From the IMG/VR virus record IMGVR_UViG_3300028610_001120, positions 1-47,363 of that record: a stretch of DNA of 47,363 nt. One strand, 5' to 3'. The stretch is from a virus. The notes beneath the pieces were generated by a model. The model searched no databases. It saw only the letters and a program-made list of their open reading frames with translations, and was not told the origin of the DNA. The translations under genes were made by a program, and so were the position numbers. Of this stretch, positions 1 to 47,363 are shown in pieces. How positions within the stretch are numbered: position 1 is the stretch's first letter; every line of letters starts with the position of its first letter.

Positions 1-566
1 CCAACGCGATCACCAGCTACGACACGCTGTGCTCGGCAAGCGGCACGGTGCAGGGCTTGGCTACGGGTTCGTATGTCAACTACGCCTCGCGCGGCATCTC
101 GCTGCGCGGCACAGCCCCGGCTTCGCGCACGTTCGCCTCGGGCTCGTTCGCCGCGCAGGGCATCCCCAACATGAGAACGTGTTACAACAACGCCTCCGAG
201 GGGACGATCCAGCCGACCGTGATCGTGGTTCCGTATCTGGTTCACGAGTATTACGAGGGAGCATTGCAGCCGCAGGAGCGTTTCGCGGGTGCAGTGAATG
301 TCGCCGACGCTTCGTTTGGAGCGATGGCGTTCCGCACGACCCCTGTGGTCGCATCGCCCAACACGCCGGCTGGCTACATGAACATGATCCGGGTCGGCGA
401 CGACGGCTTCCAGGTCAAGATTCTCGATGGCTTCGACTTCAACTTCGCGCCGTTCAAGGCTGGCAGCAACCAGGAGACGCACGTTTCTGAGTTGCAGTGG
501 AAGGGCCAGGCAATTTTGAACAACCGCACATACGGTTGCAACAAGCTGACCGGGATCACCGCGTAG
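1..566 (+). CDS. Major capsid protein, C-terminal part (5' end missing)
   Basis: The reading frame is open from base 3 to the TAG at 564-566 and has no start in the window, giving about 187 residues. It is the likely continuation of the capsid gene that starts at 46900 and is cut at the other end of the window: the strand is the same, the order terminase-portal-scaffold-capsid is completed by joining the ends, and neither fragment is whole. The protein is rich in Gly, Ala, Phe and Asn with no charged or coiled-coil runs, as expected of a shell protein. Its C-terminal part ends GCNKLTGITA. The function rests on context and on the N-terminal half. The missing middle cannot be sized from this sequence. 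Confidence 0.7.
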   Translation, partial: NAITSYDTLCSASGTVQGLATGSYVNYASRGISLRGTAPASRTFASGSFAAQGIPNMRTCYNNASEGTIQPTVIVVPYLVHEYYEGALQPQERFAGAVNVADASFGAMAFRTTPVVASPNTPAGYMNMIRVGDDGFQVKILDGFDFNFAPFKAGSNQETHVSELQWKGQAILNNRTYGCNKLTGITA

Positions 567-626
567 CACGACGCTGCGCCACGAAGACTGACGCACTCCT
601 CGCGGAATCAGCCGCGTGGATCGAAA

Positions 627-646
627 GGCCGGGGACCGCCCCTGCC
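627..646 (+). other. Stem-loop after the capsid gene
   Basis: GGC-c-GGGG pairs with CCCC-t-GCC around a four-base loop, between the capsid stop and the next gene. No T-run follows, so it is not a classical intrinsic terminator. It could stabilise the capsid mRNA or weakly attenuate read-through. AAGGAG lies just downstream as the ribosome site of the 667 gene. Confidence 0.45.
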
Positions 647-666
647 GGAAGTAAGGAGTAATGTAA

Positions 667-1413
667 ATGACTGGACCCAGACCGATTCTGTACAACGGCT
701 TGGCGCAAGAACAGGGGATTTGGGAGACGAGAACAGATCCCACGGTCGATGTCGGCACGCGCGGAATGCTCTCCGATGGCCGCGTGTTCCATTACGCGCG
801 GAACAACTCGGCGACGAATATCACCATCGGCAAGGTGCTGACGGCCGAAGTGGCGTCTACCGACATGGATGACATGGTAACTACTGCGGCCGGAATCGGC
901 GCCACGGCCATTACCGTGACGTCGGCTGGCTCGACGACTTGGCTTGCGAACGAACTCGCCGAGGGCTTCTGGTGCATGAACTCTGGCACGACCGGAAACG
1001 GGATCGCGTACAAGATCAAGTCCAACCTCGCGACGGACGCTACGTCAGCGTACGTCGTCAACCTGTACGACCCGCTAATGATAGCACTCACCGGGACCGT
1101 GCGGTCGCACGTCGTCAAGAACATCTGGATGGACCCGGTTGCCGCGCCTACGTCAGCCTGGGGCGTCGCGGCTGGTGTGAACCCGGTTGCAGTCCCCGCT
1201 GGTGACTCAAACGCCGTGTACTACTGGGCCCAGACATGGGGCGCCTGCTCTGTTCTCGCTGGCGAGGGCACTGGCGTTGGTGTCGGGCTGATGAACGACA
1301 ACGCCGAGGGTCGCACCGTTACCGCGGGAGCCGCGGTTGTGGTGGTCGCGCAGCAGTATTCGCTTGGCGTCGATGGCGATCACGTCATGGCGTACCTGCG
1401 CGTCGCACCGTAG
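667..1413 (+). CDS. Virion structural protein, paralog copy 1
   Basis: 248 residues directly after the capsid gene. It is the first of three related genes (667, 2114, 2918). Shared blocks are an N-terminal GTRGMLSDGRVFHYAR and, near residues 172-195, PVAVPAGDSNAVYYWAQTWG, both seen with substitutions in the other copies. The composition (many Gly, Ala, Thr, Val, few charges) fits a beta-rich decoration or head-surface protein. The start ATG is preceded by AAGGAG. Position next to the capsid suggests head decoration or head fibre, but no named family is recognised with certainty. Confidence 0.65.
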   Translation: MTGPRPILYNGLAQEQGIWETRTDPTVDVGTRGMLSDGRVFHYARNNSATNITIGKVLTAEVASTDMDDMVTTAAGIGATAITVTSAGSTTWLANELAEGFWCMNSGTTGNGIAYKIKSNLATDATSAYVVNLYDPLMIALTGTVRSHVVKNIWMDPVAAPTSAWGVAAGVNPVAVPAGDSNAVYYWAQTWGACSVLAGEGTGVGVGLMNDNAEGRTVTAGAAVVVVAQQYSLGVDGDHVMAYLRVAP

Positions 1414-1429
1414 ACGCAACAACGACGTA

Positions 1430-1457
1430 GAGGGGCGGGTCGTTTGGCTCGCCCCTC
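1430..1457 (+). terminator. Stem-loop between structural copy 1 and the sulfotransferase gene
   Basis: GAGGGGCG (1430-1437) pairs perfectly with CGCCCCTC (1450-1457) around a 12-base loop, 16 bases after the stop of the 667 gene. No U-tract follows, so termination would be partial or factor-dependent. It could lower expression of the sulfotransferase gene relative to the capsid genes. Confidence 0.45.
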
Positions 1458-1469
1458 GATCGGAGCAGC

Positions 1470-2108
1470 GTGTCTAAGCATAACCGGAAACTGCTGGCCC
1501 TCGCAGTCCCGCGCAGTGGCACGAAGTTCATGTCGAAGGTCTTTCGGACTAGCGGCGTGCGGGCTGGGCACGAGAATATCCAATCCGGTGGAACGGTGGG
1601 GATGTTCTTCGCCGCTGAGGACTGCTGGTATCCGGGGACGCACTGGGTAGGAGAGGACGAGCAGAGGCAAAGACGCAGCGACTTTGAGTTCGAGCAGGTT
1701 TGGCACTTTGTTCGCGACCCCCTGAAGGTGGTTGCCTCGCTAGCCTCTTCGGCTTTCGCACAGTACATCTGGTGCTGGCAAGAAAGGCACACGGGGATTT
1801 CGTGCGGGCTGTACCCAAAGACGCTGCGCGCGATGCTGTTTTGGGTTGCGTGGAACGAGTTGATCGAAAAGAACAACCCGGACTTTTTCTTCCGCATCGA
1901 AGACATCGACGCGGCGTGGCCGGAAATCTGCGAGCGGCTTGGGATCGAAGGCAAGCCGGAGGTTCCGCCGTATCCGCGCAATTACGGAACCGTGTACACG
2001 GGGCAGCAGGCCGTTGTCCCAATGACCTGGGACGAAATGAAGTCGATCGACAACGAAACGTACCTGCGCGTCCGCGAGATGGCTGCGCGTTACGGATATG
2101 AGGAGTAA
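1470..2108 (+). CDS. PAPS-dependent sulfotransferase-like protein
   Basis: 212 residues, GTG start with a short GGAG upstream. The N-terminus carries the P-loop that binds the 5'-phosphosulfate end of PAPS, LAVPRSGTKF (PRSGT at residues 14-18). Around residues 79-91 it has HFVRDPLKVVASL, which matches the 3'-phosphate-binding motif (Arg82, Ser90) of the sulfotransferase superfamily. Such enzymes move sulfate from PAPS to a hydroxyl or amine on a sugar, lipid or protein. It sits between two paralogous structural genes, so the target may be a virion protein glycan or a host surface glycan. The length fits a compact bacterial sulfotransferase. Substrate and activity are inferred; an inactive or nucleotide-binding relative cannot be excluded. 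Confidence 0.72.
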   Translation: MSKHNRKLLALAVPRSGTKFMSKVFRTSGVRAGHENIQSGGTVGMFFAAEDCWYPGTHWVGEDEQRQRRSDFEFEQVWHFVRDPLKVVASLASSAFAQYIWCWQERHTGISCGLYPKTLRAMLFWVAWNELIEKNNPDFFFRIEDIDAAWPEICERLGIEGKPEVPPYPRNYGTVYTGQQAVVPMTWDEMKSIDNETYLRVREMAARYGYEE

Positions 2109-2113
2109 CGAAT

Positions 2114-2896
2114 ATGAGTAGCAGATTGCGGCCCTACCTCACGAATGGGCGCCAGTCGGATCAATCGATTTTTCAAGTCGCACAGACCAGCGCAGCCGAC
2201 TACATTGGCGGCGCCCACCGGGTAGGCACGCGGGGCGTGCTAGAGGACGGCCGCGTGTTTTACTACGCACGCAGCACGGGCGCGGCCATCGTCGCGGGCA
2301 ACTGGCTCATCATGCCCGTGCAAGACACCGACTGGGACGATATTGATATTGCTACAGACCTCGGTGGACAAACCACGGTGACACCCACTCAGGGCGGATC
2401 GGCAACCGCGGTTGCGGGCGAGTTCGTTGGCGGGACGGTTTGTATCAACGCGGGCACCGCGGGTTCTGGCCCGGGTATTATCCTGACAATCGCCGAACAT
2501 GCCGCATGGGGCGCGACCACCGCGCTCCCGCTCACGCTGGACGGGCCGCTTCCGGTCACGCTCAATGCTGACGTGAAATGCACGGTCACTAAGAACCCCT
2601 GGGCCGACGTGGTGATCCAACCCACCGGGCAGGACCAGTTCTGTTGCGGCGTTGCACCGATTGCCGTGGCCGCGGGCACTACCAACCCGCAGTGGTTCTG
2701 GTGCCAGACGTGGGGCGTGGCTTCCGCAGAGCACGACCTAACTACTGCCGTTGGCAGTTGCGTGATGGCCGGCGATACCACGACCGGGCAGGCCCAGGTT
2801 CTCGACGGCTATTTCGAGCAGCGGACCGGCCAGTCGCTTTGGACCGTAACCACCGCTGCGGATTCCTACGCCACGTTCTTGACCATCGCGCCGTAG
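2114..2896 (+). CDS. Virion structural protein, paralog copy 2
   Basis: 260 residues, ATG preceded by AGGAGT that overlaps the end of the sulfotransferase gene, so the two are probably co-translated. It aligns by eye with copy 1 through GTRGVLEDGRVFYYAR near residue 39 and PIAVAAGTTNPQWFWCQTWG near residues 180-199. It has more cysteines than copy 1. The role is probably the same as copy 1, on the capsid surface or at the head vertex, inferred from position and paralogy. Confidence 0.62.
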   Translation: MSSRLRPYLTNGRQSDQSIFQVAQTSAADYIGGAHRVGTRGVLEDGRVFYYARSTGAAIVAGNWLIMPVQDTDWDDIDIATDLGGQTTVTPTQGGSATAVAGEFVGGTVCINAGTAGSGPGIILTIAEHAAWGATTALPLTLDGPLPVTLNADVKCTVTKNPWADVVIQPTGQDQFCCGVAPIAVAAGTTNPQWFWCQTWGVASAEHDLTTAVGSCVMAGDTTTGQAQVLDGYFEQRTGQSLWTVTTAADSYATFLTIAP

Positions 2897-2917
2897 CGGA
2901 ACGAAAAGGAGAACCAC

Positions 2918-3742
2918 ATGGGAAAACCGAACCTATTCGGTGGCGGGAGTTCCATCTACGACACGCAGGAGGTCTACACGGCGTCAGGGCTCCAGCCGGG
3001 GACGGTGGGTTTCCTGGGCGGTCGCTCCTACGTCTGGTGCAGCCACACCGGGTCGTCTGCGCTCACGCGCGGCGAGCCGCTGGCTTCCGCCCCAATGAAC
3101 CGCACCACGCAGTCGCTCGACATCACGACCGCCGGGCTGGCGATCGGGCAAACCTTGATCCGCGGCATCACCGCAGGAGGCTCGGCTATCGCCGCCAACG
3201 CTTTCAATGATGGCTACATGGCCGTCGTGGACGGGGGCGGCGAGGGGAACATCTACGAAATCGAGCGGAGTTCGGCGTTTACGGCCGCGACCGCAGACGG
3301 CGAGATCGTGCTCAGAGACGCGGTGGTCGTTGCCAGCGACGCCGGCACGCAGGTCACGCTGCTCCAGAACAAGTACGTCGACCCGATCCAGAGCTATTCG
3401 TTCGCCGCCCATTCGGTGCTTGAGGGCAACGCATTCGTCGGCGTGCCGAACGTCGATGTCCCAGCAGGAGACTCGACCGCGCAGTATTTCTGGGCGCAGC
3501 GCGCGGGCTATTGCCCTGTGTTCGTCAGTGGCGCGGCGCGCAAGGGCACCGCGGTCAAGATGTCGGTTGACGTCTCTGGGAGGCTCGAAGCGCTGACCGC
3601 AGACGTCGAGGTCGCCGAGTCGCTCTCTGGCGGCAGCGTGACCGTCGTTCCGTTCGAGACAACGCAGGTCGTTGGCGTGATGGTCACAGACGCCATCGAC
3701 GGAGAGGTGCAAATCGTCGACTTGCAAAACACGGTCGTCTGA
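2918..3742 (+). CDS. Virion structural protein, paralog copy 3
   Basis: 274 residues, ATG preceded by AAGGAG. It is the most divergent of the three related copies: the N-terminal block becomes GTVGFLGGRSYVWCSHTG and the later block PNVDVPAGDSTAQYFWAQ. Glycine-rich with a C-terminal acidic beta-like tail. Three tandem copies with high divergence point to old duplication and functional split, for example head decoration at different symmetry sites. No catalytic motif is seen. Confidence 0.6.
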   Translation: MGKPNLFGGGSSIYDTQEVYTASGLQPGTVGFLGGRSYVWCSHTGSSALTRGEPLASAPMNRTTQSLDITTAGLAIGQTLIRGITAGGSAIAANAFNDGYMAVVDGGGEGNIYEIERSSAFTAATADGEIVLRDAVVVASDAGTQVTLLQNKYVDPIQSYSFAAHSVLEGNAFVGVPNVDVPAGDSTAQYFWAQRAGYCPVFVSGAARKGTAVKMSVDVSGRLEALTADVEVAESLSGGSVTVVPFETTQVVGVMVTDAIDGEVQIVDLQNTVV

Positions 3743-3802
3743 CAACAGGCGGTGCGTATGGGGTGCATTCCGCATCCTTGAAGCATCACCGAAGGAGACA
3801 AG

Positions 3803-4756
3803 ATGAGTGCCGCACCCGCTGGATTCCCACAGGTCGGGCAACCCGACCCCTTTTCAACCGCAGCCCAAGCCATTCTCGTCAAGGAGAGGGGGCAGATCAT
3901 TCCCGGGTCTTACGTTGCGAACCCGCACCGCAACCCCGATTTGGTGGTGACGCGCGACGGCCTACCCGTGCTGGGAGCGAACAAGGAGCCGTTCACGATT
4001 TCCCAGGTAGCACCCGAGCGCCGCTGGGCGGTGCTGGACACTGGCGAGTTGATGAGCGAGGAGCCGTACAAGGCCAAGGCGAAGGACAACCACCTCGAGC
4101 TTTTCGCGCTGCTCCGGGCTACTGACCCAGACATCGTATTCAAGGGCAACCTCGATCTCCTGCCCATCAGGGACGCGGCAAACTACGTCGCCTGGCGGGT
4201 GGACCCTGAAAACCCCGCGAAGTTGCTGGAAATCGGCTTCGATCCCAACGCCGTCGGCGGCAAGGCCGAAAAACTCTATGACCACGAGGGTGAGGGCATC
4301 GGGGGCACCCGGATGGACACCCTCTGCCAGTCGTATGCCGACAAGAAGGGCCGCGCGAAGATGACGGCTGAGGAGGTCGCCGAGGTCGAGAACCACCTGG
4401 GCGTTTCGTCCAGCGGCGGCGGCAACGAAATCGCCATCAAGCTAGAAGCGCTGACCGAGTTGCACGCCGAGGGGTTGCTCTCCGCCACGGACTACGCGAA
4501 GAAAGTCTCGCAACTCGCTGGGGCCGGGAGCGCCGCGGCCGTCGAGCCGGAACCTGACGGTGACGATGCCCCGACGGAAACCGAGCCGCCCTCCGCCACC
4601 GCAGGCGACCCGGCCCCACCCGAGCGCGAAGAGGGCGCAACGCTCTGCGGCAAGCCGGGCCTGAACCCCAAGAAGGGCATCCCCGCGCACGAGCGGCGCT
4701 GTAAGGAGTGCCGCGCGCTCAACGGGCTGGAGCCCTTTGTGGCAAAGAGGAAGTAA
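3803..4756 (+). CDS. Unrecognised late protein with a C-terminal zinc-knuckle-like tail
   Basis: 317 residues, ATG with a GGAGA site. The first 170 residues are mixed alpha/beta. Residues about 215-240 read LEALTELHAEGLLSATDYAKK, similar to a SHOCT-type short helical oligomerisation motif. A Pro/Glu/Asp-rich linker follows, and the end carries CGK near residue 285 and RCKECRAL near residue 300, possibly a metal-binding site. It lies between the structural paralogs and the tail adaptor, with no gap before the latter (stop 4756, next ATG 4757). A head-completion or assembly role is possible; I do not recognise the family. Confidence 0.5.
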   Translation: MSAAPAGFPQVGQPDPFSTAAQAILVKERGQIIPGSYVANPHRNPDLVVTRDGLPVLGANKEPFTISQVAPERRWAVLDTGELMSEEPYKAKAKDNHLELFALLRATDPDIVFKGNLDLLPIRDAANYVAWRVDPENPAKLLEIGFDPNAVGGKAEKLYDHEGEGIGGTRMDTLCQSYADKKGRAKMTAEEVAEVENHLGVSSSGGGNEIAIKLEALTELHAEGLLSATDYAKKVSQLAGAGSAAAVEPEPDGDDAPTETEPPSATAGDPAPPEREEGATLCGKPGLNPKKGIPAHERRCKECRALNGLEPFVAKRK

Positions 4757-5851
4757 ATGGCGCTGCTCCAGATGATTAACGCGGTGCGGGGGAAGTTGCG
4801 CGAAGAGAGAATCGACTTGATTTCCGCAGACGACCAACTCACCGAGGAGATCATCGGCCTCCTAAACGACGCGGGCTCGGCCGTTCTGGAGGGCAATGAC
4901 TGGGACTTCGACATTCACCACGACGGGCGGCTGTTCTACCCGACGAGCCAGTCAGGGACGTATCTGGGGTTTGTGGCCCAAAAGCTTCCGTTGAACGCAA
5001 GCGCCGCGAGGCTGTTTTATTCCGCCGATGCGGGCTCTGGGGAAGTTTTTGAAGACGACGACGCGATAGACCTCGCCGGGTTCCGGTGCTCCGGCAACCG
5101 AGCACGGGCGCGGCTGTTGGTCACGGACTCGTCGAAGCCGAACACGTCGTGGATCATCACCTCTATAGGCAAGGGGGCCGCCCAACTCGACGTCACGATC
5201 TCGGGCAACTTCTTTGTCGATGGCGTCGGTGACAGCGCCGCCGTCTTCGCGTGGGAAACCTACGTCAATGAAGTGGTCCTCCCCTCCACAGTCAAAGACG
5301 TCCTGTCGGTGAGAAACGAAGAGGAGCCGGTTCGGCTGGAGTTCGTCGAGCGGGAGATGCAGTTCGACCAGTGGGTGCCGAGAACGACGGACAGCCGCGG
5401 CGACCGGCCTGAAGTCGTGATGGTCGGCGGGACCATTACGAGCACCGCGAGAACGTCCAGCACGGCGTGGGACTCTATCTCTAACGCAAACGCCGTGACT
5501 GGGATCGGTTGCACAATCTGGCCGATTCCCAACGCCGACGTCCATCTCGGGTACAGCTACCGCGTCCAGCACGCCGACCTGTCTTTGGCGACCGACGAGT
5601 GGCCGGGCGTGCCGAACGACATCATCCACGCCATCGAGTGGCTCGCGTACCAGTTCGCGCTGGACTCTGGTATGCAGAACGACCCCGAGGCCGCCAAGCG
5701 TGCCGAGCGGCAGGTAGAAAAGCGTATCGCCCGCGCGCTGAACAAGCAGTCGCGGCAACCCAACCGGCGCCGCATCCCCCGCGCGTTTGGCGACCGACCC
5801 CACGGCGACCTGCGCCGCCGCTGGGCGTCGCAGACCATCTCGGCGCCCTGA
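4757..5851 (+). CDS. Putative head-tail adaptor (tail tubular protein A-like)
   Basis: 364 residues. The N-terminal helices (NAVRGKLREERIDLISADDQ, then a leucine-rich helix) and the later PNDIIHAIEWLAYQFALDSG followed by a basic Arg/Gln-rich helix match the general build of podovirus head-tail adaptors such as T7 gp11. It is followed with a TGATG overlap by the large 5851 gene, the usual adaptor-nozzle order. It would form the ring below the portal. The assignment rests on order and helical pattern, not on a diagnostic motif. Confidence 0.5.
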   Translation: MALLQMINAVRGKLREERIDLISADDQLTEEIIGLLNDAGSAVLEGNDWDFDIHHDGRLFYPTSQSGTYLGFVAQKLPLNASAARLFYSADAGSGEVFEDDDAIDLAGFRCSGNRARARLLVTDSSKPNTSWIITSIGKGAAQLDVTISGNFFVDGVGDSAAVFAWETYVNEVVLPSTVKDVLSVRNEEEPVRLEFVEREMQFDQWVPRTTDSRGDRPEVVMVGGTITSTARTSSTAWDSISNANAVTGIGCTIWPIPNADVHLGYSYRVQHADLSLATDEWPGVPNDIIHAIEWLAYQFALDSGMQNDPEAAKRAERQVEKRIARALNKQSRQPNRRRIPRAFGDRPHGDLRRRWASQTISAP

Positions 5852-7515
5852 TGGGTCGCTACCAACCGTTCGCGATCACCCGCTTTGGTGGCCTGAACCA
5901 AAACGAGAACCCCCACGCGCTCGCGCCGGGCGATCTGGTGGAGGCGCGAAACATCGTCCACAAGGGCGATTCGATCGGCACCCGGCCGGGGCTCAGGCTG
6001 GAGGCATCCGGCAAGCAATACGAGAACGCGACAACCGGCGGCAACCCGATCCAGGGCCTATTCGAGCACCGCGAGGGCGTCGACGCCGGGAGACACCTAC
6101 TCGCCGTGGGCTACGACGGCGTTGGGCAGGCCGTGTTCTACAACGACGCGGCCCTGCTCCCAGACCTAGCAACGATCACGGGTGGGCAGAACAACATCTG
6201 GACATTTGCGTCGCACAACAACAACACCTACGCGGCGGGCGGCCTGCAAGGGACGGACGATTTCTGGTACACCGATGGCGTCGTCGGCACGGGCGCCACA
6301 GCCATCGCGGCGGTGGACTCCGGCACAAACGCGCTCCTGCCGAAATACGTGTTCGCGTGGCGCAACTACCTTTTCCTCGGCGGCCTGAACCCGGCCACGT
6401 CGCTTCCCGACAACAACGCCTCGACCGTCCGGTTCTGCGACTTTGGCACCGACCCCACCGTTGCGGCCAACTGGAAGGTCGGCAACACCATAGGGTACAC
6501 CGCTTACGGCAAGAGCCATAACACCGGGCTCGCGGGCTTCCGCGACAACACCGGGGACTGGCTGCTCCTGCTCTACAACGACCACATCCATGTGGTCAAG
6601 CTCGACCCGACGTCTGGGTTCAACGTACCGTTTTTCGTGAACGACAAGATTTCCAACGGCTGCGTGGGGCAGCGGGCCTACGTCGACCTCGGGCTGGATT
6701 CCGGCGATGCGATCTACATGAGCGAGCAGGGCATCCACACGATCCGGCAGAGCCAGCAATTCGGGTCGAAGACAGAGGCGTTCATCTCGTGGAAGATCCG
6801 GCCGTTCTTTAACACGCTGAACCGCTCACGGCTGAAGTACACCGTCGGAGAATACGATCGACGTAACGGCCGCGTGCTGTACGCCGTCTCGACGGGCTCC
6901 AACACGGCGCACGACGCGATCCTCTGTCTCGACGTGGCGGGCGATGAAGAGATCACCGCCAAAAACGCGCGCTGGTCGATCTGGTATCTCGCGGGCGGCA
7001 AGAAGGTCAACGAACTTCTGTACGCGCGAGACGAAGATGACGTCTGGCGAATGTACGCCGGCACGACGGACGGAGAGGTCGGGTACTTCGACGATGACGC
7101 ATGGCTCGACCTCGACGGCGTTGCCAGCCCGTCGTCGTACAAGAGCGAGTTCCAAACGGCCCATAACGCGCACGGGTCGATGAGCACGACGAAGGGCCTG
7201 GGTGACGTCCTGGTCACGGTGGGGCCCGCCGGCACGTTCGAGCCCTCCCTGCGCGCCCGCTTTGATTACGACAGAAAAATATCTAAGGCATATCCGATCA
7301 CCATGCCATCTTCGAGGGGCGGGCTGTGGGGGACGATGATTTGGGGCAGTGATGTTTGGGGCACCGCAGACCCGATTCGAGACGCGAAGATTTACGCGCA
7401 GGGCTCCGGGCGCACGCTGGGCTTTTCCATTGACCACCAAGGCGATCGGTGGTTCGTAAGCTCGATTGCTTACCAACTCCGGGGCCTTGGTGAAGACACG
7501 GGAGACACGGGATAG
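5851..7515 (+). CDS. Putative tail nozzle / tubular tail protein B-like
   Basis: 554 residues starting at ATG 5851, which overlaps the adaptor stop (TGATG). The N-terminus has FGGLNQNENPHALAPGDLVE, a pattern I associate with podovirus tail-hub and nozzle proteins, then many Gly/Asp beta repeats and a central stretch with FNVPFFVNDKISNGC. No transmembrane segment or coiled coil. Expected place: the distal tail tube, below the adaptor. A stabilisation-protein or hub role is the main alternative. The start was set at the coupled ATG and not at longer upstream extensions that lie inside the adaptor gene. Confidence 0.52.
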   Translation: MGRYQPFAITRFGGLNQNENPHALAPGDLVEARNIVHKGDSIGTRPGLRLEASGKQYENATTGGNPIQGLFEHREGVDAGRHLLAVGYDGVGQAVFYNDAALLPDLATITGGQNNIWTFASHNNNTYAAGGLQGTDDFWYTDGVVGTGATAIAAVDSGTNALLPKYVFAWRNYLFLGGLNPATSLPDNNASTVRFCDFGTDPTVAANWKVGNTIGYTAYGKSHNTGLAGFRDNTGDWLLLLYNDHIHVVKLDPTSGFNVPFFVNDKISNGCVGQRAYVDLGLDSGDAIYMSEQGIHTIRQSQQFGSKTEAFISWKIRPFFNTLNRSRLKYTVGEYDRRNGRVLYAVSTGSNTAHDAILCLDVAGDEEITAKNARWSIWYLAGGKKVNELLYARDEDDVWRMYAGTTDGEVGYFDDDAWLDLDGVASPSSYKSEFQTAHNAHGSMSTTKGLGDVLVTVGPAGTFEPSLRARFDYDRKISKAYPITMPSSRGGLWGTMIWGSDVWGTADPIRDAKIYAQGSGRTLGFSIDHQGDRWFVSSIAYQLRGLGEDTGDTG

Positions 7516-8915
7516 TGAGACGAAAACTACTACTTGCTTTGGCGCTGGTTCTGTGCGCGTCAGTGACGCACGCGGGAACGGTTACGCGTGGCATCAAGGC
7601 GGGCTCTGGCACGACAGCCTTCGTGGATGGCGTGGCCGCGTCGGCAGCAGAGGTCAACACCGACTTCGACACGCTCTACTCCGAAATTAACGGCCAACTC
7701 GACGATGCCAACATCGCTTCCGACGCCGCGATTGTTCTGACGAAGGTGGCCCAGACCGCAGCGGGGCTCGACGCCGACATCGTTGACGACTACTCAGCAA
7801 CCGAGGGTGAGCAGGCCACCGTTTCCGACCCCGGCACGAGCGAAGCTACCACGCTCGCTACGAACCTCCAGATCGAACTCGCGCAGATCCGGTTCAAACT
7901 CGAAGAACTCACGGTAGGCAGAAGCGCGACTCTGGTCGCATCTTCCACCGGCACAGACACAGACGCAAGCTGGATCGACGGCCCCCACCGCCCCGGCAAC
8001 CTGATCTACAACGGCGGGTTCAACGTGCTTGACACGCTGGCTACCGGCGCGGACGGCGACGGGTGGACCCGCGTTGAAACGCCCACCACCCTCGAAGTGA
8101 TCGCGCTTGTGGAGTCCGAGGGCAACGGTGACGGAAACGCGCTGCGGGTCATCGACACCGCAGACGCAAACTCCGGCGTTGAACAGGTGCTCGACGGACT
8201 CAAAGCAAGCGTGGTCTACGAGTTGATTGCGCTTGTGCAGGACGACGTTGGGACGTGCAGCGTCGGGACCAGCGGCGCAGACACCGACATCACGATTGTA
8301 TCAGACGACGGCGGGACGTGGCAGGTTCTCGCGGGAACCTTCGAGACAGACTCTACCCCGACAGACGTGGACATTGAACTGCTGGCCGTTACCGCCAACG
8401 ATGATTGCAGCTTCAAGTTTGTCGGCGTGTACGAGATCAACACGGACCCGCTGCCGAGAGGCGGCAAGGTGCATTGCTACGACTCTATAACCACGGCCAC
8501 AGAGGATCACTTCGCGTCTGGGACTTTCACGGACGCTGGTGTGACGTGTGCGGTGACGGTTCCCGCGCCCGGGTACATGATAACGGTGCGCGGCAGAATC
8601 AGCGCAGAAAGCGGCTCGGCAGCCAGCATGTCGTTCCACGCTAGGCTTAGAGAAAACTGCGGCGCTGCGGCTACCAAAGACGGGACCACCGAGTCGGTAG
8701 AGGCAGAGAATTCGGGCGGCAGTAGCGAGGCGGATATTGTGACCGCGGACCTGTTCTGGGTAAACGACGCACCCGCGGCGGGTACGACATGCACTTACAC
8801 CCTAGAGGGCATGGGGGACAACGACGCTTTCCACAGAAACGAGTTTGGAGCCGACGTGGATAGTGACGTTGTTCCGATCACGTGGGTCGACGTGATTATG
8901 GAGCCGACGGGATGA
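7515..8915 (+). CDS. Exported structural or fibre-like protein with Sec signal peptide
   Basis: 466 residues, GTG start overlapping the previous TAG (TAGTG). The first 20 residues are a textbook Sec signal: two Arg and a Lys, the hydrophobic core LLLALALVLC, then a THA cleavage site. The mature part is rich in Thr, Asp, Ala and Gly, with few Lys, a helical stretch about 75-125 and then beta-type sequence resembling a carbohydrate-binding sandwich (LIYNGGFNVLDT onwards). Cysteines are spread through the C-terminal half as in exported proteins. It sits inside the tail-gene run, so a tail or fibre role is likely, yet a signal peptide is unexpected in a virion protein assembled in the cytoplasm. 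Confidence 0.6.
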   Translation: MRRKLLLALALVLCASVTHAGTVTRGIKAGSGTTAFVDGVAASAAEVNTDFDTLYSEINGQLDDANIASDAAIVLTKVAQTAAGLDADIVDDYSATEGEQATVSDPGTSEATTLATNLQIELAQIRFKLEELTVGRSATLVASSTGTDTDASWIDGPHRPGNLIYNGGFNVLDTLATGADGDGWTRVETPTTLEVIALVESEGNGDGNALRVIDTADANSGVEQVLDGLKASVVYELIALVQDDVGTCSVGTSGADTDITIVSDDGGTWQVLAGTFETDSTPTDVDIELLAVTANDDCSFKFVGVYEINTDPLPRGGKVHCYDSITTATEDHFASGTFTDAGVTCAVTVPAPGYMITVRGRISAESGSAASMSFHARLRENCGAAATKDGTTESVEAENSGGSSEADIVTADLFWVNDAPAAGTTCTYTLEGMGDNDAFHRNEFGADVDSDVVPITWVDVIMEPTG

Positions 8916-8931
8916 GCGAGGGAGAAGAGTA

Positions 8932-10023
8932 ATGGCAGGAGCAGCAATAGCCGGTGGCCTAGCCAGTTCGGCCGGCGGGATCTTGGGCGGGCTTTTGGCA
9001 AAAACCCCCTCCCCGAGCGTAAGCGCGTCGAACCTGGACACCTCTCCCGGCTTGAAGATCGCCGAGTTTATGAACCTGATCGAGCAGGGCATCTACGATC
9101 CGACGTCGTTGATGCAGGGTTCGCCGATCAACATCGCGATAGGGGAAATCAGTTCATCGCAGACGCTTTCCAACAAGCGGAAGCGGAAAATTATGCGCGA
9201 CCTCCAGGTTTACCTCGACTGGTCTAGGGCGGGTCGGCCGGACAGGGGGGCTAGTTTCGACGCTGTCTTCACAGGCCCCGAGGCGCCGAACCTGAGCTCT
9301 GGGCAGATAAACCGGCTCGAGAACATGATCCTCCAGTTTTCGGGCTACAACAGCATGAACGAACTTCTCGCCGCTGACGCTGCATACCAAGAGCGACTCG
9401 GCCCGATGCTGCAATCCGCCGAAGAGGCGTCGCGCGGGAATTTCCAAGCCAAGCTCAACATGCAGACGCAGATTAGGGATCTACTCGCCGACCTCCCCGA
9501 CGCCTCTGCGTCTGGGATTGCGGGCCTGCGCGCCGAAGAGAAGAGCCGGCTCCTGCGCGAGATGAACCGCGGCGTCGACGAGCAGCGCAGCGACCTGCTG
9601 GAAGTGGCGAACGCGGGCGGCTTCAACCCCGGGCGTCCATTGGGCGACCTAGAAGAGTTCCGCGCACGCTCCACCGAGGACGCCGACCTTATCGCGCTCA
9701 ACCGTGCGCTCAGCCTCATCGGCGGCCAACAGGGCGTCGCGCAGACCAACCTCGGGCTGCTGCTCAGCGGGAAGTCGGACACGTTCAACACGTCGCTACA
9801 ACTCGCCCAGGCGGACCAGGGGTTCCAGGGCGGCTCGGCGATCCAGGGCGTATCGAACAACCTGCTCTCGCAGGGGGTCGCCAACGCGGGCGTCGATGTT
9901 GCCAACGCGATCAGCGACTACCAGACGCTTCAGGCGATGAACAATCGCGGCGGCTCGGGGGCCGTTCCGGGCTTCAACCAGTATGGTGGTGTGGGCCAGA
10001 ATACATACGGTCCAAATCAATAA
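8932..10023 (+). CDS. Putative internal virion protein
   Basis: 363 residues, ATG with GGAGAAGAG upstream. The N-terminus is a Gly/Ala-rich hydrophobic stretch (AAIAGGLASSAGGILGGLLA) that could insert in a membrane. A long charged helical region follows, with Gln/Asn/Gly at the end. This pattern and the place directly before two more helical proteins match the ejection proteins of podoviruses, which leave the head with the DNA and form a conduit. The family is not named with certainty. Confidence 0.5.
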   Translation: MAGAAIAGGLASSAGGILGGLLAKTPSPSVSASNLDTSPGLKIAEFMNLIEQGIYDPTSLMQGSPINIAIGEISSSQTLSNKRKRKIMRDLQVYLDWSRAGRPDRGASFDAVFTGPEAPNLSSGQINRLENMILQFSGYNSMNELLAADAAYQERLGPMLQSAEEASRGNFQAKLNMQTQIRDLLADLPDASASGIAGLRAEEKSRLLREMNRGVDEQRSDLLEVANAGGFNPGRPLGDLEEFRARSTEDADLIALNRALSLIGGQQGVAQTNLGLLLSGKSDTFNTSLQLAQADQGFQGGSAIQGVSNNLLSQGVANAGVDVANAISDYQTLQAMNNRGGSGAVPGFNQYGGVGQNTYGPNQ

Positions 10024-10937
10024 TGCCGCCCCTCCGAACCAGAGAGCCTCGCGGCATCGACTTCGGCGCGATCAACCAGGCGCGTGCGGGGCGCGACCGC
10101 GCGGACGCCCAACAGAATGCCCGGCACGACAGGGAGTACGAGTTTGTCACCGGGCTCGCCGCCAAGGGCTACAAGGTCAAAGTCCTTCGCGCCGATCCGA
10201 AGTTCAACAGCATCACGGATGCGGAATGGAACACGCTCTCGGAAGGCGAGCGGCTTCGCAACGAGCAGAAAAAGCAAGACGAGCAGACGGGGGCGGCGCT
10301 TGGCACCGGGGCGTCAGAGGGGTTGGCGGAACAGGGCCTAGCGGCAACGGGGCCCGGTGGGACATTTGACGAGAAGGCCGCGTTTGCCGAGAGAGCCAAC
10401 GCGACCGGGAACCTCGGCCAACTCAGCGGCAGGATGGATAGGCTTGAGCGCGAGCGCGGCCAAGCCGTTGCGGGCCGGGGCCTCGAGCAGCTCAGCGACA
10501 GAGCCGTCGCGGTTGACACGGAGAGTCGCGGGCTTGCTCGAGAGCTAGACAAAGAGAAGCGCACCCAAGCCACGCCGCGCGGGCAAGTCGAGTCAATGAA
10601 GAACCAATATATTCTCGACATTGCAGCGGGGAGAGAGGTGGACCCCAACGTCAGGAGGGCCGTCGACGAACTGAACCGGCTGGATCCCATGAAGCAACTC
10701 GTGAATGCCGCTATCCGCGGCGGGCCCGCCGGGGGCGGTGGCGCAACGGTTAGCCCATCAGAGGCAGAGTCAAGTCGCAAGAAACTCCGAAGAGAGTTCA
10801 GGGCGTCCACGGACGTAAAGGGTTGGAGGGTCGTAAAACCAAACCAAAACAAGGAATGGCAAATGGACCAGCACCGCGCCGGCTGGCTGATTATCGAAGA
10901 CTCTGACGGCAACAGAGCTAGTTGGGATGGTCAGTAA
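10023..10937 (+). CDS. Putative internal virion protein, coiled-coil rich
   Basis: 304 residues, ATG at 10023 overlapping the previous stop (TAATG). Highly charged, with heptad-like Arg/Glu/Gln stretches around residues 120-190 (LSGRMDRLERERGQAVAGRG) and a Gly-rich break near 235. The C-terminus is compact, with several Trp. It lies between two candidate ejection proteins and probably forms part of the same internal core. No enzyme motif is visible. Confidence 0.5.
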   Translation: MPPLRTREPRGIDFGAINQARAGRDRADAQQNARHDREYEFVTGLAAKGYKVKVLRADPKFNSITDAEWNTLSEGERLRNEQKKQDEQTGAALGTGASEGLAEQGLAATGPGGTFDEKAAFAERANATGNLGQLSGRMDRLERERGQAVAGRGLEQLSDRAVAVDTESRGLARELDKEKRTQATPRGQVESMKNQYILDIAAGREVDPNVRRAVDELNRLDPMKQLVNAAIRGGPAGGGGATVSPSEAESSRKKLRREFRASTDVKGWRVVKPNQNKEWQMDQHRAGWLIIEDSDGNRASWDGQ

Positions 10938-10940
10938 TAC

Positions 10941-13900
10941 GTGTCGATAAATCTTGAACCGACGCCCGCGCGGGGTGGAGCCGGGATCGTTCCCGAGCCA
11001 TCACCTGTGAGTGTGTCGGGCCGCGAGCCCGGGATCGTAATGGAGCCCGACGCGGACGACCCCTCCCTCGTCGACAGGGCCCTTGGCCGAGCCGCGTTCG
11101 AGGCGGTAACTATCGGCAAGGATCTTGCCGCTGGTGTGCTGGAATCGTCGGCATCATTCAACGATAGGGTTTCTGCCAATGCGTTTGGGCTGATCGACAG
11201 CGCTGCACAAATTCTTCACGACGCGACCGGGCTACCCAAAGTAGAGGCTTTCAAAAAGGCCGAGCTTTATTTCCGGGGGCTCGCGGCTACCGACATGGAG
11301 TGGTCGGGGCGCCTCGGTGGTGGGCGCGTTGGGATCGCTTCAAGAGTGAACCGAATCGTTGGCGGGCTCCCGATCAACCTCGGCACCGCGGCTATCGCCG
11401 CCAAGGCGGGCGGCCCAGTGGGCGGCTTCGCCGCGCTCGGCGCGCTGTCCGAGTCCGACAGGGGCCCGCAGGCGGCTGCGCTGGGTGCGATCGAGGGCGC
11501 AGCCATTGGCGTGTTTTTCCGCGGGACCGAGACATTCAGCAAGCTGGCTCGCGGTGGGACGCTGGCCGCGCTCGGAACGAAGATGGGCCTCAGCCGCGGC
11601 GAAACCCCAGACGAGGCCGCGCTACAGGGCGCCACGCTGGGTATCCTCGCAGGAGTCACCGCGAAGGGGCCCGGCGGCCCCCGTTTGCGGGCGGAGCGCC
11701 CCGTGGAGCCGGGGGCGGTTCGCACGCGCCCGCCACGCAAAGAGGTCATCATAGCGCTTGACGGGGAGTCGCGGTCGGTTCGCTCGACGCCCCCGAGGAC
11801 GGAGGCCGAGCACCCCGGAGCCGCTCGTCTAAAAGAACAGGCCCCAGGTGAACTGCGTCCAGCATTTCGCGACCCCGAAACCGGGGAAGTGAGGGCTGGG
11901 GGGTTGGAGCACTTTGAGCTTTTTAGGGGGAAATCGGTCCCAGAAAACATCCCCGACTCGTCTCTCGGTTTTTGGGATGTGGATGCTGCCCGCTTCCTTA
12001 CGCCCACCGAAGCGTCCGCGCGCCTGTCTAAGCCAGCGAGGGCTACGAGAACAGGTGTAAAATCGCGCGTTGTGCGGGCTGCCGGAGAGCCGCGGCCGGT
12101 TCGCCTACTCAAACCCGAAGACGGCAAGCCGGCAGAGATCAAGATGCCGGGCGAAGAGATCGTCGAAGTAACCCTCAAGACCCCAGAGGCCGTCGCTGCC
12201 GAGCGCACGCTTGGCAAAGCCAACGAGTTCCTGGGCCGTGACTACTCCGATCTCGAACTGCCCAGCCACGCGATCAACCTGAACCTCAGCAAGATCACCG
12301 GGGAGGCCGACTTCAAGCGCGCCCTCGTCCAGTTGACGGAGGTTTACAAAAACGAGATCAACGAGGCCCGGCGCAACGTCGTCACGCACGAGCAGACAGC
12401 GAAGTTGGCAGACGAGCTCGGTCTCACCGTGGAACAAATGCTTGCCGGGCAGAAGGGGCAGGCACTAAACGCCCACGAACTACTCGCGACTAGAAGGCTG
12501 AACGTACAAATTCTCAAAGACTGGCACGCTGCCGGCGAGAAGATTCGCACCAAAAAGGCGACCGACGCCGACAAGGTTGAGTTCCTCCGCCTCACCGCGC
12601 TCGCAGAGGGGTCGCTCGCAAAAACCGAGGGGGCTACCGCAGAAGCGGGTCGCGCGCTCGACGCACTGAAAATGACCGCCGGCCCGTCTACCAGAGAGAT
12701 GCGCGAAATGGGCGAGGCGATCAGGGACTTCCGCGGCAAACCCGGGGAGTCCCTAGAGGCTTTCGCCGAGATGGTTGCAGAACTAGACACCCCGGAGGGG
12801 CTCGCCGGGTTCGCGCGCCACCACCGGAAGGCGAACTTTGGCGACAAGCTCATGGAGGTCTGGATCAACTTCCTCCTGTCCGGCCCGCAGACGCACATGG
12901 TCAACATCGCCAGCAACACCATCGTTGCGGTTTCCGCGTCGCCGGAGGCTTACATTGCGGGGATGTACGATGCCGTCCGTAGCGGCGCGTCTGTCGCCCG
13001 CGGGAAGGGGCCCGTCAAAGACCGTGTTTTTATCCGCGAGGGAACCGCGCGCCTGTTCGGTGTGGTGGAGGGCTCACGGGAGGGTTTGGTTCTAGCGGCC
13101 AAGACAATGGTTGGGAAAAACACCATGCTCGACCCAGCCACCAAACTCGAGCAGCAGCGGTATCGGTCGATAGGCGGGTTGAAGGGGTCGGCCATAAGGC
13201 TGCCGGGTCGCGCTCTGATGGCGGGTGACGAACTTTTCAAGTCGATAGCCAAGCGGCAAGAGATCAACGCGCTGGCGATGCGAACCGGGCTCCAGAAGGG
13301 GTTGAGCGGCCGAGCGCTGGCTAGGCACACCGTAGAGTTCAAAAAGAACCCGCCCGAGTGGGCGACCGAGAGCGCCCTCAAGGTTGCCCGCGAGCAGACG
13401 TTCACCTCGTCTCTTGGCGAGCAAGGCACGGGAGCGCAGAAACTCTTTTCGCGCCCCGCTGGCAAGATAATCGTCCCGTTTGTCCGCGTGACAACCAACA
13501 TCCTCAAGCACTCTGCGCGCAGGACGCCATTGGGTCTTGGCATGGAGTCCGTGCGGAAGGATCTGAAAGCAGGCGGCGCGAAGCGATCTGCTGCGCTGGC
13601 GCGGATAGCTTACGGCTCGTCGATTGCCGCGTGGGTTGCCAGTGAGTCCATGAAGGGCAACGTCACTGGGTCCGGCCCGAGCGACCCCGACCTCCGAAAG
13701 ATGTGGTTCGCCGCGGGCTACCGGCCGTATGCGTGGCGCGTCCCGCGCGAGATCGCGGATAGGCTCGGGATGGAGGGCGACCCCAACCAGGACGCCTTTA
13801 TTTCGTATGCGCGCATGGAGCCGTGGGGAACCATCTTTGGCATCGCCGCCGACTACACGCAAATCGCAGGGCACATCGAACAGAACGGCGCCGAAGACAT

Positions 13901-14567
13901 CGCCACCGAAATCGCGTTTGCTATGGGTCGCAACATTACGTCCAAGACGTTTCTCATGGGCGTTGCAAACGCCGCGCTAGCAGCGTCCGATATGGATCGC
14001 TACGGAGAGCGCTTCTTCCAGCGCCTCGCGGGGACGGTTGTTCCAACGGGTGTCGCCCAGATAGCCCGAGTAGACGATCCCGTTTTGCGCGAGGTTCGGA
14101 CGACACTCGACCAGATCAAGTCTCGAATCCCGGGGTACTCAGATACGCTCGAGGCGCGTCGCAACTGGCGCGGTGAGGCGATTATGACCGACCCGGGCTA
14201 CGGCCCCGACATCCTCTCCCCGCTCTATACCCACCGGGCCGAACCCGACGAGTCGTCTAAGGAAATGTTCCGGCTGGGAGTCGGCTTGCGGTTGCCCCAG
14301 CGCAAGGTTGGCGGAGTCGAGCTGACGCCGAGGGAATACACCCAGCTCCAGAAAGAAACCGGCGAGTTCGCGGGCAGGGCCATCGACGTGGTGGTCAACG
14401 CGCCACACTATCGCGCGCCGCAAGTCACAGACGGGATGCGGGTGAAGTGGATTAAAGATGCGTACACGCAGGCGAAGGAGGACGGTAGGGCGCTCGCGCT
14501 CGTTCGTATCAGCGTAGAAAGGCAGCTGGAATCCCAGCTAGACAAACTTGCTCCACTCTTGAGGTAA
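10941..14567 (+). CDS. Large internal virion / DNA-ejection protein
   Basis: 1208 residues, GTG start three bases after the previous gene. The layout is an N-terminal Pro-rich tail, a Gly/Ala hydrophobic helix region about residues 110-210, a Pro/Arg linker to about 400, long charged helices 400-620, and a core that includes INFLLSGPQTHMVNIASNT near residue 640. That block is typical of very large podovirus internal proteins as I remember them. Several amphipathic Ala/Gly helices follow. The likely role is a conduit through the host envelope during ejection. No lytic transglycosylase motif (Glu-Ser with a downstream GLMQ) was found. Confidence 0.6.
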   Translation: MSINLEPTPARGGAGIVPEPSPVSVSGREPGIVMEPDADDPSLVDRALGRAAFEAVTIGKDLAAGVLESSASFNDRVSANAFGLIDSAAQILHDATGLPKVEAFKKAELYFRGLAATDMEWSGRLGGGRVGIASRVNRIVGGLPINLGTAAIAAKAGGPVGGFAALGALSESDRGPQAAALGAIEGAAIGVFFRGTETFSKLARGGTLAALGTKMGLSRGETPDEAALQGATLGILAGVTAKGPGGPRLRAERPVEPGAVRTRPPRKEVIIALDGESRSVRSTPPRTEAEHPGAARLKEQAPGELRPAFRDPETGEVRAGGLEHFELFRGKSVPENIPDSSLGFWDVDAARFLTPTEASARLSKPARATRTGVKSRVVRAAGEPRPVRLLKPEDGKPAEIKMPGEEIVEVTLKTPEAVAAERTLGKANEFLGRDYSDLELPSHAINLNLSKITGEADFKRALVQLTEVYKNEINEARRNVVTHEQTAKLADELGLTVEQMLAGQKGQALNAHELLATRRLNVQILKDWHAAGEKIRTKKATDADKVEFLRLTALAEGSLAKTEGATAEAGRALDALKMTAGPSTREMREMGEAIRDFRGKPGESLEAFAEMVAELDTPEGLAGFARHHRKANFGDKLMEVWINFLLSGPQTHMVNIASNTIVAVSASPEAYIAGMYDAVRSGASVARGKGPVKDRVFIREGTARLFGVVEGSREGLVLAAKTMVGKNTMLDPATKLEQQRYRSIGGLKGSAIRLPGRALMAGDELFKSIAKRQEINALAMRTGLQKGLSGRALARHTVEFKKNPPEWATESALKVAREQTFTSSLGEQGTGAQKLFSRPAGKIIVPFVRVTTNILKHSARRTPLGLGMESVRKDLKAGGAKRSAALARIAYGSSIAAWVASESMKGNVTGSGPSDPDLRKMWFAAGYRPYAWRVPREIADRLGMEGDPNQDAFISYARMEPWGTIFGIAADYTQIAGHIEQNGAEDIATEIAFAMGRNITSKTFLMGVANAALAASDMDRYGERFFQRLAGTVVPTGVAQIARVDDPVLREVRTTLDQIKSRIPGYSDTLEARRNWRGEAIMTDPGYGPDILSPLYTHRAEPDESSKEMFRLGVGLRLPQRKVGGVELTPREYTQLQKETGEFAGRAIDVVVNAPHYRAPQVTDGMRVKWIKDAYTQAKEDGRALALVRISVERQLESQLDKLAPLLR

Positions 14568-14572
14568 ACACC

Positions 14573-15025
14573 ATGCGCAACAAAGAACTACTCACTCTGG
14601 TCGCCGCCCTCATCTGGATCGCGGCGCCCGCGGCGGCGGAGTCCGTCTGGGTCACGCAACCCGGGGGCACACAGCCTTGCAGTTTCGCAAGCTTCCTGTC
14701 GATGTGCTTTTCCGACTTCGATGCGGACGAAAACAGCCCGCTTCTCAATACCAGCATGTGCGAGAACTGGTCGGTGCGTTTCAATTCGGATGTTGAGGCG
14801 ACCACCTACGACACGACGATCAATGTTCGCTGTAGCCTCGGCACGACCGTAAGCGCCAACACGTCGGAGATCGTGAACAACGCGACGCTGACCGGCGACC
14901 CGTCGACCGGGCTTGACGTGCTCGCGGGCTACGACTGCCCGCTGATCTACATAGACGTGGCGAGCTACTCCTCCGGCGACGACGCCCGCGTTTCCGTGCA
15001 GTGCTTCAAGCGCGCGGCCAAGTGA
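14573..15025 (+). CDS. Small exported cysteine-containing protein
   Basis: 150 residues, ATG five bases after the large internal protein. A Sec signal spans about residues 1-21 (MRNKELLTLVAALIWIAAPA, then AA|E). The mature part is acidic and Thr/Ser/Asp-rich with six cysteines (PCSFASF, SMCF, MCEN, VRCS, YDCP, VQCF), enough for three disulfides. It is the first of a row of signal-peptide genes in the fibre region. Function unknown; the position suggests a surface or tail-tip component or a secreted accessory. Confidence 0.6.
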   Translation: MRNKELLTLVAALIWIAAPAAAESVWVTQPGGTQPCSFASFLSMCFSDFDADENSPLLNTSMCENWSVRFNSDVEATTYDTTINVRCSLGTTVSANTSEIVNNATLTGDPSTGLDVLAGYDCPLIYIDVASYSSGDDARVSVQCFKRAAK

Positions 15026-16881
15026 CACGCTGGTCCCACATCGCGCTGGTGCTCTTGCTTGCTTTCCCGCTGCTGGGTGTGGGGAGCAAGAAGGTGTGCG
15101 ACGGTACATGGAGCCCGACGTTCTTCGGTACAACGACAGTCGACCACCTTCTTATCGGGGGTTCGTTGGGCCTTGGAACGTATGAGTTTTTTACCGTCAA
15201 CGATACAACACCTAGCGTACTTGGTAGCGCTCTCTGGAAAACCGCGATAGGTCACGGTGCAGTAAACTCCATTACAAACTTTGACGACGGCATACAGGGT
15301 CAGTGGATTTCTATCCTGGATCAGAGTACGGCCGACATCACTTTCATCTGTGGAGGGACACTGTCATGCGGCTCCGAGAATCTTATAACAGAGATTGGTG
15401 ATACAACAACATGGCTCTTTAATGGTTTTACCTGGGATCTCAAACATGTCCAAGACATAAGTATCGACAACAACCCCAGCTCTTTTCTCCCCCTGGCTGG
15501 CGGCACAATGACTGGCGACCTCATCTTCAACGATGACGTGAACGCCACCTTCGGGACCGGCTCCGACGCGACCATCTCCTATGACGACACCAACCTTCTG
15601 ATCGACCCCCAAGTTGTAGGCTCCGGCTACACCGACTTCACGGGTGCGATCTTCGTAGCCGAGGACGAAGATGGGTCTGCCTATAGCCGCTTCGGGGGGG
15701 CCCCGATAGAAACCAACCCTAGCGCTACGATCGATATGCTTGTTTCCCGCAAGGTGCAGACGGGGGATACCGGATCACGTCGAGCGGGCTTGTTTGTCAC
15801 TGACGTAGCAACCGATGATAATTCAACTACCAGCCAGAGCTTTGGCGTTAATGCCTTTGTATACACAGCAGAAGCAAACGATGGGGACCTTACGAGAACC
15901 AATAACAGGGTCGGCAGCGCCGCAGGGGTGAGGGCTGGACTCAGGCACCGAGGGGATGGGCTCATCAGTCTTGGTGGTGCGTTTGCTGGTCGAGTAGAAA
16001 TTCAAGGCGGTACGGAAGACGGAGTTATAACCACCGCCTACGCATTTCTCGACGAAGGTTGCGACGGCGGGAATGGCGCCCTGGGCGGGATTACCAACTG
16101 TAGTGGACTCTTGGTTAAAAATTCATCCGGGGGCGCTACAACTGTCGGCACCCAATATGGAGTCCAAATAGAAGACCTGTCCCACGCTGTTAACAGCTAT
16201 GGTATCCGAGTCGGAGCCACCAACAGTGGGGCAATCTGGCTCTCAGGTACGGGTGGGACGGCGGTTGAGGGGATTCAATTCGGTAGCCCGGACACCAACC
16301 TCTACCGGAGCGCAGCAAGCACCCTCAAAACAGACGACAATTTCATAGCTCTATCGCTCTCAACAGGGGAGTTCGAGGTAGAGGACGACGGCGACACCTT
16401 CTGGGTTGGCGACGGGACCGGCGTTCCCTACGGTGCGATGTACCAAACGGGTGGCTCGACCTTCACAACCACCCTAACAGATCAAAGCACTTGGTATGAA
16501 CTCGACGCAGCAACGACTAACATGAATGCGGACGAGTTGAATATGGTTACATTCCCAGATGACCATTATATGGAAGTCGCGAAGGCGGGGCGGTACACAA
16601 TCCTATACACAGCGTCGATTGAAATCAACAGCGTGGCGGGTGGGGCACAGCACATTGAGCTTGGCATCATGATCAATGGAACCGAGGTAGTCCCCGGTCC
16701 CGGAGTGTCGCATTGGAGTTTTGCGGCAATCTCCACAGAAAGTGCGTACTCTGGGATCGCCCTACTCGACCTAAATGCCGATGACGAGATCAGCATAGGC
16801 GCGGTTAATGATTCTTCGGCCGGCAAGATATTGACGGTGGACCACTTAAATGTGATTACAACCATGGAAGGGGGCACCTAA
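15022..16881 (+). CDS. Tail fibre-like protein with N-terminal signal sequence
   Basis: 619 residues from GTG 15022, which overlaps the previous stop (GTGA). A further GTG at 15001 is possible, but 15022 puts the hydrophobic run HIALVLLLAFPLLGVG at the N-terminus as a signal or anchor. After it comes GSKKVCDGTW. Residues about 160-200 carry LPLAGGTMTGDLIF and FGTGSDATISYDDTNLLI, typical of phage tail-fibre shafts. The C-terminal 130 residues resemble a C1q/TNF-like jelly roll of the kind found at fibre tips (FEVEDDGDTFWVGDG, then YTILYTASIEIN). Probable receptor-binding fibre. The signal is the oddity. Confidence 0.65.
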   Translation: MTRWSHIALVLLLAFPLLGVGSKKVCDGTWSPTFFGTTTVDHLLIGGSLGLGTYEFFTVNDTTPSVLGSALWKTAIGHGAVNSITNFDDGIQGQWISILDQSTADITFICGGTLSCGSENLITEIGDTTTWLFNGFTWDLKHVQDISIDNNPSSFLPLAGGTMTGDLIFNDDVNATFGTGSDATISYDDTNLLIDPQVVGSGYTDFTGAIFVAEDEDGSAYSRFGGAPIETNPSATIDMLVSRKVQTGDTGSRRAGLFVTDVATDDNSTTSQSFGVNAFVYTAEANDGDLTRTNNRVGSAAGVRAGLRHRGDGLISLGGAFAGRVEIQGGTEDGVITTAYAFLDEGCDGGNGALGGITNCSGLLVKNSSGGATTVGTQYGVQIEDLSHAVNSYGIRVGATNSGAIWLSGTGGTAVEGIQFGSPDTNLYRSAASTLKTDDNFIALSLSTGEFEVEDDGDTFWVGDGTGVPYGAMYQTGGSTFTTTLTDQSTWYELDAATTNMNADELNMVTFPDDHYMEVAKAGRYTILYTASIEINSVAGGAQHIELGIMINGTEVVPGPGVSHWSFAAISTESAYSGIALLDLNADDEISIGAVNDSSAGKILTVDHLNVITTMEGGT

Positions 16882-16882
16882 C

Positions 16883-17485
16883 ATGCACAAGCTACTCACC
16901 ATCTTCCTTCTCCTCGGCCTAGCCTCCCCGGCCTTCGCCCAACCCGCCGACAAGGAGATCACCCTGACCATCCCCGGGCCCCGGGTGGCCCGGATCAAAC
17001 AACTGTGCGAGAGAATCCGGCAGGGTATGGAGGAAGAAGTCCAACCCGCCACCCTCGCCCTGCGCCCTTGTCTGCGAATGATCCTGTTCCAAGAGATCCG
17101 GCAGATGAACAGGTCGGAAGTCAAGCGGGCGGCAATCGCAAGCACGACCACGGAGATCAACGCCTTCGACGAGGACATGGCTGGCGTGTCAGGCCTGCCG
17201 CCGGCACCTGCGCCGACTGTGGCATCCACGCCGACGGCGACATCGACGGCCACGTCCACACCAACCGCCACGTCCACACCGACCGCGACGGCGACCACGA
17301 GGCTGTTCGATCCGCCAGACCCCACGCCCACCGGGAGTAACTGCTGCTTCGATCACGGCGGTACGGGCTGCGACGCCCCCGTCTGCAAGGCGACCGTGTG
17401 CGGCGAAGATGCGTTTTGTTGCGACGTTCGCTGGGACAGCGTGTGTGTCAGCGAGGCAACCGATTTCTGTTCGGTTTGTGATTGA
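16883..17485 (+). CDS. Exported protein with Thr/Pro linker and C-terminal CC-x2-HG cysteine domain
   Basis: 200 residues, ATG with AAGGGGG upstream. A clear Sec signal (MHKLLTIFLLLGLASPAFAQ) ends near residue 20. Residues 21-105 are helical and begin ITLTIPGPRVARIKQLC. A linker of about 30 residues of Thr, Ala, Ser and Pro (TATSTATSTPTATSTPTATA) leads to a cysteine-dense end, about 153-199: CCFDHGGTGCDAPVC, then VCGEDAFCCDVRWDSVC. From memory this C-terminal pattern is a repeat of extracellular proteins in Myxococcota and Planctomycetota. It suggests capture of a host surface domain. Confidence 0.62.
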   Translation: MHKLLTIFLLLGLASPAFAQPADKEITLTIPGPRVARIKQLCERIRQGMEEEVQPATLALRPCLRMILFQEIRQMNRSEVKRAAIASTTTEINAFDEDMAGVSGLPPAPAPTVASTPTATSTATSTPTATSTPTATATTRLFDPPDPTPTGSNCCFDHGGTGCDAPVCKATVCGEDAFCCDVRWDSVCVSEATDFCSVCD

Positions 17486-19707
17486 TGAAGAGGTTGGTCA
17501 TGTGCCTGGTGTTGCTTGCTGGCCCTGCTTGGGGCGCTGGTGACGACAGCGAAGCGATCTGCGACACTCCCGGCGCTGGCTACATCTGCCTTTGTAGTGA
17601 GCCGCTGACTGGCGACAACGAAACCAAAACCGGCCGGTTCAACCCGGTTGGCGGATCGACAAAAGAGTGTGCCGGAGGCGAGGCCGTTTGGGGCCAGGCT
17701 CCGGCGAACTCCAGCGAGTTTATACAGTCGGTCCCCGCTTCGAGCCTAACTAACTCGATGACCGTAGGCGGTAGCGGCTATGTACTGGAGTTCACTGCGC
17801 GAGCGCGCTTTAACGTCGGCGACAACACGCGGACCTTTACCAACGGGACGTATTGCTCGCGGCACTATGCCTATTACGACTGGGCCTACTCATGCCCCGG
17901 TAGCGGTTCGTGCTCTTTGAAGGCGAACCGTTACGACAATAACGGCGGAGGCAACACCGTCGGGCTGCAAATGTCCTCAGCCCGCAACCCGTGGCGCATC
18001 TATTGGGCCTATCGTAATTCGACCGCTATGGGCGGGTGTGGGAACTCGGGAGATCCTCAGCCCGGAAACGCTTCAAACGGCTGTGAAACAAACGCGTCGA
18101 CCTTCCTGCAAACAAATCCCGATAGCGTAAGCCGAGACGATATGTTCGGGTATTGGTCGCGCTGGGAAATTTGCTTTGACCATAATCTCACAGAAGATCA
18201 AGTGCTGACCGACCTAAACGACGAGTACGGTTCAGTGCTGACCTACCCGGGGTCAAACCGCGTCTACGCTCGGGTGAAGATTACTATGGTGACGGGGCCT
18301 GACGCCGGGTCAGAGATACTCTTGGGGCCATCATACGGAGAGAACTCCGTCTCGACGATCAACACAGGAACCCGCACATGGTTCGGGACGTCGAGAACGG
18401 GAGGCCCACCCGTTCTCGGAACGCCCGGGCCGTATCGAACCGTCTACAACATGGCGATGCTAAAGACCGCCGCCGACCCGACCTACTGGATCGGCGCCGC
18501 AGACGAAGCCGGAGAGGGCGCGGTGCCGACCGCAACACCCTCTGCCACACCCACAGTATCACCAACCTCAACGCCGGGCGGGCCCACGCCAACATCCACC
18601 GCAACGCCAACGACCGCGCCGACATCGACGCCCGGCGGCCCCACCGCAACGGCCTCGTCAACAGCGACACCGACGACCACGCCGACCTCGACGTCGCTCT
18701 CCTGTCTACCAGAAGGCTCTAGTTGCGCCGGCAACGCCACCTGTTGCTCCAATAGCTGTGTCCGTGTGGGCGCCGGGCACGGCCGCTGGGAATGTACGGC
18801 GCCGCCCGCCTCGCCGACGGCGACTCCATCCCCCACGCCTCGCGCGATCACCGTGCTGGCCGAAATGAACTTCGAGGGGGTCGGCTGTGTGGATCAACAG
18901 GGTGGTGTCGACGGCGACACCTGCACCACCACCGGGGCCTACAGCGCCGACTGCGCCAACGGAACCTCGGACTGCGACATCGGCGGCATCGGCAACGCGC
19001 TACTGAGCGGCTGGTCCGTCGGCGACGGCGACGCCTCTTCGATGAGCCTAGGCTTTGCTCCCACCGAAAAAGTCACGGCAGACTTCACAATACGCTTCCC
19101 GGCAGACACCAACAACGCCGTCGGCCCCGTGATTGCGGGCCTGAAGGATAGTGACGGGCTTGAAGTCTTTACCGTCATGTGGGCCCCGTCTCTCCAGAAG
19201 ATACAATTTCGTTGTGGTAACACCGACGGCACCGTGGCTGTGTCGGGTTGGCAGCAAGGGGGAACGATACCTCCCGACTACAGATATTTGGGAGACGATA
19301 TGAACCTGGACATCCGAATGAACTTTGACGGCTCTGGGTCGAATCCAGTCTGCACCTACTATGTTGACAGAACAGACCTGGGCGGCACAGAACCTGAGAT
19401 AGGCCCCGGGGTTGGAAATGTCCTGAGGAATGACGGGATCCCCACAGGCGTTCCAGTACCGCTAGAACACCCGAACGGGGAAGGCGTCAATGCAGCCAGC
19501 TTCTTCCACACCGAAAGCACGCCCCTGGAAGCCTTCGGTTCCATCATAGACGACATCGGGATTTGCAACGCCGCCGTGAGTTTCCCGTCGCCCGGCTCTT
19601 CATGCCAAAGCGGCCCGGAGCCCACCGCGACGCCATCTGCGACACCGACGACCACGCCGACCGCATCGCCGACGACCGACCCGAATTGCCGGCGGGGCAG
19701 ATGCTAA
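17485..19707 (+). CDS. Large exported multidomain protein with Thr/Pro linkers and cystine-knot-like domain
   Basis: 740 residues from ATG 17485 (TGATG overlap with the previous gene). A Sec signal is in the first 20 residues (KRLVMCLVLLAGPAWGAG). Domain 1, about 20-345, is Cys- and aromatic-rich with a concanavalin-like feel (YGENSVSTINTGTRTWFGTS). A 60-residue Thr/Pro/Ser linker follows. Around 406-436 CLPEGSSCAG, CCSNSC and WEC fit an inhibitor-cystine-knot spacing. A second linker is followed by a second beta-rich domain, about 455-715, and a Thr/Pro tail ending CRRGRC. No anchor is seen. It looks like a secreted or surface binding protein, maybe a fibre accessory; I cannot name a family. 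Confidence 0.6.
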   Translation: MKRLVMCLVLLAGPAWGAGDDSEAICDTPGAGYICLCSEPLTGDNETKTGRFNPVGGSTKECAGGEAVWGQAPANSSEFIQSVPASSLTNSMTVGGSGYVLEFTARARFNVGDNTRTFTNGTYCSRHYAYYDWAYSCPGSGSCSLKANRYDNNGGGNTVGLQMSSARNPWRIYWAYRNSTAMGGCGNSGDPQPGNASNGCETNASTFLQTNPDSVSRDDMFGYWSRWEICFDHNLTEDQVLTDLNDEYGSVLTYPGSNRVYARVKITMVTGPDAGSEILLGPSYGENSVSTINTGTRTWFGTSRTGGPPVLGTPGPYRTVYNMAMLKTAADPTYWIGAADEAGEGAVPTATPSATPTVSPTSTPGGPTPTSTATPTTAPTSTPGGPTATASSTATPTTTPTSTSLSCLPEGSSCAGNATCCSNSCVRVGAGHGRWECTAPPASPTATPSPTPRAITVLAEMNFEGVGCVDQQGGVDGDTCTTTGAYSADCANGTSDCDIGGIGNALLSGWSVGDGDASSMSLGFAPTEKVTADFTIRFPADTNNAVGPVIAGLKDSDGLEVFTVMWAPSLQKIQFRCGNTDGTVAVSGWQQGGTIPPDYRYLGDDMNLDIRMNFDGSGSNPVCTYYVDRTDLGGTEPEIGPGVGNVLRNDGIPTGVPVPLEHPNGEGVNAASFFHTESTPLEAFGSIIDDIGICNAAVSFPSPGSSCQSGPEPTATPSATPTTTPTASPTTDPNCRRGRC

Positions 19708-19731
19708 CAGCAACACAGTGAGGAGTCAAAC

Positions 19732-20838
19732 ATGAAAAACAAAGAAGTCTTTGCGCTGGCGGCACTCCTTCCCGCGCTTCTCGTCTGCTCCGTGTTGCTC
19801 ATAGGCGCGGGCAGCAAGAAGATCGACGACTCAACCGTCTGGCGCGGCCAAGAAGGCGAAACCATCAGCAACGTCATTGCCGGCGAGTTTAGGTTCATAT
19901 CGGACAACAACGTGGACATTGTTCTAAAGGCGATCGACTCGGCTGGGGTTACGAATATGAAGCTATCGACCTCTGGTGCCGGAACGATAACGCTTGGCGA
20001 AAGCGTGAACGCGGGTGAGATCGTATTCCAAGGGAGGGACGCCACCCTTATCCAAGATGCGACGGCCACCTTCGGGGCGCCTAACGAAATGACCGCCGAC
20101 CGCACGGTCCTCAACCAATACGTTGGTATCCCTAAGTTGAACGTGACCCACACGGGGGCGCTAGCCAACGGGACACTGGGGGTCGATGTGGCCAACCCGC
20201 TGTTGGCTAACTGTAGCGCGCCCGTCAACGGTTCTGAGGACGACGACACCACCAACTTCATCACGGGCGTCTCTAGTTATCAATACACCTTCGACGCCAC
20301 GGCCGCCGAGAGTGACGGTATTGATTGCGACATCGGCTACCCAGAGGTCCAGGGGATGGATAGTGTGGGCTTCTGGTTCCGAACAGACACCGCTATCGCC
20401 TCTGGGGACATGGAGATCAGGCTCAAAGATACCGAGACAGACGAAGCCCAAGAGGACTTCCCGGCCGTCACTGTGGTGGACGAATGGCAGTGGATTGAGA
20501 TAAGCGTCAACACTGACTGTGCGGCTGAGTGTGAAGGGGTAGACGGGTTCGAGCTTGTTGTGACATCCCAAGCCCCCACCAACCTCAATGACGTAGTTAT
20601 CAACATTGACCAGATCGGTCTTTGGATCGCCACCAGCGAAACTCTGATCGGCGACATCCAGGTAGGCGGCCTGATTGACTTCTCAACCGGCCTAATCACC
20701 CCCGCCGCTGCGGGCGCACAGACACAGGCTGTCGAGTGGACTCATTACTTCATCAATTACCAAGCGTCGGCTGATGCGATCATCCCCATTACTGATCTCT
20801 CTGCGACTTACGGAACCACGCTAGAGGCGTTGAACTAG
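19732..20838 (+). CDS. Fibre-like protein with N-terminal hydrophobic signal
   Basis: 368 residues, ATG with AGGAG upstream. The N-terminus has a long hydrophobic run (EVFALAALLPALLVCSVLLI), then GAGSKKIDDSTVW. This resembles the GVGSKKVCDGTW that follows the signal of the 15022 fibre, so the two share a start module. Beyond it are fibre-like beta repeats (GAGTITLGESVNAGEIVFQG) and a C-terminal beta-sandwich domain with cysteines. Probably a second fibre or a fibre partner. It is the last gene before the lysis cassette. Confidence 0.58.
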   Translation: MKNKEVFALAALLPALLVCSVLLIGAGSKKIDDSTVWRGQEGETISNVIAGEFRFISDNNVDIVLKAIDSAGVTNMKLSTSGAGTITLGESVNAGEIVFQGRDATLIQDATATFGAPNEMTADRTVLNQYVGIPKLNVTHTGALANGTLGVDVANPLLANCSAPVNGSEDDDTTNFITGVSSYQYTFDATAAESDGIDCDIGYPEVQGMDSVGFWFRTDTAIASGDMEIRLKDTETDEAQEDFPAVTVVDEWQWIEISVNTDCAAECEGVDGFELVVTSQAPTNLNDVVINIDQIGLWIATSETLIGDIQVGGLIDFSTGLITPAAAGAQTQAVEWTHYFINYQASADAIIPITDLSATYGTTLEALN

Positions 20839-20847
20839 GGGGCGGCC

Positions 20848-21144
20848 ATGTCGTACAAAAACTGGACCCAGGGCAGGCGCGGCGTCGCGGTTGGCGTTTC
20901 GATTGCGGTGATCGTCTTCGGCCTCAGGGCGCTACAAGGGCACTTCGCGCAAGCCGCCGACTCCCACGCCGCGACTGACCAGAACACAGAGATGCTCGAG
21001 CAGGTCGTCCTGTTGGTCACAGAGCTCGGCGAGCGGGCCAAGGCTGAAGATGTCGCGACTGAGCAGGACAAGAAGCGATGTCTACAGGGCAAGATCGTCG
21101 ACCTCGAAATCTGCGGTGCGGCCGGGGTGGAGCCCGCGCTATGA
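20848..21144 (+). CDS. Single-span membrane protein of the lysis cassette (holin or inner spanin)
   Basis: 98 residues, ATG after AGGGGG. Basic N-terminus, one transmembrane helix about residues 12-28 (GVAVGVSIAVIVFGLRALQ), then a soluble helical segment of Glu/Gln/Leu heptads to about residue 80. This build, directly upstream of the endolysin with an ATGA overlap, fits an inner-membrane spanin subunit. A class III holin-like role is the alternative. Confidence 0.55.
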   Translation: MSYKNWTQGRRGVAVGVSIAVIVFGLRALQGHFAQAADSHAATDQNTEMLEQVVLLVTELGERAKAEDVATEQDKKRCLQGKIVDLEICGAAGVEPAL

Positions 21145-21659
21145 GCGAGGCGTTCAACGCCGCGCTGGAGTTCCTTCTCGACCGAGAGGGCGGCTACGTC
21201 AACCACCCGAACGACCCCGGTGGCGAGACGAACCTCGGGATCTCCAAGCGCAGCTACCCCAACGAGAACATCGCCGGGATGACGCGGGAGCGTGCCGCCC
21301 ACCTCTACCACCGCGACTACTGGTTTCCGAACCGCTGCGGGGAGATGCCGCGCGAGGTCGCGCTGCCGCTGTTCGACTTCGCTGTGAACGCCCCGGCGCG
21401 GTCCGCTCGGATCTGCCTCCAGCGGGTCGTCGGCGCGAAGCCGGACGGCGTACTCGGACCGATGTCGATGGCCGCGATCCGCCGGGCGATCGACGCTGAC
21501 GGCGCGCGATGGGTGGGCCTCCAGTTGATCGACAGGCGCCTCCAGCGTTACATCGGCCGCGTCCGCCAGGGCCGATCGTCGGCGGAGTTTCTGCTAGGGT
21601 GGACGCGCAGGCTTCATCATCTGATCGTTGAATTGTACGAGGAAGGGGGAACACAATGA
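21141..21659 (+). CDS. Endolysin, glycoside hydrolase family 108-like muramidase
   Basis: 172 residues, ATG overlapping the previous stop (ATGA). The N-terminal catalytic motif is FLLDREGGYVNHPNDPGGET, with Glu16 the expected general acid of the GH108 / ZliS-like family, which cuts the MurNAc-GlcNAc bond. The C-terminal half (FDFAVNAPARSARICLQRVV, then KPDGVLGP) matches the peptidoglycan-binding 3 domain usually fused to GH108. The length is normal for the family. There is no signal peptide, so release should depend on a holin. This is among the firmest calls in the window. Confidence 0.88.
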   Translation: MSEAFNAALEFLLDREGGYVNHPNDPGGETNLGISKRSYPNENIAGMTRERAAHLYHRDYWFPNRCGEMPREVALPLFDFAVNAPARSARICLQRVVGAKPDGVLGPMSMAAIRRAIDADGARWVGLQLIDRRLQRYIGRVRQGRSSAEFLLGWTRRLHHLIVELYEEGGTQ

Positions 21660-21991
21660 GACACGGAATCATCTTGCTAGCGGCGCTGCTGGCGCTGGGC
21701 TGCAACACCGTGAGCGTCAAGACGCAGGGCGCGGCGGGAGAACCCATCACCGCCAAGGGGAGCGGCGCGGGGCGCGGGGCCATCGAGCTCACCGTGGCGC
21801 CAGACGGGACAACGAAGGCCCTCGGGTGCTTCGATGCCACGAGCGACTGGCTGTGGCTCCGCATCATCCCGACGATGGTGGAGGGCGCGATCACCGCCTT
21901 TTTTGGGAAGGTCAACCCGAACCCCGGCGGCATCACCGGGCCCTCTGGGATTGGCGGCTGCGACAGCCTCTTCGAGCAGGGAGAGGAGTAA
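21656..21991 (+). CDS. Small lipoprotein of the lysis cassette (outer-spanin candidate)
   Basis: 111 residues, ATG overlapping the endolysin stop. The N-terminus MRHGIILLAALLALGC has a lipobox (ALGC), so Cys16 would be lipidated. The mature part is short and has Gly/Pro-rich segments (NPNPGGITGPSGIGG) and a hydrophobic patch (DWLWLRIIPTMVEGAITAFF). Position after the endolysin suggests the outer-membrane spanin partner of the 20848 protein, which would imply a diderm host. The central hydrophobic patch is unusual for a spanin. Confidence 0.55.
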   Translation: MRHGIILLAALLALGCNTVSVKTQGAAGEPITAKGSGAGRGAIELTVAPDGTTKALGCFDATSDWLWLRIIPTMVEGAITAFFGKVNPNPGGITGPSGIGGCDSLFEQGEE

Positions 21992-21992
21992 T

Positions 21993-22199
21993 ATGCGACC
22001 CCAAGACTGGCTCCAAGGCTACAAGACATACCTCTGGCTGATCGCCCTGTGCGTCTTTATCGTGACGACGGGGCAGGTGCCGGAGGGCACCGAGGGCGCC
22101 CTCGCCGGGCTAGACGAGGCATCCATCAAGGAGTTGCTCTCGGTGGGTGCCCTGAGCGCACTCAAGGCCAAGTGGAACCGGGTGACTGCGGGTAGCTGA
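21993..22199 (+). CDS. Small membrane protein, holin candidate
   Basis: 68 residues, ATG after GAGAGGAGTA. One hydrophobic segment (YLWLIALCVFIVTTGQ), then an amphipathic acidic part and a short basic tail ending KAKWNRVTAGS. Size, charged C-terminus and place at the end of the lysis genes fit a small holin. The role is inferred. Confidence 0.5.
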   Translation: MRPQDWLQGYKTYLWLIALCVFIVTTGQVPEGTEGALAGLDEASIKELLSVGALSALKAKWNRVTAGS

Positions 22200-22218
22200 C
22201 TGGTCTGCCATTTTGCGA

Positions 22219-22234
22219 GGGGCCTTGCGGCCCC
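22219..22234. terminator. GC-rich hairpin at the end of the lysis operon
   Basis: GGGGCC-ttgc-GGCCCC forms a perfect six-pair stem 20 bases after the last lysis gene. No U-run follows on either strand, so it is a weak or factor-dependent terminator at best. About 75 bases further on, AGGGGG forms the ribosome site of the exonuclease gene. Confidence 0.5.
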
Positions 22235-22310
22235 CGGTGCGTCTGGTATCACCCCCACACCCCCCAACACCGAGAAGGCTGAGCGGTAGAGCGGCCCGCA
22301 GGGGGTGTGC

Positions 22311-23054
22311 GTGAGCGATGACATTCTCGTCTGGGACATAGAAACCACGCCGAACATTGGCTTCTTCTGGGGCGCCGGTTTCAAGATCACCATTCTCCCG
22401 CAGGCCATCATCAAAGAGCGGCAGATTTGCGTCGTCGGGTACAAGTGGCTCGGACAGGGACCGGCTCGCTCGTTCACGTGGGGCAAGGACGCCGACGAAG
22501 AGACGATGGTCAAAAAGACAGTGGGTCTTTTGGACCGCGCACGCTATTCCGTGGCGCACTTCGGAGACTCATTCGACCACCCGTGGCTGCGCTCGCGAGC
22601 GATGTATTACGGCATCCCGATGGCCCCGCACTACGTCACGGTCGACACGAAGAAGCTGTTCTCCCGCTACACCTACATGAACTCGAACAAGCTCGACTAC
22701 CTCGGGCAATACTTCGAGCTCGGGCGCAAGATTTCCACGAGTTACAAGCTGTGGGTTCGGATCACCACAGAGAACCACCAGCCCTCGCTGCGGGAGATGG
22801 CGCGCTACTGCCGCCAAGACGTCAACATGCTCGGCGAATTGTGGGAGTACGCGCGCCCGTGGTTCCCCGCACCCGACAGCATCGCCCGCGACGTCGCGTG
22901 CTGCCCGCACTGCGCCGGCTCCAACACGATCATCAGCAAGCAACGCCGCACCGCCGCCGGCCACGACAAGATCCAGTTCCAGTGCCGCGACTGCGGGCAG
23001 TACCACACCGTCGCCAAGAGCCGCTTCGACAAGGCCAAGCGCGATGCCGGCTGA
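22311..23054 (+). CDS. DnaQ-like DEDDy 3'-5' exonuclease with C-terminal zinc ribbon
   Basis: 247 residues from GTG 22311, chosen because AGGGGG lies five bases upstream (another GTG is at 22305). Exo I is ILVWDIETTP (Asp9, Glu11), Exo II is VAHFGDSFDHPWL near 79-91, and Exo III is ARYCRQDVNML near 165-175 with the Tyr-x3-Asp of the DEDDy type. The last 60 residues carry CPHCAGS and CRDCGQYHT, a four-cysteine zinc ribbon. It would remove 3' nucleotides during repair or degrade host DNA; no phage polymerase is present to pair with it. It is the last but one late gene, an unusual place for a DNA-metabolism enzyme. Confidence 0.72.
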   Translation: MSDDILVWDIETTPNIGFFWGAGFKITILPQAIIKERQICVVGYKWLGQGPARSFTWGKDADEETMVKKTVGLLDRARYSVAHFGDSFDHPWLRSRAMYYGIPMAPHYVTVDTKKLFSRYTYMNSNKLDYLGQYFELGRKISTSYKLWVRITTENHQPSLREMARYCRQDVNMLGELWEYARPWFPAPDSIARDVACCPHCAGSNTIISKQRRTAAGHDKIQFQCRDCGQYHTVAKSRFDKAKRDAG

Positions 23055-23241
23055 CCGCGACCCGACAAGCCTCGACGGCTGGACGTACTTCTCGATCTAC
23101 CGCAACAAGGCCATCTATATCGGCAGCGAGACGACGAGCCACGCCTATGCCGCGGGCGACAGAGAGAAGGTCTGGGTGTACGACGTTTCGTTCGAGAAGC
23201 TACAGGATCAGCTCGACGAGATCCACGCGGCGGGGGGTTAG
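23044..23241 (+). CDS. Hypothetical protein
   Basis: 65 residues overlapping the exonuclease gene by 11 bases. Compact alpha/beta with aromatic residues (GWTYFSIYRNKAIYIGSE) and an acidic helix at the end. Not recognised. Its stop overlaps by four bases the stop of the converging minus-strand gene at 23238, so the plus and minus transcripts meet here without a visible terminator. Confidence 0.5.
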   Translation: MPADRDPTSLDGWTYFSIYRNKAIYIGSETTSHAYAAGDREKVWVYDVSFEKLQDQLDEIHAAGG

Positions 23242-23531
23242 GCGTCGGGGGAGTCCCGCCGGAGCCGGTCAATCTCTGCCGCGATCAAGGCACCCGCACG
23301 AACGAGATTCTCAACCCTCGACTTCGGTTTGAAGTCACCTTGATCCCACGGCCACCCACGTGGAGCCGGGAGGTCAGCCGTCTGTTGAAGGTTGGCCGGG
23401 TCTAGGCTCAAGTAGCACCGCGCAGCATGCCACAACTCGCCCTCGAAATGATCATCGTCGTGATCTGCGTCCCACCCGATACTGTCGGTTTGTCGTTTAC
23501 GCTCAACAGCGATCAGCTCGGCTCCATCCAT
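23238..23531 (-). CDS. Conserved phage protein with Glu-Arg-x-Arg-Gln and WPW motifs
   Basis: 97 residues, ATG after GGGGGAGG. It has the family pattern I remember from many phages: AVERKRQTDSIGWDADHDD, then GELWHAARCYL, a WPWD segment, and LVRAGALIAAEIDRL at the end. Function unknown in that family; a nucleotide-related or small regulatory role has been guessed. It ends the minus-strand early block. Confidence 0.7.
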   Translation of the reverse strand: MDGAELIAVERKRQTDSIGWDADHDDDHFEGELWHAARCYLSLDPANLQQTADLPAPRGWPWDQGDFKPKSRVENLVRAGALIAAEIDRLRRDSPDA

Positions 23532-23534
23532 CTC

Positions 23535-24071
23535 TCACCTCCCCCTTGAACGTCGGCCCGGGCGCCCCCGCCCACCCGGCGTTGATTTTTCGACAACAAG
23601 CTCGGCGTCAACCGCGTAGTATAGAATCGACAGCGGCGGGATCGGGGGAACCGGGCCCGCCAGATCATCGGGGGCAACGCCGTCGCCGTCCGTGATGTAG
23701 AGGGTGTACGCGCCCGGCTTGTTGGCCGTCAGCAGAAAGGTCATCAGGGGCATCCCGGCCGGGATGATGTCGCTGCGGCCAGTCGCGGAGGCGGTCCTGA
23801 CGGTCCTGATCGCGTTGTTGATGTTCACCGTGAACATCCCCAAGACCCAACTCGACGCAGTGTCGACTTGGATACCGTTCCCATTCCAGCCGAACGTGAT
23901 GTCGGTGGAGCCGAGCACGAGGTCTTCGTCGGCGGCGATGGTCACGACGATCCCGGTCTGCCCGGAGACGATCGGGCCCGGGGTGTTGATTTGGATTGCG
24001 AGGTTCAGGGCTGAGGCTGTGAGTGGCATGGCGAGCAGGGCGATGGTGTAGATTGATAGCCGTGGGTTCAT
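23535..24071 (-). CDS. Exported protein with cohesin-like beta-sandwich
   Basis: 178 residues. The signal peptide is RLSIYTIALLAMPLTASA (about residues 4-21). The mature part follows a cohesin / carbohydrate-binding-module-like order: NTPGPIVSGQTGIVVTIAAD, then LGSTDITFGWNGNGIQVD, and LMTFLLTANKPGAYTLYIT. A Pro-rich bridge and a basic Arg/Gly tail end it. Cohesin-fold domains bind dockerins or act as adhesion modules on secreted proteins. In an early phage operon it could coat the host surface or bind an exported partner. The fold is inferred by eye. Confidence 0.55.
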   Translation of the reverse strand: MNPRLSIYTIALLAMPLTASALNLAIQINTPGPIVSGQTGIVVTIAADEDLVLGSTDITFGWNGNGIQVDTASSWVLGMFTVNINNAIRTVRTASATGRSDIIPAGMPLMTFLLTANKPGAYTLYITDGDGVAPDDLAGPVPPIPPLSILYYAVDAELVVEKSTPGGRGRPGRRSRGR

Positions 24072-24075
24072 GTGG

Positions 24076-24378
24076 TTACTCCTTTGGCTTCTCGTCTTTA
24101 GGGAGGGCAGCGCGGGCGATCTCGTGGATTGCTACATCGTATCCGCATCCTGTGGCAATCCGATCACGACACTCTTTCTCAATCTTCCCCAGCGCCTCTT
24201 TCAATTCTCGTATTTCTAGCGCAGCGGATACCGTTGTGGCGCAAAGCACATCGCCTTCACCCTCTAGGCGCTCAACCTCGTCGGCGAGCTGGATGGCAAT
24301 CTCGCGCAAGCTTTGCAGCGCTTCTAGCTGCGCACAGTCTTCTATATCTTCCCTCGCCTTCTCCAGATCAACCGTCAT
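24076..24378 (-). CDS. Hypothetical helical protein
   Basis: 100 residues from ATG 24378, chosen for the AAAGGA upstream; it overlaps the previous gene by 11 bases. The sequence is largely one long coiled coil (LREIAIQLADEVERLEGEG, then ALEIRELKEALGKIEKEC), with a short Cys-containing end (IATGCGYD) and a Lys/Glu tail. Such short coiled-coil proteins are frequent in phage early operons; role unknown. Confidence 0.5.
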   Translation of the reverse strand: MTVDLEKAREDIEDCAQLEALQSLREIAIQLADEVERLEGEGDVLCATTVSAALEIRELKEALGKIEKECRDRIATGCGYDVAIHEIARAALPKDEKPKE

Positions 24379-25057
24379 CGGGTTCCTTTCGGAGGGCGGC
24401 TCGGTCACTGGGAAACTCGTCTAAGCCGAGCACCTTGAGTCGACCATCCAGTAACGCTTGAAGACTCGCCCGCGCGGTAACGTATTCCTCATCCTCCGGC
24501 ATCGCAGCCATCCTGCGTCGCAAAAGATCGTTGGATTGATGAGCTGAACCGTGGGTACGAACAAGCTCTTGCAACGCCTCAAGTAGTCTGTCGCCTCTCC
24601 CCCTCTCGACGGCGACGGCGGCGCGGATCATATCAATAAAGTTCTTACGGACAGACTCCTTCTCATTTCTAATAGCTGACTCAACCAAGGCTGAGTTCTG
24701 TTTACCCAAAGATGTAGTTACTACATCCCAAATAAGATCCTCGAACCATCCATCACCAAATTCAATCTCATCTGCTGTAAGTTCGCTCATCGAACAAGCC
24801 TCCCCGCGTCGCGCTTCCCCAGCGATGCCACGCAAAGTCTTGGCTGCCTTTCGATAACCGCGAGCGAATCCTTGACCGTGCTCATTATTGTCTACTTTAG
24901 CTTGAGCCTCGATCTCGTCTGCTTCGGCCTCCATCTCCTCACAGGCCCGGATAATCTTCCCACAGGGGTCGTCGTCGGGTACTCGCTCGCTTCTTGTTTG
25001 GCCGTACCCATGTTTCGACGCTGCACGCTGACTAGTAGAGGGGCAGTTGTCTCTCAT
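24368..25057 (-). CDS. Hypothetical protein, possibly an in-frame fusion of two small genes
   Basis: 229 residues from ATG 25057, preceded by GGGGAGG. Residues 1-85 are charged with a Cys-rich start; residues 90-229 begin MSELTADEIEFGDGWFEDLI and are helical. The second part has its own ATG at 24790 with nearly the same leader (GGGGAGGCTTGTTCGATG versus GGGGAGGCTGTTCGATG). So the frame may be translated both from 25057 and from 24790 (a 140-residue product), or the stop between two former genes has been lost. No family recognised. Confidence 0.5.
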   Translation of the reverse strand: MRDNCPSTSQRAASKHGYGQTRSERVPDDDPCGKIIRACEEMEAEADEIEAQAKVDNNEHGQGFARGYRKAAKTLRGIAGEARRGEACSMSELTADEIEFGDGWFEDLIWDVVTTSLGKQNSALVESAIRNEKESVRKNFIDMIRAAVAVERGRGDRLLEALQELVRTHGSAHQSNDLLRRRMAAMPEDEEYVTARASLQALLDGRLKVLGLDEFPSDRAALRKEPDDG

Positions 25058-25099
25058 CGAACAGCCTCCCCACAAACGGTGACTCGGACGCAGCGGACG

Positions 25100-25339
25100 T
25101 TAATCATCGGTGGGCTCCACGACTAGGCCGCATTCAACGGTTACTGTTTCATAGCCGTATGCAGGTGGCACCTTGATTACGATCCGTCCCCAGTCCTCGG
25201 GGCACTCGGGTTCTTCCCAGAACTTAATCTGGTAGTCTTCGGTGCCCACAAAATACAATTCCGGATCTGGCTCAGGCGACTGCGCACCGGCCACCCCAGC
25301 CACGAGCAAGACTGCCAGGACACAGCGGACGTTAGGCAT
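25100..25339 (-). CDS. Small exported protein
   Basis: 79 residues. The first 19 residues (MPNVRCVLAVLLVAGVAGA) form a Sec signal with an AGA|Q cleavage site. The mature part is acidic (QSPEPDPELYFVGTEDYQ) with two cysteines (PECPEDW, VECGLV) that could form a disulfide. Its ATG overlaps the end of the Cas4-like nuclease gene. Function unknown. Confidence 0.55.
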   Translation of the reverse strand: MPNVRCVLAVLLVAGVAGAQSPEPDPELYFVGTEDYQIKFWEEPECPEDWGRIVIKVPPAYGYETVTVECGLVVEPTDD

Positions 25340-26102
25340 CGAAGCTGACCCCCGTGGTCACTCTCCAGCACCACGCATTGCGGTTGCAGTATTTACAGAA
25401 CTTACAGAACTGCGAGGTGGCCGCGGCGGGCCGGTCGAGAAGCACGAGCGAGTCGACGATGGCCCCCGCCTTCTCGCGGAGTTCGTCGAAGCGGCCCTTG
25501 TCGAAACGGATTCTCTCGGCGTAGATCGAGTCTGGGGTCCAGCGTTCGTTCTCGAGCACGAAGTCGTTCTTGTTGAAGACCACGAACAGGCATGTATCCA
25601 GCCCGGTGTAGCCCATATACATCTGCACCTGATCGACGTACTCCGGCTTCCACGCCGCCACCCCGCACCCGCGCAGCACCGCGAACTGGCGAGCGTTGGC
25701 GCTCTTGATTTCGAGGAGCATATCGGGCTTCTCGCCGTCGGTGATCTCCCCGTCGGTGCGGCCCGATACCCGGTTATCAAAGTCGCTCACGCGGAATTGC
25801 TCGCCCGTTCGCCAGTCGGTTGTTCGCACAATGTAGCCACCAATACCGAGCAGGCGGGCGACATGCGCCTCGATCGCGTTGCCGTGCTCAAAGATCCCCA
25901 GCACGTGCGGCGGGAGCGGCTCGTCTTCGGGTATCCGATTCACCGCGGCCCACAGGTTGCGCGCGCACTTTCCGATCTGCGAAAGCGCGAGCCGGTCGCC
26001 GTGTCGATCGGCGTCGCGCTTCTCGCGAAGGGCCACTAATCCCTTCTCGATCCGGCGCGCGACCTGGGGTTGAGGATCTCTGAGCAGCGGCAGCGTGGGC
26101 AT
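25332..26102 (-). CDS. PD-(D/E)XK nuclease, Cas4/AddB-like with Fe-S cysteines
   Basis: 256 residues, ATG overlapping the previous stop (ATGA). The nuclease core reads GRTDGEI (Asp117), MLLEIKSA (Glu131, Lys133) and YVDQVQMYM (the QxxxY-type helix). Cysteine 46 (QIGKCARNLW) and three close to the C-terminus (CKFCKYCNRNAWC, about 232-245) are placed as in Cas4 and AddB, where four cysteines hold a 4Fe-4S cluster. These enzymes resect DNA ends. Together with the Sak4-like ATPase and the SSB-like protein upstream it forms a recombination and replication cassette. Confidence 0.78.
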   Translation of the reverse strand: MPTLPLLRDPQPQVARRIEKGLVALREKRDADRHGDRLALSQIGKCARNLWAAVNRIPEDEPLPPHVLGIFEHGNAIEAHVARLLGIGGYIVRTTDWRTGEQFRVSDFDNRVSGRTDGEITDGEKPDMLLEIKSANARQFAVLRGCGVAAWKPEYVDQVQMYMGYTGLDTCLFVVFNKNDFVLENERWTPDSIYAERIRFDKGRFDELREKAGAIVDSLVLLDRPAAATSQFCKFCKYCNRNAWCWRVTTGVSFDA

Positions 26103-26614
26103 CAGAACGGAACGTCGTCGTCTGACGGCCTGCTCGGGGGCGCGTCTGCCGGCGGTGTGGCGGCGGGAGTGCTGAACGGCTTGTACTCGGCGATCACGTT
26201 CTCGAACCCCTCTGAGTCGGCATACTGCACGCGGTCGGGCTTCGCCCTCCGCTTCACGACCCGCAGGATGTACGGCTTGCCGTGGAGATCCTCGCTGCTC
26301 TCGATCCTGTCGGGTGTCGGGTGCCCGACGGCAAGCGCGAGTTGCTTGAGCCGGGCGAGTGAAATTTTCACCGCATCCTCACTCGGGTTCACGAGGTTGA
26401 GGTGGTCGAACAGCACACGCTTGCCAATGGCCGGGTCGAGGCACTGCTGCTGCAACCCGAGCACCCACCCGTTATTCTTGTTGTTGGGCTTGTAGGTGGA
26501 TTTCACCACGATGAACGGGTACTCGCCCGTCTCGATCGACATGTAGTCCCCGCCGCCCCCGCTCATGTCTTCCTCTGTGACGCTGGACGTGTCTGCGTTG
26601 ATTTGCGGTGCCAT
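26102..26614 (-). CDS. DUF669-like single-strand DNA-binding protein with SSB-type acidic tail
   Basis: 170 residues. The middle matches the DUF669 family by order: an IETGEYPFIVVKSTYKPNN start, GWVLGLQQQCLDP, then a helix with HPTPDR, and VKRRAKPDRVQY. The end is Pro/Asp-rich and finishes DDDVPF, the same kind of tip (DDDIPF) that bacterial SSB uses to recruit partner proteins. DUF669 genes usually sit beside Sak4-type ATPases in phages, as here. Likely role: coat ssDNA and load recombination partners, or contact host SSB partners. Confidence 0.68.
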   Translation of the reverse strand: MAPQINADTSSVTEEDMSGGGGDYMSIETGEYPFIVVKSTYKPNNKNNGWVLGLQQQCLDPAIGKRVLFDHLNLVNPSEDAVKISLARLKQLALAVGHPTPDRIESSEDLHGKPYILRVVKRRAKPDRVQYADSEGFENVIAEYKPFSTPAATPPADAPPSRPSDDDVPF

Positions 26615-27421
26615 TTACGCTGCCCCCTTCTTGGCCTTCTTGGGTTTGATTCCCATTGCCGTCATCAGCGCGCCCCGGAGCGGCCCGAAGGGGTCGTCCT
26701 TGGGAACGTCGATTTCAATCGGGAGTCCGTAGCGGTTCTTCGCCTCGAACCCGCCCGTGTCTTCGAGGTGGAGCACCCGCGCCCCGCCCATCTTCGTGGT
26801 CGTTGTGACCTTGCGCCCCCGCGCACCTTCCTTTTCGAGCGCGGCCCGCTTGACTTCGAGAAACCCCACGACGTCGGCCCACTCGTAGAGCAGCGCGTTG
26901 GCGTGCTTGTGCAGTTTGGGTTGCACGGTGTCGTAGGGCGCGAGCACGGGGTCGGAGATGGTCTTGACCTCGTTGTGGCACAGCACACAGACGGTCATCC
27001 CCTGCCGCCGCAACTGATCGAGCGCGCGGAAAAAGCTGATCCAGTAGGGGTTGGCGAACGTGTACCCCTTGCCGTAGCCGAAATCCTCGATGTTCGTGTA
27101 GTTCTTCGTGCCCGCCTTCTCTTGGCAGGTGTGCGCCCAGACAAGCGGCTCCACATGGTCGATGGTGTCGACCACGAGCGAGCGGTAGTCGTGCTTCTCG
27201 TTGGCGAGTTCCCCGATCGCGTTCATCACGTCGATGTAGGACTCGGGCCGCGGGAGCGCGGCGACCTTGAGCACCCCGAGGCCCTCCTCGGCGGGGAGGA
27301 AGATGGGGTTGGTGAGCGACGCCCCTAGGGTCGACTTACCCGACCCGCCTTTGCCGTGAACGACGATGCGCGGCGGTAGCTGCGCGGGCGTGGCTGAAAC
27401 CTGGCTCAAGAGTGCTCCCAT
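26615..27421 (-). CDS. Sak4-like RecA-fold ATPase
   Basis: 268 residues, ATG after AGAGGAGAAG. Walker A is GKGGSGKS at residues 23-30; Walker B is SLVVDTIDH near 79-87; a sensor-like VCVLCHNEVK lies near 145. The length and the adjacent DUF669 partner match phage Sak4 / RecA-like single-strand annealing proteins, which pair strands with help from an SSB. C-terminal tail is Lys-rich (KPKKAKKGAA). It starts the three-gene recombination cassette. No phage helicase or polymerase is seen, so recombination-dependent replication with host enzymes is plausible. Confidence 0.78.
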   Translation of the reverse strand: MGALLSQVSATPAQLPPRIVVHGKGGSGKSTLGASLTNPIFLPAEEGLGVLKVAALPRPESYIDVMNAIGELANEKHDYRSLVVDTIDHVEPLVWAHTCQEKAGTKNYTNIEDFGYGKGYTFANPYWISFFRALDQLRRQGMTVCVLCHNEVKTISDPVLAPYDTVQPKLHKHANALLYEWADVVGFLEVKRAALEKEGARGRKVTTTTKMGGARVLHLEDTGGFEAKNRYGLPIEIDVPKDDPFGPLRGALMTAMGIKPKKAKKGAA

Positions 27422-27463
27422 GTGCTTCTCCTCTTATCAGTGTAGGGCGGCTCGCTGCAATCG

Positions 27464-27694
27464 CTAGGTTTGGTGGTGCGAGCCGCCCTGATTGTGCCGT
27501 TGGGAATCTCCCGCTGGCGTCATAGCTTTGATGTCAGTGAGCGCCCTATCAACATCGCTCTCCATCTCTACGGTGCGGCCGAGCAGCCCGCCATATTGAT
27601 CCAATATATGCCTGCACCGACGGGCCATCCAGCACGCGCCGAGAACAAGGCCCACCAAGAGAACCACGAGCAATTGGGGCCACGATCCGAACAT
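27464..27694 (-). CDS. Small membrane protein
   Basis: 76 residues from ATG 27694 (a GTG at 27697 is next to it). One transmembrane helix (WPQLLVVLLVGLVLGACWMA), then a short charged helix and a His/Gln-rich end. The string LGAC could serve as a lipobox but lies late in the helix. Translation is coupled to the gene above (TGATG). Function unknown. Confidence 0.5.
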   Translation of the reverse strand: MFGSWPQLLVVLLVGLVLGACWMARRCRHILDQYGGLLGRTVEMESDVDRALTDIKAMTPAGDSQRHNQGGSHHQT

Positions 27695-27903
27695 CACTCC
27701 CCCATCACGGTTTGCACATACTTCCGTGTCATCTTCTCAGCACAGCCCAGCGCGGTCATCACCCACCGATGCCGGTGCTGGCACATCTTCACGATCTTCT
27801 TGGTGCGCTTGTCTCGCGTGATGCCGACGTAGCCGCCGGCTCGTAGCGGGAGTCGGGATTTGCATTCGGCGCTGTATCGCGGGCGGGGTTGGCGTTTTTT
27901 CAT
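27694..27903 (-). CDS. Small basic protein
   Basis: 69 residues, strongly basic (MKKRQPRPRYSAECKSRLPL). A middle segment GYVGITRDKRTKKIVKMCQH and two Cys plus His suggest a possible metal site. It could bind nucleic acid. Start overlaps the previous stop. Confidence 0.5.
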   Translation of the reverse strand: MKKRQPRPRYSAECKSRLPLRAGGYVGITRDKRTKKIVKMCQHRHRWVMTALGCAEKMTRKYVQTVMGE

Positions 27904-28349
27904 GGGGTCGCCTGCTTAGGGAGGAGAGCGGCTCGGGCGACCCCGGCGCGGTTCTGACAGTACGCTCGTATTTCGTAGTCGTGGGTTTTTTGGGAGTCCC
28001 CGGCGGCTTCTAGCGACGATGCAGCATCTTCCACCACCCCTTGTAGCCGGATGTTTTCTTTCGTCAGCCAGTGGATCTTGACAGCCGCCTCGCTGGCAAA
28101 CTCTGCGGTCCAATCGAACCACTGGAAAGGGCGCCCCCCCTCGTTAGACTCACAGCCGTTACAGCACGTCCAAAGAGGACGTTCGACCTCCACCTCCACC
28201 TCTTCTCCGGGGATGCCGACGGTGATTTTTTCTCGCAGAGGCGAAACACTCACGATCAGGGTGCCGCACTTCGCGCACCCATGATCGGAGTTCGCCTCAA
28301 TTGCTCGCAGCGTGGCCGCGTCGTTTTGTAGTCTCTCGATCTCGCTCAC
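27900..28349 (-). CDS. Hypothetical protein with cysteine pairs
   Basis: 149 residues, GTG start with GAGGGAG upstream. CAKCGTLIVSV near residue 25 and TCCNGCES near 62 could form a zinc ribbon around a beta hairpin. A C-terminal helical region (LTKENIRLQGVVEDAASSLE) follows. Not recognised. It overlaps both neighbours by four bases, so the operon is tightly coupled. Confidence 0.5.
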   Translation of the reverse strand: MSEIERLQNDAATLRAIEANSDHGCAKCGTLIVSVSPLREKITVGIPGEEVEVEVERPLWTCCNGCESNEGGRPFQWFDWTAEFASEAAVKIHWLTKENIRLQGVVEDAASSLEAAGDSQKTHDYEIRAYCQNRAGVARAALLPKQATP

Positions 28350-28573
28350 AACGCTCCCTCGTTTTCCTTATTCCATGTGCATGGTTGGCAGAGGCCGTCG
28401 GCAATTATTTTTTCAGAGAAGCCGCACCCCGCGCACTGTTGCAGCACGGGCGCGTCGCTGTCGCGCAACTCGCAGACCGTCGGCCTGCGGTCGCCTCGAT
28501 CGACGGCGGCTTGCTCGCAAACTTGGTGTGAGCATTCCGGGTACGCTGTCGGGTGCGGTGCTGGTTGCGCCAT
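28346..28573 (-). CDS. Small zinc-ribbon-like protein
   Basis: 75 residues, ATG after GGAGGGG. Cysteines at ECSHQVC and then CAGCGFSE and LCQPC look like a two-knuckle metal site at the C-terminal half. Such mini zinc proteins recur in this genome. About 80 bases upstream on the minus strand hold no gene. Confidence 0.5.
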   Translation of the reverse strand: MAQPAPHPTAYPECSHQVCEQAAVDRGDRRPTVCELRDSDAPVLQQCAGCGFSEKIIADGLCQPCTWNKENEGAL

Positions 28574-28655
28574 CTCGCCCCTCCGAATTAGACGAGAACC
28601 TAAGTCATCAAGGCGAGCGGCGCAAGGGGAGATGCCGCGAAATTAATTTTTTCTC

Positions 28656-28829
28656 CTAAAGGAGTGAAATTGGGGTGGAATCCCCATGATCGGCTCGGAG
28701 CAGCCGGTTGGCGCAATCCGCGCACGTCAGAACCCCCCCGATGATGACGTCGGCGAAATTCGTGCATCGCTGGTTGTTCCATCCTGATCGGTCGACTTCG
28801 CAAATCTCGAGCGGCGGGGCTTCGGGCAT
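28656..28829 (-). CDS. Very small cysteine protein
   Basis: 57 residues, found by reading the minus strand. ATG 28829 follows AGGAGGAGCG closely and the stop is TAG 28656-28658. The sequence starts MPEAPPLEICEVDRSGW and has RCTNFAD and TCADCANRLL, so four cysteines in a CxxC-like setting. It overlaps the stop of the membrane peptide above. Function unknown. Confidence 0.5.
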   Translation of the reverse strand: MPEAPPLEICEVDRSGWNNQRCTNFADVIIGGVLTCADCANRLLRADHGDSTPISLL

Positions 28830-28927
28830 CACGCTCCTCCTATTAGAACGCCGACCGACAATCCGGCGAAGAAAATCGACACTGCGGCGAGCAACGCTGC
28901 AATCTGGAAATACGTCTGCGCTCTCAT
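28829..28927 (-). CDS. 32-residue membrane peptide
   Basis: ATG 28927 follows AAGGAGGACGCA, a very strong ribosome site. The peptide MRAQTYFQIAALLAAVSIFF, then AGLSVGVLIGGA, is nearly one transmembrane helix. It is the first visible gene of the minus-strand block and ends with an ATGA overlap into the next. Such peptides often modulate host membrane functions, but no role can be assigned. Confidence 0.5.
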   Translation of the reverse strand: MRAQTYFQIAALLAAVSIFFAGLSVGVLIGGA

Positions 28928-29022
28928 TGCGTCCTCCTTGGCCCCCCTATCGGCGGCCGGCGCCAGAACTTGAGCAGCCCCCGGTTGCGCTTTTCGCCTT
29001 CCTGTATTAGATTCCGGGCTAA

Positions 29023-29265
29023 ATGAGTCGATACGCCCGAAACGATGTCCTGAAAACCGTCCGCACCTACCTGAAATTCACGCAGCGCGAGCTCGCCGAA
29101 GAGGCCAAGATCAACTCCACCTACGTCTGCCAGATTGAGACGGGCGCGAGGAAGATCGGGCACCGGGTTGCGTACCAAATCTGGACGGCGCTGCGGCCCG
29201 CGTTTGACGATCTCGGGCTGACGCAGGAGGATCTTTTGCGCGGGTATCGCGAGGTCGTCTGGTGA
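29023..29265 (+). CDS. Xre-family HTH regulator
   Basis: 80 residues. A helix-turn-helix spans about 17-40 (FTQRELAEEAKINSTYVCQI, then ETGARKIG), the classic Xre/Cro layout. No ribosome site is visible and TAGATT lies 9 bases before ATG, so the mRNA may be leaderless like some phage repressor transcripts. It lies at the point where the minus and plus early blocks diverge and is the likely switch of both. No integrase is present, so lysogeny is unsupported. Confidence 0.72.
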   Translation: MSRYARNDVLKTVRTYLKFTQRELAEEAKINSTYVCQIETGARKIGHRVAYQIWTALRPAFDDLGLTQEDLLRGYREVVW

Positions 29266-29312
29266 GGCATTCCCACGTAGGCAAGTGATTGACGCATCGG
29301 GGGGTGTGAGGG

Positions 29313-30305
29313 GTGGCGAGGCGAAAATTCCCGAGCGATGGCCGTCCTTGGTTTCGATGCCTGACGGACATCTTGCATGACCCGAAACTCAACGGGGACT
29401 GCCCGGTCGAGGTGGCGTGGTTCTTCCTGCGCCTGCTCGCGATACTCGAGGGCGCGAAGTCACAGAGTGGGCAAATCGCGCTCGACCGGCGCGGGTTGAA
29501 CTTCTGCGCAGCCCGTGAACAGCACCGGCACGCGCTGCGTGTGGCTCGCATAGGGGCTGCACGCGGGCTGTACGCACTCTCCACAGACGGTGTGCACACG
29601 CTCATCACGGTCCCTAATTGGGCGGAAATACAGGGATACGCTTCCGAAAAACCCTCCCTAGAGGAGAGAGAGGAGAGAGAGGAGAAGAGAGAGAGTACCC
29701 CCGCGGCTTCGCCGCCCCTCGCGCCCAATCTCCCCCTCGGGGACGAAACCCCCAACCCCGCAGGGAAAGACACCCCCCAGAAGCTCGAGGATCGCCCAGA
29801 ATCAACGAACAGCGAAAGTGATGCCGGGGTCCAGCAGCGCGGCGATCATCCTCCCGCCGACGCTGACGGTCCTGTGACCTCGGCATCTCGCCGCAAGGCG
29901 GCCCCGAAGCGCAAGACCCAGTGCCCGGAGGCCCTCACCGCCGAGCAGTGGTCGCGCGTCCACCGGTGGCGATCCGCGACGCACCCCGAGTTCAGCGACA
30001 AGGAGCTCGAGGCCCAATGGACGCGCCACTACCAGCACCACGCCGGCAAGGGCAACACCGGCCTCGACTGGGTGCTGAGCTTCTACAACTGGCTGACCGG
30101 GCCGTACTACACGCCGATCGTTGACGGCAGGCCAGGGCCGCCGCGCCCCACGCCGCCCGTCGTCAAGCGCGAAGAACCGCCGCCGCCGATGACGGAGGAA
30201 GAATCGGCCGCGATGAGCGAGCAGTACGAGAAGGACCGGATCAAATACGGCTTCCGGCCGAGGGGCTGGCATGACGCCGACCCGCAACCACAAGAGGAGA
30301 ATTGA
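29313..30305 (+). CDS. Replication-initiator-like protein (O/DnaD-type)
   Basis: 330 residues, GTG start. Residues 1-110 look like a winged-helix region (WFRCLTDILHDPKLNGDCPV, then LLAILEGAKSQSGQIALDRR), as in phage replication proteins that open with a DNA-binding domain. A long low-complexity Glu/Arg/Pro/Ser stretch, about 110-210, is followed by a helical C-terminal domain (LTAEQWSRVHRWRSATHP, then HHAGKGNTGLDWVLSFYNWL), similar in tone to partner-recruiting ends that load host DnaB. The function is inferred. It is the second gene of the plus early block. Confidence 0.5.
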   Translation: MARRKFPSDGRPWFRCLTDILHDPKLNGDCPVEVAWFFLRLLAILEGAKSQSGQIALDRRGLNFCAAREQHRHALRVARIGAARGLYALSTDGVHTLITVPNWAEIQGYASEKPSLEEREEREEKRESTPAASPPLAPNLPLGDETPNPAGKDTPQKLEDRPESTNSESDAGVQQRGDHPPADADGPVTSASRRKAAPKRKTQCPEALTAEQWSRVHRWRSATHPEFSDKELEAQWTRHYQHHAGKGNTGLDWVLSFYNWLTGPYYTPIVDGRPGPPRPTPPVVKREEPPPPMTEEESAAMSEQYEKDRIKYGFRPRGWHDADPQPQEEN

Positions 30306-30306
30306 A

Positions 30307-30531
30307 ATGAGCGACGCCCATTATGAGACCGATGAGTCACCCGAGCCGAAGGTAAGGCCGAGAAAAGTCACCCTGCATGACGCGGCGAAGGAGGGAACGG
30401 TTCTAATCCGGGTGAACGGCGCGACTGTCGCTGGGTTTTGTGTCGGGGACGACCACCTCGAACTCTTCAACGCGAACACGAATGTCACCGGCCTCGCTGC
30501 TTGTCCGCGGGGATTGCTGAAGACGAAATGA
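30307..30531 (+). CDS. Small hypothetical protein
   Basis: 74 residues, ATG 30307 after AGAGGAG. Acidic start, then a beta-like core (VTLHDAAKEGTVLIRVNGAT, HLELFNANTNVTGL). Not recognised. The next gene starts inside its last codons (ATGA). Confidence 0.45.
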   Translation: MSDAHYETDESPEPKVRPRKVTLHDAAKEGTVLIRVNGATVAGFCVGDDHLELFNANTNVTGLAACPRGLLKTK

Positions 30532-31265
30532 ACAACCTGAAACCCAAACTCGCCGCCATGCTACGCCGCTGGGCGGCCCGACTCGCTCCCGCAGAGGTGC
30601 CGAAATTCAAACCGCGCGGGATCAAGAATAGAGACGAGCGCATTTGGCTCGCGGCGATCATCGACGGGGAGGGGTGCATCTTCATAAACAAGCGCAAGGC
30701 GGGGCAGCACAGCGGGAAGGGTTACGCCCGCCAGAGCGACCTGTTCGGAGCGGGGTTGCAGGTAGGAAACACCTGCCGGGCCATTGTTGAGCGGTGCAAA
30801 ACCATTACCGGCAAGGGGTCGATTTCTCTGCGAAAGCCCGGCGATGATCTTAGGCGTAAACAGACTCTTTATTCTTGGGCTTGTACCGCGCGCTCGGCTC
30901 GTATCGTGCTCAGGGCGGTCTACCCCCACCTTGTAGCCAAGCAACATCAGGCGCGGCTCGCCATCGGATGCCCGAGCAGGGGTGAGGAGGCCGCGAGGGC
31001 ACACGCGGGGCTTAAGGCGCTGCACGGCGGACACGACCCGCGCATTGACTTTTCTGAGCCGGTGCCAGGCTACGTCGAATTCGAGCCGGGCAAGGGTGTC
31101 TGTCAGCGCGGCCACAACCTCGCGCTTCCTGACGCGAAGTGTAGCAATGGTAGTTGCCGGGAGTGCAAGCGCGTTTCCGACGCAAGACGATACACCGGAG
31201 CAGGGAACACCACGAAGGTTCGGCGCCGCATGGCTCGGGAGAGCCGGCGGAAGAATCGAAGATGA
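30528..31265 (+). CDS. LAGLIDADG-type homing endonuclease, single motif
   Basis: 245 residues, ATG overlapping the previous stop. The motif RIWLAAIIDGEGCIFINKRK (residues 39-58, catalytic Asp46) is a single LAGLIDADG helix, so the enzyme would act as a homodimer. The C-terminus has a cysteine cluster (VCQRGHNLALP, CSNGSCRECKR) that could be a zinc knuckle for target binding. No intron is evident, so it is free-standing and may cut a specific site in rival phages. Confidence 0.7.
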   Translation: MNNLKPKLAAMLRRWAARLAPAEVPKFKPRGIKNRDERIWLAAIIDGEGCIFINKRKAGQHSGKGYARQSDLFGAGLQVGNTCRAIVERCKTITGKGSISLRKPGDDLRRKQTLYSWACTARSARIVLRAVYPHLVAKQHQARLAIGCPSRGEEAARAHAGLKALHGGHDPRIDFSEPVPGYVEFEPGKGVCQRGHNLALPDAKCSNGSCRECKRVSDARRYTGAGNTTKVRRRMARESRRKNRR

Positions 31266-31432
31266 GGAAGCGCGAACTCCGCGCTATTGTGACTGCGATT
31301 CTCGTCGGCGAGGCAGACTTCTATGAGTGCGGAGAGGGGGCGCAAATGATTGCAGACGACCTGATAGAGAGGACGCGCGACGAGCCGTGGCGGAGTCGTC
31401 TCCGTCGGTGGTGGAAGAATAGGGGGAAGTGA
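31262..31432 (+). CDS. Hypothetical small protein
   Basis: 56 residues from ATG 31262 (overlap with the previous stop). Starts MRKRELRAIVTAILVGEADF and ends with a basic Trp-rich helix. Too small to classify. Confidence 0.4.
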   Translation: MRKRELRAIVTAILVGEADFYECGEGAQMIADDLIERTRDEPWRSRLRRWWKNRGK

Positions 31433-31719
31433 TGGATATTGAGCAATTGAAGTTGATTCTTGAGACGATCGGCGCGGCTGGAGAGGGCGCGCGGGATCTA
31501 GCCTACGTCTGGTTTGGCCTCCAGTTTCTCAGGGCCCTACTCGACCCCGCGGTTGTAATCGTCCTAATCCTCACTGCGTACCACCTCATCAAAATGGTAG
31601 TACACAATGTCACCTTTCTCTCCCAACTCGGGAGACACCTGTCAGTTGATGCGTTCGAGCCGGCTGGGCGGAGAGTTATATTCGATGCGGTCAGGGCGGG
31701 TTTCGGTGGGCAGCGATGA
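31432..31719 (+). CDS. Small membrane protein
   Basis: 95 residues from ATG 31432, preceded by AGGGGGAAG (a GTG at 31429 also exists). A hydrophobic run (LLDPAVVIVLILTAYHLI) suggests one transmembrane helix, with helical flanks. Function unknown. Confidence 0.45.
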   Translation: MDIEQLKLILETIGAAGEGARDLAYVWFGLQFLRALLDPAVVIVLILTAYHLIKMVVHNVTFLSQLGRHLSVDAFEPAGRRVIFDAVRAGFGGQR

Positions 31720-32189
31720 CCCGCGTAGCCATCGAGCGCCTCAGCCCTGAACATCAGGAATACTTGGCCCACGCCGCCGAGCGGGTCGACCACTTCAAGA
31801 AGCCGAAGGCCGACAAGCTCAAACTGATGGCCTACGGCGAGACGTTCAAGACGCAGCTCGAACTGGACTACGCCAACTACCTCGAAACGTGGCGCAAGGC
31901 GAACAAGATCGACTCGTGGCTCTACGAACCGCTGCGCTTCTCGCTCGGGCTTAACGTCAGCTACACGCCGGACTTCCTGACGGTCCAAGGTGACGACGCC
32001 TACGACTCGATGCGGAACATCTATGAGGTCAAGGGGTCGTGGCTCAGCCGCAACGCACGGGACTCGCGCACCCGGCTGAAGATTGCCGCGACGATGTATC
32101 AGTGGTTTAATTGGTACGCCGTGACGCGCGAGAAGGGCGTGTGGAAATTCGAGACGATCCGCGAGAATCATATGGAGGACCAACCATGA
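31716..32189 (+). CDS. DUF1064-like PD-(D/E)XK nuclease (Holliday-junction type)
   Basis: 157 residues. Active-site pattern: GETFKTQLELDYANYLE (Glu49), VSYTPDFLTV (Asp86) and IYEVKGSWL (Glu104, Lys106). This is the order and spacing of the DUF1064 / T7 endonuclease I-like family that resolves branched DNA. The length is normal. It would process recombination intermediates made by the Sak4 module or trim DNA before packaging. Confidence 0.72.
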   Translation: MTRVAIERLSPEHQEYLAHAAERVDHFKKPKADKLKLMAYGETFKTQLELDYANYLETWRKANKIDSWLYEPLRFSLGLNVSYTPDFLTVQGDDAYDSMRNIYEVKGSWLSRNARDSRTRLKIAATMYQWFNWYAVTREKGVWKFETIRENHMEDQP

Positions 32190-32806
32190 GCACCGAGCTA
32201 CTCTGTAAGCTGACCGACCAGAAGATGCAGACGTACGGCGGCTACCAGTGGACGTTAGGCGAGTGGTCCGAAGCGGACGGGGTGTTCGAGTTGTGCGGCT
32301 CTGGTTGGCTGCACGCCTACACGCACCCGCTACTCGCGGTGCTGCTCAACCCGATCCACGCCGACGTATCTAGTCCGCGCCTATTTGTGATCGAGACGGA
32401 TGGCGAGCGCAAGGACGACCGTGGCCTCAAGGTGGGCTTCACGCGGATGCGGCTGGTTCGAGAGATGCCGCTGCCGACGATGACGCCAGTGCAAATCGCC
32501 GCGTTTGGGGTTCTGTGCGCACTAGAGGTCTACGGCGGGCCAAACTTCGCCCATTGGGCTAGGGGGTGGTTGAGCGGCGAAGACCGATCGCCAGGCTCAG
32601 CGCGCTTGGCATCGGGCTCAGTGCGCCCAGTATCTCCGATATACTCGATATACTCGTTAAGCGCGGCGAAGCGTGCGGCAGATCACACAGCGGGCCAAGG
32701 GGACTCGGCGAGCGTGGCGCACTGGGCTGTACGCTCGGCAGCGTATTCGGTTGATTTGATTGCGCTAGCCAAGCGGTCGCTGACGGCTGCGAAGGAGATC
32801 ACATGA
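32186..32806 (+). CDS. Hypothetical phage protein with helical Ala-rich C-terminus
   Basis: 206 residues from ATG 32186, after GGAGGACC. Residues 1-100 are beta-rich (YGGYQWTLGEWSEADGVFEL). It has the look of small DUF7666-like phage proteins, which I recall only loosely. Residues 140-206 are Ala/Ser-rich helices with a short repeat (PIYSIYS). No function known. Confidence 0.5.
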   Translation: MSTELLCKLTDQKMQTYGGYQWTLGEWSEADGVFELCGSGWLHAYTHPLLAVLLNPIHADVSSPRLFVIETDGERKDDRGLKVGFTRMRLVREMPLPTMTPVQIAAFGVLCALEVYGGPNFAHWARGWLSGEDRSPGSARLASGSVRPVSPIYSIYSLSAAKRAADHTAGQGDSASVAHWAVRSAAYSVDLIALAKRSLTAAKEIT

Positions 32807-33015
32807 CACTTCGACGACAACTCGCCTGGGCGAGACTCGAAAAGAATCGGGTAGAGAGGGGCCAAATCCAAGCGGAGACGGCGCGCATCCGTATGGACAC
32901 ATGTAGGATCGAGGCCGAGATGCACCGGGCCTCGATTGCGTGGGACGCCACGATTGAAATGTTGTGTAGGCGGCGCGAGGCCGAGGCGCGCGACGACACC
33001 AAGGAGGGAACATGA
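32803..33015 (+). CDS. Small basic helical protein
   Basis: 70 residues, one long charged helix (MTLRRQLAWARLEKNRVERG, RIRMDTCRIEAEM). Overlaps both neighbours. No function can be seen. Confidence 0.45.
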   Translation: MTLRRQLAWARLEKNRVERGQIQAETARIRMDTCRIEAEMHRASIAWDATIEMLCRRREAEARDDTKEGT

Positions 33016-33176
33016 TCTCCGACGAGCAGATCAAGGAGGCGGTCGATGTGAGCCGCCGAGTGGTGCAGGAGAGCGCCAAAGAAGCGCCGTTTGCAGCCAT
33101 CGACGCGGTGACGCTAGGGTTGCTCATCGCCGAGGCGTTGCGCGAGGGCGTGATCGACGTTGAGGTGATAAACTAA
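33012..33176 (+). CDS. Small acidic helical protein
   Basis: 54 residues, ATG overlapping the previous stop and a TAATG junction to the next gene. Begins MISDEQIKEAVDVSRRV. Helical and acidic, like many phage host-takeover peptides. Function unknown. Confidence 0.45.
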   Translation: MISDEQIKEAVDVSRRVVQESAKEAPFAAIDAVTLGLLIAEALREGVIDVEVIN

Positions 33177-33451
33177 TGGCGGCTGACGCCAAGCGCGAGC
33201 GGAGCCACGACGCGAAATTCGATGCGCGCCCGCACATTCAGCCATGCCCGATCAAGGGCTGCTCGTCGCAGATTTTATGGCGGGAGGTGACGGAAACCGA
33301 GAGGGGCCGTAAGCCCGCGCGCCCGCTGCGGACGATCAAGCACCGCTTCAGGAGGTGCTGCGTGTGTACCGCCAAGGTCCACTTCGAGAACCAGATACTC
33401 AGCAGGAGGCGGCCGTGTCTGACGGTGAGGGGCGCGACGAAGATGCACTGA
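33176..33451 (+). CDS. Zinc-finger-like protein
   Basis: 91 residues. CPIKGCSSQILW (near 24-35) and RCCVCTAKVHFEN (near 60-72) give two Cys pairs, a likely zinc ribbon. The rest is basic. It overlaps the next gene by 37 bases in another frame, both having their own features. Confidence 0.5.
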   Translation: MAADAKRERSHDAKFDARPHIQPCPIKGCSSQILWREVTETERGRKPARPLRTIKHRFRRCCVCTAKVHFENQILSRRRPCLTVRGATKMH

Positions 33452-33642
33452 TCGAGAAGCGCGTCGAATACAGGCGCCCCCCGCCGCGCGTCTGCCCGTT
33501 CTGCGGGCTGGAATTTGAGGTGGCGTGCAACCGACGCGGACGTCGACCAAAATACTGTAGCGTCGCGTGTAGGGTGGCCTATTATCGAAGGGGCGGGGCG
33601 CTCCAACCCCAACCGGGAGCCTATTACAATGCAACCAAATAA
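33415..33642 (+). CDS. Zinc-finger protein with RRPKYCSVACR motif
   Basis: 75 residues from GTG 33415, after AGGAGG. CPFCGLEFE, then RRGRRPKYCSVACRVAYYRR is a compact treble-clef-like Zn finger that occurs in small bacterial and phage proteins. Likely nucleic-acid or protein binding; exact role unknown. Confidence 0.55.
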   Translation: MSDGEGRDEDALIEKRVEYRRPPPRVCPFCGLEFEVACNRRGRRPKYCSVACRVAYYRRGGALQPQPGAYYNATK

Positions 33643-33817
33643 AGATAAAGAAACTGCGCTGATGAGCGCTAGGGCCATGTACTCCGCGTCAATCATGTGT
33701 ATGCTCTTGGCTGTGGCTCCCGATATTCAGGGCACAGGCAACATGGTCTCATTTACATGCGCAATCGGCCTGTTCTTGCTTGCAATTTTCGAGGAGCGCG
33801 CCAATGCCCGAGAATGA
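33629..33817 (+). CDS. Small membrane protein
   Basis: 62 residues, ATG 33629. Two short hydrophobic stretches (MYSASIMCMLLAVAP and VSFTCAIGLFLLAIF) around a Gly/Asn turn, so probably two membrane spans. It overlaps both neighbours. Role unknown. Confidence 0.45.
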   Translation: MQPNKDKETALMSARAMYSASIMCMLLAVAPDIQGTGNMVSFTCAIGLFLLAIFEERANARE

Positions 33818-34346
33818 AGAAACCGCGCTGATCGTCCCTGAGGCCGAAGAGGGTTGGGCCAAGGTCCAAGCCTCGGCGCTGGGCGACCGCATGAAGCGTG
33901 CGCTGTATCGCGTGGCGTGCGGGGACGAGTTCCGGGTTGCGTCGAAGTCAGTGGGCTACACCGGGCACCAAGATGTCTACCGCTACGCTATTCGGTTTGG
34001 GCTCGTGGACATCAGGACCACCGCGATCATCAACAAGGACCGGCGCATCGCCGACCTGGCGGGCGCTGAGATCGAGGTGCGGCTGCTCGACGAGAAGCAG
34101 CTCAAGGAAATCTCGATTCAGCAACTCGGGGTCATCAAGGGCATCTCAACCGACAAGATCCTCGCCCACGACAAGGCCAGCACGGACGACGGCGGCGACT
34201 ACATCTCGGCGCTCGAGGCGATGGCCGCGCGTGTCGTCGAGAGCGGCGTGGAGATGGAACTCAAGGTTTCGATCAAGCCGGCGGCACCGCAGGCTGCGGT
34301 GATCGAGGCGGAGACGATTGACGTGACGCCCCCAAAAGGGGCGTGA
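33804..34346 (+). CDS. Putative DNA-binding protein, possible small terminase subunit
   Basis: 180 residues from ATG 33804, after GAGGAGCG. Residues about 30-65 form a possible helix-turn-helix (ACGDEFRVASKSVGYTGHQD). Further on QLGVIKGISTDKILAHDK resembles a helix I associate with phage small terminase subunits. It ends with a Pro/Ala-rich acidic tail. No other small terminase is obvious near the large subunit, which supports this reading, but it stands in the early region and could instead be a regulator. Confidence 0.4.
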   Translation: MPENEETALIVPEAEEGWAKVQASALGDRMKRALYRVACGDEFRVASKSVGYTGHQDVYRYAIRFGLVDIRTTAIINKDRRIADLAGAEIEVRLLDEKQLKEISIQQLGVIKGISTDKILAHDKASTDDGGDYISALEAMAARVVESGVEMELKVSIKPAAPQAAVIEAETIDVTPPKGA

Positions 34347-34353
34347 GGAAGAA

Positions 34354-34929
34354 GTGCGCAAATTTAAGCTGACGTCAGATGATGTCCGATTCACGGGCGA
34401 CACCCACTTCGGGCATGCCAATATTATCAAGTTTTGCAACCGTCCATACAGGGACGCAGCCCACATGGATGAGCAACTGGTAGCCAACTGGAATGCGAAA
34501 GTGTCACCCGACCAACTCGTGTTCCACGTCGGGGATTTCGCGTTCAGGAGCGCACGGCGCTCAGTGCCCTATTATCTCGAACGCCTCAACGGAACCATCA
34601 TCCTCATTCAGGGCAACCACGATCGACCGGCAGACCTGAAACACTTTTCCGAGGTTCACGATATAGTGGAGGTGACGGTCGACGGCCAGATGATCGTGCT
34701 GTGCCACTACGCCCTAATGGTATGGAATCGGGGCCACTATGGGTCTTGGCATCTTCACGGCCACAGTCACGGCACGCTACCGACGAGATTCAATCAGAAG
34801 GTGGAGGACATCGGGGTGGATTCATGGGCCTACGCTCCCGTCACCTTTAAACAGGTGTCGGCGATTATGCTCATGCACGAGGCGGAGACGGTGGACGTGA
34901 CGCCGGAGGGGGTGGACGATGAGGGTTAG
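34354..34929 (+). CDS. Calcineurin-like metallophosphoesterase
   Basis: 191 residues, GTG start after GAGGAAG. All metal-site motifs are in place: GDTHFGH (Asp16, His18), VGDFAF (Asp61), QGNHDRP (Asn88, His89), LCHY near 116, and HGHSHG near 134. This fits the small single-domain phosphodiesterase / phosphatase group that acts on nucleotides or nucleic acid ends. In phages such enzymes may counter cyclic-nucleotide defence or degrade host nucleotides; the substrate is unknown. The tail shares VDVTPEGV with the VDVTPPKG end of the gene before it. Confidence 0.82.
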   Translation: MRKFKLTSDDVRFTGDTHFGHANIIKFCNRPYRDAAHMDEQLVANWNAKVSPDQLVFHVGDFAFRSARRSVPYYLERLNGTIILIQGNHDRPADLKHFSEVHDIVEVTVDGQMIVLCHYALMVWNRGHYGSWHLHGHSHGTLPTRFNQKVEDIGVDSWAYAPVTFKQVSAIMLMHEAETVDVTPEGVDDEG

Positions 34930-35200
34930 AAAGAGGCCGATCGAGGTCGAGGCGTGGCACTACAACCCCCGGGCCGACACGGTTCGCTCGGTGCGGCCTC
35001 CCGCGCCCCACTATCTTTTGCGATGGAATCGCTGGAGGCATTGCTGGCAAATCAAGACGCTCGAAGGGTGGTTGTCGATTAGCTTGGGCGATTGGATCAT
35101 ACGCGGCGTCCACGGCGAGTGGTATCCCTGTAAGCCAGACATTTTCAAGGCGACCTACGAAGAGGCGTGGGTAGGCGCGCGGGAGGAGAGCGATGGCTGA
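34919..35200 (+). CDS. Conserved phage protein of unknown function (PGDYG-like)
   Basis: 93 residues, overlapping the previous gene by 11 bases. It follows a common phage layout: RKRPIEVEAWHY, then IKTLEGWLSISLGDWIIRGV, and GEWYPCKPDIFKATYE. The family is widespread but its job is unknown. Confidence 0.65.
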   Translation: MRVRKRPIEVEAWHYNPRADTVRSVRPPAPHYLLRWNRWRHCWQIKTLEGWLSISLGDWIIRGVHGEWYPCKPDIFKATYEEAWVGAREESDG

Positions 35201-35423
35201 CGTCCACTGGAACGTGAAGTTCGGCGAACCGCACCGCGTCACCGCCAAGCCGGAGGCTGGGGTCGAGTTGATCGTGGAGAGTCTGCCGCCGTCGAAACGG
35301 TGGGTGGGCAGGCTCATCGTCAACGGCAAGGCGGCGTGGAACGGCTTCGGCTTCAAGTTGTCGTCTGAGGCGAAGAACATCACCGAGGGGAGGTATCGAG
35401 GGTGGCGAAAGAGACAACTGTGA
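35193..35423 (+). CDS. Hypothetical protein
   Basis: 76 residues, overlapping the previous gene by 8 bases. Beta-rich (VTAKPEAGVELIVESLPPSK, then WVGRLIVNGKAAW), ends with a basic stretch. Not recognised. Confidence 0.45.
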   Translation: MADVHWNVKFGEPHRVTAKPEAGVELIVESLPPSKRWVGRLIVNGKAAWNGFGFKLSSEAKNITEGRYRGWRKRQL

Positions 35424-35686
35424 GCCAGCACACACCGGGGCCGTGGAAGTGGGAAAGCCTGGTCGACACACACAGCTTGGAGCCAGACGTCCTGAGCATC
35501 TACGAGTCACACGGCGGCGGGATGGCACCAGGAGAGGCCGACGCTCGGCTGATCGAGGCTGCGCCGGACCTGTTGGCGGCGCTCAAGAAGATCCGAGACG
35601 AGCCGATTTCAAATCTGTCGATCTGTTTTTTGATGAGGGAGATCGCCCACGACGCCATCGCCAAGGCCACCGAGGTGAAGCCGTGA
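35402..35686 (+). CDS. Conserved phage protein with HTPGPW motif
   Basis: 94 residues. The N-terminal HTPGPWKWE and the later EADARLIEAAPDLLAALKKI fit a common phage family of unknown function. GTG 35402 was chosen because GGGGAGG lies eight bases upstream; a second GTG at 35420 overlaps the previous stop and would give the usual MSQHTPGPW start. Confidence 0.62.
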   Translation: MAKETTVSQHTPGPWKWESLVDTHSLEPDVLSIYESHGGGMAPGEADARLIEAAPDLLAALKKIRDEPISNLSICFLMREIAHDAIAKATEVKP

Positions 35687-35724
35687 CCCGCCAAGGCTGG
35701 CAGTGCCCGCTGTGCGAGGTCTAG
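35683..35724 (+). pseudogene. Short remnant of a CPxC mini-protein gene
   Basis: GTG then TRQGWQCPLCEV and TAG, 13 residues, coupled to the previous gene. It resembles the first residues of a very common phage mini zinc protein (GWQCPxCGxx), which normally continues with a second cysteine pair. Here it stops at once, where the converging ribbon-helix-helix gene ends, so the rest was probably lost when that gene moved in. Confidence 0.35.
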
Positions 35725-35915
35725 CCGTGGTAGGCTCGCACCGCGCTGAGGACCGCCTCGCGCATCCACTGTGAGCGGCTCTGCCCCGCAGCCTGCGCCA
35801 CCCTGTCGATACTGTCGCGCGTCTTCTCGCGCACGTTGATCGGAACAACCACGTAACCACCGTCCGCGTGCGGCGGCGGCCCAGGCTTGCGTCGAGTTTT
35901 CGTCACGGTCCCCAT
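35721..35915 (-). CDS. Ribbon-helix-helix (CopG/Arc-like) regulator
   Basis: 64 residues, ATG after GGAGG. A basic/Pro-rich start, then VVVPINVREKTRDSIDRVAQ and a second helix with SRSQWMREAVLSAVRA: a strand and two helices, the RHH fold that binds DNA as a dimer. A consensus-like promoter with a palindrome between its boxes lies directly upstream, suggesting self-repression. It is the only minus gene of the immediate area. Confidence 0.7.
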   Translation of the reverse strand: MGTVTKTRRKPGPPPHADGGYVVVPINVREKTRDSIDRVAQAAGQSRSQWMREAVLSAVRAYHG

Positions 35916-35923
35916 GCTGCCTC

Positions 35924-35989
35924 CAAAAAGGATTTGCCCCTTGCTTATTTATACTGATTCCCGCGCGGAAGTCAAAAAGGATTCACCCC
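35924..35989. repeat. Two direct repeats CAAAAAGGATT-n2-CCCC
   Basis: CAAAAAGGATTTGCCCC (35924-35940) and CAAAAAGGATTCACCCC (35973-35989), 49 bases apart, flanking the RHH promoter. They may be additional operator half-sites. TATAAT at 35996-36001 on the plus strand is a possible -10 but has no good -35. Confidence 0.5.
35948..35975 (-). promoter_or_regulatory. Sigma70-like promoter of the RHH gene with operator in the spacer
   Basis: On the minus strand, TTGACT (35975-35970), 16 bases, then TATAAA (35953-35948), 5 of 6 matches each. The spacer holds CCGCGCGG (35961-35968), a perfect palindrome where an RHH dimer could block polymerase. The start codon follows about 30 bases downstream. Confidence 0.65.
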
Positions 35990-36035
35990 CTCGCATATAA
36001 TACCGCTCCGGTCCCCATGCTGGAGCAGAGCTCGA

Positions 36036-36095
36036 GATTCTGGAATCGACTTCCATAATCACCCCGCAGGGATATTGAAAGCGATATTCAATATC
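36036..36095. promoter_or_regulatory. Two inverted repeats in the intergenic region before the 36303 gene
   Basis: GATTCTGGAA-tcgac-TTCCATAATC (36036-36060, one mismatch) and GATATTGAA-n7-TTCAATATC (36071-36095, perfect). No gene covers 35916-36302. They are likely operators or hairpins in the leader of the rightward genes. Confidence 0.5.
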
Positions 36096-36302
36096 GCCGA
36101 GCTCGCGGTTCTCAGACTTCTACGCGGACCGATAGCCGATCGCGCTCGAGCGCGCAAGGGGTGTTTCGGCCGGAGCGCCAGAAACCTTGAGCGCCCCGAG
36201 GGGCAATTTATTTTGCGTCCGATGCGAGATAATCGTAAAGACCCCTTGCCAGATACCGAAACGTGTGACAAGATCAGATTGTCAATCACAAAGGGGCACA
36301 TA

Positions 36303-36461
36303 ATGCCGAATAGAGCTCAAGACTGGTTTCTGGCAACCGTCGCGGCCGTCGTCATGGCCGCGGTGGTGTTGGCTATCGCTTCGGGCTGTGCGCCCGTGGC
36401 GGTTTCACAGTGTACCACCGACATGGAGTGCGAGGCTTCGTGGCGGTTTCACCACAACTAG
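36303..36461 (+). CDS. Small lipoprotein-like protein
   Basis: 52 residues, ATG after AAAGGGG. A hydrophobic helix (WFLATVAAVVMAAVVLAIAS) ends in GC, which could be a lipobox (ASGC) although Ala in place of Leu at -3 is weak. The mature part has CTTDMECEA, as in a common class of phage mini-lipoproteins. Confidence 0.5.
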   Translation: MPNRAQDWFLATVAAVVMAAVVLAIASGCAPVAVSQCTTDMECEASWRFHHN

Positions 36462-36473
36462 AAAGGGGCACCG

Positions 36474-37022
36474 ATGGCCTACCACTACACCGACCAATCG
36501 AGGGAAACGGAGCCGAACGCGCTGCCGGACGTCGAGGTTTTTGAGGCTTGTGCGGATTGCGCGCCTAACCTAATCCATTCCGATGATCCAAGTTACCGCG
36601 CGGAGGGGTGTAACGCGCGGAGGCTCCGATGGTACTACGCCCACGGCTCCCCCGGCTGCCTCTGGGATTCCGACCCCATCGGCCCCTTCGATACGGAAGC
36701 CGAGGCACTCACGGCAGCACGCGAGGCGGCAGGATTCTGCGCGCATGGCATTCCAGACGAGGTGATCTGTGAAGAGTGCCCTGCGCCTGAGCTTTGGGTT
36801 CTCAGGGAGACCGGACCCTACGGAGTCGAGAATCCCCGATATTACGCGCACGGAGATAACCCGGCGGATCCTTTGGACACTGCTGTATGGGCGTCGGAAG
36901 AGGGCGCGAGGCTGGCCCTAGCCCAAATTAGAATAGCAGACCGACCGGGGTTTATTCGTGGGTTTACGGTTGTCCGCCTCCCCGATGTTGACGCTCGGCG
37001 CTGGGGCCAATCAGAAGACTGA
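36474..37022 (+). CDS. Hypothetical protein with repeated YYAHG units
   Basis: 182 residues, ATG after AAAGGGGCACC, nearly the same leader as the gene before. Two internal units are similar: WYYAHGSPGCLWDSDPIG with TEAEALTAAREAA, and PRYYAHGDNPADPLDT with SEEGARLALAQ. Cysteine pairs (ACADCAP, CEECPAP) may bind metal. Not recognised. Confidence 0.5.
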   Translation: MAYHYTDQSRETEPNALPDVEVFEACADCAPNLIHSDDPSYRAEGCNARRLRWYYAHGSPGCLWDSDPIGPFDTEAEALTAAREAAGFCAHGIPDEVICEECPAPELWVLRETGPYGVENPRYYAHGDNPADPLDTAVWASEEGARLALAQIRIADRPGFIRGFTVVRLPDVDARRWGQSED

Positions 37023-37098
37023 TCGCCGCAACCTATCCCGGTGGGCTTGCGGGTCCATCGGGATTGTTGGCGGGGATTATCCCGAGTGAGGTGGCACG

Positions 37099-37605
37099 AT
37101 GTCAGCTTTCATGGTAGGACGCGAGCACATCTGGGCGATCGTAGACGCGTGGCGCAAGAGTCAAGAGCGAGGCTGGAACAGCGCCCCCGAGTGGGAGACG
37201 CTCGCCAAGCTGGGCCAGATGCTCTGGGATGAGAACCGCGCAAGCGTTGAGCACCGCTACCCCGACTGCGAGGGTAATGACCTACCGGGTCCGGTCGGAT
37301 GCAATTTCACCTATGGAACCCACGAAATCGCAATGGGCAAGCCCAGCTACTCCCCGGTGGAGATCCTCAAGGCTTGCCATTGCCTCGAGTATCAGAGCTG
37401 CGAGCATCCTGGGTGGACGGAGTCAGAGGCGCGAGGAGTGCTGGCGGATGTTCGCGAGGCGCAAGAGCGGCTTGTGCCGGGCTACGAGGAAGCCGAGTGG
37501 GGGATTCGCGACATCCCGAAGCCCGCTGGCCCGTGTCTGCACAAGGTTCGGTCAATCAGCCAAGGCATGGCTTGCGTTGAGTGCGGCGAGACCGCATCGG
37601 TCTAA
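37099..37605 (+). CDS. Conserved phage/bacterial protein (MSAFMVGREHI family)
   Basis: 168 residues, ATG after GAGGTGG. The start MSAFMVGREHIWAIVDAW, then LGQMLWDENRASVEHRYPD, and the central LKACHCLEYQSCEHPGWTES are the marks of a well-spread phage protein of unknown function. The last 35 residues carry CLHKVRS and CVECGET, a likely zinc knuckle. It is the last rightward gene before a 440-base gap. Confidence 0.65.
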   Translation: MSAFMVGREHIWAIVDAWRKSQERGWNSAPEWETLAKLGQMLWDENRASVEHRYPDCEGNDLPGPVGCNFTYGTHEIAMGKPSYSPVEILKACHCLEYQSCEHPGWTESEARGVLADVREAQERLVPGYEEAEWGIRDIPKPAGPCLHKVRSISQGMACVECGETASV

Positions 37606-37772
37606 CCCACCACCACCGGCGCGCCGACGTGTATCTGGCGCTCGAGGATGGCTTGAGAGCGGCGATCGGGAGCAGGTCCGCACCGCAGGCACCCTTAATT
37701 CAAGGAATTTGCGCGGGCTGGGGCGCTATTCAAGAGGGGCGCGTTTCTTTAACTAGCCGGGACGCTGGGTGG

Positions 37773-37790
37773 GTGTTCCATGTGGAACAC
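37773..37790. promoter_or_regulatory. parS-like perfect palindrome
   Basis: GTGTTCCA-tg-TGGAACAC. The core TGTTCCATGTGGAACA differs by one centre base from TGTTCCACGTGGAACA, the chromosomal parS form of many bacteria. It could be a ParB site or an operator of the promoter beside it. Confidence 0.5.
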
Positions 37791-37818
37791 TTGACGTCGG
37801 TGGCCCCTTCGCTACACT
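37791..37818 (+). promoter_or_regulatory. Candidate sigma70 promoter next to the parS-like site
   Basis: TTGACG (37791-37796), 16 bases, TACACT (37813-37818). It touches the palindrome, so a bound protein would compete with polymerase. It points into sequence without a gene. Confidence 0.45.
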
Positions 37819-37824
37819 GCGGTC

Positions 37825-38000
37825 GTTGATGGGTGCCTGGATACTAGCCGGGCGTGAAGCGCTCGAATTGACGAGGCAGCACCCATGGCGGGCTAGGGAC
37901 AGCCGGGCGGGAGGTCCAGCGCAAACAGAACAAGCCACCCTGCGGCCGTTGCTCCGTGTCCGCTGTAGGCTTGAGACTGGACCGACGGAGCTTATCCAAC
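37825..38000 (+). ncRNA. Candidate structured small RNA
   Basis: Downstream of the promoter, ATGGGTGC (37829-37836) can pair with GCACCCAT (37879-37886), and CTAGCC inside the loop with GGCTAG just after, a pseudoknot-like pattern. No known RNA family (6S, RNase P, tmRNA) fits. No clear terminator; the end is a guess. Confidence 0.25.
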
Positions 38001-38044
38001 CCTGACCCTGTCATATCCAACCCCAAGGTTGGTCTGGGCAACCG

Positions 38045-38236
38045 TCAACCACGCTCCCGCATCAGCAAATCTGGGCCGCGATCAGTCGGCCCAAACCTTT
38101 CACGGATCGCTGTTGGCTCGGGAGCCGCCGGCCTCCACTTGTCGTGGCACTCTTTACAGCGGGGAGCTTCGGGTGTTTCCGGATCGACAATCCGCCCCCC
38201 GCAACCCCAACACTTGCTCAGGTGCTTTTCTCTCAT
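38045..38236 (-). CDS. Small zinc-knuckle protein
   Basis: 63 residues from ATG 38236. KCWGCGGRIVD and RCKECHDKW give a four-cysteine ribbon. TTGACA and TGCTATCAT lie just upstream on the minus strand, and no ribosome site is seen, so the start or a leaderless message is open. Confidence 0.48.
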   Translation of the reverse strand: MREKHLSKCWGCGGRIVDPETPEAPRCKECHDKWRPAAPEPTAIRERFGPTDRGPDLLMRERG

Positions 38237-38302
38237 GTAAGGATGATAGCACACGTGTCAAGCGGAGCGCCGGGCCGCTACATGTGGCTCCGGAACTGGG
38301 CT

Positions 38303-38322
38303 GACCACTACATGTGGTGGTC
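38303..38322. promoter_or_regulatory. 20-base near-perfect palindrome at a gene end
   Basis: GACCAC-tacatgtg-GTGGTC with one mismatched pair, over the stop of the 38308 gene. A copy of the ten bases CTACATGTGG stands about 30 bases to the left. Possible operator or terminator stem. Confidence 0.45.
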
Positions 38323-38526
38323 GAGTGGGGATCGCCCCGCCAGGCTCCATATGGGCGGGTTGTGCCGTGCGCACTCTACCGCCACAGCGGCCTTGATCTG
38401 GTCTGCGACCAGCTTGCAATGACCACAGCGCGCAGTGTGGCTTCGAGGCAACCCCTTGCCCACCGCCTTGGCGATCACGCAGATGCTCACCGCTCTCTGT
38501 TCGGGTGTTGGCGCCGTTTCGCTCAT
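38308..38526 (-). CDS. Small hypothetical protein with Cys-His motif
   Basis: 72 residues, ATG directly after GGGGAGGAGCG, a strong ribosome site. Helical start (TPEQRAVSICVIAKAVGKG), then RCGHCKLVADQ. Not recognised. Confidence 0.5.
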   Translation of the reverse strand: MSETAPTPEQRAVSICVIAKAVGKGLPRSHTARCGHCKLVADQIKAAVAVECARHNPPIWSLAGRSPLDHHM

Positions 38527-38581
38527 CGCTCCTCCCCTTCATCGCTTCATTCGGATGGGCGCATGCAACCGTCAACCGCAC

Positions 38582-38840
38582 GCCCTACCCCGCCCTGAAA
38601 ACTCCGCCGCCAGCCCATCACCTGGGCCCATACCACCACACCACGAGAGGCGAAAGTCCTGCATCGTACCCACCCTCTCGCCGAGTGTTATTCCACACGT
38701 TCAGCGAGTAGGTGAGCAACTACGCGGGGTTACAGCGAAGGCTCTACTTTACAGAATACCCGTTATCGGACATTAATCCGCACGGGGGCGAGCTCGAGGC
38801 TGCGAAGGGGGGCCGGGGGGCCTCCCGCCTGCTCCTGCCA
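38582..38840. other. Gene-free stretch
   Basis: Neither strand has a start with a ribosome site and a believable frame. The area is C-rich on the plus strand. I see nothing further in it. Confidence 0.5.
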
Positions 38841-38870
38841 TAGACAGTCACCAGAACGCGCCGTTGTCTA
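38841..38870. promoter_or_regulatory. Spaced inverted repeat TAGACA / TGTCTA
   Basis: TAGACA (38841-38846) and TGTCTA (38865-38870), perfect arms, 18 bases between, just upstream of the 38943 promoter. TAGACAGTC recurs at 39183 after that gene. Possible operator half-sites. Confidence 0.4.
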
Positions 38871-38894
38871 ATAAAAGCCTTAGATTTTGGTGAT

Positions 38895-38922
38895 TTGCAT
38901 AAAAAAGCAGGTATGCTATGGA
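38895..38922 (+). promoter_or_regulatory. Promoter of the 38943 gene
   Basis: TTGCAT, 16 bases, then TGC-TATGGA as an extended -10. The same TGC-TATGGA with 16-base spacing occurs in the minus-strand promoter at 41137, so both may respond to the same polymerase form. Confidence 0.45.
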
Positions 38923-38942
38923 GTATCCACAGGAGGTGCGAG

Positions 38943-39170
38943 ATGAATCCCACATCTGGGGAGTTTGTAGGCGACGAACTGGCCGAGACTTGGATGCAAC
39001 GCATCGCGGTCGGCGAGACTGTCAAGATCAAGGGCGAAGAGTTGGAGGTTGTGTCGATCGGCCCGCGCGAAATTACTCTGAAGTTGCTCAGCCAGGGGGA
39101 TCGGGATGCGAAGGCAATGAGGGCGGCGCTTGACGACAGGCTGTCCTCGCTCATCCCCCCCGACGCCTAG
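38943..39170 (+). CDS. Small protein, CsrA-like in overall build
   Basis: 75 residues, ATG after a perfect AGGAGG. MQRIAVGETVKIKGEELEVV, then SIGPREITLKLLSQ recalls the strand order of CsrA-type RNA-binding regulators (a short beta protein with VxIxG), but the match is loose. It stands alone with its own promoter, fitting a regulator. Confidence 0.45.
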   Translation: MNPTSGEFVGDELAETWMQRIAVGETVKIKGEELEVVSIGPREITLKLLSQGDRDAKAMRAALDDRLSSLIPPDA

Positions 39171-39234
39171 GGGGTGCGGTAGTAGACAGTCCCACCCACT
39201 CGCAATATCGCCTAAAAAATGGTAGTTTTTTGGT

Positions 39235-39268
39235 AAAAAGGCGAGCGCTGCTGGTAGTTTGGAGCGCT
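39235..39268 (-). terminator. Intrinsic terminator of the 39267 gene
   Basis: On the minus strand AGCGCT, 13-base loop, AGCGCT, then CGCCTTTTT. Stem short (6 pairs) but followed by T5. Further on CCTAAAAAATGG / TAGTTTTTTGG (39211-39233) can form a second A/T-rich stem. Confidence 0.45.
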
Positions 39269-39542
39269 ATGAGGGGTCTTCGCGGATAGCGGCAGCGATC
39301 CGGTTACTACACTGGGCCCATGCTGACTTGATGTGCTTCTGGTAGAACTTCTCTCGCTGAATGGTGGGGCTTGGAAGCTTGTGCCAGGAACGCCCCTCCT
39401 CCGCCACCCCCGCACACCGCTCGCGTTCGGCGAGGACGGCCTCGAGGTGATCGTCGTACGTGACCCACGAGCCGCCCGCCTCCTCATCCATCCCCTCGGG
39501 GCACAGTTCATGGCGAGTAATGCCGGTCTTCGGATCGCTCAT
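39267..39542 (-). CDS. Hypothetical phage protein
   Basis: 91 residues from ATG 39542, after AGGAGG. MSDPKTGITRHELCPEGMD, then VLAERERCAGVAEEGRSW and a helix ending AAAIRED: this is the usual make of small phage proteins with an ERERCA motif and unknown function. Confidence 0.55.
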   Translation of the reverse strand: MSDPKTGITRHELCPEGMDEEAGGSWVTYDDHLEAVLAERERCAGVAEEGRSWHKLPSPTIQREKFYQKHIKSAWAQCSNRIAAAIREDPS

Positions 39543-39712
39543 CGTTCCTCCTTCCGCCAAAAAGGCGAGCGCAATCGCTGATGTTGGATAGGTAACGAAG
39601 CCCCCGCCCCGCAGGCGCTCTATACGGGTTCGCCTTCTGGGGGCTCCGCTGGCCTCCCCGGCATTGCTGCGGCTCACAGCGCCCGGGGTTGTGCTCTCTC
39701 TGACCAAGAAGC

Positions 39713-39744
39713 GCCCCCTGGGTGAGCTACTCCCAGGGGGTCTT
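39713..39744 (+). terminator. Strong stem-loop terminator
   Basis: CCCCCTGGG (39713-39721), nine-base loop, CCCAGGGGG (39731-39739), then TCTTT. Nine perfect pairs. On the minus strand it is followed by CGCTTCTT, so it may also end the operon coming from 40946. Confidence 0.65.
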
Positions 39745-39795
39745 TAAGCCGGTCGCGCACCAGCTCTTTGCGCGGCGTGAGCGGGAGCAGGCTCC

Positions 39796-39874
39796 GGTGC
39801 AGCGTGACGGTTGCACCACGGCAGGGCCGCGCTGAGGGCTCTCTGTCGGCTGCGGGGCTTGCTCAAGGTGCAAC
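39796..39874 (+). promoter_or_regulatory. Mutually exclusive RNA stems (switch-like)
   Basis: GGTGCA (39796), TGCACC (39812) and GGTGCA (39867) allow two competing hairpins; the second pair extends to GTTGCACC / GGTGCAAC and is followed by TTTCCC. This is an attenuator-like geometry, without a known riboswitch family. Confidence 0.25.
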
Positions 39875-39948
39875 TTTCCCTACGATTCGGTTGTAGTAGC
39901 GCACACTTGAGTGTTCCGCAAGGGGTTTTGGAAGACGCCGACCTGTTT

Positions 39949-40035
39949 TTAGCCGCAGCGCACAGCCAGATAGGTGAGCATGATGAGGGCCCCGATGGCG
40001 GCGCCTACCAAGGCGACTGCGAAATAGTGGCTCAC
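39949..40035 (-). CDS. 28-residue membrane peptide
   Basis: GTG 40035 overlaps the stop of the gene above (GTGA). VSHYFAVALVGAAIGALIML, then TYLAVRCG: one membrane helix with a Cys near the end. Last gene of the envelope operon. Confidence 0.45.
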   Translation of the reverse strand: MSHYFAVALVGAAIGALIMLTYLAVRCG

Positions 40036-40130
40036 TTGCGCGCCCTTCTCTGGCGGTCCTCGCGCTCGAGCAGCCAGATCATCCAGCAAACCCAGACGCC
40101 CCAGAGAAAGCCGGCCCAGAATTCGCTCAC
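40032..40130 (-). CDS. 32-residue membrane peptide
   Basis: GTG 40130 with GAGG upstream. VSEFWAGFLWGVWVCWMIWL, then LEREDRQRRARK: a Trp-rich helix and a strongly basic tail, the shape of small holin- or toxin-like peptides and of inhibitor peptides. Role unknown. Confidence 0.5.
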   Translation of the reverse strand: MSEFWAGFLWGVWVCWMIWLLEREDRQRRARK

Positions 40131-40140
40131 TTGCGCCTCA

Positions 40141-40494
40141 TCAATCCAACTCGCCCATCCGCGCGTACCGGAGCATGTCTGCGGCGAGATCATCCATCCG
40201 CTCCTTGCGTGGCGCGTGCCAGCAGGGCCAGGCCGCATGACAGGTGCCGCATGTGCGGTTCTGTTGTTCTCGGTGGCCATCGCGGCGTGAATAGGAAACC
40301 TTCTGCCCCGCCACGATTTGGACCGGGGGGTCGAAATCCACCCGGACGTCGCCGGCCTCGTAGGAGTGCAGCAACCCCCCGAACCGCCCCTGCCGGCCCA
40401 GGCGGACATCACCGCCGCCCTTGGCCGCGGCCATCCCGCCCACGGCAGCGATCAGCGCGGGGCCCAGGAACTTCAGGAAATCACGGCGCTTCAT
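40141..40494 (-). CDS. Tat-signal protein with Cys-x2-Cys-His
   Basis: 117 residues from ATG 40494, inside the end of the previous gene. MKRRDFLKFLGPALIAAVGG has twin arginines and the FLK consensus of Tat signals, then an Ala-rich h-region to about residue 25. The mature part contains NRTCGTCHAAWPCWHAP. C-x2-CH is a haem c or metal-binding motif, and Tat substrates often carry cofactors. No other part looks like a cytochrome. A secreted metalloprotein is the cautious call. Confidence 0.6.
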   Translation of the reverse strand: MKRRDFLKFLGPALIAAVGGMAAAKGGGDVRLGRQGRFGGLLHSYEAGDVRVDFDPPVQIVAGQKVSYSRRDGHREQQNRTCGTCHAAWPCWHAPRKERMDDLAADMLRYARMGELD

Positions 40495-40741
40495 AGAACG
40501 GCATCCATATCCAGCTCGGCTCCACTTCGCCACCCTTGACTATTTCGCTCAGCCACGTGGTGCCCGGCTCCGGCGTTGAGCAGTATACGTAGCCGGCGTC
40601 GTCGACGACCCCTACGTCCCATCCGCTGATTCTGGTCCACACCGGCTTACTGCGGGTCGCCGCCTTTATCCCCAACGCCCCCGCCACCGCCGCAATCGGC
40701 GCCATCCCGAGGAGCTTCAAGAAGCCGCGGCGTTCGATCAC
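40481..40741 (-). CDS. Tat-signal protein
   Basis: 86 residues from GTG 40741. The start VIERRGFLKLLGMAPIAAVA has the twin arginines and FLK of a Tat signal; the h-region runs to about residue 25. The mature part is short (WTRISGWDVGVVDDAGYVYC, ending IWMPFYEAP), beta-like, with one Cys. It overlaps the second Tat gene by 14 bases, so both are made together and share signal ancestry. Confidence 0.6.
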   Translation of the reverse strand: MIERRGFLKLLGMAPIAAVAGALGIKAATRSKPVWTRISGWDVGVVDDAGYVYCSTPEPGTTWLSEIVKGGEVEPSWIWMPFYEAP

Positions 40742-40748
40742 GGCGCCC

Positions 40749-40946
40749 TCAATCGAAACTCACGCATTGTCCCCGCGGCCCCGGATTCATGCAGATGCAG
40801 GCCGAGTTGGAGCACGCGGCGGTGCTGTAGCAGACGGTGGGCAGGCAACTTGTGACCCCCTCGCAGTGCGCGGGTGACGTGCTGGCGGCGAAGTGGATAG
40901 CTGCGAAGGCGATGAACGCCAACGTGCCGATGATCGTGGTTCTCAT
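40749..40946 (-). CDS. Small exported cysteine-rich protein
   Basis: 65 residues, ATG after AGGAGG. Signal MRTTIIGTLAFIAFAAIHFA, with cleavage near STSPAH. The mature part of about 37 residues has eight cysteines (CEGVTSCLPTVC, then ACSNSACICM and GQC), a density seen in disulfide-stabilised miniproteins. First gene of the envelope operon. Confidence 0.6.
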   Translation of the reverse strand: MRTTIIGTLAFIAFAAIHFAASTSPAHCEGVTSCLPTVCYSTAACSNSACICMNPGPRGQCVSFD

Positions 40947-41136
40947 GGGGTTTCCTCCTAGCGGGATGTTGGAGGTCGCCGGGGTATCCCCCTTAGCGTG
41001 ATTCCGGCGGCGCGCCCGCGCTTATCTGGGACTGTTCGCGGATTACGCCTAGACACAGAATAGACCGTACCCAGCGGCCCCGTGTCTTCCATTCGGCTAC
41101 TGTTCCGCCCCGCACGCCGCGACCTCCAACACCCCG

Positions 41137-41164
41137 TCCATAGCACGCTCACCGCGGCTGTCAA
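41137..41164 (-). promoter_or_regulatory. Promoter of the envelope operon
   Basis: On the minus strand TTGACA (41164-41159), 16 bases, then TGC-TATGGA (-10 at 41142-41137). The -35 is the left arm of the palindrome at 41159-41178. Confidence 0.6.
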
Positions 41165-41178
41165 TACGTGTATTGACA
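41159..41178. promoter_or_regulatory. Perfect 20-base palindromic operator
   Basis: TGTCAATAC-gt-GTATTGACA. Each arm contains a consensus -35 (TTGACA) pointing outwards, so a dimeric repressor here would close the envelope operon and a rightward promoter together. The rightward -10 is weak (TAAATC at 41194, 15-base spacing). Confidence 0.65.
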
Positions 41179-41253
41179 CGCCGACAGAGTGGGTAAATCT
41201 TTTCCCACCTTGGATCCGATTACCCAAAAGAGACAATTATTTTCCCACAGGGG

Positions 41254-41281
41254 TTGACGACCCCACACAGCACGGTATCTA
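41254..41281 (+). promoter_or_regulatory. Second rightward promoter candidate of the late operon
   Basis: TTGACG, 16 bases, TATCTA, about 40 bases before the first late gene. Moderate -35, weak -10. Confidence 0.35.
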
Positions 41282-41323
41282 CTCAGGAACCTGCCTATTT
41301 TTTAGGCACAGGGGGACAATCTC

Positions 41324-41584
41324 ATGGCGATCCGCCTTCTCGAGAAGTCCAGACAAGCACACGCAGATGCCATCGAGGCGCCGGAGGTCTTCTGGCAGCA
41401 CACCTCGGGGGGTAACGACTCGCTCGACTTCGCGGAGCAGACCATCCGTGACGGGAACCTTTCCCCGAAAGAGCTTCACCGCGCCCGGCTGCGGCTGCCA
41501 CCCGTCGGCCCCGGAACCACTGGCCAGCGGGTCAAGATGATCGACAGACTTCTAAAGAGCCTCGAGCGAGAGGCCGGACACTAA
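41324..41584 (+). CDS. First late-operon protein, function unknown
   Basis: 86 residues, ATG after AGGGGGA. Helical, charged (FWQHTSGGNDSLDFAEQTIR, SPKELHRARLRLP). The place two genes before the large terminase is where a small subunit is common, but no HTH is seen. Confidence 0.5.
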   Translation: MAIRLLEKSRQAHADAIEAPEVFWQHTSGGNDSLDFAEQTIRDGNLSPKELHRARLRLPPVGPGTTGQRVKMIDRLLKSLEREAGH

Positions 41585-41597
41585 GGGAGGGCCTGAT

Positions 41598-41987
41598 TTG
41601 GCCGCCAGGATTACCACCACAACGGACGACCAGTACATCCAGCCGCGCGGGTACGTTCTTTCCAATGCCGGGCCGACCACGGGCCCATTTGTATCGACGG
41701 ACACCGTGCAGGCCGGGCCCGCAGGCGCCGGCAAGGTCGTGCTTCCCACGGCGAACCTGACCCTCACGATGATTCCGGTCAACGCAATCACTTCGGGAGA
41801 CACGCTCGTAACCCGCCTTCCCAGCCTGGTAGCGGTGGCGTGGCAGTCGGACGACGTGTCGCATGACGAGGCGTCAGTCTGGGTGAGCGACATCGCCACC
41901 GGGACCGTGGAGTTCGTCAACGGCCAAGCGGCTGCCGAAGGCACCCTCTGGTGCCTACACGGGTCTGGACACACAGAAGGCCCCTAG
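41598..41987 (+). CDS. Beta-rich protein, possibly structural
   Basis: 129 residues, TTG start after GGGAGG. Thr/Val/Gly-rich with repeated short strands (QAGPAGAGKVVLPTANLTLT). It may be a small decoration or assembly protein. The next gene follows after 3 bases. Confidence 0.48.
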   Translation: MAARITTTTDDQYIQPRGYVLSNAGPTTGPFVSTDTVQAGPAGAGKVVLPTANLTLTMIPVNAITSGDTLVTRLPSLVAVAWQSDDVSHDEASVWVSDIATGTVEFVNGQAAAEGTLWCLHGSGHTEGP

Positions 41988-41990
41988 CCG

Positions 41991-43493
41991 TTGCCCATCC
42001 TCGGTGAAATCCCCGCAACCCCCATCCTCCCGAAGCCCGCGGTCTTCGAGGCGATGGGGTACGAGATGTTCGCCGACGAGGTGAAGGCGTTTCACGAGTC
42101 CGAGGCGCACACCCGGATCGTCGCGGCGCCCGCGCGCTCAGGCAAGAGCTACTCGGCGGCCCCTGAGGTCGTCCACCGCGCGATGCCGCACCGCCCGCTG
42201 GTGAGTTCGCTGCAATGGCTGATCGGGACCACCTTCGAGACGAACAAGGAGTGGTCCTACGTCTGGGAGAAACTCATCGACGAGCGCGAGCGGTGGACGA
42301 TGGGGGGTAAGACCCTCAACATCGAGAAGGCCCAGAACAACCCGCAGAACGGCAACATGCTCATCGTGATCGACTGGGGCAGAGGCCCATACGGCCGCGC
42401 GAAGGCGATCATTGAGGGCAAGTCGTCCACGAATGAGAAGGCCCTACAGGGCGAGCACGTCACCCAGTGGGTGCAGTCTGAGGCCGCAGACCACGACCGC
42501 CGGGTCTGGGAGAAGTACGGCGCCCAGCGCTCGACGTGGGCCATCTTCCCGACCACCCCGAAGCCGGGCGCCGAGTGGCTGCGCGATCTGGTCGAGATGG
42601 GGGAGAAAGACCCCAGCCTGTCAATCGACTCGTTCACCTACCCGCCGCACGCCAACCCGCTCTACGACCACGCGCTGTTCGTGCGCGAGAAGAAAAAGGC
42701 CGCCAACCGCAGCCCCACGGGTCGCGCCGAAGACGACCCCTACTTCGCCGAGCAGTTCTTGGGCCACTGGGTCTACTACACCGGCATGGTGCTCCCGTTT
42801 GGCGCGCAAAACCGCGTCCAGATGGACGACGCTTGGCTCGAAAGCTGCCAAATCTACATCTCGTGCGACTACGGCTACTCCGACGCCTGCGTGGCGCTGT
42901 TCTGGGCGCTCATGCCGTCGGGCGCCTTTCTCCTCTACGATGAAATCTACAGCCGCAAGATGCTGACCCACGAGTTCGTCGAGCAGATCGCGAAGAAGCT
43001 CGAGGGCCACGAGAGCCAACTTGTCTACGCCACAGGCGACCCGAAACAGCCGCAGGTAGCCGACTACATGAACCGCTACGGCTTGAACGTCATCGACGTC
43101 GACAAGAAGGCGCAGGCCGACCGCGCTGTGGGCCACCGCCGGCTCGTGGACCTGATGAGCGTCGATCCCGGCACCAACCACCCGATGCTCTTTGTCGCCG
43201 AGGACCGCTGCCCCAAGACCGTCACCGAGTGGAAGCACCTACGCTACCGCGAGAAGATGTCCGACGAGTACGGCGCGTCGGCGTTTGACGCGAAGTGCGA
43301 CGACCACGCCTACGACGCGGCGCGGTACTTCGCGATGACGCGCCCGACGACCGCCCGTGAGGCTCCCGGGCGCGACTGGCTCGCCGAGGCGCAACGCACC
43401 AAGCGGGCCGAGCGCGGCGTCACCTACGCCGGCACGCGCGGCATGGGCCGCTGGCACCGCTCCCGGCCATCGACCATCGCGAGGGCCATGTGA
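41991..43493 (+). CDS. terL: Terminase large subunit
   Basis: 500 residues from TTG 41991 (next ATG 42053 would cut the N-terminus). Walker A: VAAPARSGKSYSA (residues 45-57). Walker-B-like VTQWVQSEAAD, and the coupling motif IFPTTPKP. The RuvC-like nuclease domain has ISCDYGYSDACVALFW (Asp near 293), ATGDPKQP, and DDHAYDAARYF (Asp near 438). It cuts and pumps DNA into the prohead through the portal encoded next. Length and domain order are normal. Confidence 0.9.
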   Translation: MPILGEIPATPILPKPAVFEAMGYEMFADEVKAFHESEAHTRIVAAPARSGKSYSAAPEVVHRAMPHRPLVSSLQWLIGTTFETNKEWSYVWEKLIDERERWTMGGKTLNIEKAQNNPQNGNMLIVIDWGRGPYGRAKAIIEGKSSTNEKALQGEHVTQWVQSEAADHDRRVWEKYGAQRSTWAIFPTTPKPGAEWLRDLVEMGEKDPSLSIDSFTYPPHANPLYDHALFVREKKKAANRSPTGRAEDDPYFAEQFLGHWVYYTGMVLPFGAQNRVQMDDAWLESCQIYISCDYGYSDACVALFWALMPSGAFLLYDEIYSRKMLTHEFVEQIAKKLEGHESQLVYATGDPKQPQVADYMNRYGLNVIDVDKKAQADRAVGHRRLVDLMSVDPGTNHPMLFVAEDRCPKTVTEWKHLRYREKMSDEYGASAFDAKCDDHAYDAARYFAMTRPTTAREAPGRDWLAEAQRTKRAERGVTYAGTRGMGRWHRSRPSTIARAM

Positions 43494-43521
43494 CGTTCTC
43501 TGGCTTCAAGGGTGTCTGCCT

Positions 43522-45336
43522 GTGACGCTCTCCAAAGCCCAATACAAGCTCTGGCAAGACCGCCTCCGCTTCGCCAAGGGCGTGTGGACGGACAAGGGTT
43601 TGATCGGCGATGGCGAGTCGACCATGCGCCTGCTGATCGAGTTGAACCGCGGCGACCAGTGGAGGCGCGCGGGGAAGGTGTTTGGCCCCGCATTGCGGGA
43701 AGAGTTCTACGCCACCGCAAACCGGGTCTTTCCGATCGCCAACTCGATCAAGGGCGACGTCGCCGCGCGCAACCCGCGCGTGCAGATGTTCCCGAACCAG
43801 CCCGAAGCCACAAGGATGGCCGCGCCGGTCGAGCACCTCATCAACTACGACATTCGAGAGCTGAACTTCAAGCGACAGACCAACCGCGCGCTCGACCACC
43901 ACCTCTTCGGGCCGTTTGGCATCGTCCGGCACGGGTTCACGCCATCAGCAGAGTTTGAGACAGAGGGCAGCGAAAAGACCCGCCCGCGCAGGATGCAGAC
44001 CTATCGGCCCGCGAAGCCTGACCGGCCGTGGATCAAGGCCGTGGAGCCGTGGAACGTGCTGATAGACCCGACGCAAAGTTCGTTCCACGTTGACGACGGC
44101 ATGTGGTGGGTGGCCTTCCGCGACATCATGTGGCTGGAAGACATCAAAGACAATCCGAACATGATTACGCGGGAAAACCTCGGCGAGTACGCGGGCAACG
44201 TCAAGCCCGACTGGGTGCCAAAGACCGAGGAGTTCGACAACAACGTCGACCCCGACAAGGAGAACTACGTCGAGGTCTACACGGTCTTCGAGTCGCGCGA
44301 GCGAACGTGGTTTCAGATCACGCTGGACGGGCTCGATAAGACATTGCGCGAACAGGACGACTGGCCGATCGACTGGGAGACGCTGCCGGTTTCCATCTTC
44401 CAAGCCAACGAGCAGATGGACACGCCGTTTTCAATGGCGATCATGGATGAGATCGCGCCGCTTCAACTTGAGATGAACCGGCTGCGGACGATGATGGGGC
44501 AGTTGGTGTTCCGGCTGATCCAGACGGTTGGCGTCAACAAGAACAAGATCGACGCGAACGAACTGACCAAACTCGAAACCGCAGAGATCCACGAACTGAT
44601 CCAATTCAACGTCGACCCTAAGGACGCCCTCGCGATTGTGAGTTCCGGCACCTTCCCGGGCCAAGAACTGCTCCAATTCCACGCGCTGCTCGACGAAGAC
44701 ATGCGCCAAGTCTCCGGCCAGGGCAAGATGGGTCGCGCCGAGCGGATCAACGTTGAGTCGGCAACCGAGGCTGCCAACGTGCAGCGCGGCCAAGACGTGA
44801 ACACCGCCCGGATCGCCGACGCCTACGAGGACTTCAGCGGGGACGTCATCCGGCTCTACATGCAGGGCCGGCGCGCGACGATGGAAGAGACGGGCGACGA
44901 GTTGGTCCGCATCGTGGGCGCGATTGACGCCGACGGGATGCAGCAGTGGGGCAGGGTGACTCCGGGGGATCTCCACGGCGACTACGAGCTCCAGGTGGTT
45001 CACGGCAGCACGCGCAAGCGCGACAAGGCCGCTGAGGCGCAGGCCGCCGCAGCGCACCTTCAGGTAGCAGCCTCGATGCCCCAGCAGTTCAAGGTCGACG
45101 TGGCCGCGCGGGACTACCTCTTGGCGCTTGGCAAGTCGCCCGAGCAGCACTTGACCAAGCAGTCGCTTGTCGCTGCCGCGGTGATGACGCTCGACGCGAT
45201 TCGCCGCGACGCCGCGAGTGGCGAGGCCGGCGAAGAGGGCGCGGCCAACCAGGGCTTCGATGCCAACGCCGCCACGCTGGTCGGCGCAACGCCAGATCAA
45301 GCACCCACGGGCACCAACGGCGCGGGAGGCGCGTAA
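43522..45336 (+). CDS. Portal protein
   Basis: 604 residues. GTG 43522 is used because upstream codons lie inside the terminase gene. VEPWNVLIDPTQSSFHVDDG, ETLPVSIFQANEQMDTPFSM, then a long helix with LQLEMNRLRTMMGQLVFRL and a Gln/Ala-rich end match podovirus portal proteins of the P22-like size class. It forms the dodecameric DNA gate. Order after TerL supports this. Confidence 0.85.
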   Translation: MTLSKAQYKLWQDRLRFAKGVWTDKGLIGDGESTMRLLIELNRGDQWRRAGKVFGPALREEFYATANRVFPIANSIKGDVAARNPRVQMFPNQPEATRMAAPVEHLINYDIRELNFKRQTNRALDHHLFGPFGIVRHGFTPSAEFETEGSEKTRPRRMQTYRPAKPDRPWIKAVEPWNVLIDPTQSSFHVDDGMWWVAFRDIMWLEDIKDNPNMITRENLGEYAGNVKPDWVPKTEEFDNNVDPDKENYVEVYTVFESRERTWFQITLDGLDKTLREQDDWPIDWETLPVSIFQANEQMDTPFSMAIMDEIAPLQLEMNRLRTMMGQLVFRLIQTVGVNKNKIDANELTKLETAEIHELIQFNVDPKDALAIVSSGTFPGQELLQFHALLDEDMRQVSGQGKMGRAERINVESATEAANVQRGQDVNTARIADAYEDFSGDVIRLYMQGRRATMEETGDELVRIVGAIDADGMQQWGRVTPGDLHGDYELQVVHGSTRKRDKAAEAQAAAAHLQVAASMPQQFKVDVAARDYLLALGKSPEQHLTKQSLVAAAVMTLDAIRRDAASGEAGEEGAANQGFDANAATLVGATPDQAPTGTNGAGGA

Positions 45337-45689
45337 TGGCCCACCAAATCCGAGACCTCTACTGCGTCGACTGCGACGAGCCGGTCTTCGGCGTGGCGTG
45401 TGCGTACCGAGAGTACCCCGACTGCGCGAGCTGCGGCGGCGAGATGCGCGTGAATTGGGAGGGCGGCCACGCGCCGTCGACCGACGTGTACGGCAGCGAG
45501 CAGTACAGCGACGCGAGCGGGCTGAGCCACTCATCGACCCGCGAGAAAGAGGCGCACATGGCCGACTGGGGGTATCACCCGGCGGGCGACCCCGTGGGCG
45601 GCGCGCGGATCGAACACAAGCTCAACGGAACCGGGTTCAGCTTCCCGGGGCAGGTGAGTAGGAGGACCGTCAATGAGGGGCGTGCCTAG
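45336..45689 (+). CDS. Zinc-ribbon protein between portal and scaffold
   Basis: 117 residues, ATG sharing TAATG with the portal stop. CVDCDEPVF near 10 and CASCGGEM near 30 form a ribbon similar to the FmdB style. The remainder is His/Gly/Ser-rich. Possibly an assembly factor; family not certain. Confidence 0.55.
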   Translation: MAHQIRDLYCVDCDEPVFGVACAYREYPDCASCGGEMRVNWEGGHAPSTDVYGSEQYSDASGLSHSSTREKEAHMADWGYHPAGDPVGGARIEHKLNGTGFSFPGQVSRRTVNEGRA

Positions 45690-45840
45690 CGTCAGCGACA
45701 TACAGCCGTGGTTGGGCCACGTGATTGCCGACCACCTGATCCACAGCGAACCCGAGCCCGAGTCGAGGGACGACAATGAATGGTATGAGCCCGAGTATGG
45801 GCAAGAAGTGGAACTGACAGAGATTTTTCGCGAACGGTAG
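45673..45840 (+). CDS. Small acidic protein
   Basis: 55 residues, ATG after AGGAGG. MRGVPSVSDIQPWLGHVIAD, then many Glu/Asp. It overlaps the previous gene by 17 bases. Not recognised. Confidence 0.45.
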   Translation: MRGVPSVSDIQPWLGHVIADHLIHSEPEPESRDDNEWYEPEYGQEVELTEIFRER

Positions 45841-45860
45841 TTCGCTGAACACATATCGAC

Positions 45861-45957
45861 CGCCCCGCCGATCACGGGGCGCGATCGGGAAAAGAAGCTT
45901 TCGGAAGCGGCTTCTTGGAGCGTGGGTTTCGATCCGCGAATCCGAGGGTCGCTTTTT
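45861..45957 (+). terminator. Three hairpins ending in a U-rich tract, upstream of the scaffold gene
   Basis: CGCCCCG-n7-CGGGGCG (45861-45881), AAGAAGC-n11-GCTTCTT (45892-45916), CGATCC-n10-GGGTCG (45930-45951) followed by CTTTTTCTTTT. The last has the form of an intrinsic terminator inside the head operon, so read-through or an internal promoter is needed to make scaffold and capsid. Confidence 0.5.
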
Positions 45958-45992
45958 CTTTTCCCGTCACTTCAACGGCGAGGGAGACAACC

Positions 45993-46865
45993 TTGACGGC
46001 AACAGCACCGACCGACCCGGCAGGAGCGGGGGGCGCCCCGGCTTCAACGGAAACAGCAACACCGACACCTTCGGCACCCCCGGAGGCTGACTTCATACAA
46101 CGCGCACAAACAGATCCGAAGTGGGCATCGGAACAAGTCACAGCGTTCCAGTCCCGAGCGGACAGCGCGGAGGCAGCAAACAAGAAGCTCGTCGACCAGT
46201 ACGAACCCATGCAAGCACTCGTAGACGAGTTCGACGCCAAGACGATCAAGGCGGTATTTGAAAACTACCGCTCGCTTCGTAACAGCGAGGGACTCGGAGA
46301 GATGATTGTGGCATACGAGAACACCGGCCAGCTTCCCGCACGCAAGGGGAGCGCACCCGCAGGGAACGATGACGAAGACGAGTACCAAACCCCCGAGGAG
46401 CGGACGATAGCGGAGCTGACGGCGCGGCTTTCACAAGTCGAGTCCAGCACGAACGCCAACACTCTGGCTTCCGGGAAAGAGACGATGGTGAAGCACATGG
46501 ACAGGGTTCTTCTGGAACACGGTTTTGTTCCAGAGGACGTGGAGCAACTGCGAGCCACGATTACAACGCAAATCGACTCCTGGGCGCTGCAAGGCGACAA
46601 GGGGTTGACTGCGCTGAAGTCGCTCGGGGGCCCCAACGGGTACAGCACCGTTAAGGGGATCCTGCTCAGTGGCGCCTCCCCGGAAGCCTTCCAACGTGCC
46701 GCCGAAAATCTCGCCCTCCGCAGACAAAAAGGACTCTCAAATCTCGCGACGGACGATCCGTCGAGGGTGCTGAGTACAGGGCAGGAGGCTCCGAAGGAGT
46801 TCGCGGACTACAAGGCAGCCGCAAAGTATTTCGCGGCGCACCCAGAGCAGAACACTTCGGTCTAA
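45993..46865 (+). CDS. Scaffold-like protein
   Basis: 290 residues from TTG 45993, after GAGGGAG; longer frames reach into the hairpins. N-terminal Thr/Pro/Ala tail, then charged coiled coil (SRADSAEAANKKLVDQYEPM), acidic middle (AGNDDEDEYQTPEERTIAEL) and a C-terminal helical region. Place before the capsid gene and the composition fit a scaffolding protein that shapes the prohead and leaves it. Confidence 0.65.
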   Translation: MTATAPTDPAGAGGAPASTETATPTPSAPPEADFIQRAQTDPKWASEQVTAFQSRADSAEAANKKLVDQYEPMQALVDEFDAKTIKAVFENYRSLRNSEGLGEMIVAYENTGQLPARKGSAPAGNDDEDEYQTPEERTIAELTARLSQVESSTNANTLASGKETMVKHMDRVLLEHGFVPEDVEQLRATITTQIDSWALQGDKGLTALKSLGGPNGYSTVKGILLSGASPEAFQRAAENLALRRQKGLSNLATDDPSRVLSTGQEAPKEFADYKAAAKYFAAHPEQNTSV

Positions 46866-46899
46866 CTCCTCCCCGTAATTTCGTTTCGGAGGAACCATC

Positions 46900-47279
46900 A
46901 TGGGCATTGCCCAACAGACCATGACCCAGACAGACCTGCGGATCTACGCCGCGACGCGCGACCACGTGCTCAAGACGGTGCGCGACCACGTTTTCAGCCA
47001 CGACCCGCTGACCGCCATCATGCTGGGCAGGGATCTCGGCAGTTTCGGCGGCGTGAAGATGCGCGGCGCCGGCAAGTCGACCCAGGTGGGTGGCGCGTCT
47101 GTGAAGATTCGCGCACGACTCGGGAAGCACACCGGATTCCAGTGGATGGCCGGACCATTCGCCCAACATTCGGTGTCGCCGGATGACAACCTTCGCCTCC
47201 TGCAAGCCAACTGGATTCACGCCAGTGGCGCGCTGGTCCTTTCGGACTACGACCGGGGCGTCAATAGGGGCGAAGAGGC
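46900..47279 (+). CDS. Major capsid protein, N-terminal part (3' end missing)
   Basis: ATG 46900 after CGGAGGAACC. Residues 1-126: helical start (TQTDLRIYAATRDHVLKTV), then GGVKMRGAGKSTQVGGASVK and NWIHASGALVLSDYDRGVN RGEE, which is the pattern of HK97-fold podovirus capsid proteins (a GG-loop, then a strand with SxxD). The frame runs into the foldback at 47280 and must be considered broken there; the C-terminal part is at 1-566. Confidence 0.72.
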
Positions 47280-47360
47280 GATGATTGATTTCGTTGCCTC
47301 TTCGCCCCTATTGACGCCCCGGTCGTAGTCCGAAAGGACCAGCGCGCCACTGGCGTGAAT
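47215..47360. repeat. Perfect 65-base inverted repeat at the window end (likely artefact)
   Basis: 47215-47279 is the exact reverse complement of 47296-47360, with a 16-base loop. It lies within the capsid coding region and destroys it, so a chimeric read or an assembler turn-back is much more likely than a biological hairpin end. Confidence 0.85.
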
Positions 47361-47363
47361 AGG

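Follow-up and report, generated by a model that had tools for sequence, protein, structure and literature searches.

Why would a phage carry a sulfotransferase gene among the genes for its head, and what would the enzyme modify? The question arises from a viral stretch of 47,363 nucleotides of environmental DNA (IMG/VR record IMGVR_UViG_3300028610_001120, analysed over its full length and called the window here). A first-pass annotation, made from the letters and their open reading frames, had placed a sulfotransferase between two virion paralogues and suggested sulfation of virion proteins, of a decoration glycan or of a host surface polymer.

The gene and its setting in the head module

The open reading frame at 1470–2108 is a genuine gene. 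Its codon-use score is +22, while all overlapping reading frames score negative, and its codon use matches that of the other genes of the phage. A Shine-Dalgarno-like GGAG lies ahead of it at 1462–1465, and only 5 bases separate its stop codon from the start of the second paralogue. The coordinates of the gene, its motifs and its neighbors are collected in Table 1.

Both parts of the setting described by the first-pass annotation were confirmed. The genes around the sulfotransferase lie between a major capsid gene and an SU10-type adaptor gene, and the proteins encoded on either side of it are true paralogues, with 39% identity and an E-value of 3e-38. The paralogue family corresponds to no Pfam family and to one weak PHROG of unknown function. 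A profile search with it found 34 viral contigs, about half of which have a recognisable capsid homologue, placed just upstream of the paralogue. By the same profile, 31 of the 34 contigs have only one gene for this head protein behind the capsid gene; the window has three.

Genes for terminase, portal and a protein in scaffold position, together with the start of the capsid gene, are found at the right end of the window, and the remainder of the capsid gene is found at the left end. Because the head genes are split between the ends in this way, we take the contig to be a circularly permuted, near-whole phage genome broken inside the capsid gene. At the right end, the last ~70 bases are the reverse complement of the capsid-gene bases that precede them (region 47212–47363, with arms at about 47212–47279 and 47296–47363). 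This fold-back, which truncates the capsid gene, is probably an amplification or assembly chimera.

The first paralogue and the sulfotransferase gene are separated by a hairpin. After the stop codon of the paralogue, several related phages have comparable G+C-rich hairpins of 9–13 bp, with a loop of 4–5 bases and no long T run; they lie at 5902–5932 in L002 and just after the paralogue in L038, L039, L040 and L054. We rejected the idea that the hairpin is an element specific to the sulfotransferase gene, since phages that have no such gene carry one behind the paralogue too. It is possibly an attenuator or a stabiliser of the mRNA end that sets capsid-level against downstream expression. A scan for promoters and terminators returned no promoter, and its terminator-like sites did not exceed those of shuffled sequences.

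Table 1. Positions in the window of the sulfotransferase gene, its motifs and the neighboring head-module features.
Feature	Position	Strand	Remarks
Major capsid protein, C-terminal part	3–566	+	PHROG major head protein; N-terminal part begins at 46900
Paralogue 1, small head protein	667–1413	+	Directly behind the capsid gene; probably decoration-type, judging by position
G+C-rich hairpin, 12-bp	1430–1457	+	Between paralogue 1 and the sulfotransferase gene
Sulfotransferase gene	1470–2108	+	212 aa, GTG start
5'-phosphosulfate-binding loop AVPRSGTK, residues 12–19	1503–1526	+	R15, G17 and T18 invariant in 15 sequences
H34-E35	1569–1574	+	Probable catalytic base; invariant in 15 sequences
3'-phosphate-binding motif R82-D-P......S90	1713–1739	+	R82, P84 and S90 invariant
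R142-I-E144 of FFRIED	1893–1901	+	R and E invariant; counterpart of RYED in cellular Sulfotransfer_3 proteins
Paralogue 2	2114–2896	+	Right behind the sulfotransferase stop codon
Paralogue 3, more distant	2918–3742	+	
SU10-type head-tail adaptor	4757–5851	+	Marks the end of the head module

Motifs, predicted fold and family

Sulfotransferases require a basic residue in the 5'-phosphosulfate-binding loop, a serine in the 3'-phosphate-binding motif and a histidine or glutamate between the two (PMC6637879, PMC11625862). The PRSGT P-loop and the RDPLKVVAS motif that had been noticed earlier are both present, as AVPRSGTK at residues 12–19 and RDPLKVVAS at residues 82–90. We aligned the protein with 14 other viral sequences that are 18–61% identical to it; a weak match in phage C48C1 gave the alignment through which the more distant viral relatives (18–25% identical) were reached. 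Fourteen columns are invariant in the 15 sequences, including R15, G17, T18, H34, E35, G41, R82, P84, S90, R142 and E144. The basic loop residue is thus R15, accompanied in 15 of 15 sequences by G17 and T18, and the serine is S90, which follows the invariant R82. Between the two motifs stand both H34 and E35, either of which could be the base.

A gene among structural genes might encode a protein that has kept the sulfotransferase fold, lost catalysis and become a PAP/PAPS-binding or structural head protein. However, the expected PAPS-binding and catalytic residues are invariant even though the distant family members are only 18–25% identical to this protein, and we consider this explanation very improbable. 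We predict, with considerable confidence, that the enzyme is truly catalytic.

No model in Pfam, PHROG or NCBIfam passes its cut-off or reaches a significant E-value with this protein, and for that reason we place it in a divergent branch. The Pfam family Sulfotransfer_3 (PF13469) scores 15.8 bits against a gathering cut-off of 27 (E 0.018), colinear over residues 11–152. In hhalign comparisons with 11 cellular Sulfotransfer_3 proteins, the local P-value was a marginal 0.002 (0.3 for the reversed profile), with the alignment in register on the 3'-phosphate-binding motif. The bacterial and phage members of that family share with our protein the predicted fold and the order of motifs (an RSGT loop, a conserved Glu about 20 residues on, RDP....S and R-Y/I-E-D), but the protein from the window is short in addition to its low score and marginal hhalign relation.

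PDB sequences searched with phmmer and with profiles gave chance matches only. With tblastn, nothing was found in phages at E ≤ 0.01, and one plasmid match was at chance level. Genome contigs scanned with the protein gave no match, and scanning them with the distant family gave two metagenome-assembled contigs only. The distant relatives are in unrelated phages, and most lie outside head clusters. A sulfotransferase of this phage type occurs in L019 and L020, two contigs assigned to a Bifidobacterium breve MAG and a Kapaibacterium MAG. L019, where fibre-like and glycosyltransferase-like genes are also present, resembles a phage contig that was binned wrongly.

AlphaFold2 run with the 15-row alignment gave a model with a mean pLDDT of 79.4 and a pTM of 0.79. 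Models varied in mean pLDDT from 79 to 48, and a run from two sequences only gave 43. In the model, a helix (residues 18–27) directly follows the 5'-phosphosulfate-binding loop, and a strand (78–81) followed by a helix (84–92) lies at the 3'-phosphate-binding motif. The predicted structure has the sulfotransferase fold. Its best 50 PDB rows in VIA-align are all PAPS sulfotransferases, with Z-scores of 8.2–11.9 over 155–181 aligned residues. These include the sulfotransferases of CurM (11.9) and olefin synthase (11.4), TPST2 (11.2), TPST1 (11.1) and NDST1 (8.6), as well as SULTs. Foldseek ranked the CurM sulfotransferase first in the PDB (E 1.3e-3), and its viral matches to the model include several annotated sulfotransferases.

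Among the Foldseek matches with weak E-values are also GTPases and adenylate kinases, which could point to a kinase or NTPase of another P-loop family. We give that reading next to no credence: the loop has no Walker A lysine, the top 50 VIA-align rows are all sulfotransferases, and both the 3'-phosphate motif and the R-x-E motif are present in order. Structure prediction had been put forward as a check on the original assignment, with homology to a different P-loop family as the outcome that would count against it; no such family is among the best 50 rows. With four ordered groups of invariant motifs and these structural matches, the enzyme class named in the first-pass annotation stands, and we assign it with high confidence. 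The product is very probably a PAPS-dependent sulfotransferase.

Among the known enzymes, the CurM and olefin-synthase domains (4gbm, 4gox) are the best fold matches, but they are parts of polyketide-type biosynthetic enzymes and no such pathway was seen here. TPST1 and TPST2 are also alike in fold, and VPRSGTT and VRCGEE of TPST2 resemble VPRSGT and VRxGxE of the viral protein. When we aligned TPST2 VPRSGTT...VRCGEE by hand with VPRSGTK...VRAGHE, a single gap was needed in the helix between, and E35 fell on the second Glu of the CGEE motif, which we take to be the catalytic base of TPST2. Unlike the TPSTs, the viral protein has no N-terminal Golgi-type membrane anchor, as no more than about 14 residues precede the arginine of its P-loop. 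Membership of the tyrosylprotein sulfotransferases was rejected on the lack of this type II anchor. Tyrosine specificity is not indicated either, because the TPST Z-scores are tied with that of the CurM sulfotransferase.

Conservation and the slot behind the capsid gene

The one close relative of the enzyme in the viral collection, about 60–61% identical, belongs to a second, diverged phage (L002). On a tree, the two share one long branch with 100/100 support. The gene order in L002 is capsid, one paralogue, sulfotransferase, a homologue of the gene at 3803–4756 and the SU10 adaptor, so that the sulfotransferase lies at the same place. The enzyme is among the best-conserved proteins common to both phages: its identity is ~60%, while most neighbors have 30–47%. 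The individual values are 39–47% (paralogues), 36% and 35% (the two genes that come next), about 41% (portal), 47% (capsid N-terminus) and 66% (capsid core). Between the two sulfotransferase genes dN is 0.33 and dS is about 1.9 (saturated), which indicates purifying selection. The L002 capsid gene needs a change of frame in its last third, at about 4857–4860; this is probably a sequencing or assembly error.

The description of the gene as inserted agrees with what is found in the nearest phages that have the same head module. Those with recognisable terminase, portal and capsid (L038, L039, L040 and L042) have no sulfotransferase at this slot. A profile of the sulfotransferase family matched only L037 (the same contig as L002) among the 34 paralogue contigs, and only two phages have the gene in the head slot.

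Five other contigs carry Pfam-supported tailoring enzymes no more than about 2.6 kb behind the paralogue. These are a GT2 glycosyltransferase with a methyltransferase (L048), a GT2 (L049), a methyltransferase whose front half is GT-like (L044, which also has a cytidylyltransferase, and L055) and a GNAT protein with a GlmS-type protein (L066). Among 32 of the paralogue records, GT2 exceeded its cut-off in 3 contigs (two with a copy within about 1.5 kb behind the paralogue, the third with one about 5 kb downstream) and Methyltransf_11 did so in 4, directly in the slot in 2 of them; the numbers are small and the slot was defined after the data had been seen. The GlmS-type gene of L066, at 7945–9471, is of the glucosamine-6-phosphate synthase type, with a GATase and two SIS domains, and lies behind the head genes beside the GNAT acetyltransferase.

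Because related phages hold glycosyl-, methyl- and acetyltransferase genes at the same slot, the neighborhood supports a role in surface tailoring, and we read the sulfotransferase gene as an accessory one for tailoring surfaces, carried in the late head operon. The neighborhood does not separate the virion from the host surface as the target.

Candidate acceptors and known phage sulfotransferases

The protein would be a cytoplasmic, PAPS-dependent enzyme of a divergent viral branch. Its PAPS would come from the host, because we found no APS kinase gene in the window or in L002. PAPS would be bound by R15, the arginine of the P-loop, together with the R82/S90 site, E35 (or H34) would activate the hydroxyl of the acceptor, and the sulfate would be moved to it in one step. 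We see the gene as accessory cargo of the head operon, occupying the slot behind the capsid and small-head-protein genes and presumably expressed at the same time as the head genes. During assembly, the enzyme would then sulfate a head or decoration protein, or a glycan on it. This could change the charge, adsorption or recognition of the virion to the benefit of the phage.

The most likely target, in what is close to an even call, is the virion or a virion-linked glycan. Two families of glycosyltransferases were searched for in the window and in L002 and neither was found, so a virion glycan made by the phage is not evident. The mycobacteriophage glycosyltransferases, which glycosylate capsid and tail tube (PMC12363180), are a precedent for virion modification in the way that they work, although they are of another enzyme class and transfer another group. 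More tentatively, some tailed phages may have an exchangeable slot behind the capsid and decoration genes for glycosyl-, methyl-, acetyl- and sulfotransferases that decorate the virion, with the phage's own capsid or decoration proteins being sulfated here. If so, this would be, to our knowledge, the first sulfated virion of a tailed phage.

The main rival is that the enzyme acts in the cytoplasm on a host envelope glycan or glycolipid precursor, with the altered surface excluding rival phages or aiding release. Bacterial enzymes of the Sulfotransfer_3 family, for example NodH, use glycolipids as substrates (PMC11625862), and the distant relatives in L010, L017 and L019 lie near genes that, judged by eye, resemble glycosyltransferases or methyltransferases. 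The aromatic residues conserved between our protein and that of L002 (W53, Y54, W59, W101, W103, W125 and W128) would also suit sugar stacking. We nevertheless think this less likely, since the position in the head operon and the close coupling to the next structural gene suggest expression during virion assembly.

A small molecule or nucleic acid as acceptor, for detoxification, signalling or base modification, is less probable still. Many sulfotransferases have acceptors of the former kind, and phages have been proposed to use sulfotransferases for modifying nucleic acids (Iyer 2013, as cited in PMC10829341), but the gene lies away from the replication and recombination genes of the phage at about 22–32 kb.

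The first-pass annotation had called a sulfotransferase in this setting little described. That holds for the setting, as we found no report, among the open-licence papers searched, of a sulfotransferase in a head operon or head gene cluster. It does not hold for phage sulfotransferases in general, which several papers have reported as auxiliary genes without a clear function (PMC10580990, PMC8290583, PMC10829341; PHROG 3347). Their function is an acknowledged open question (PMC10580990). The auxiliary enzymes of OM43 phages and cyanophages (PHROG 3347) resemble ours in phage origin, sulfotransferase signature and unknown function (PMC10580990), but those of OM43 phages carry a Sulfotransfer_3 domain, whereas ours falls below that model and lies in a head operon. 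A sulfotransferase in such an operon, conserved above most of its neighbors, offers a test of whether phages sulfate the particles they make. Judging by the slot in related phages, virions may be chemically tailored more often than annotations show, because current family models miss this sulfotransferase branch.

Three of the distant relatives are fusions in which the sulfotransferase domain is preceded by an N-terminal region that bears an HPDK motif resembling a J-domain (L004 3697–4875, L011 4553–5719 and L019 3074–4258). Going by this motif, these could possibly be chaperone-linked sulfotransferases.
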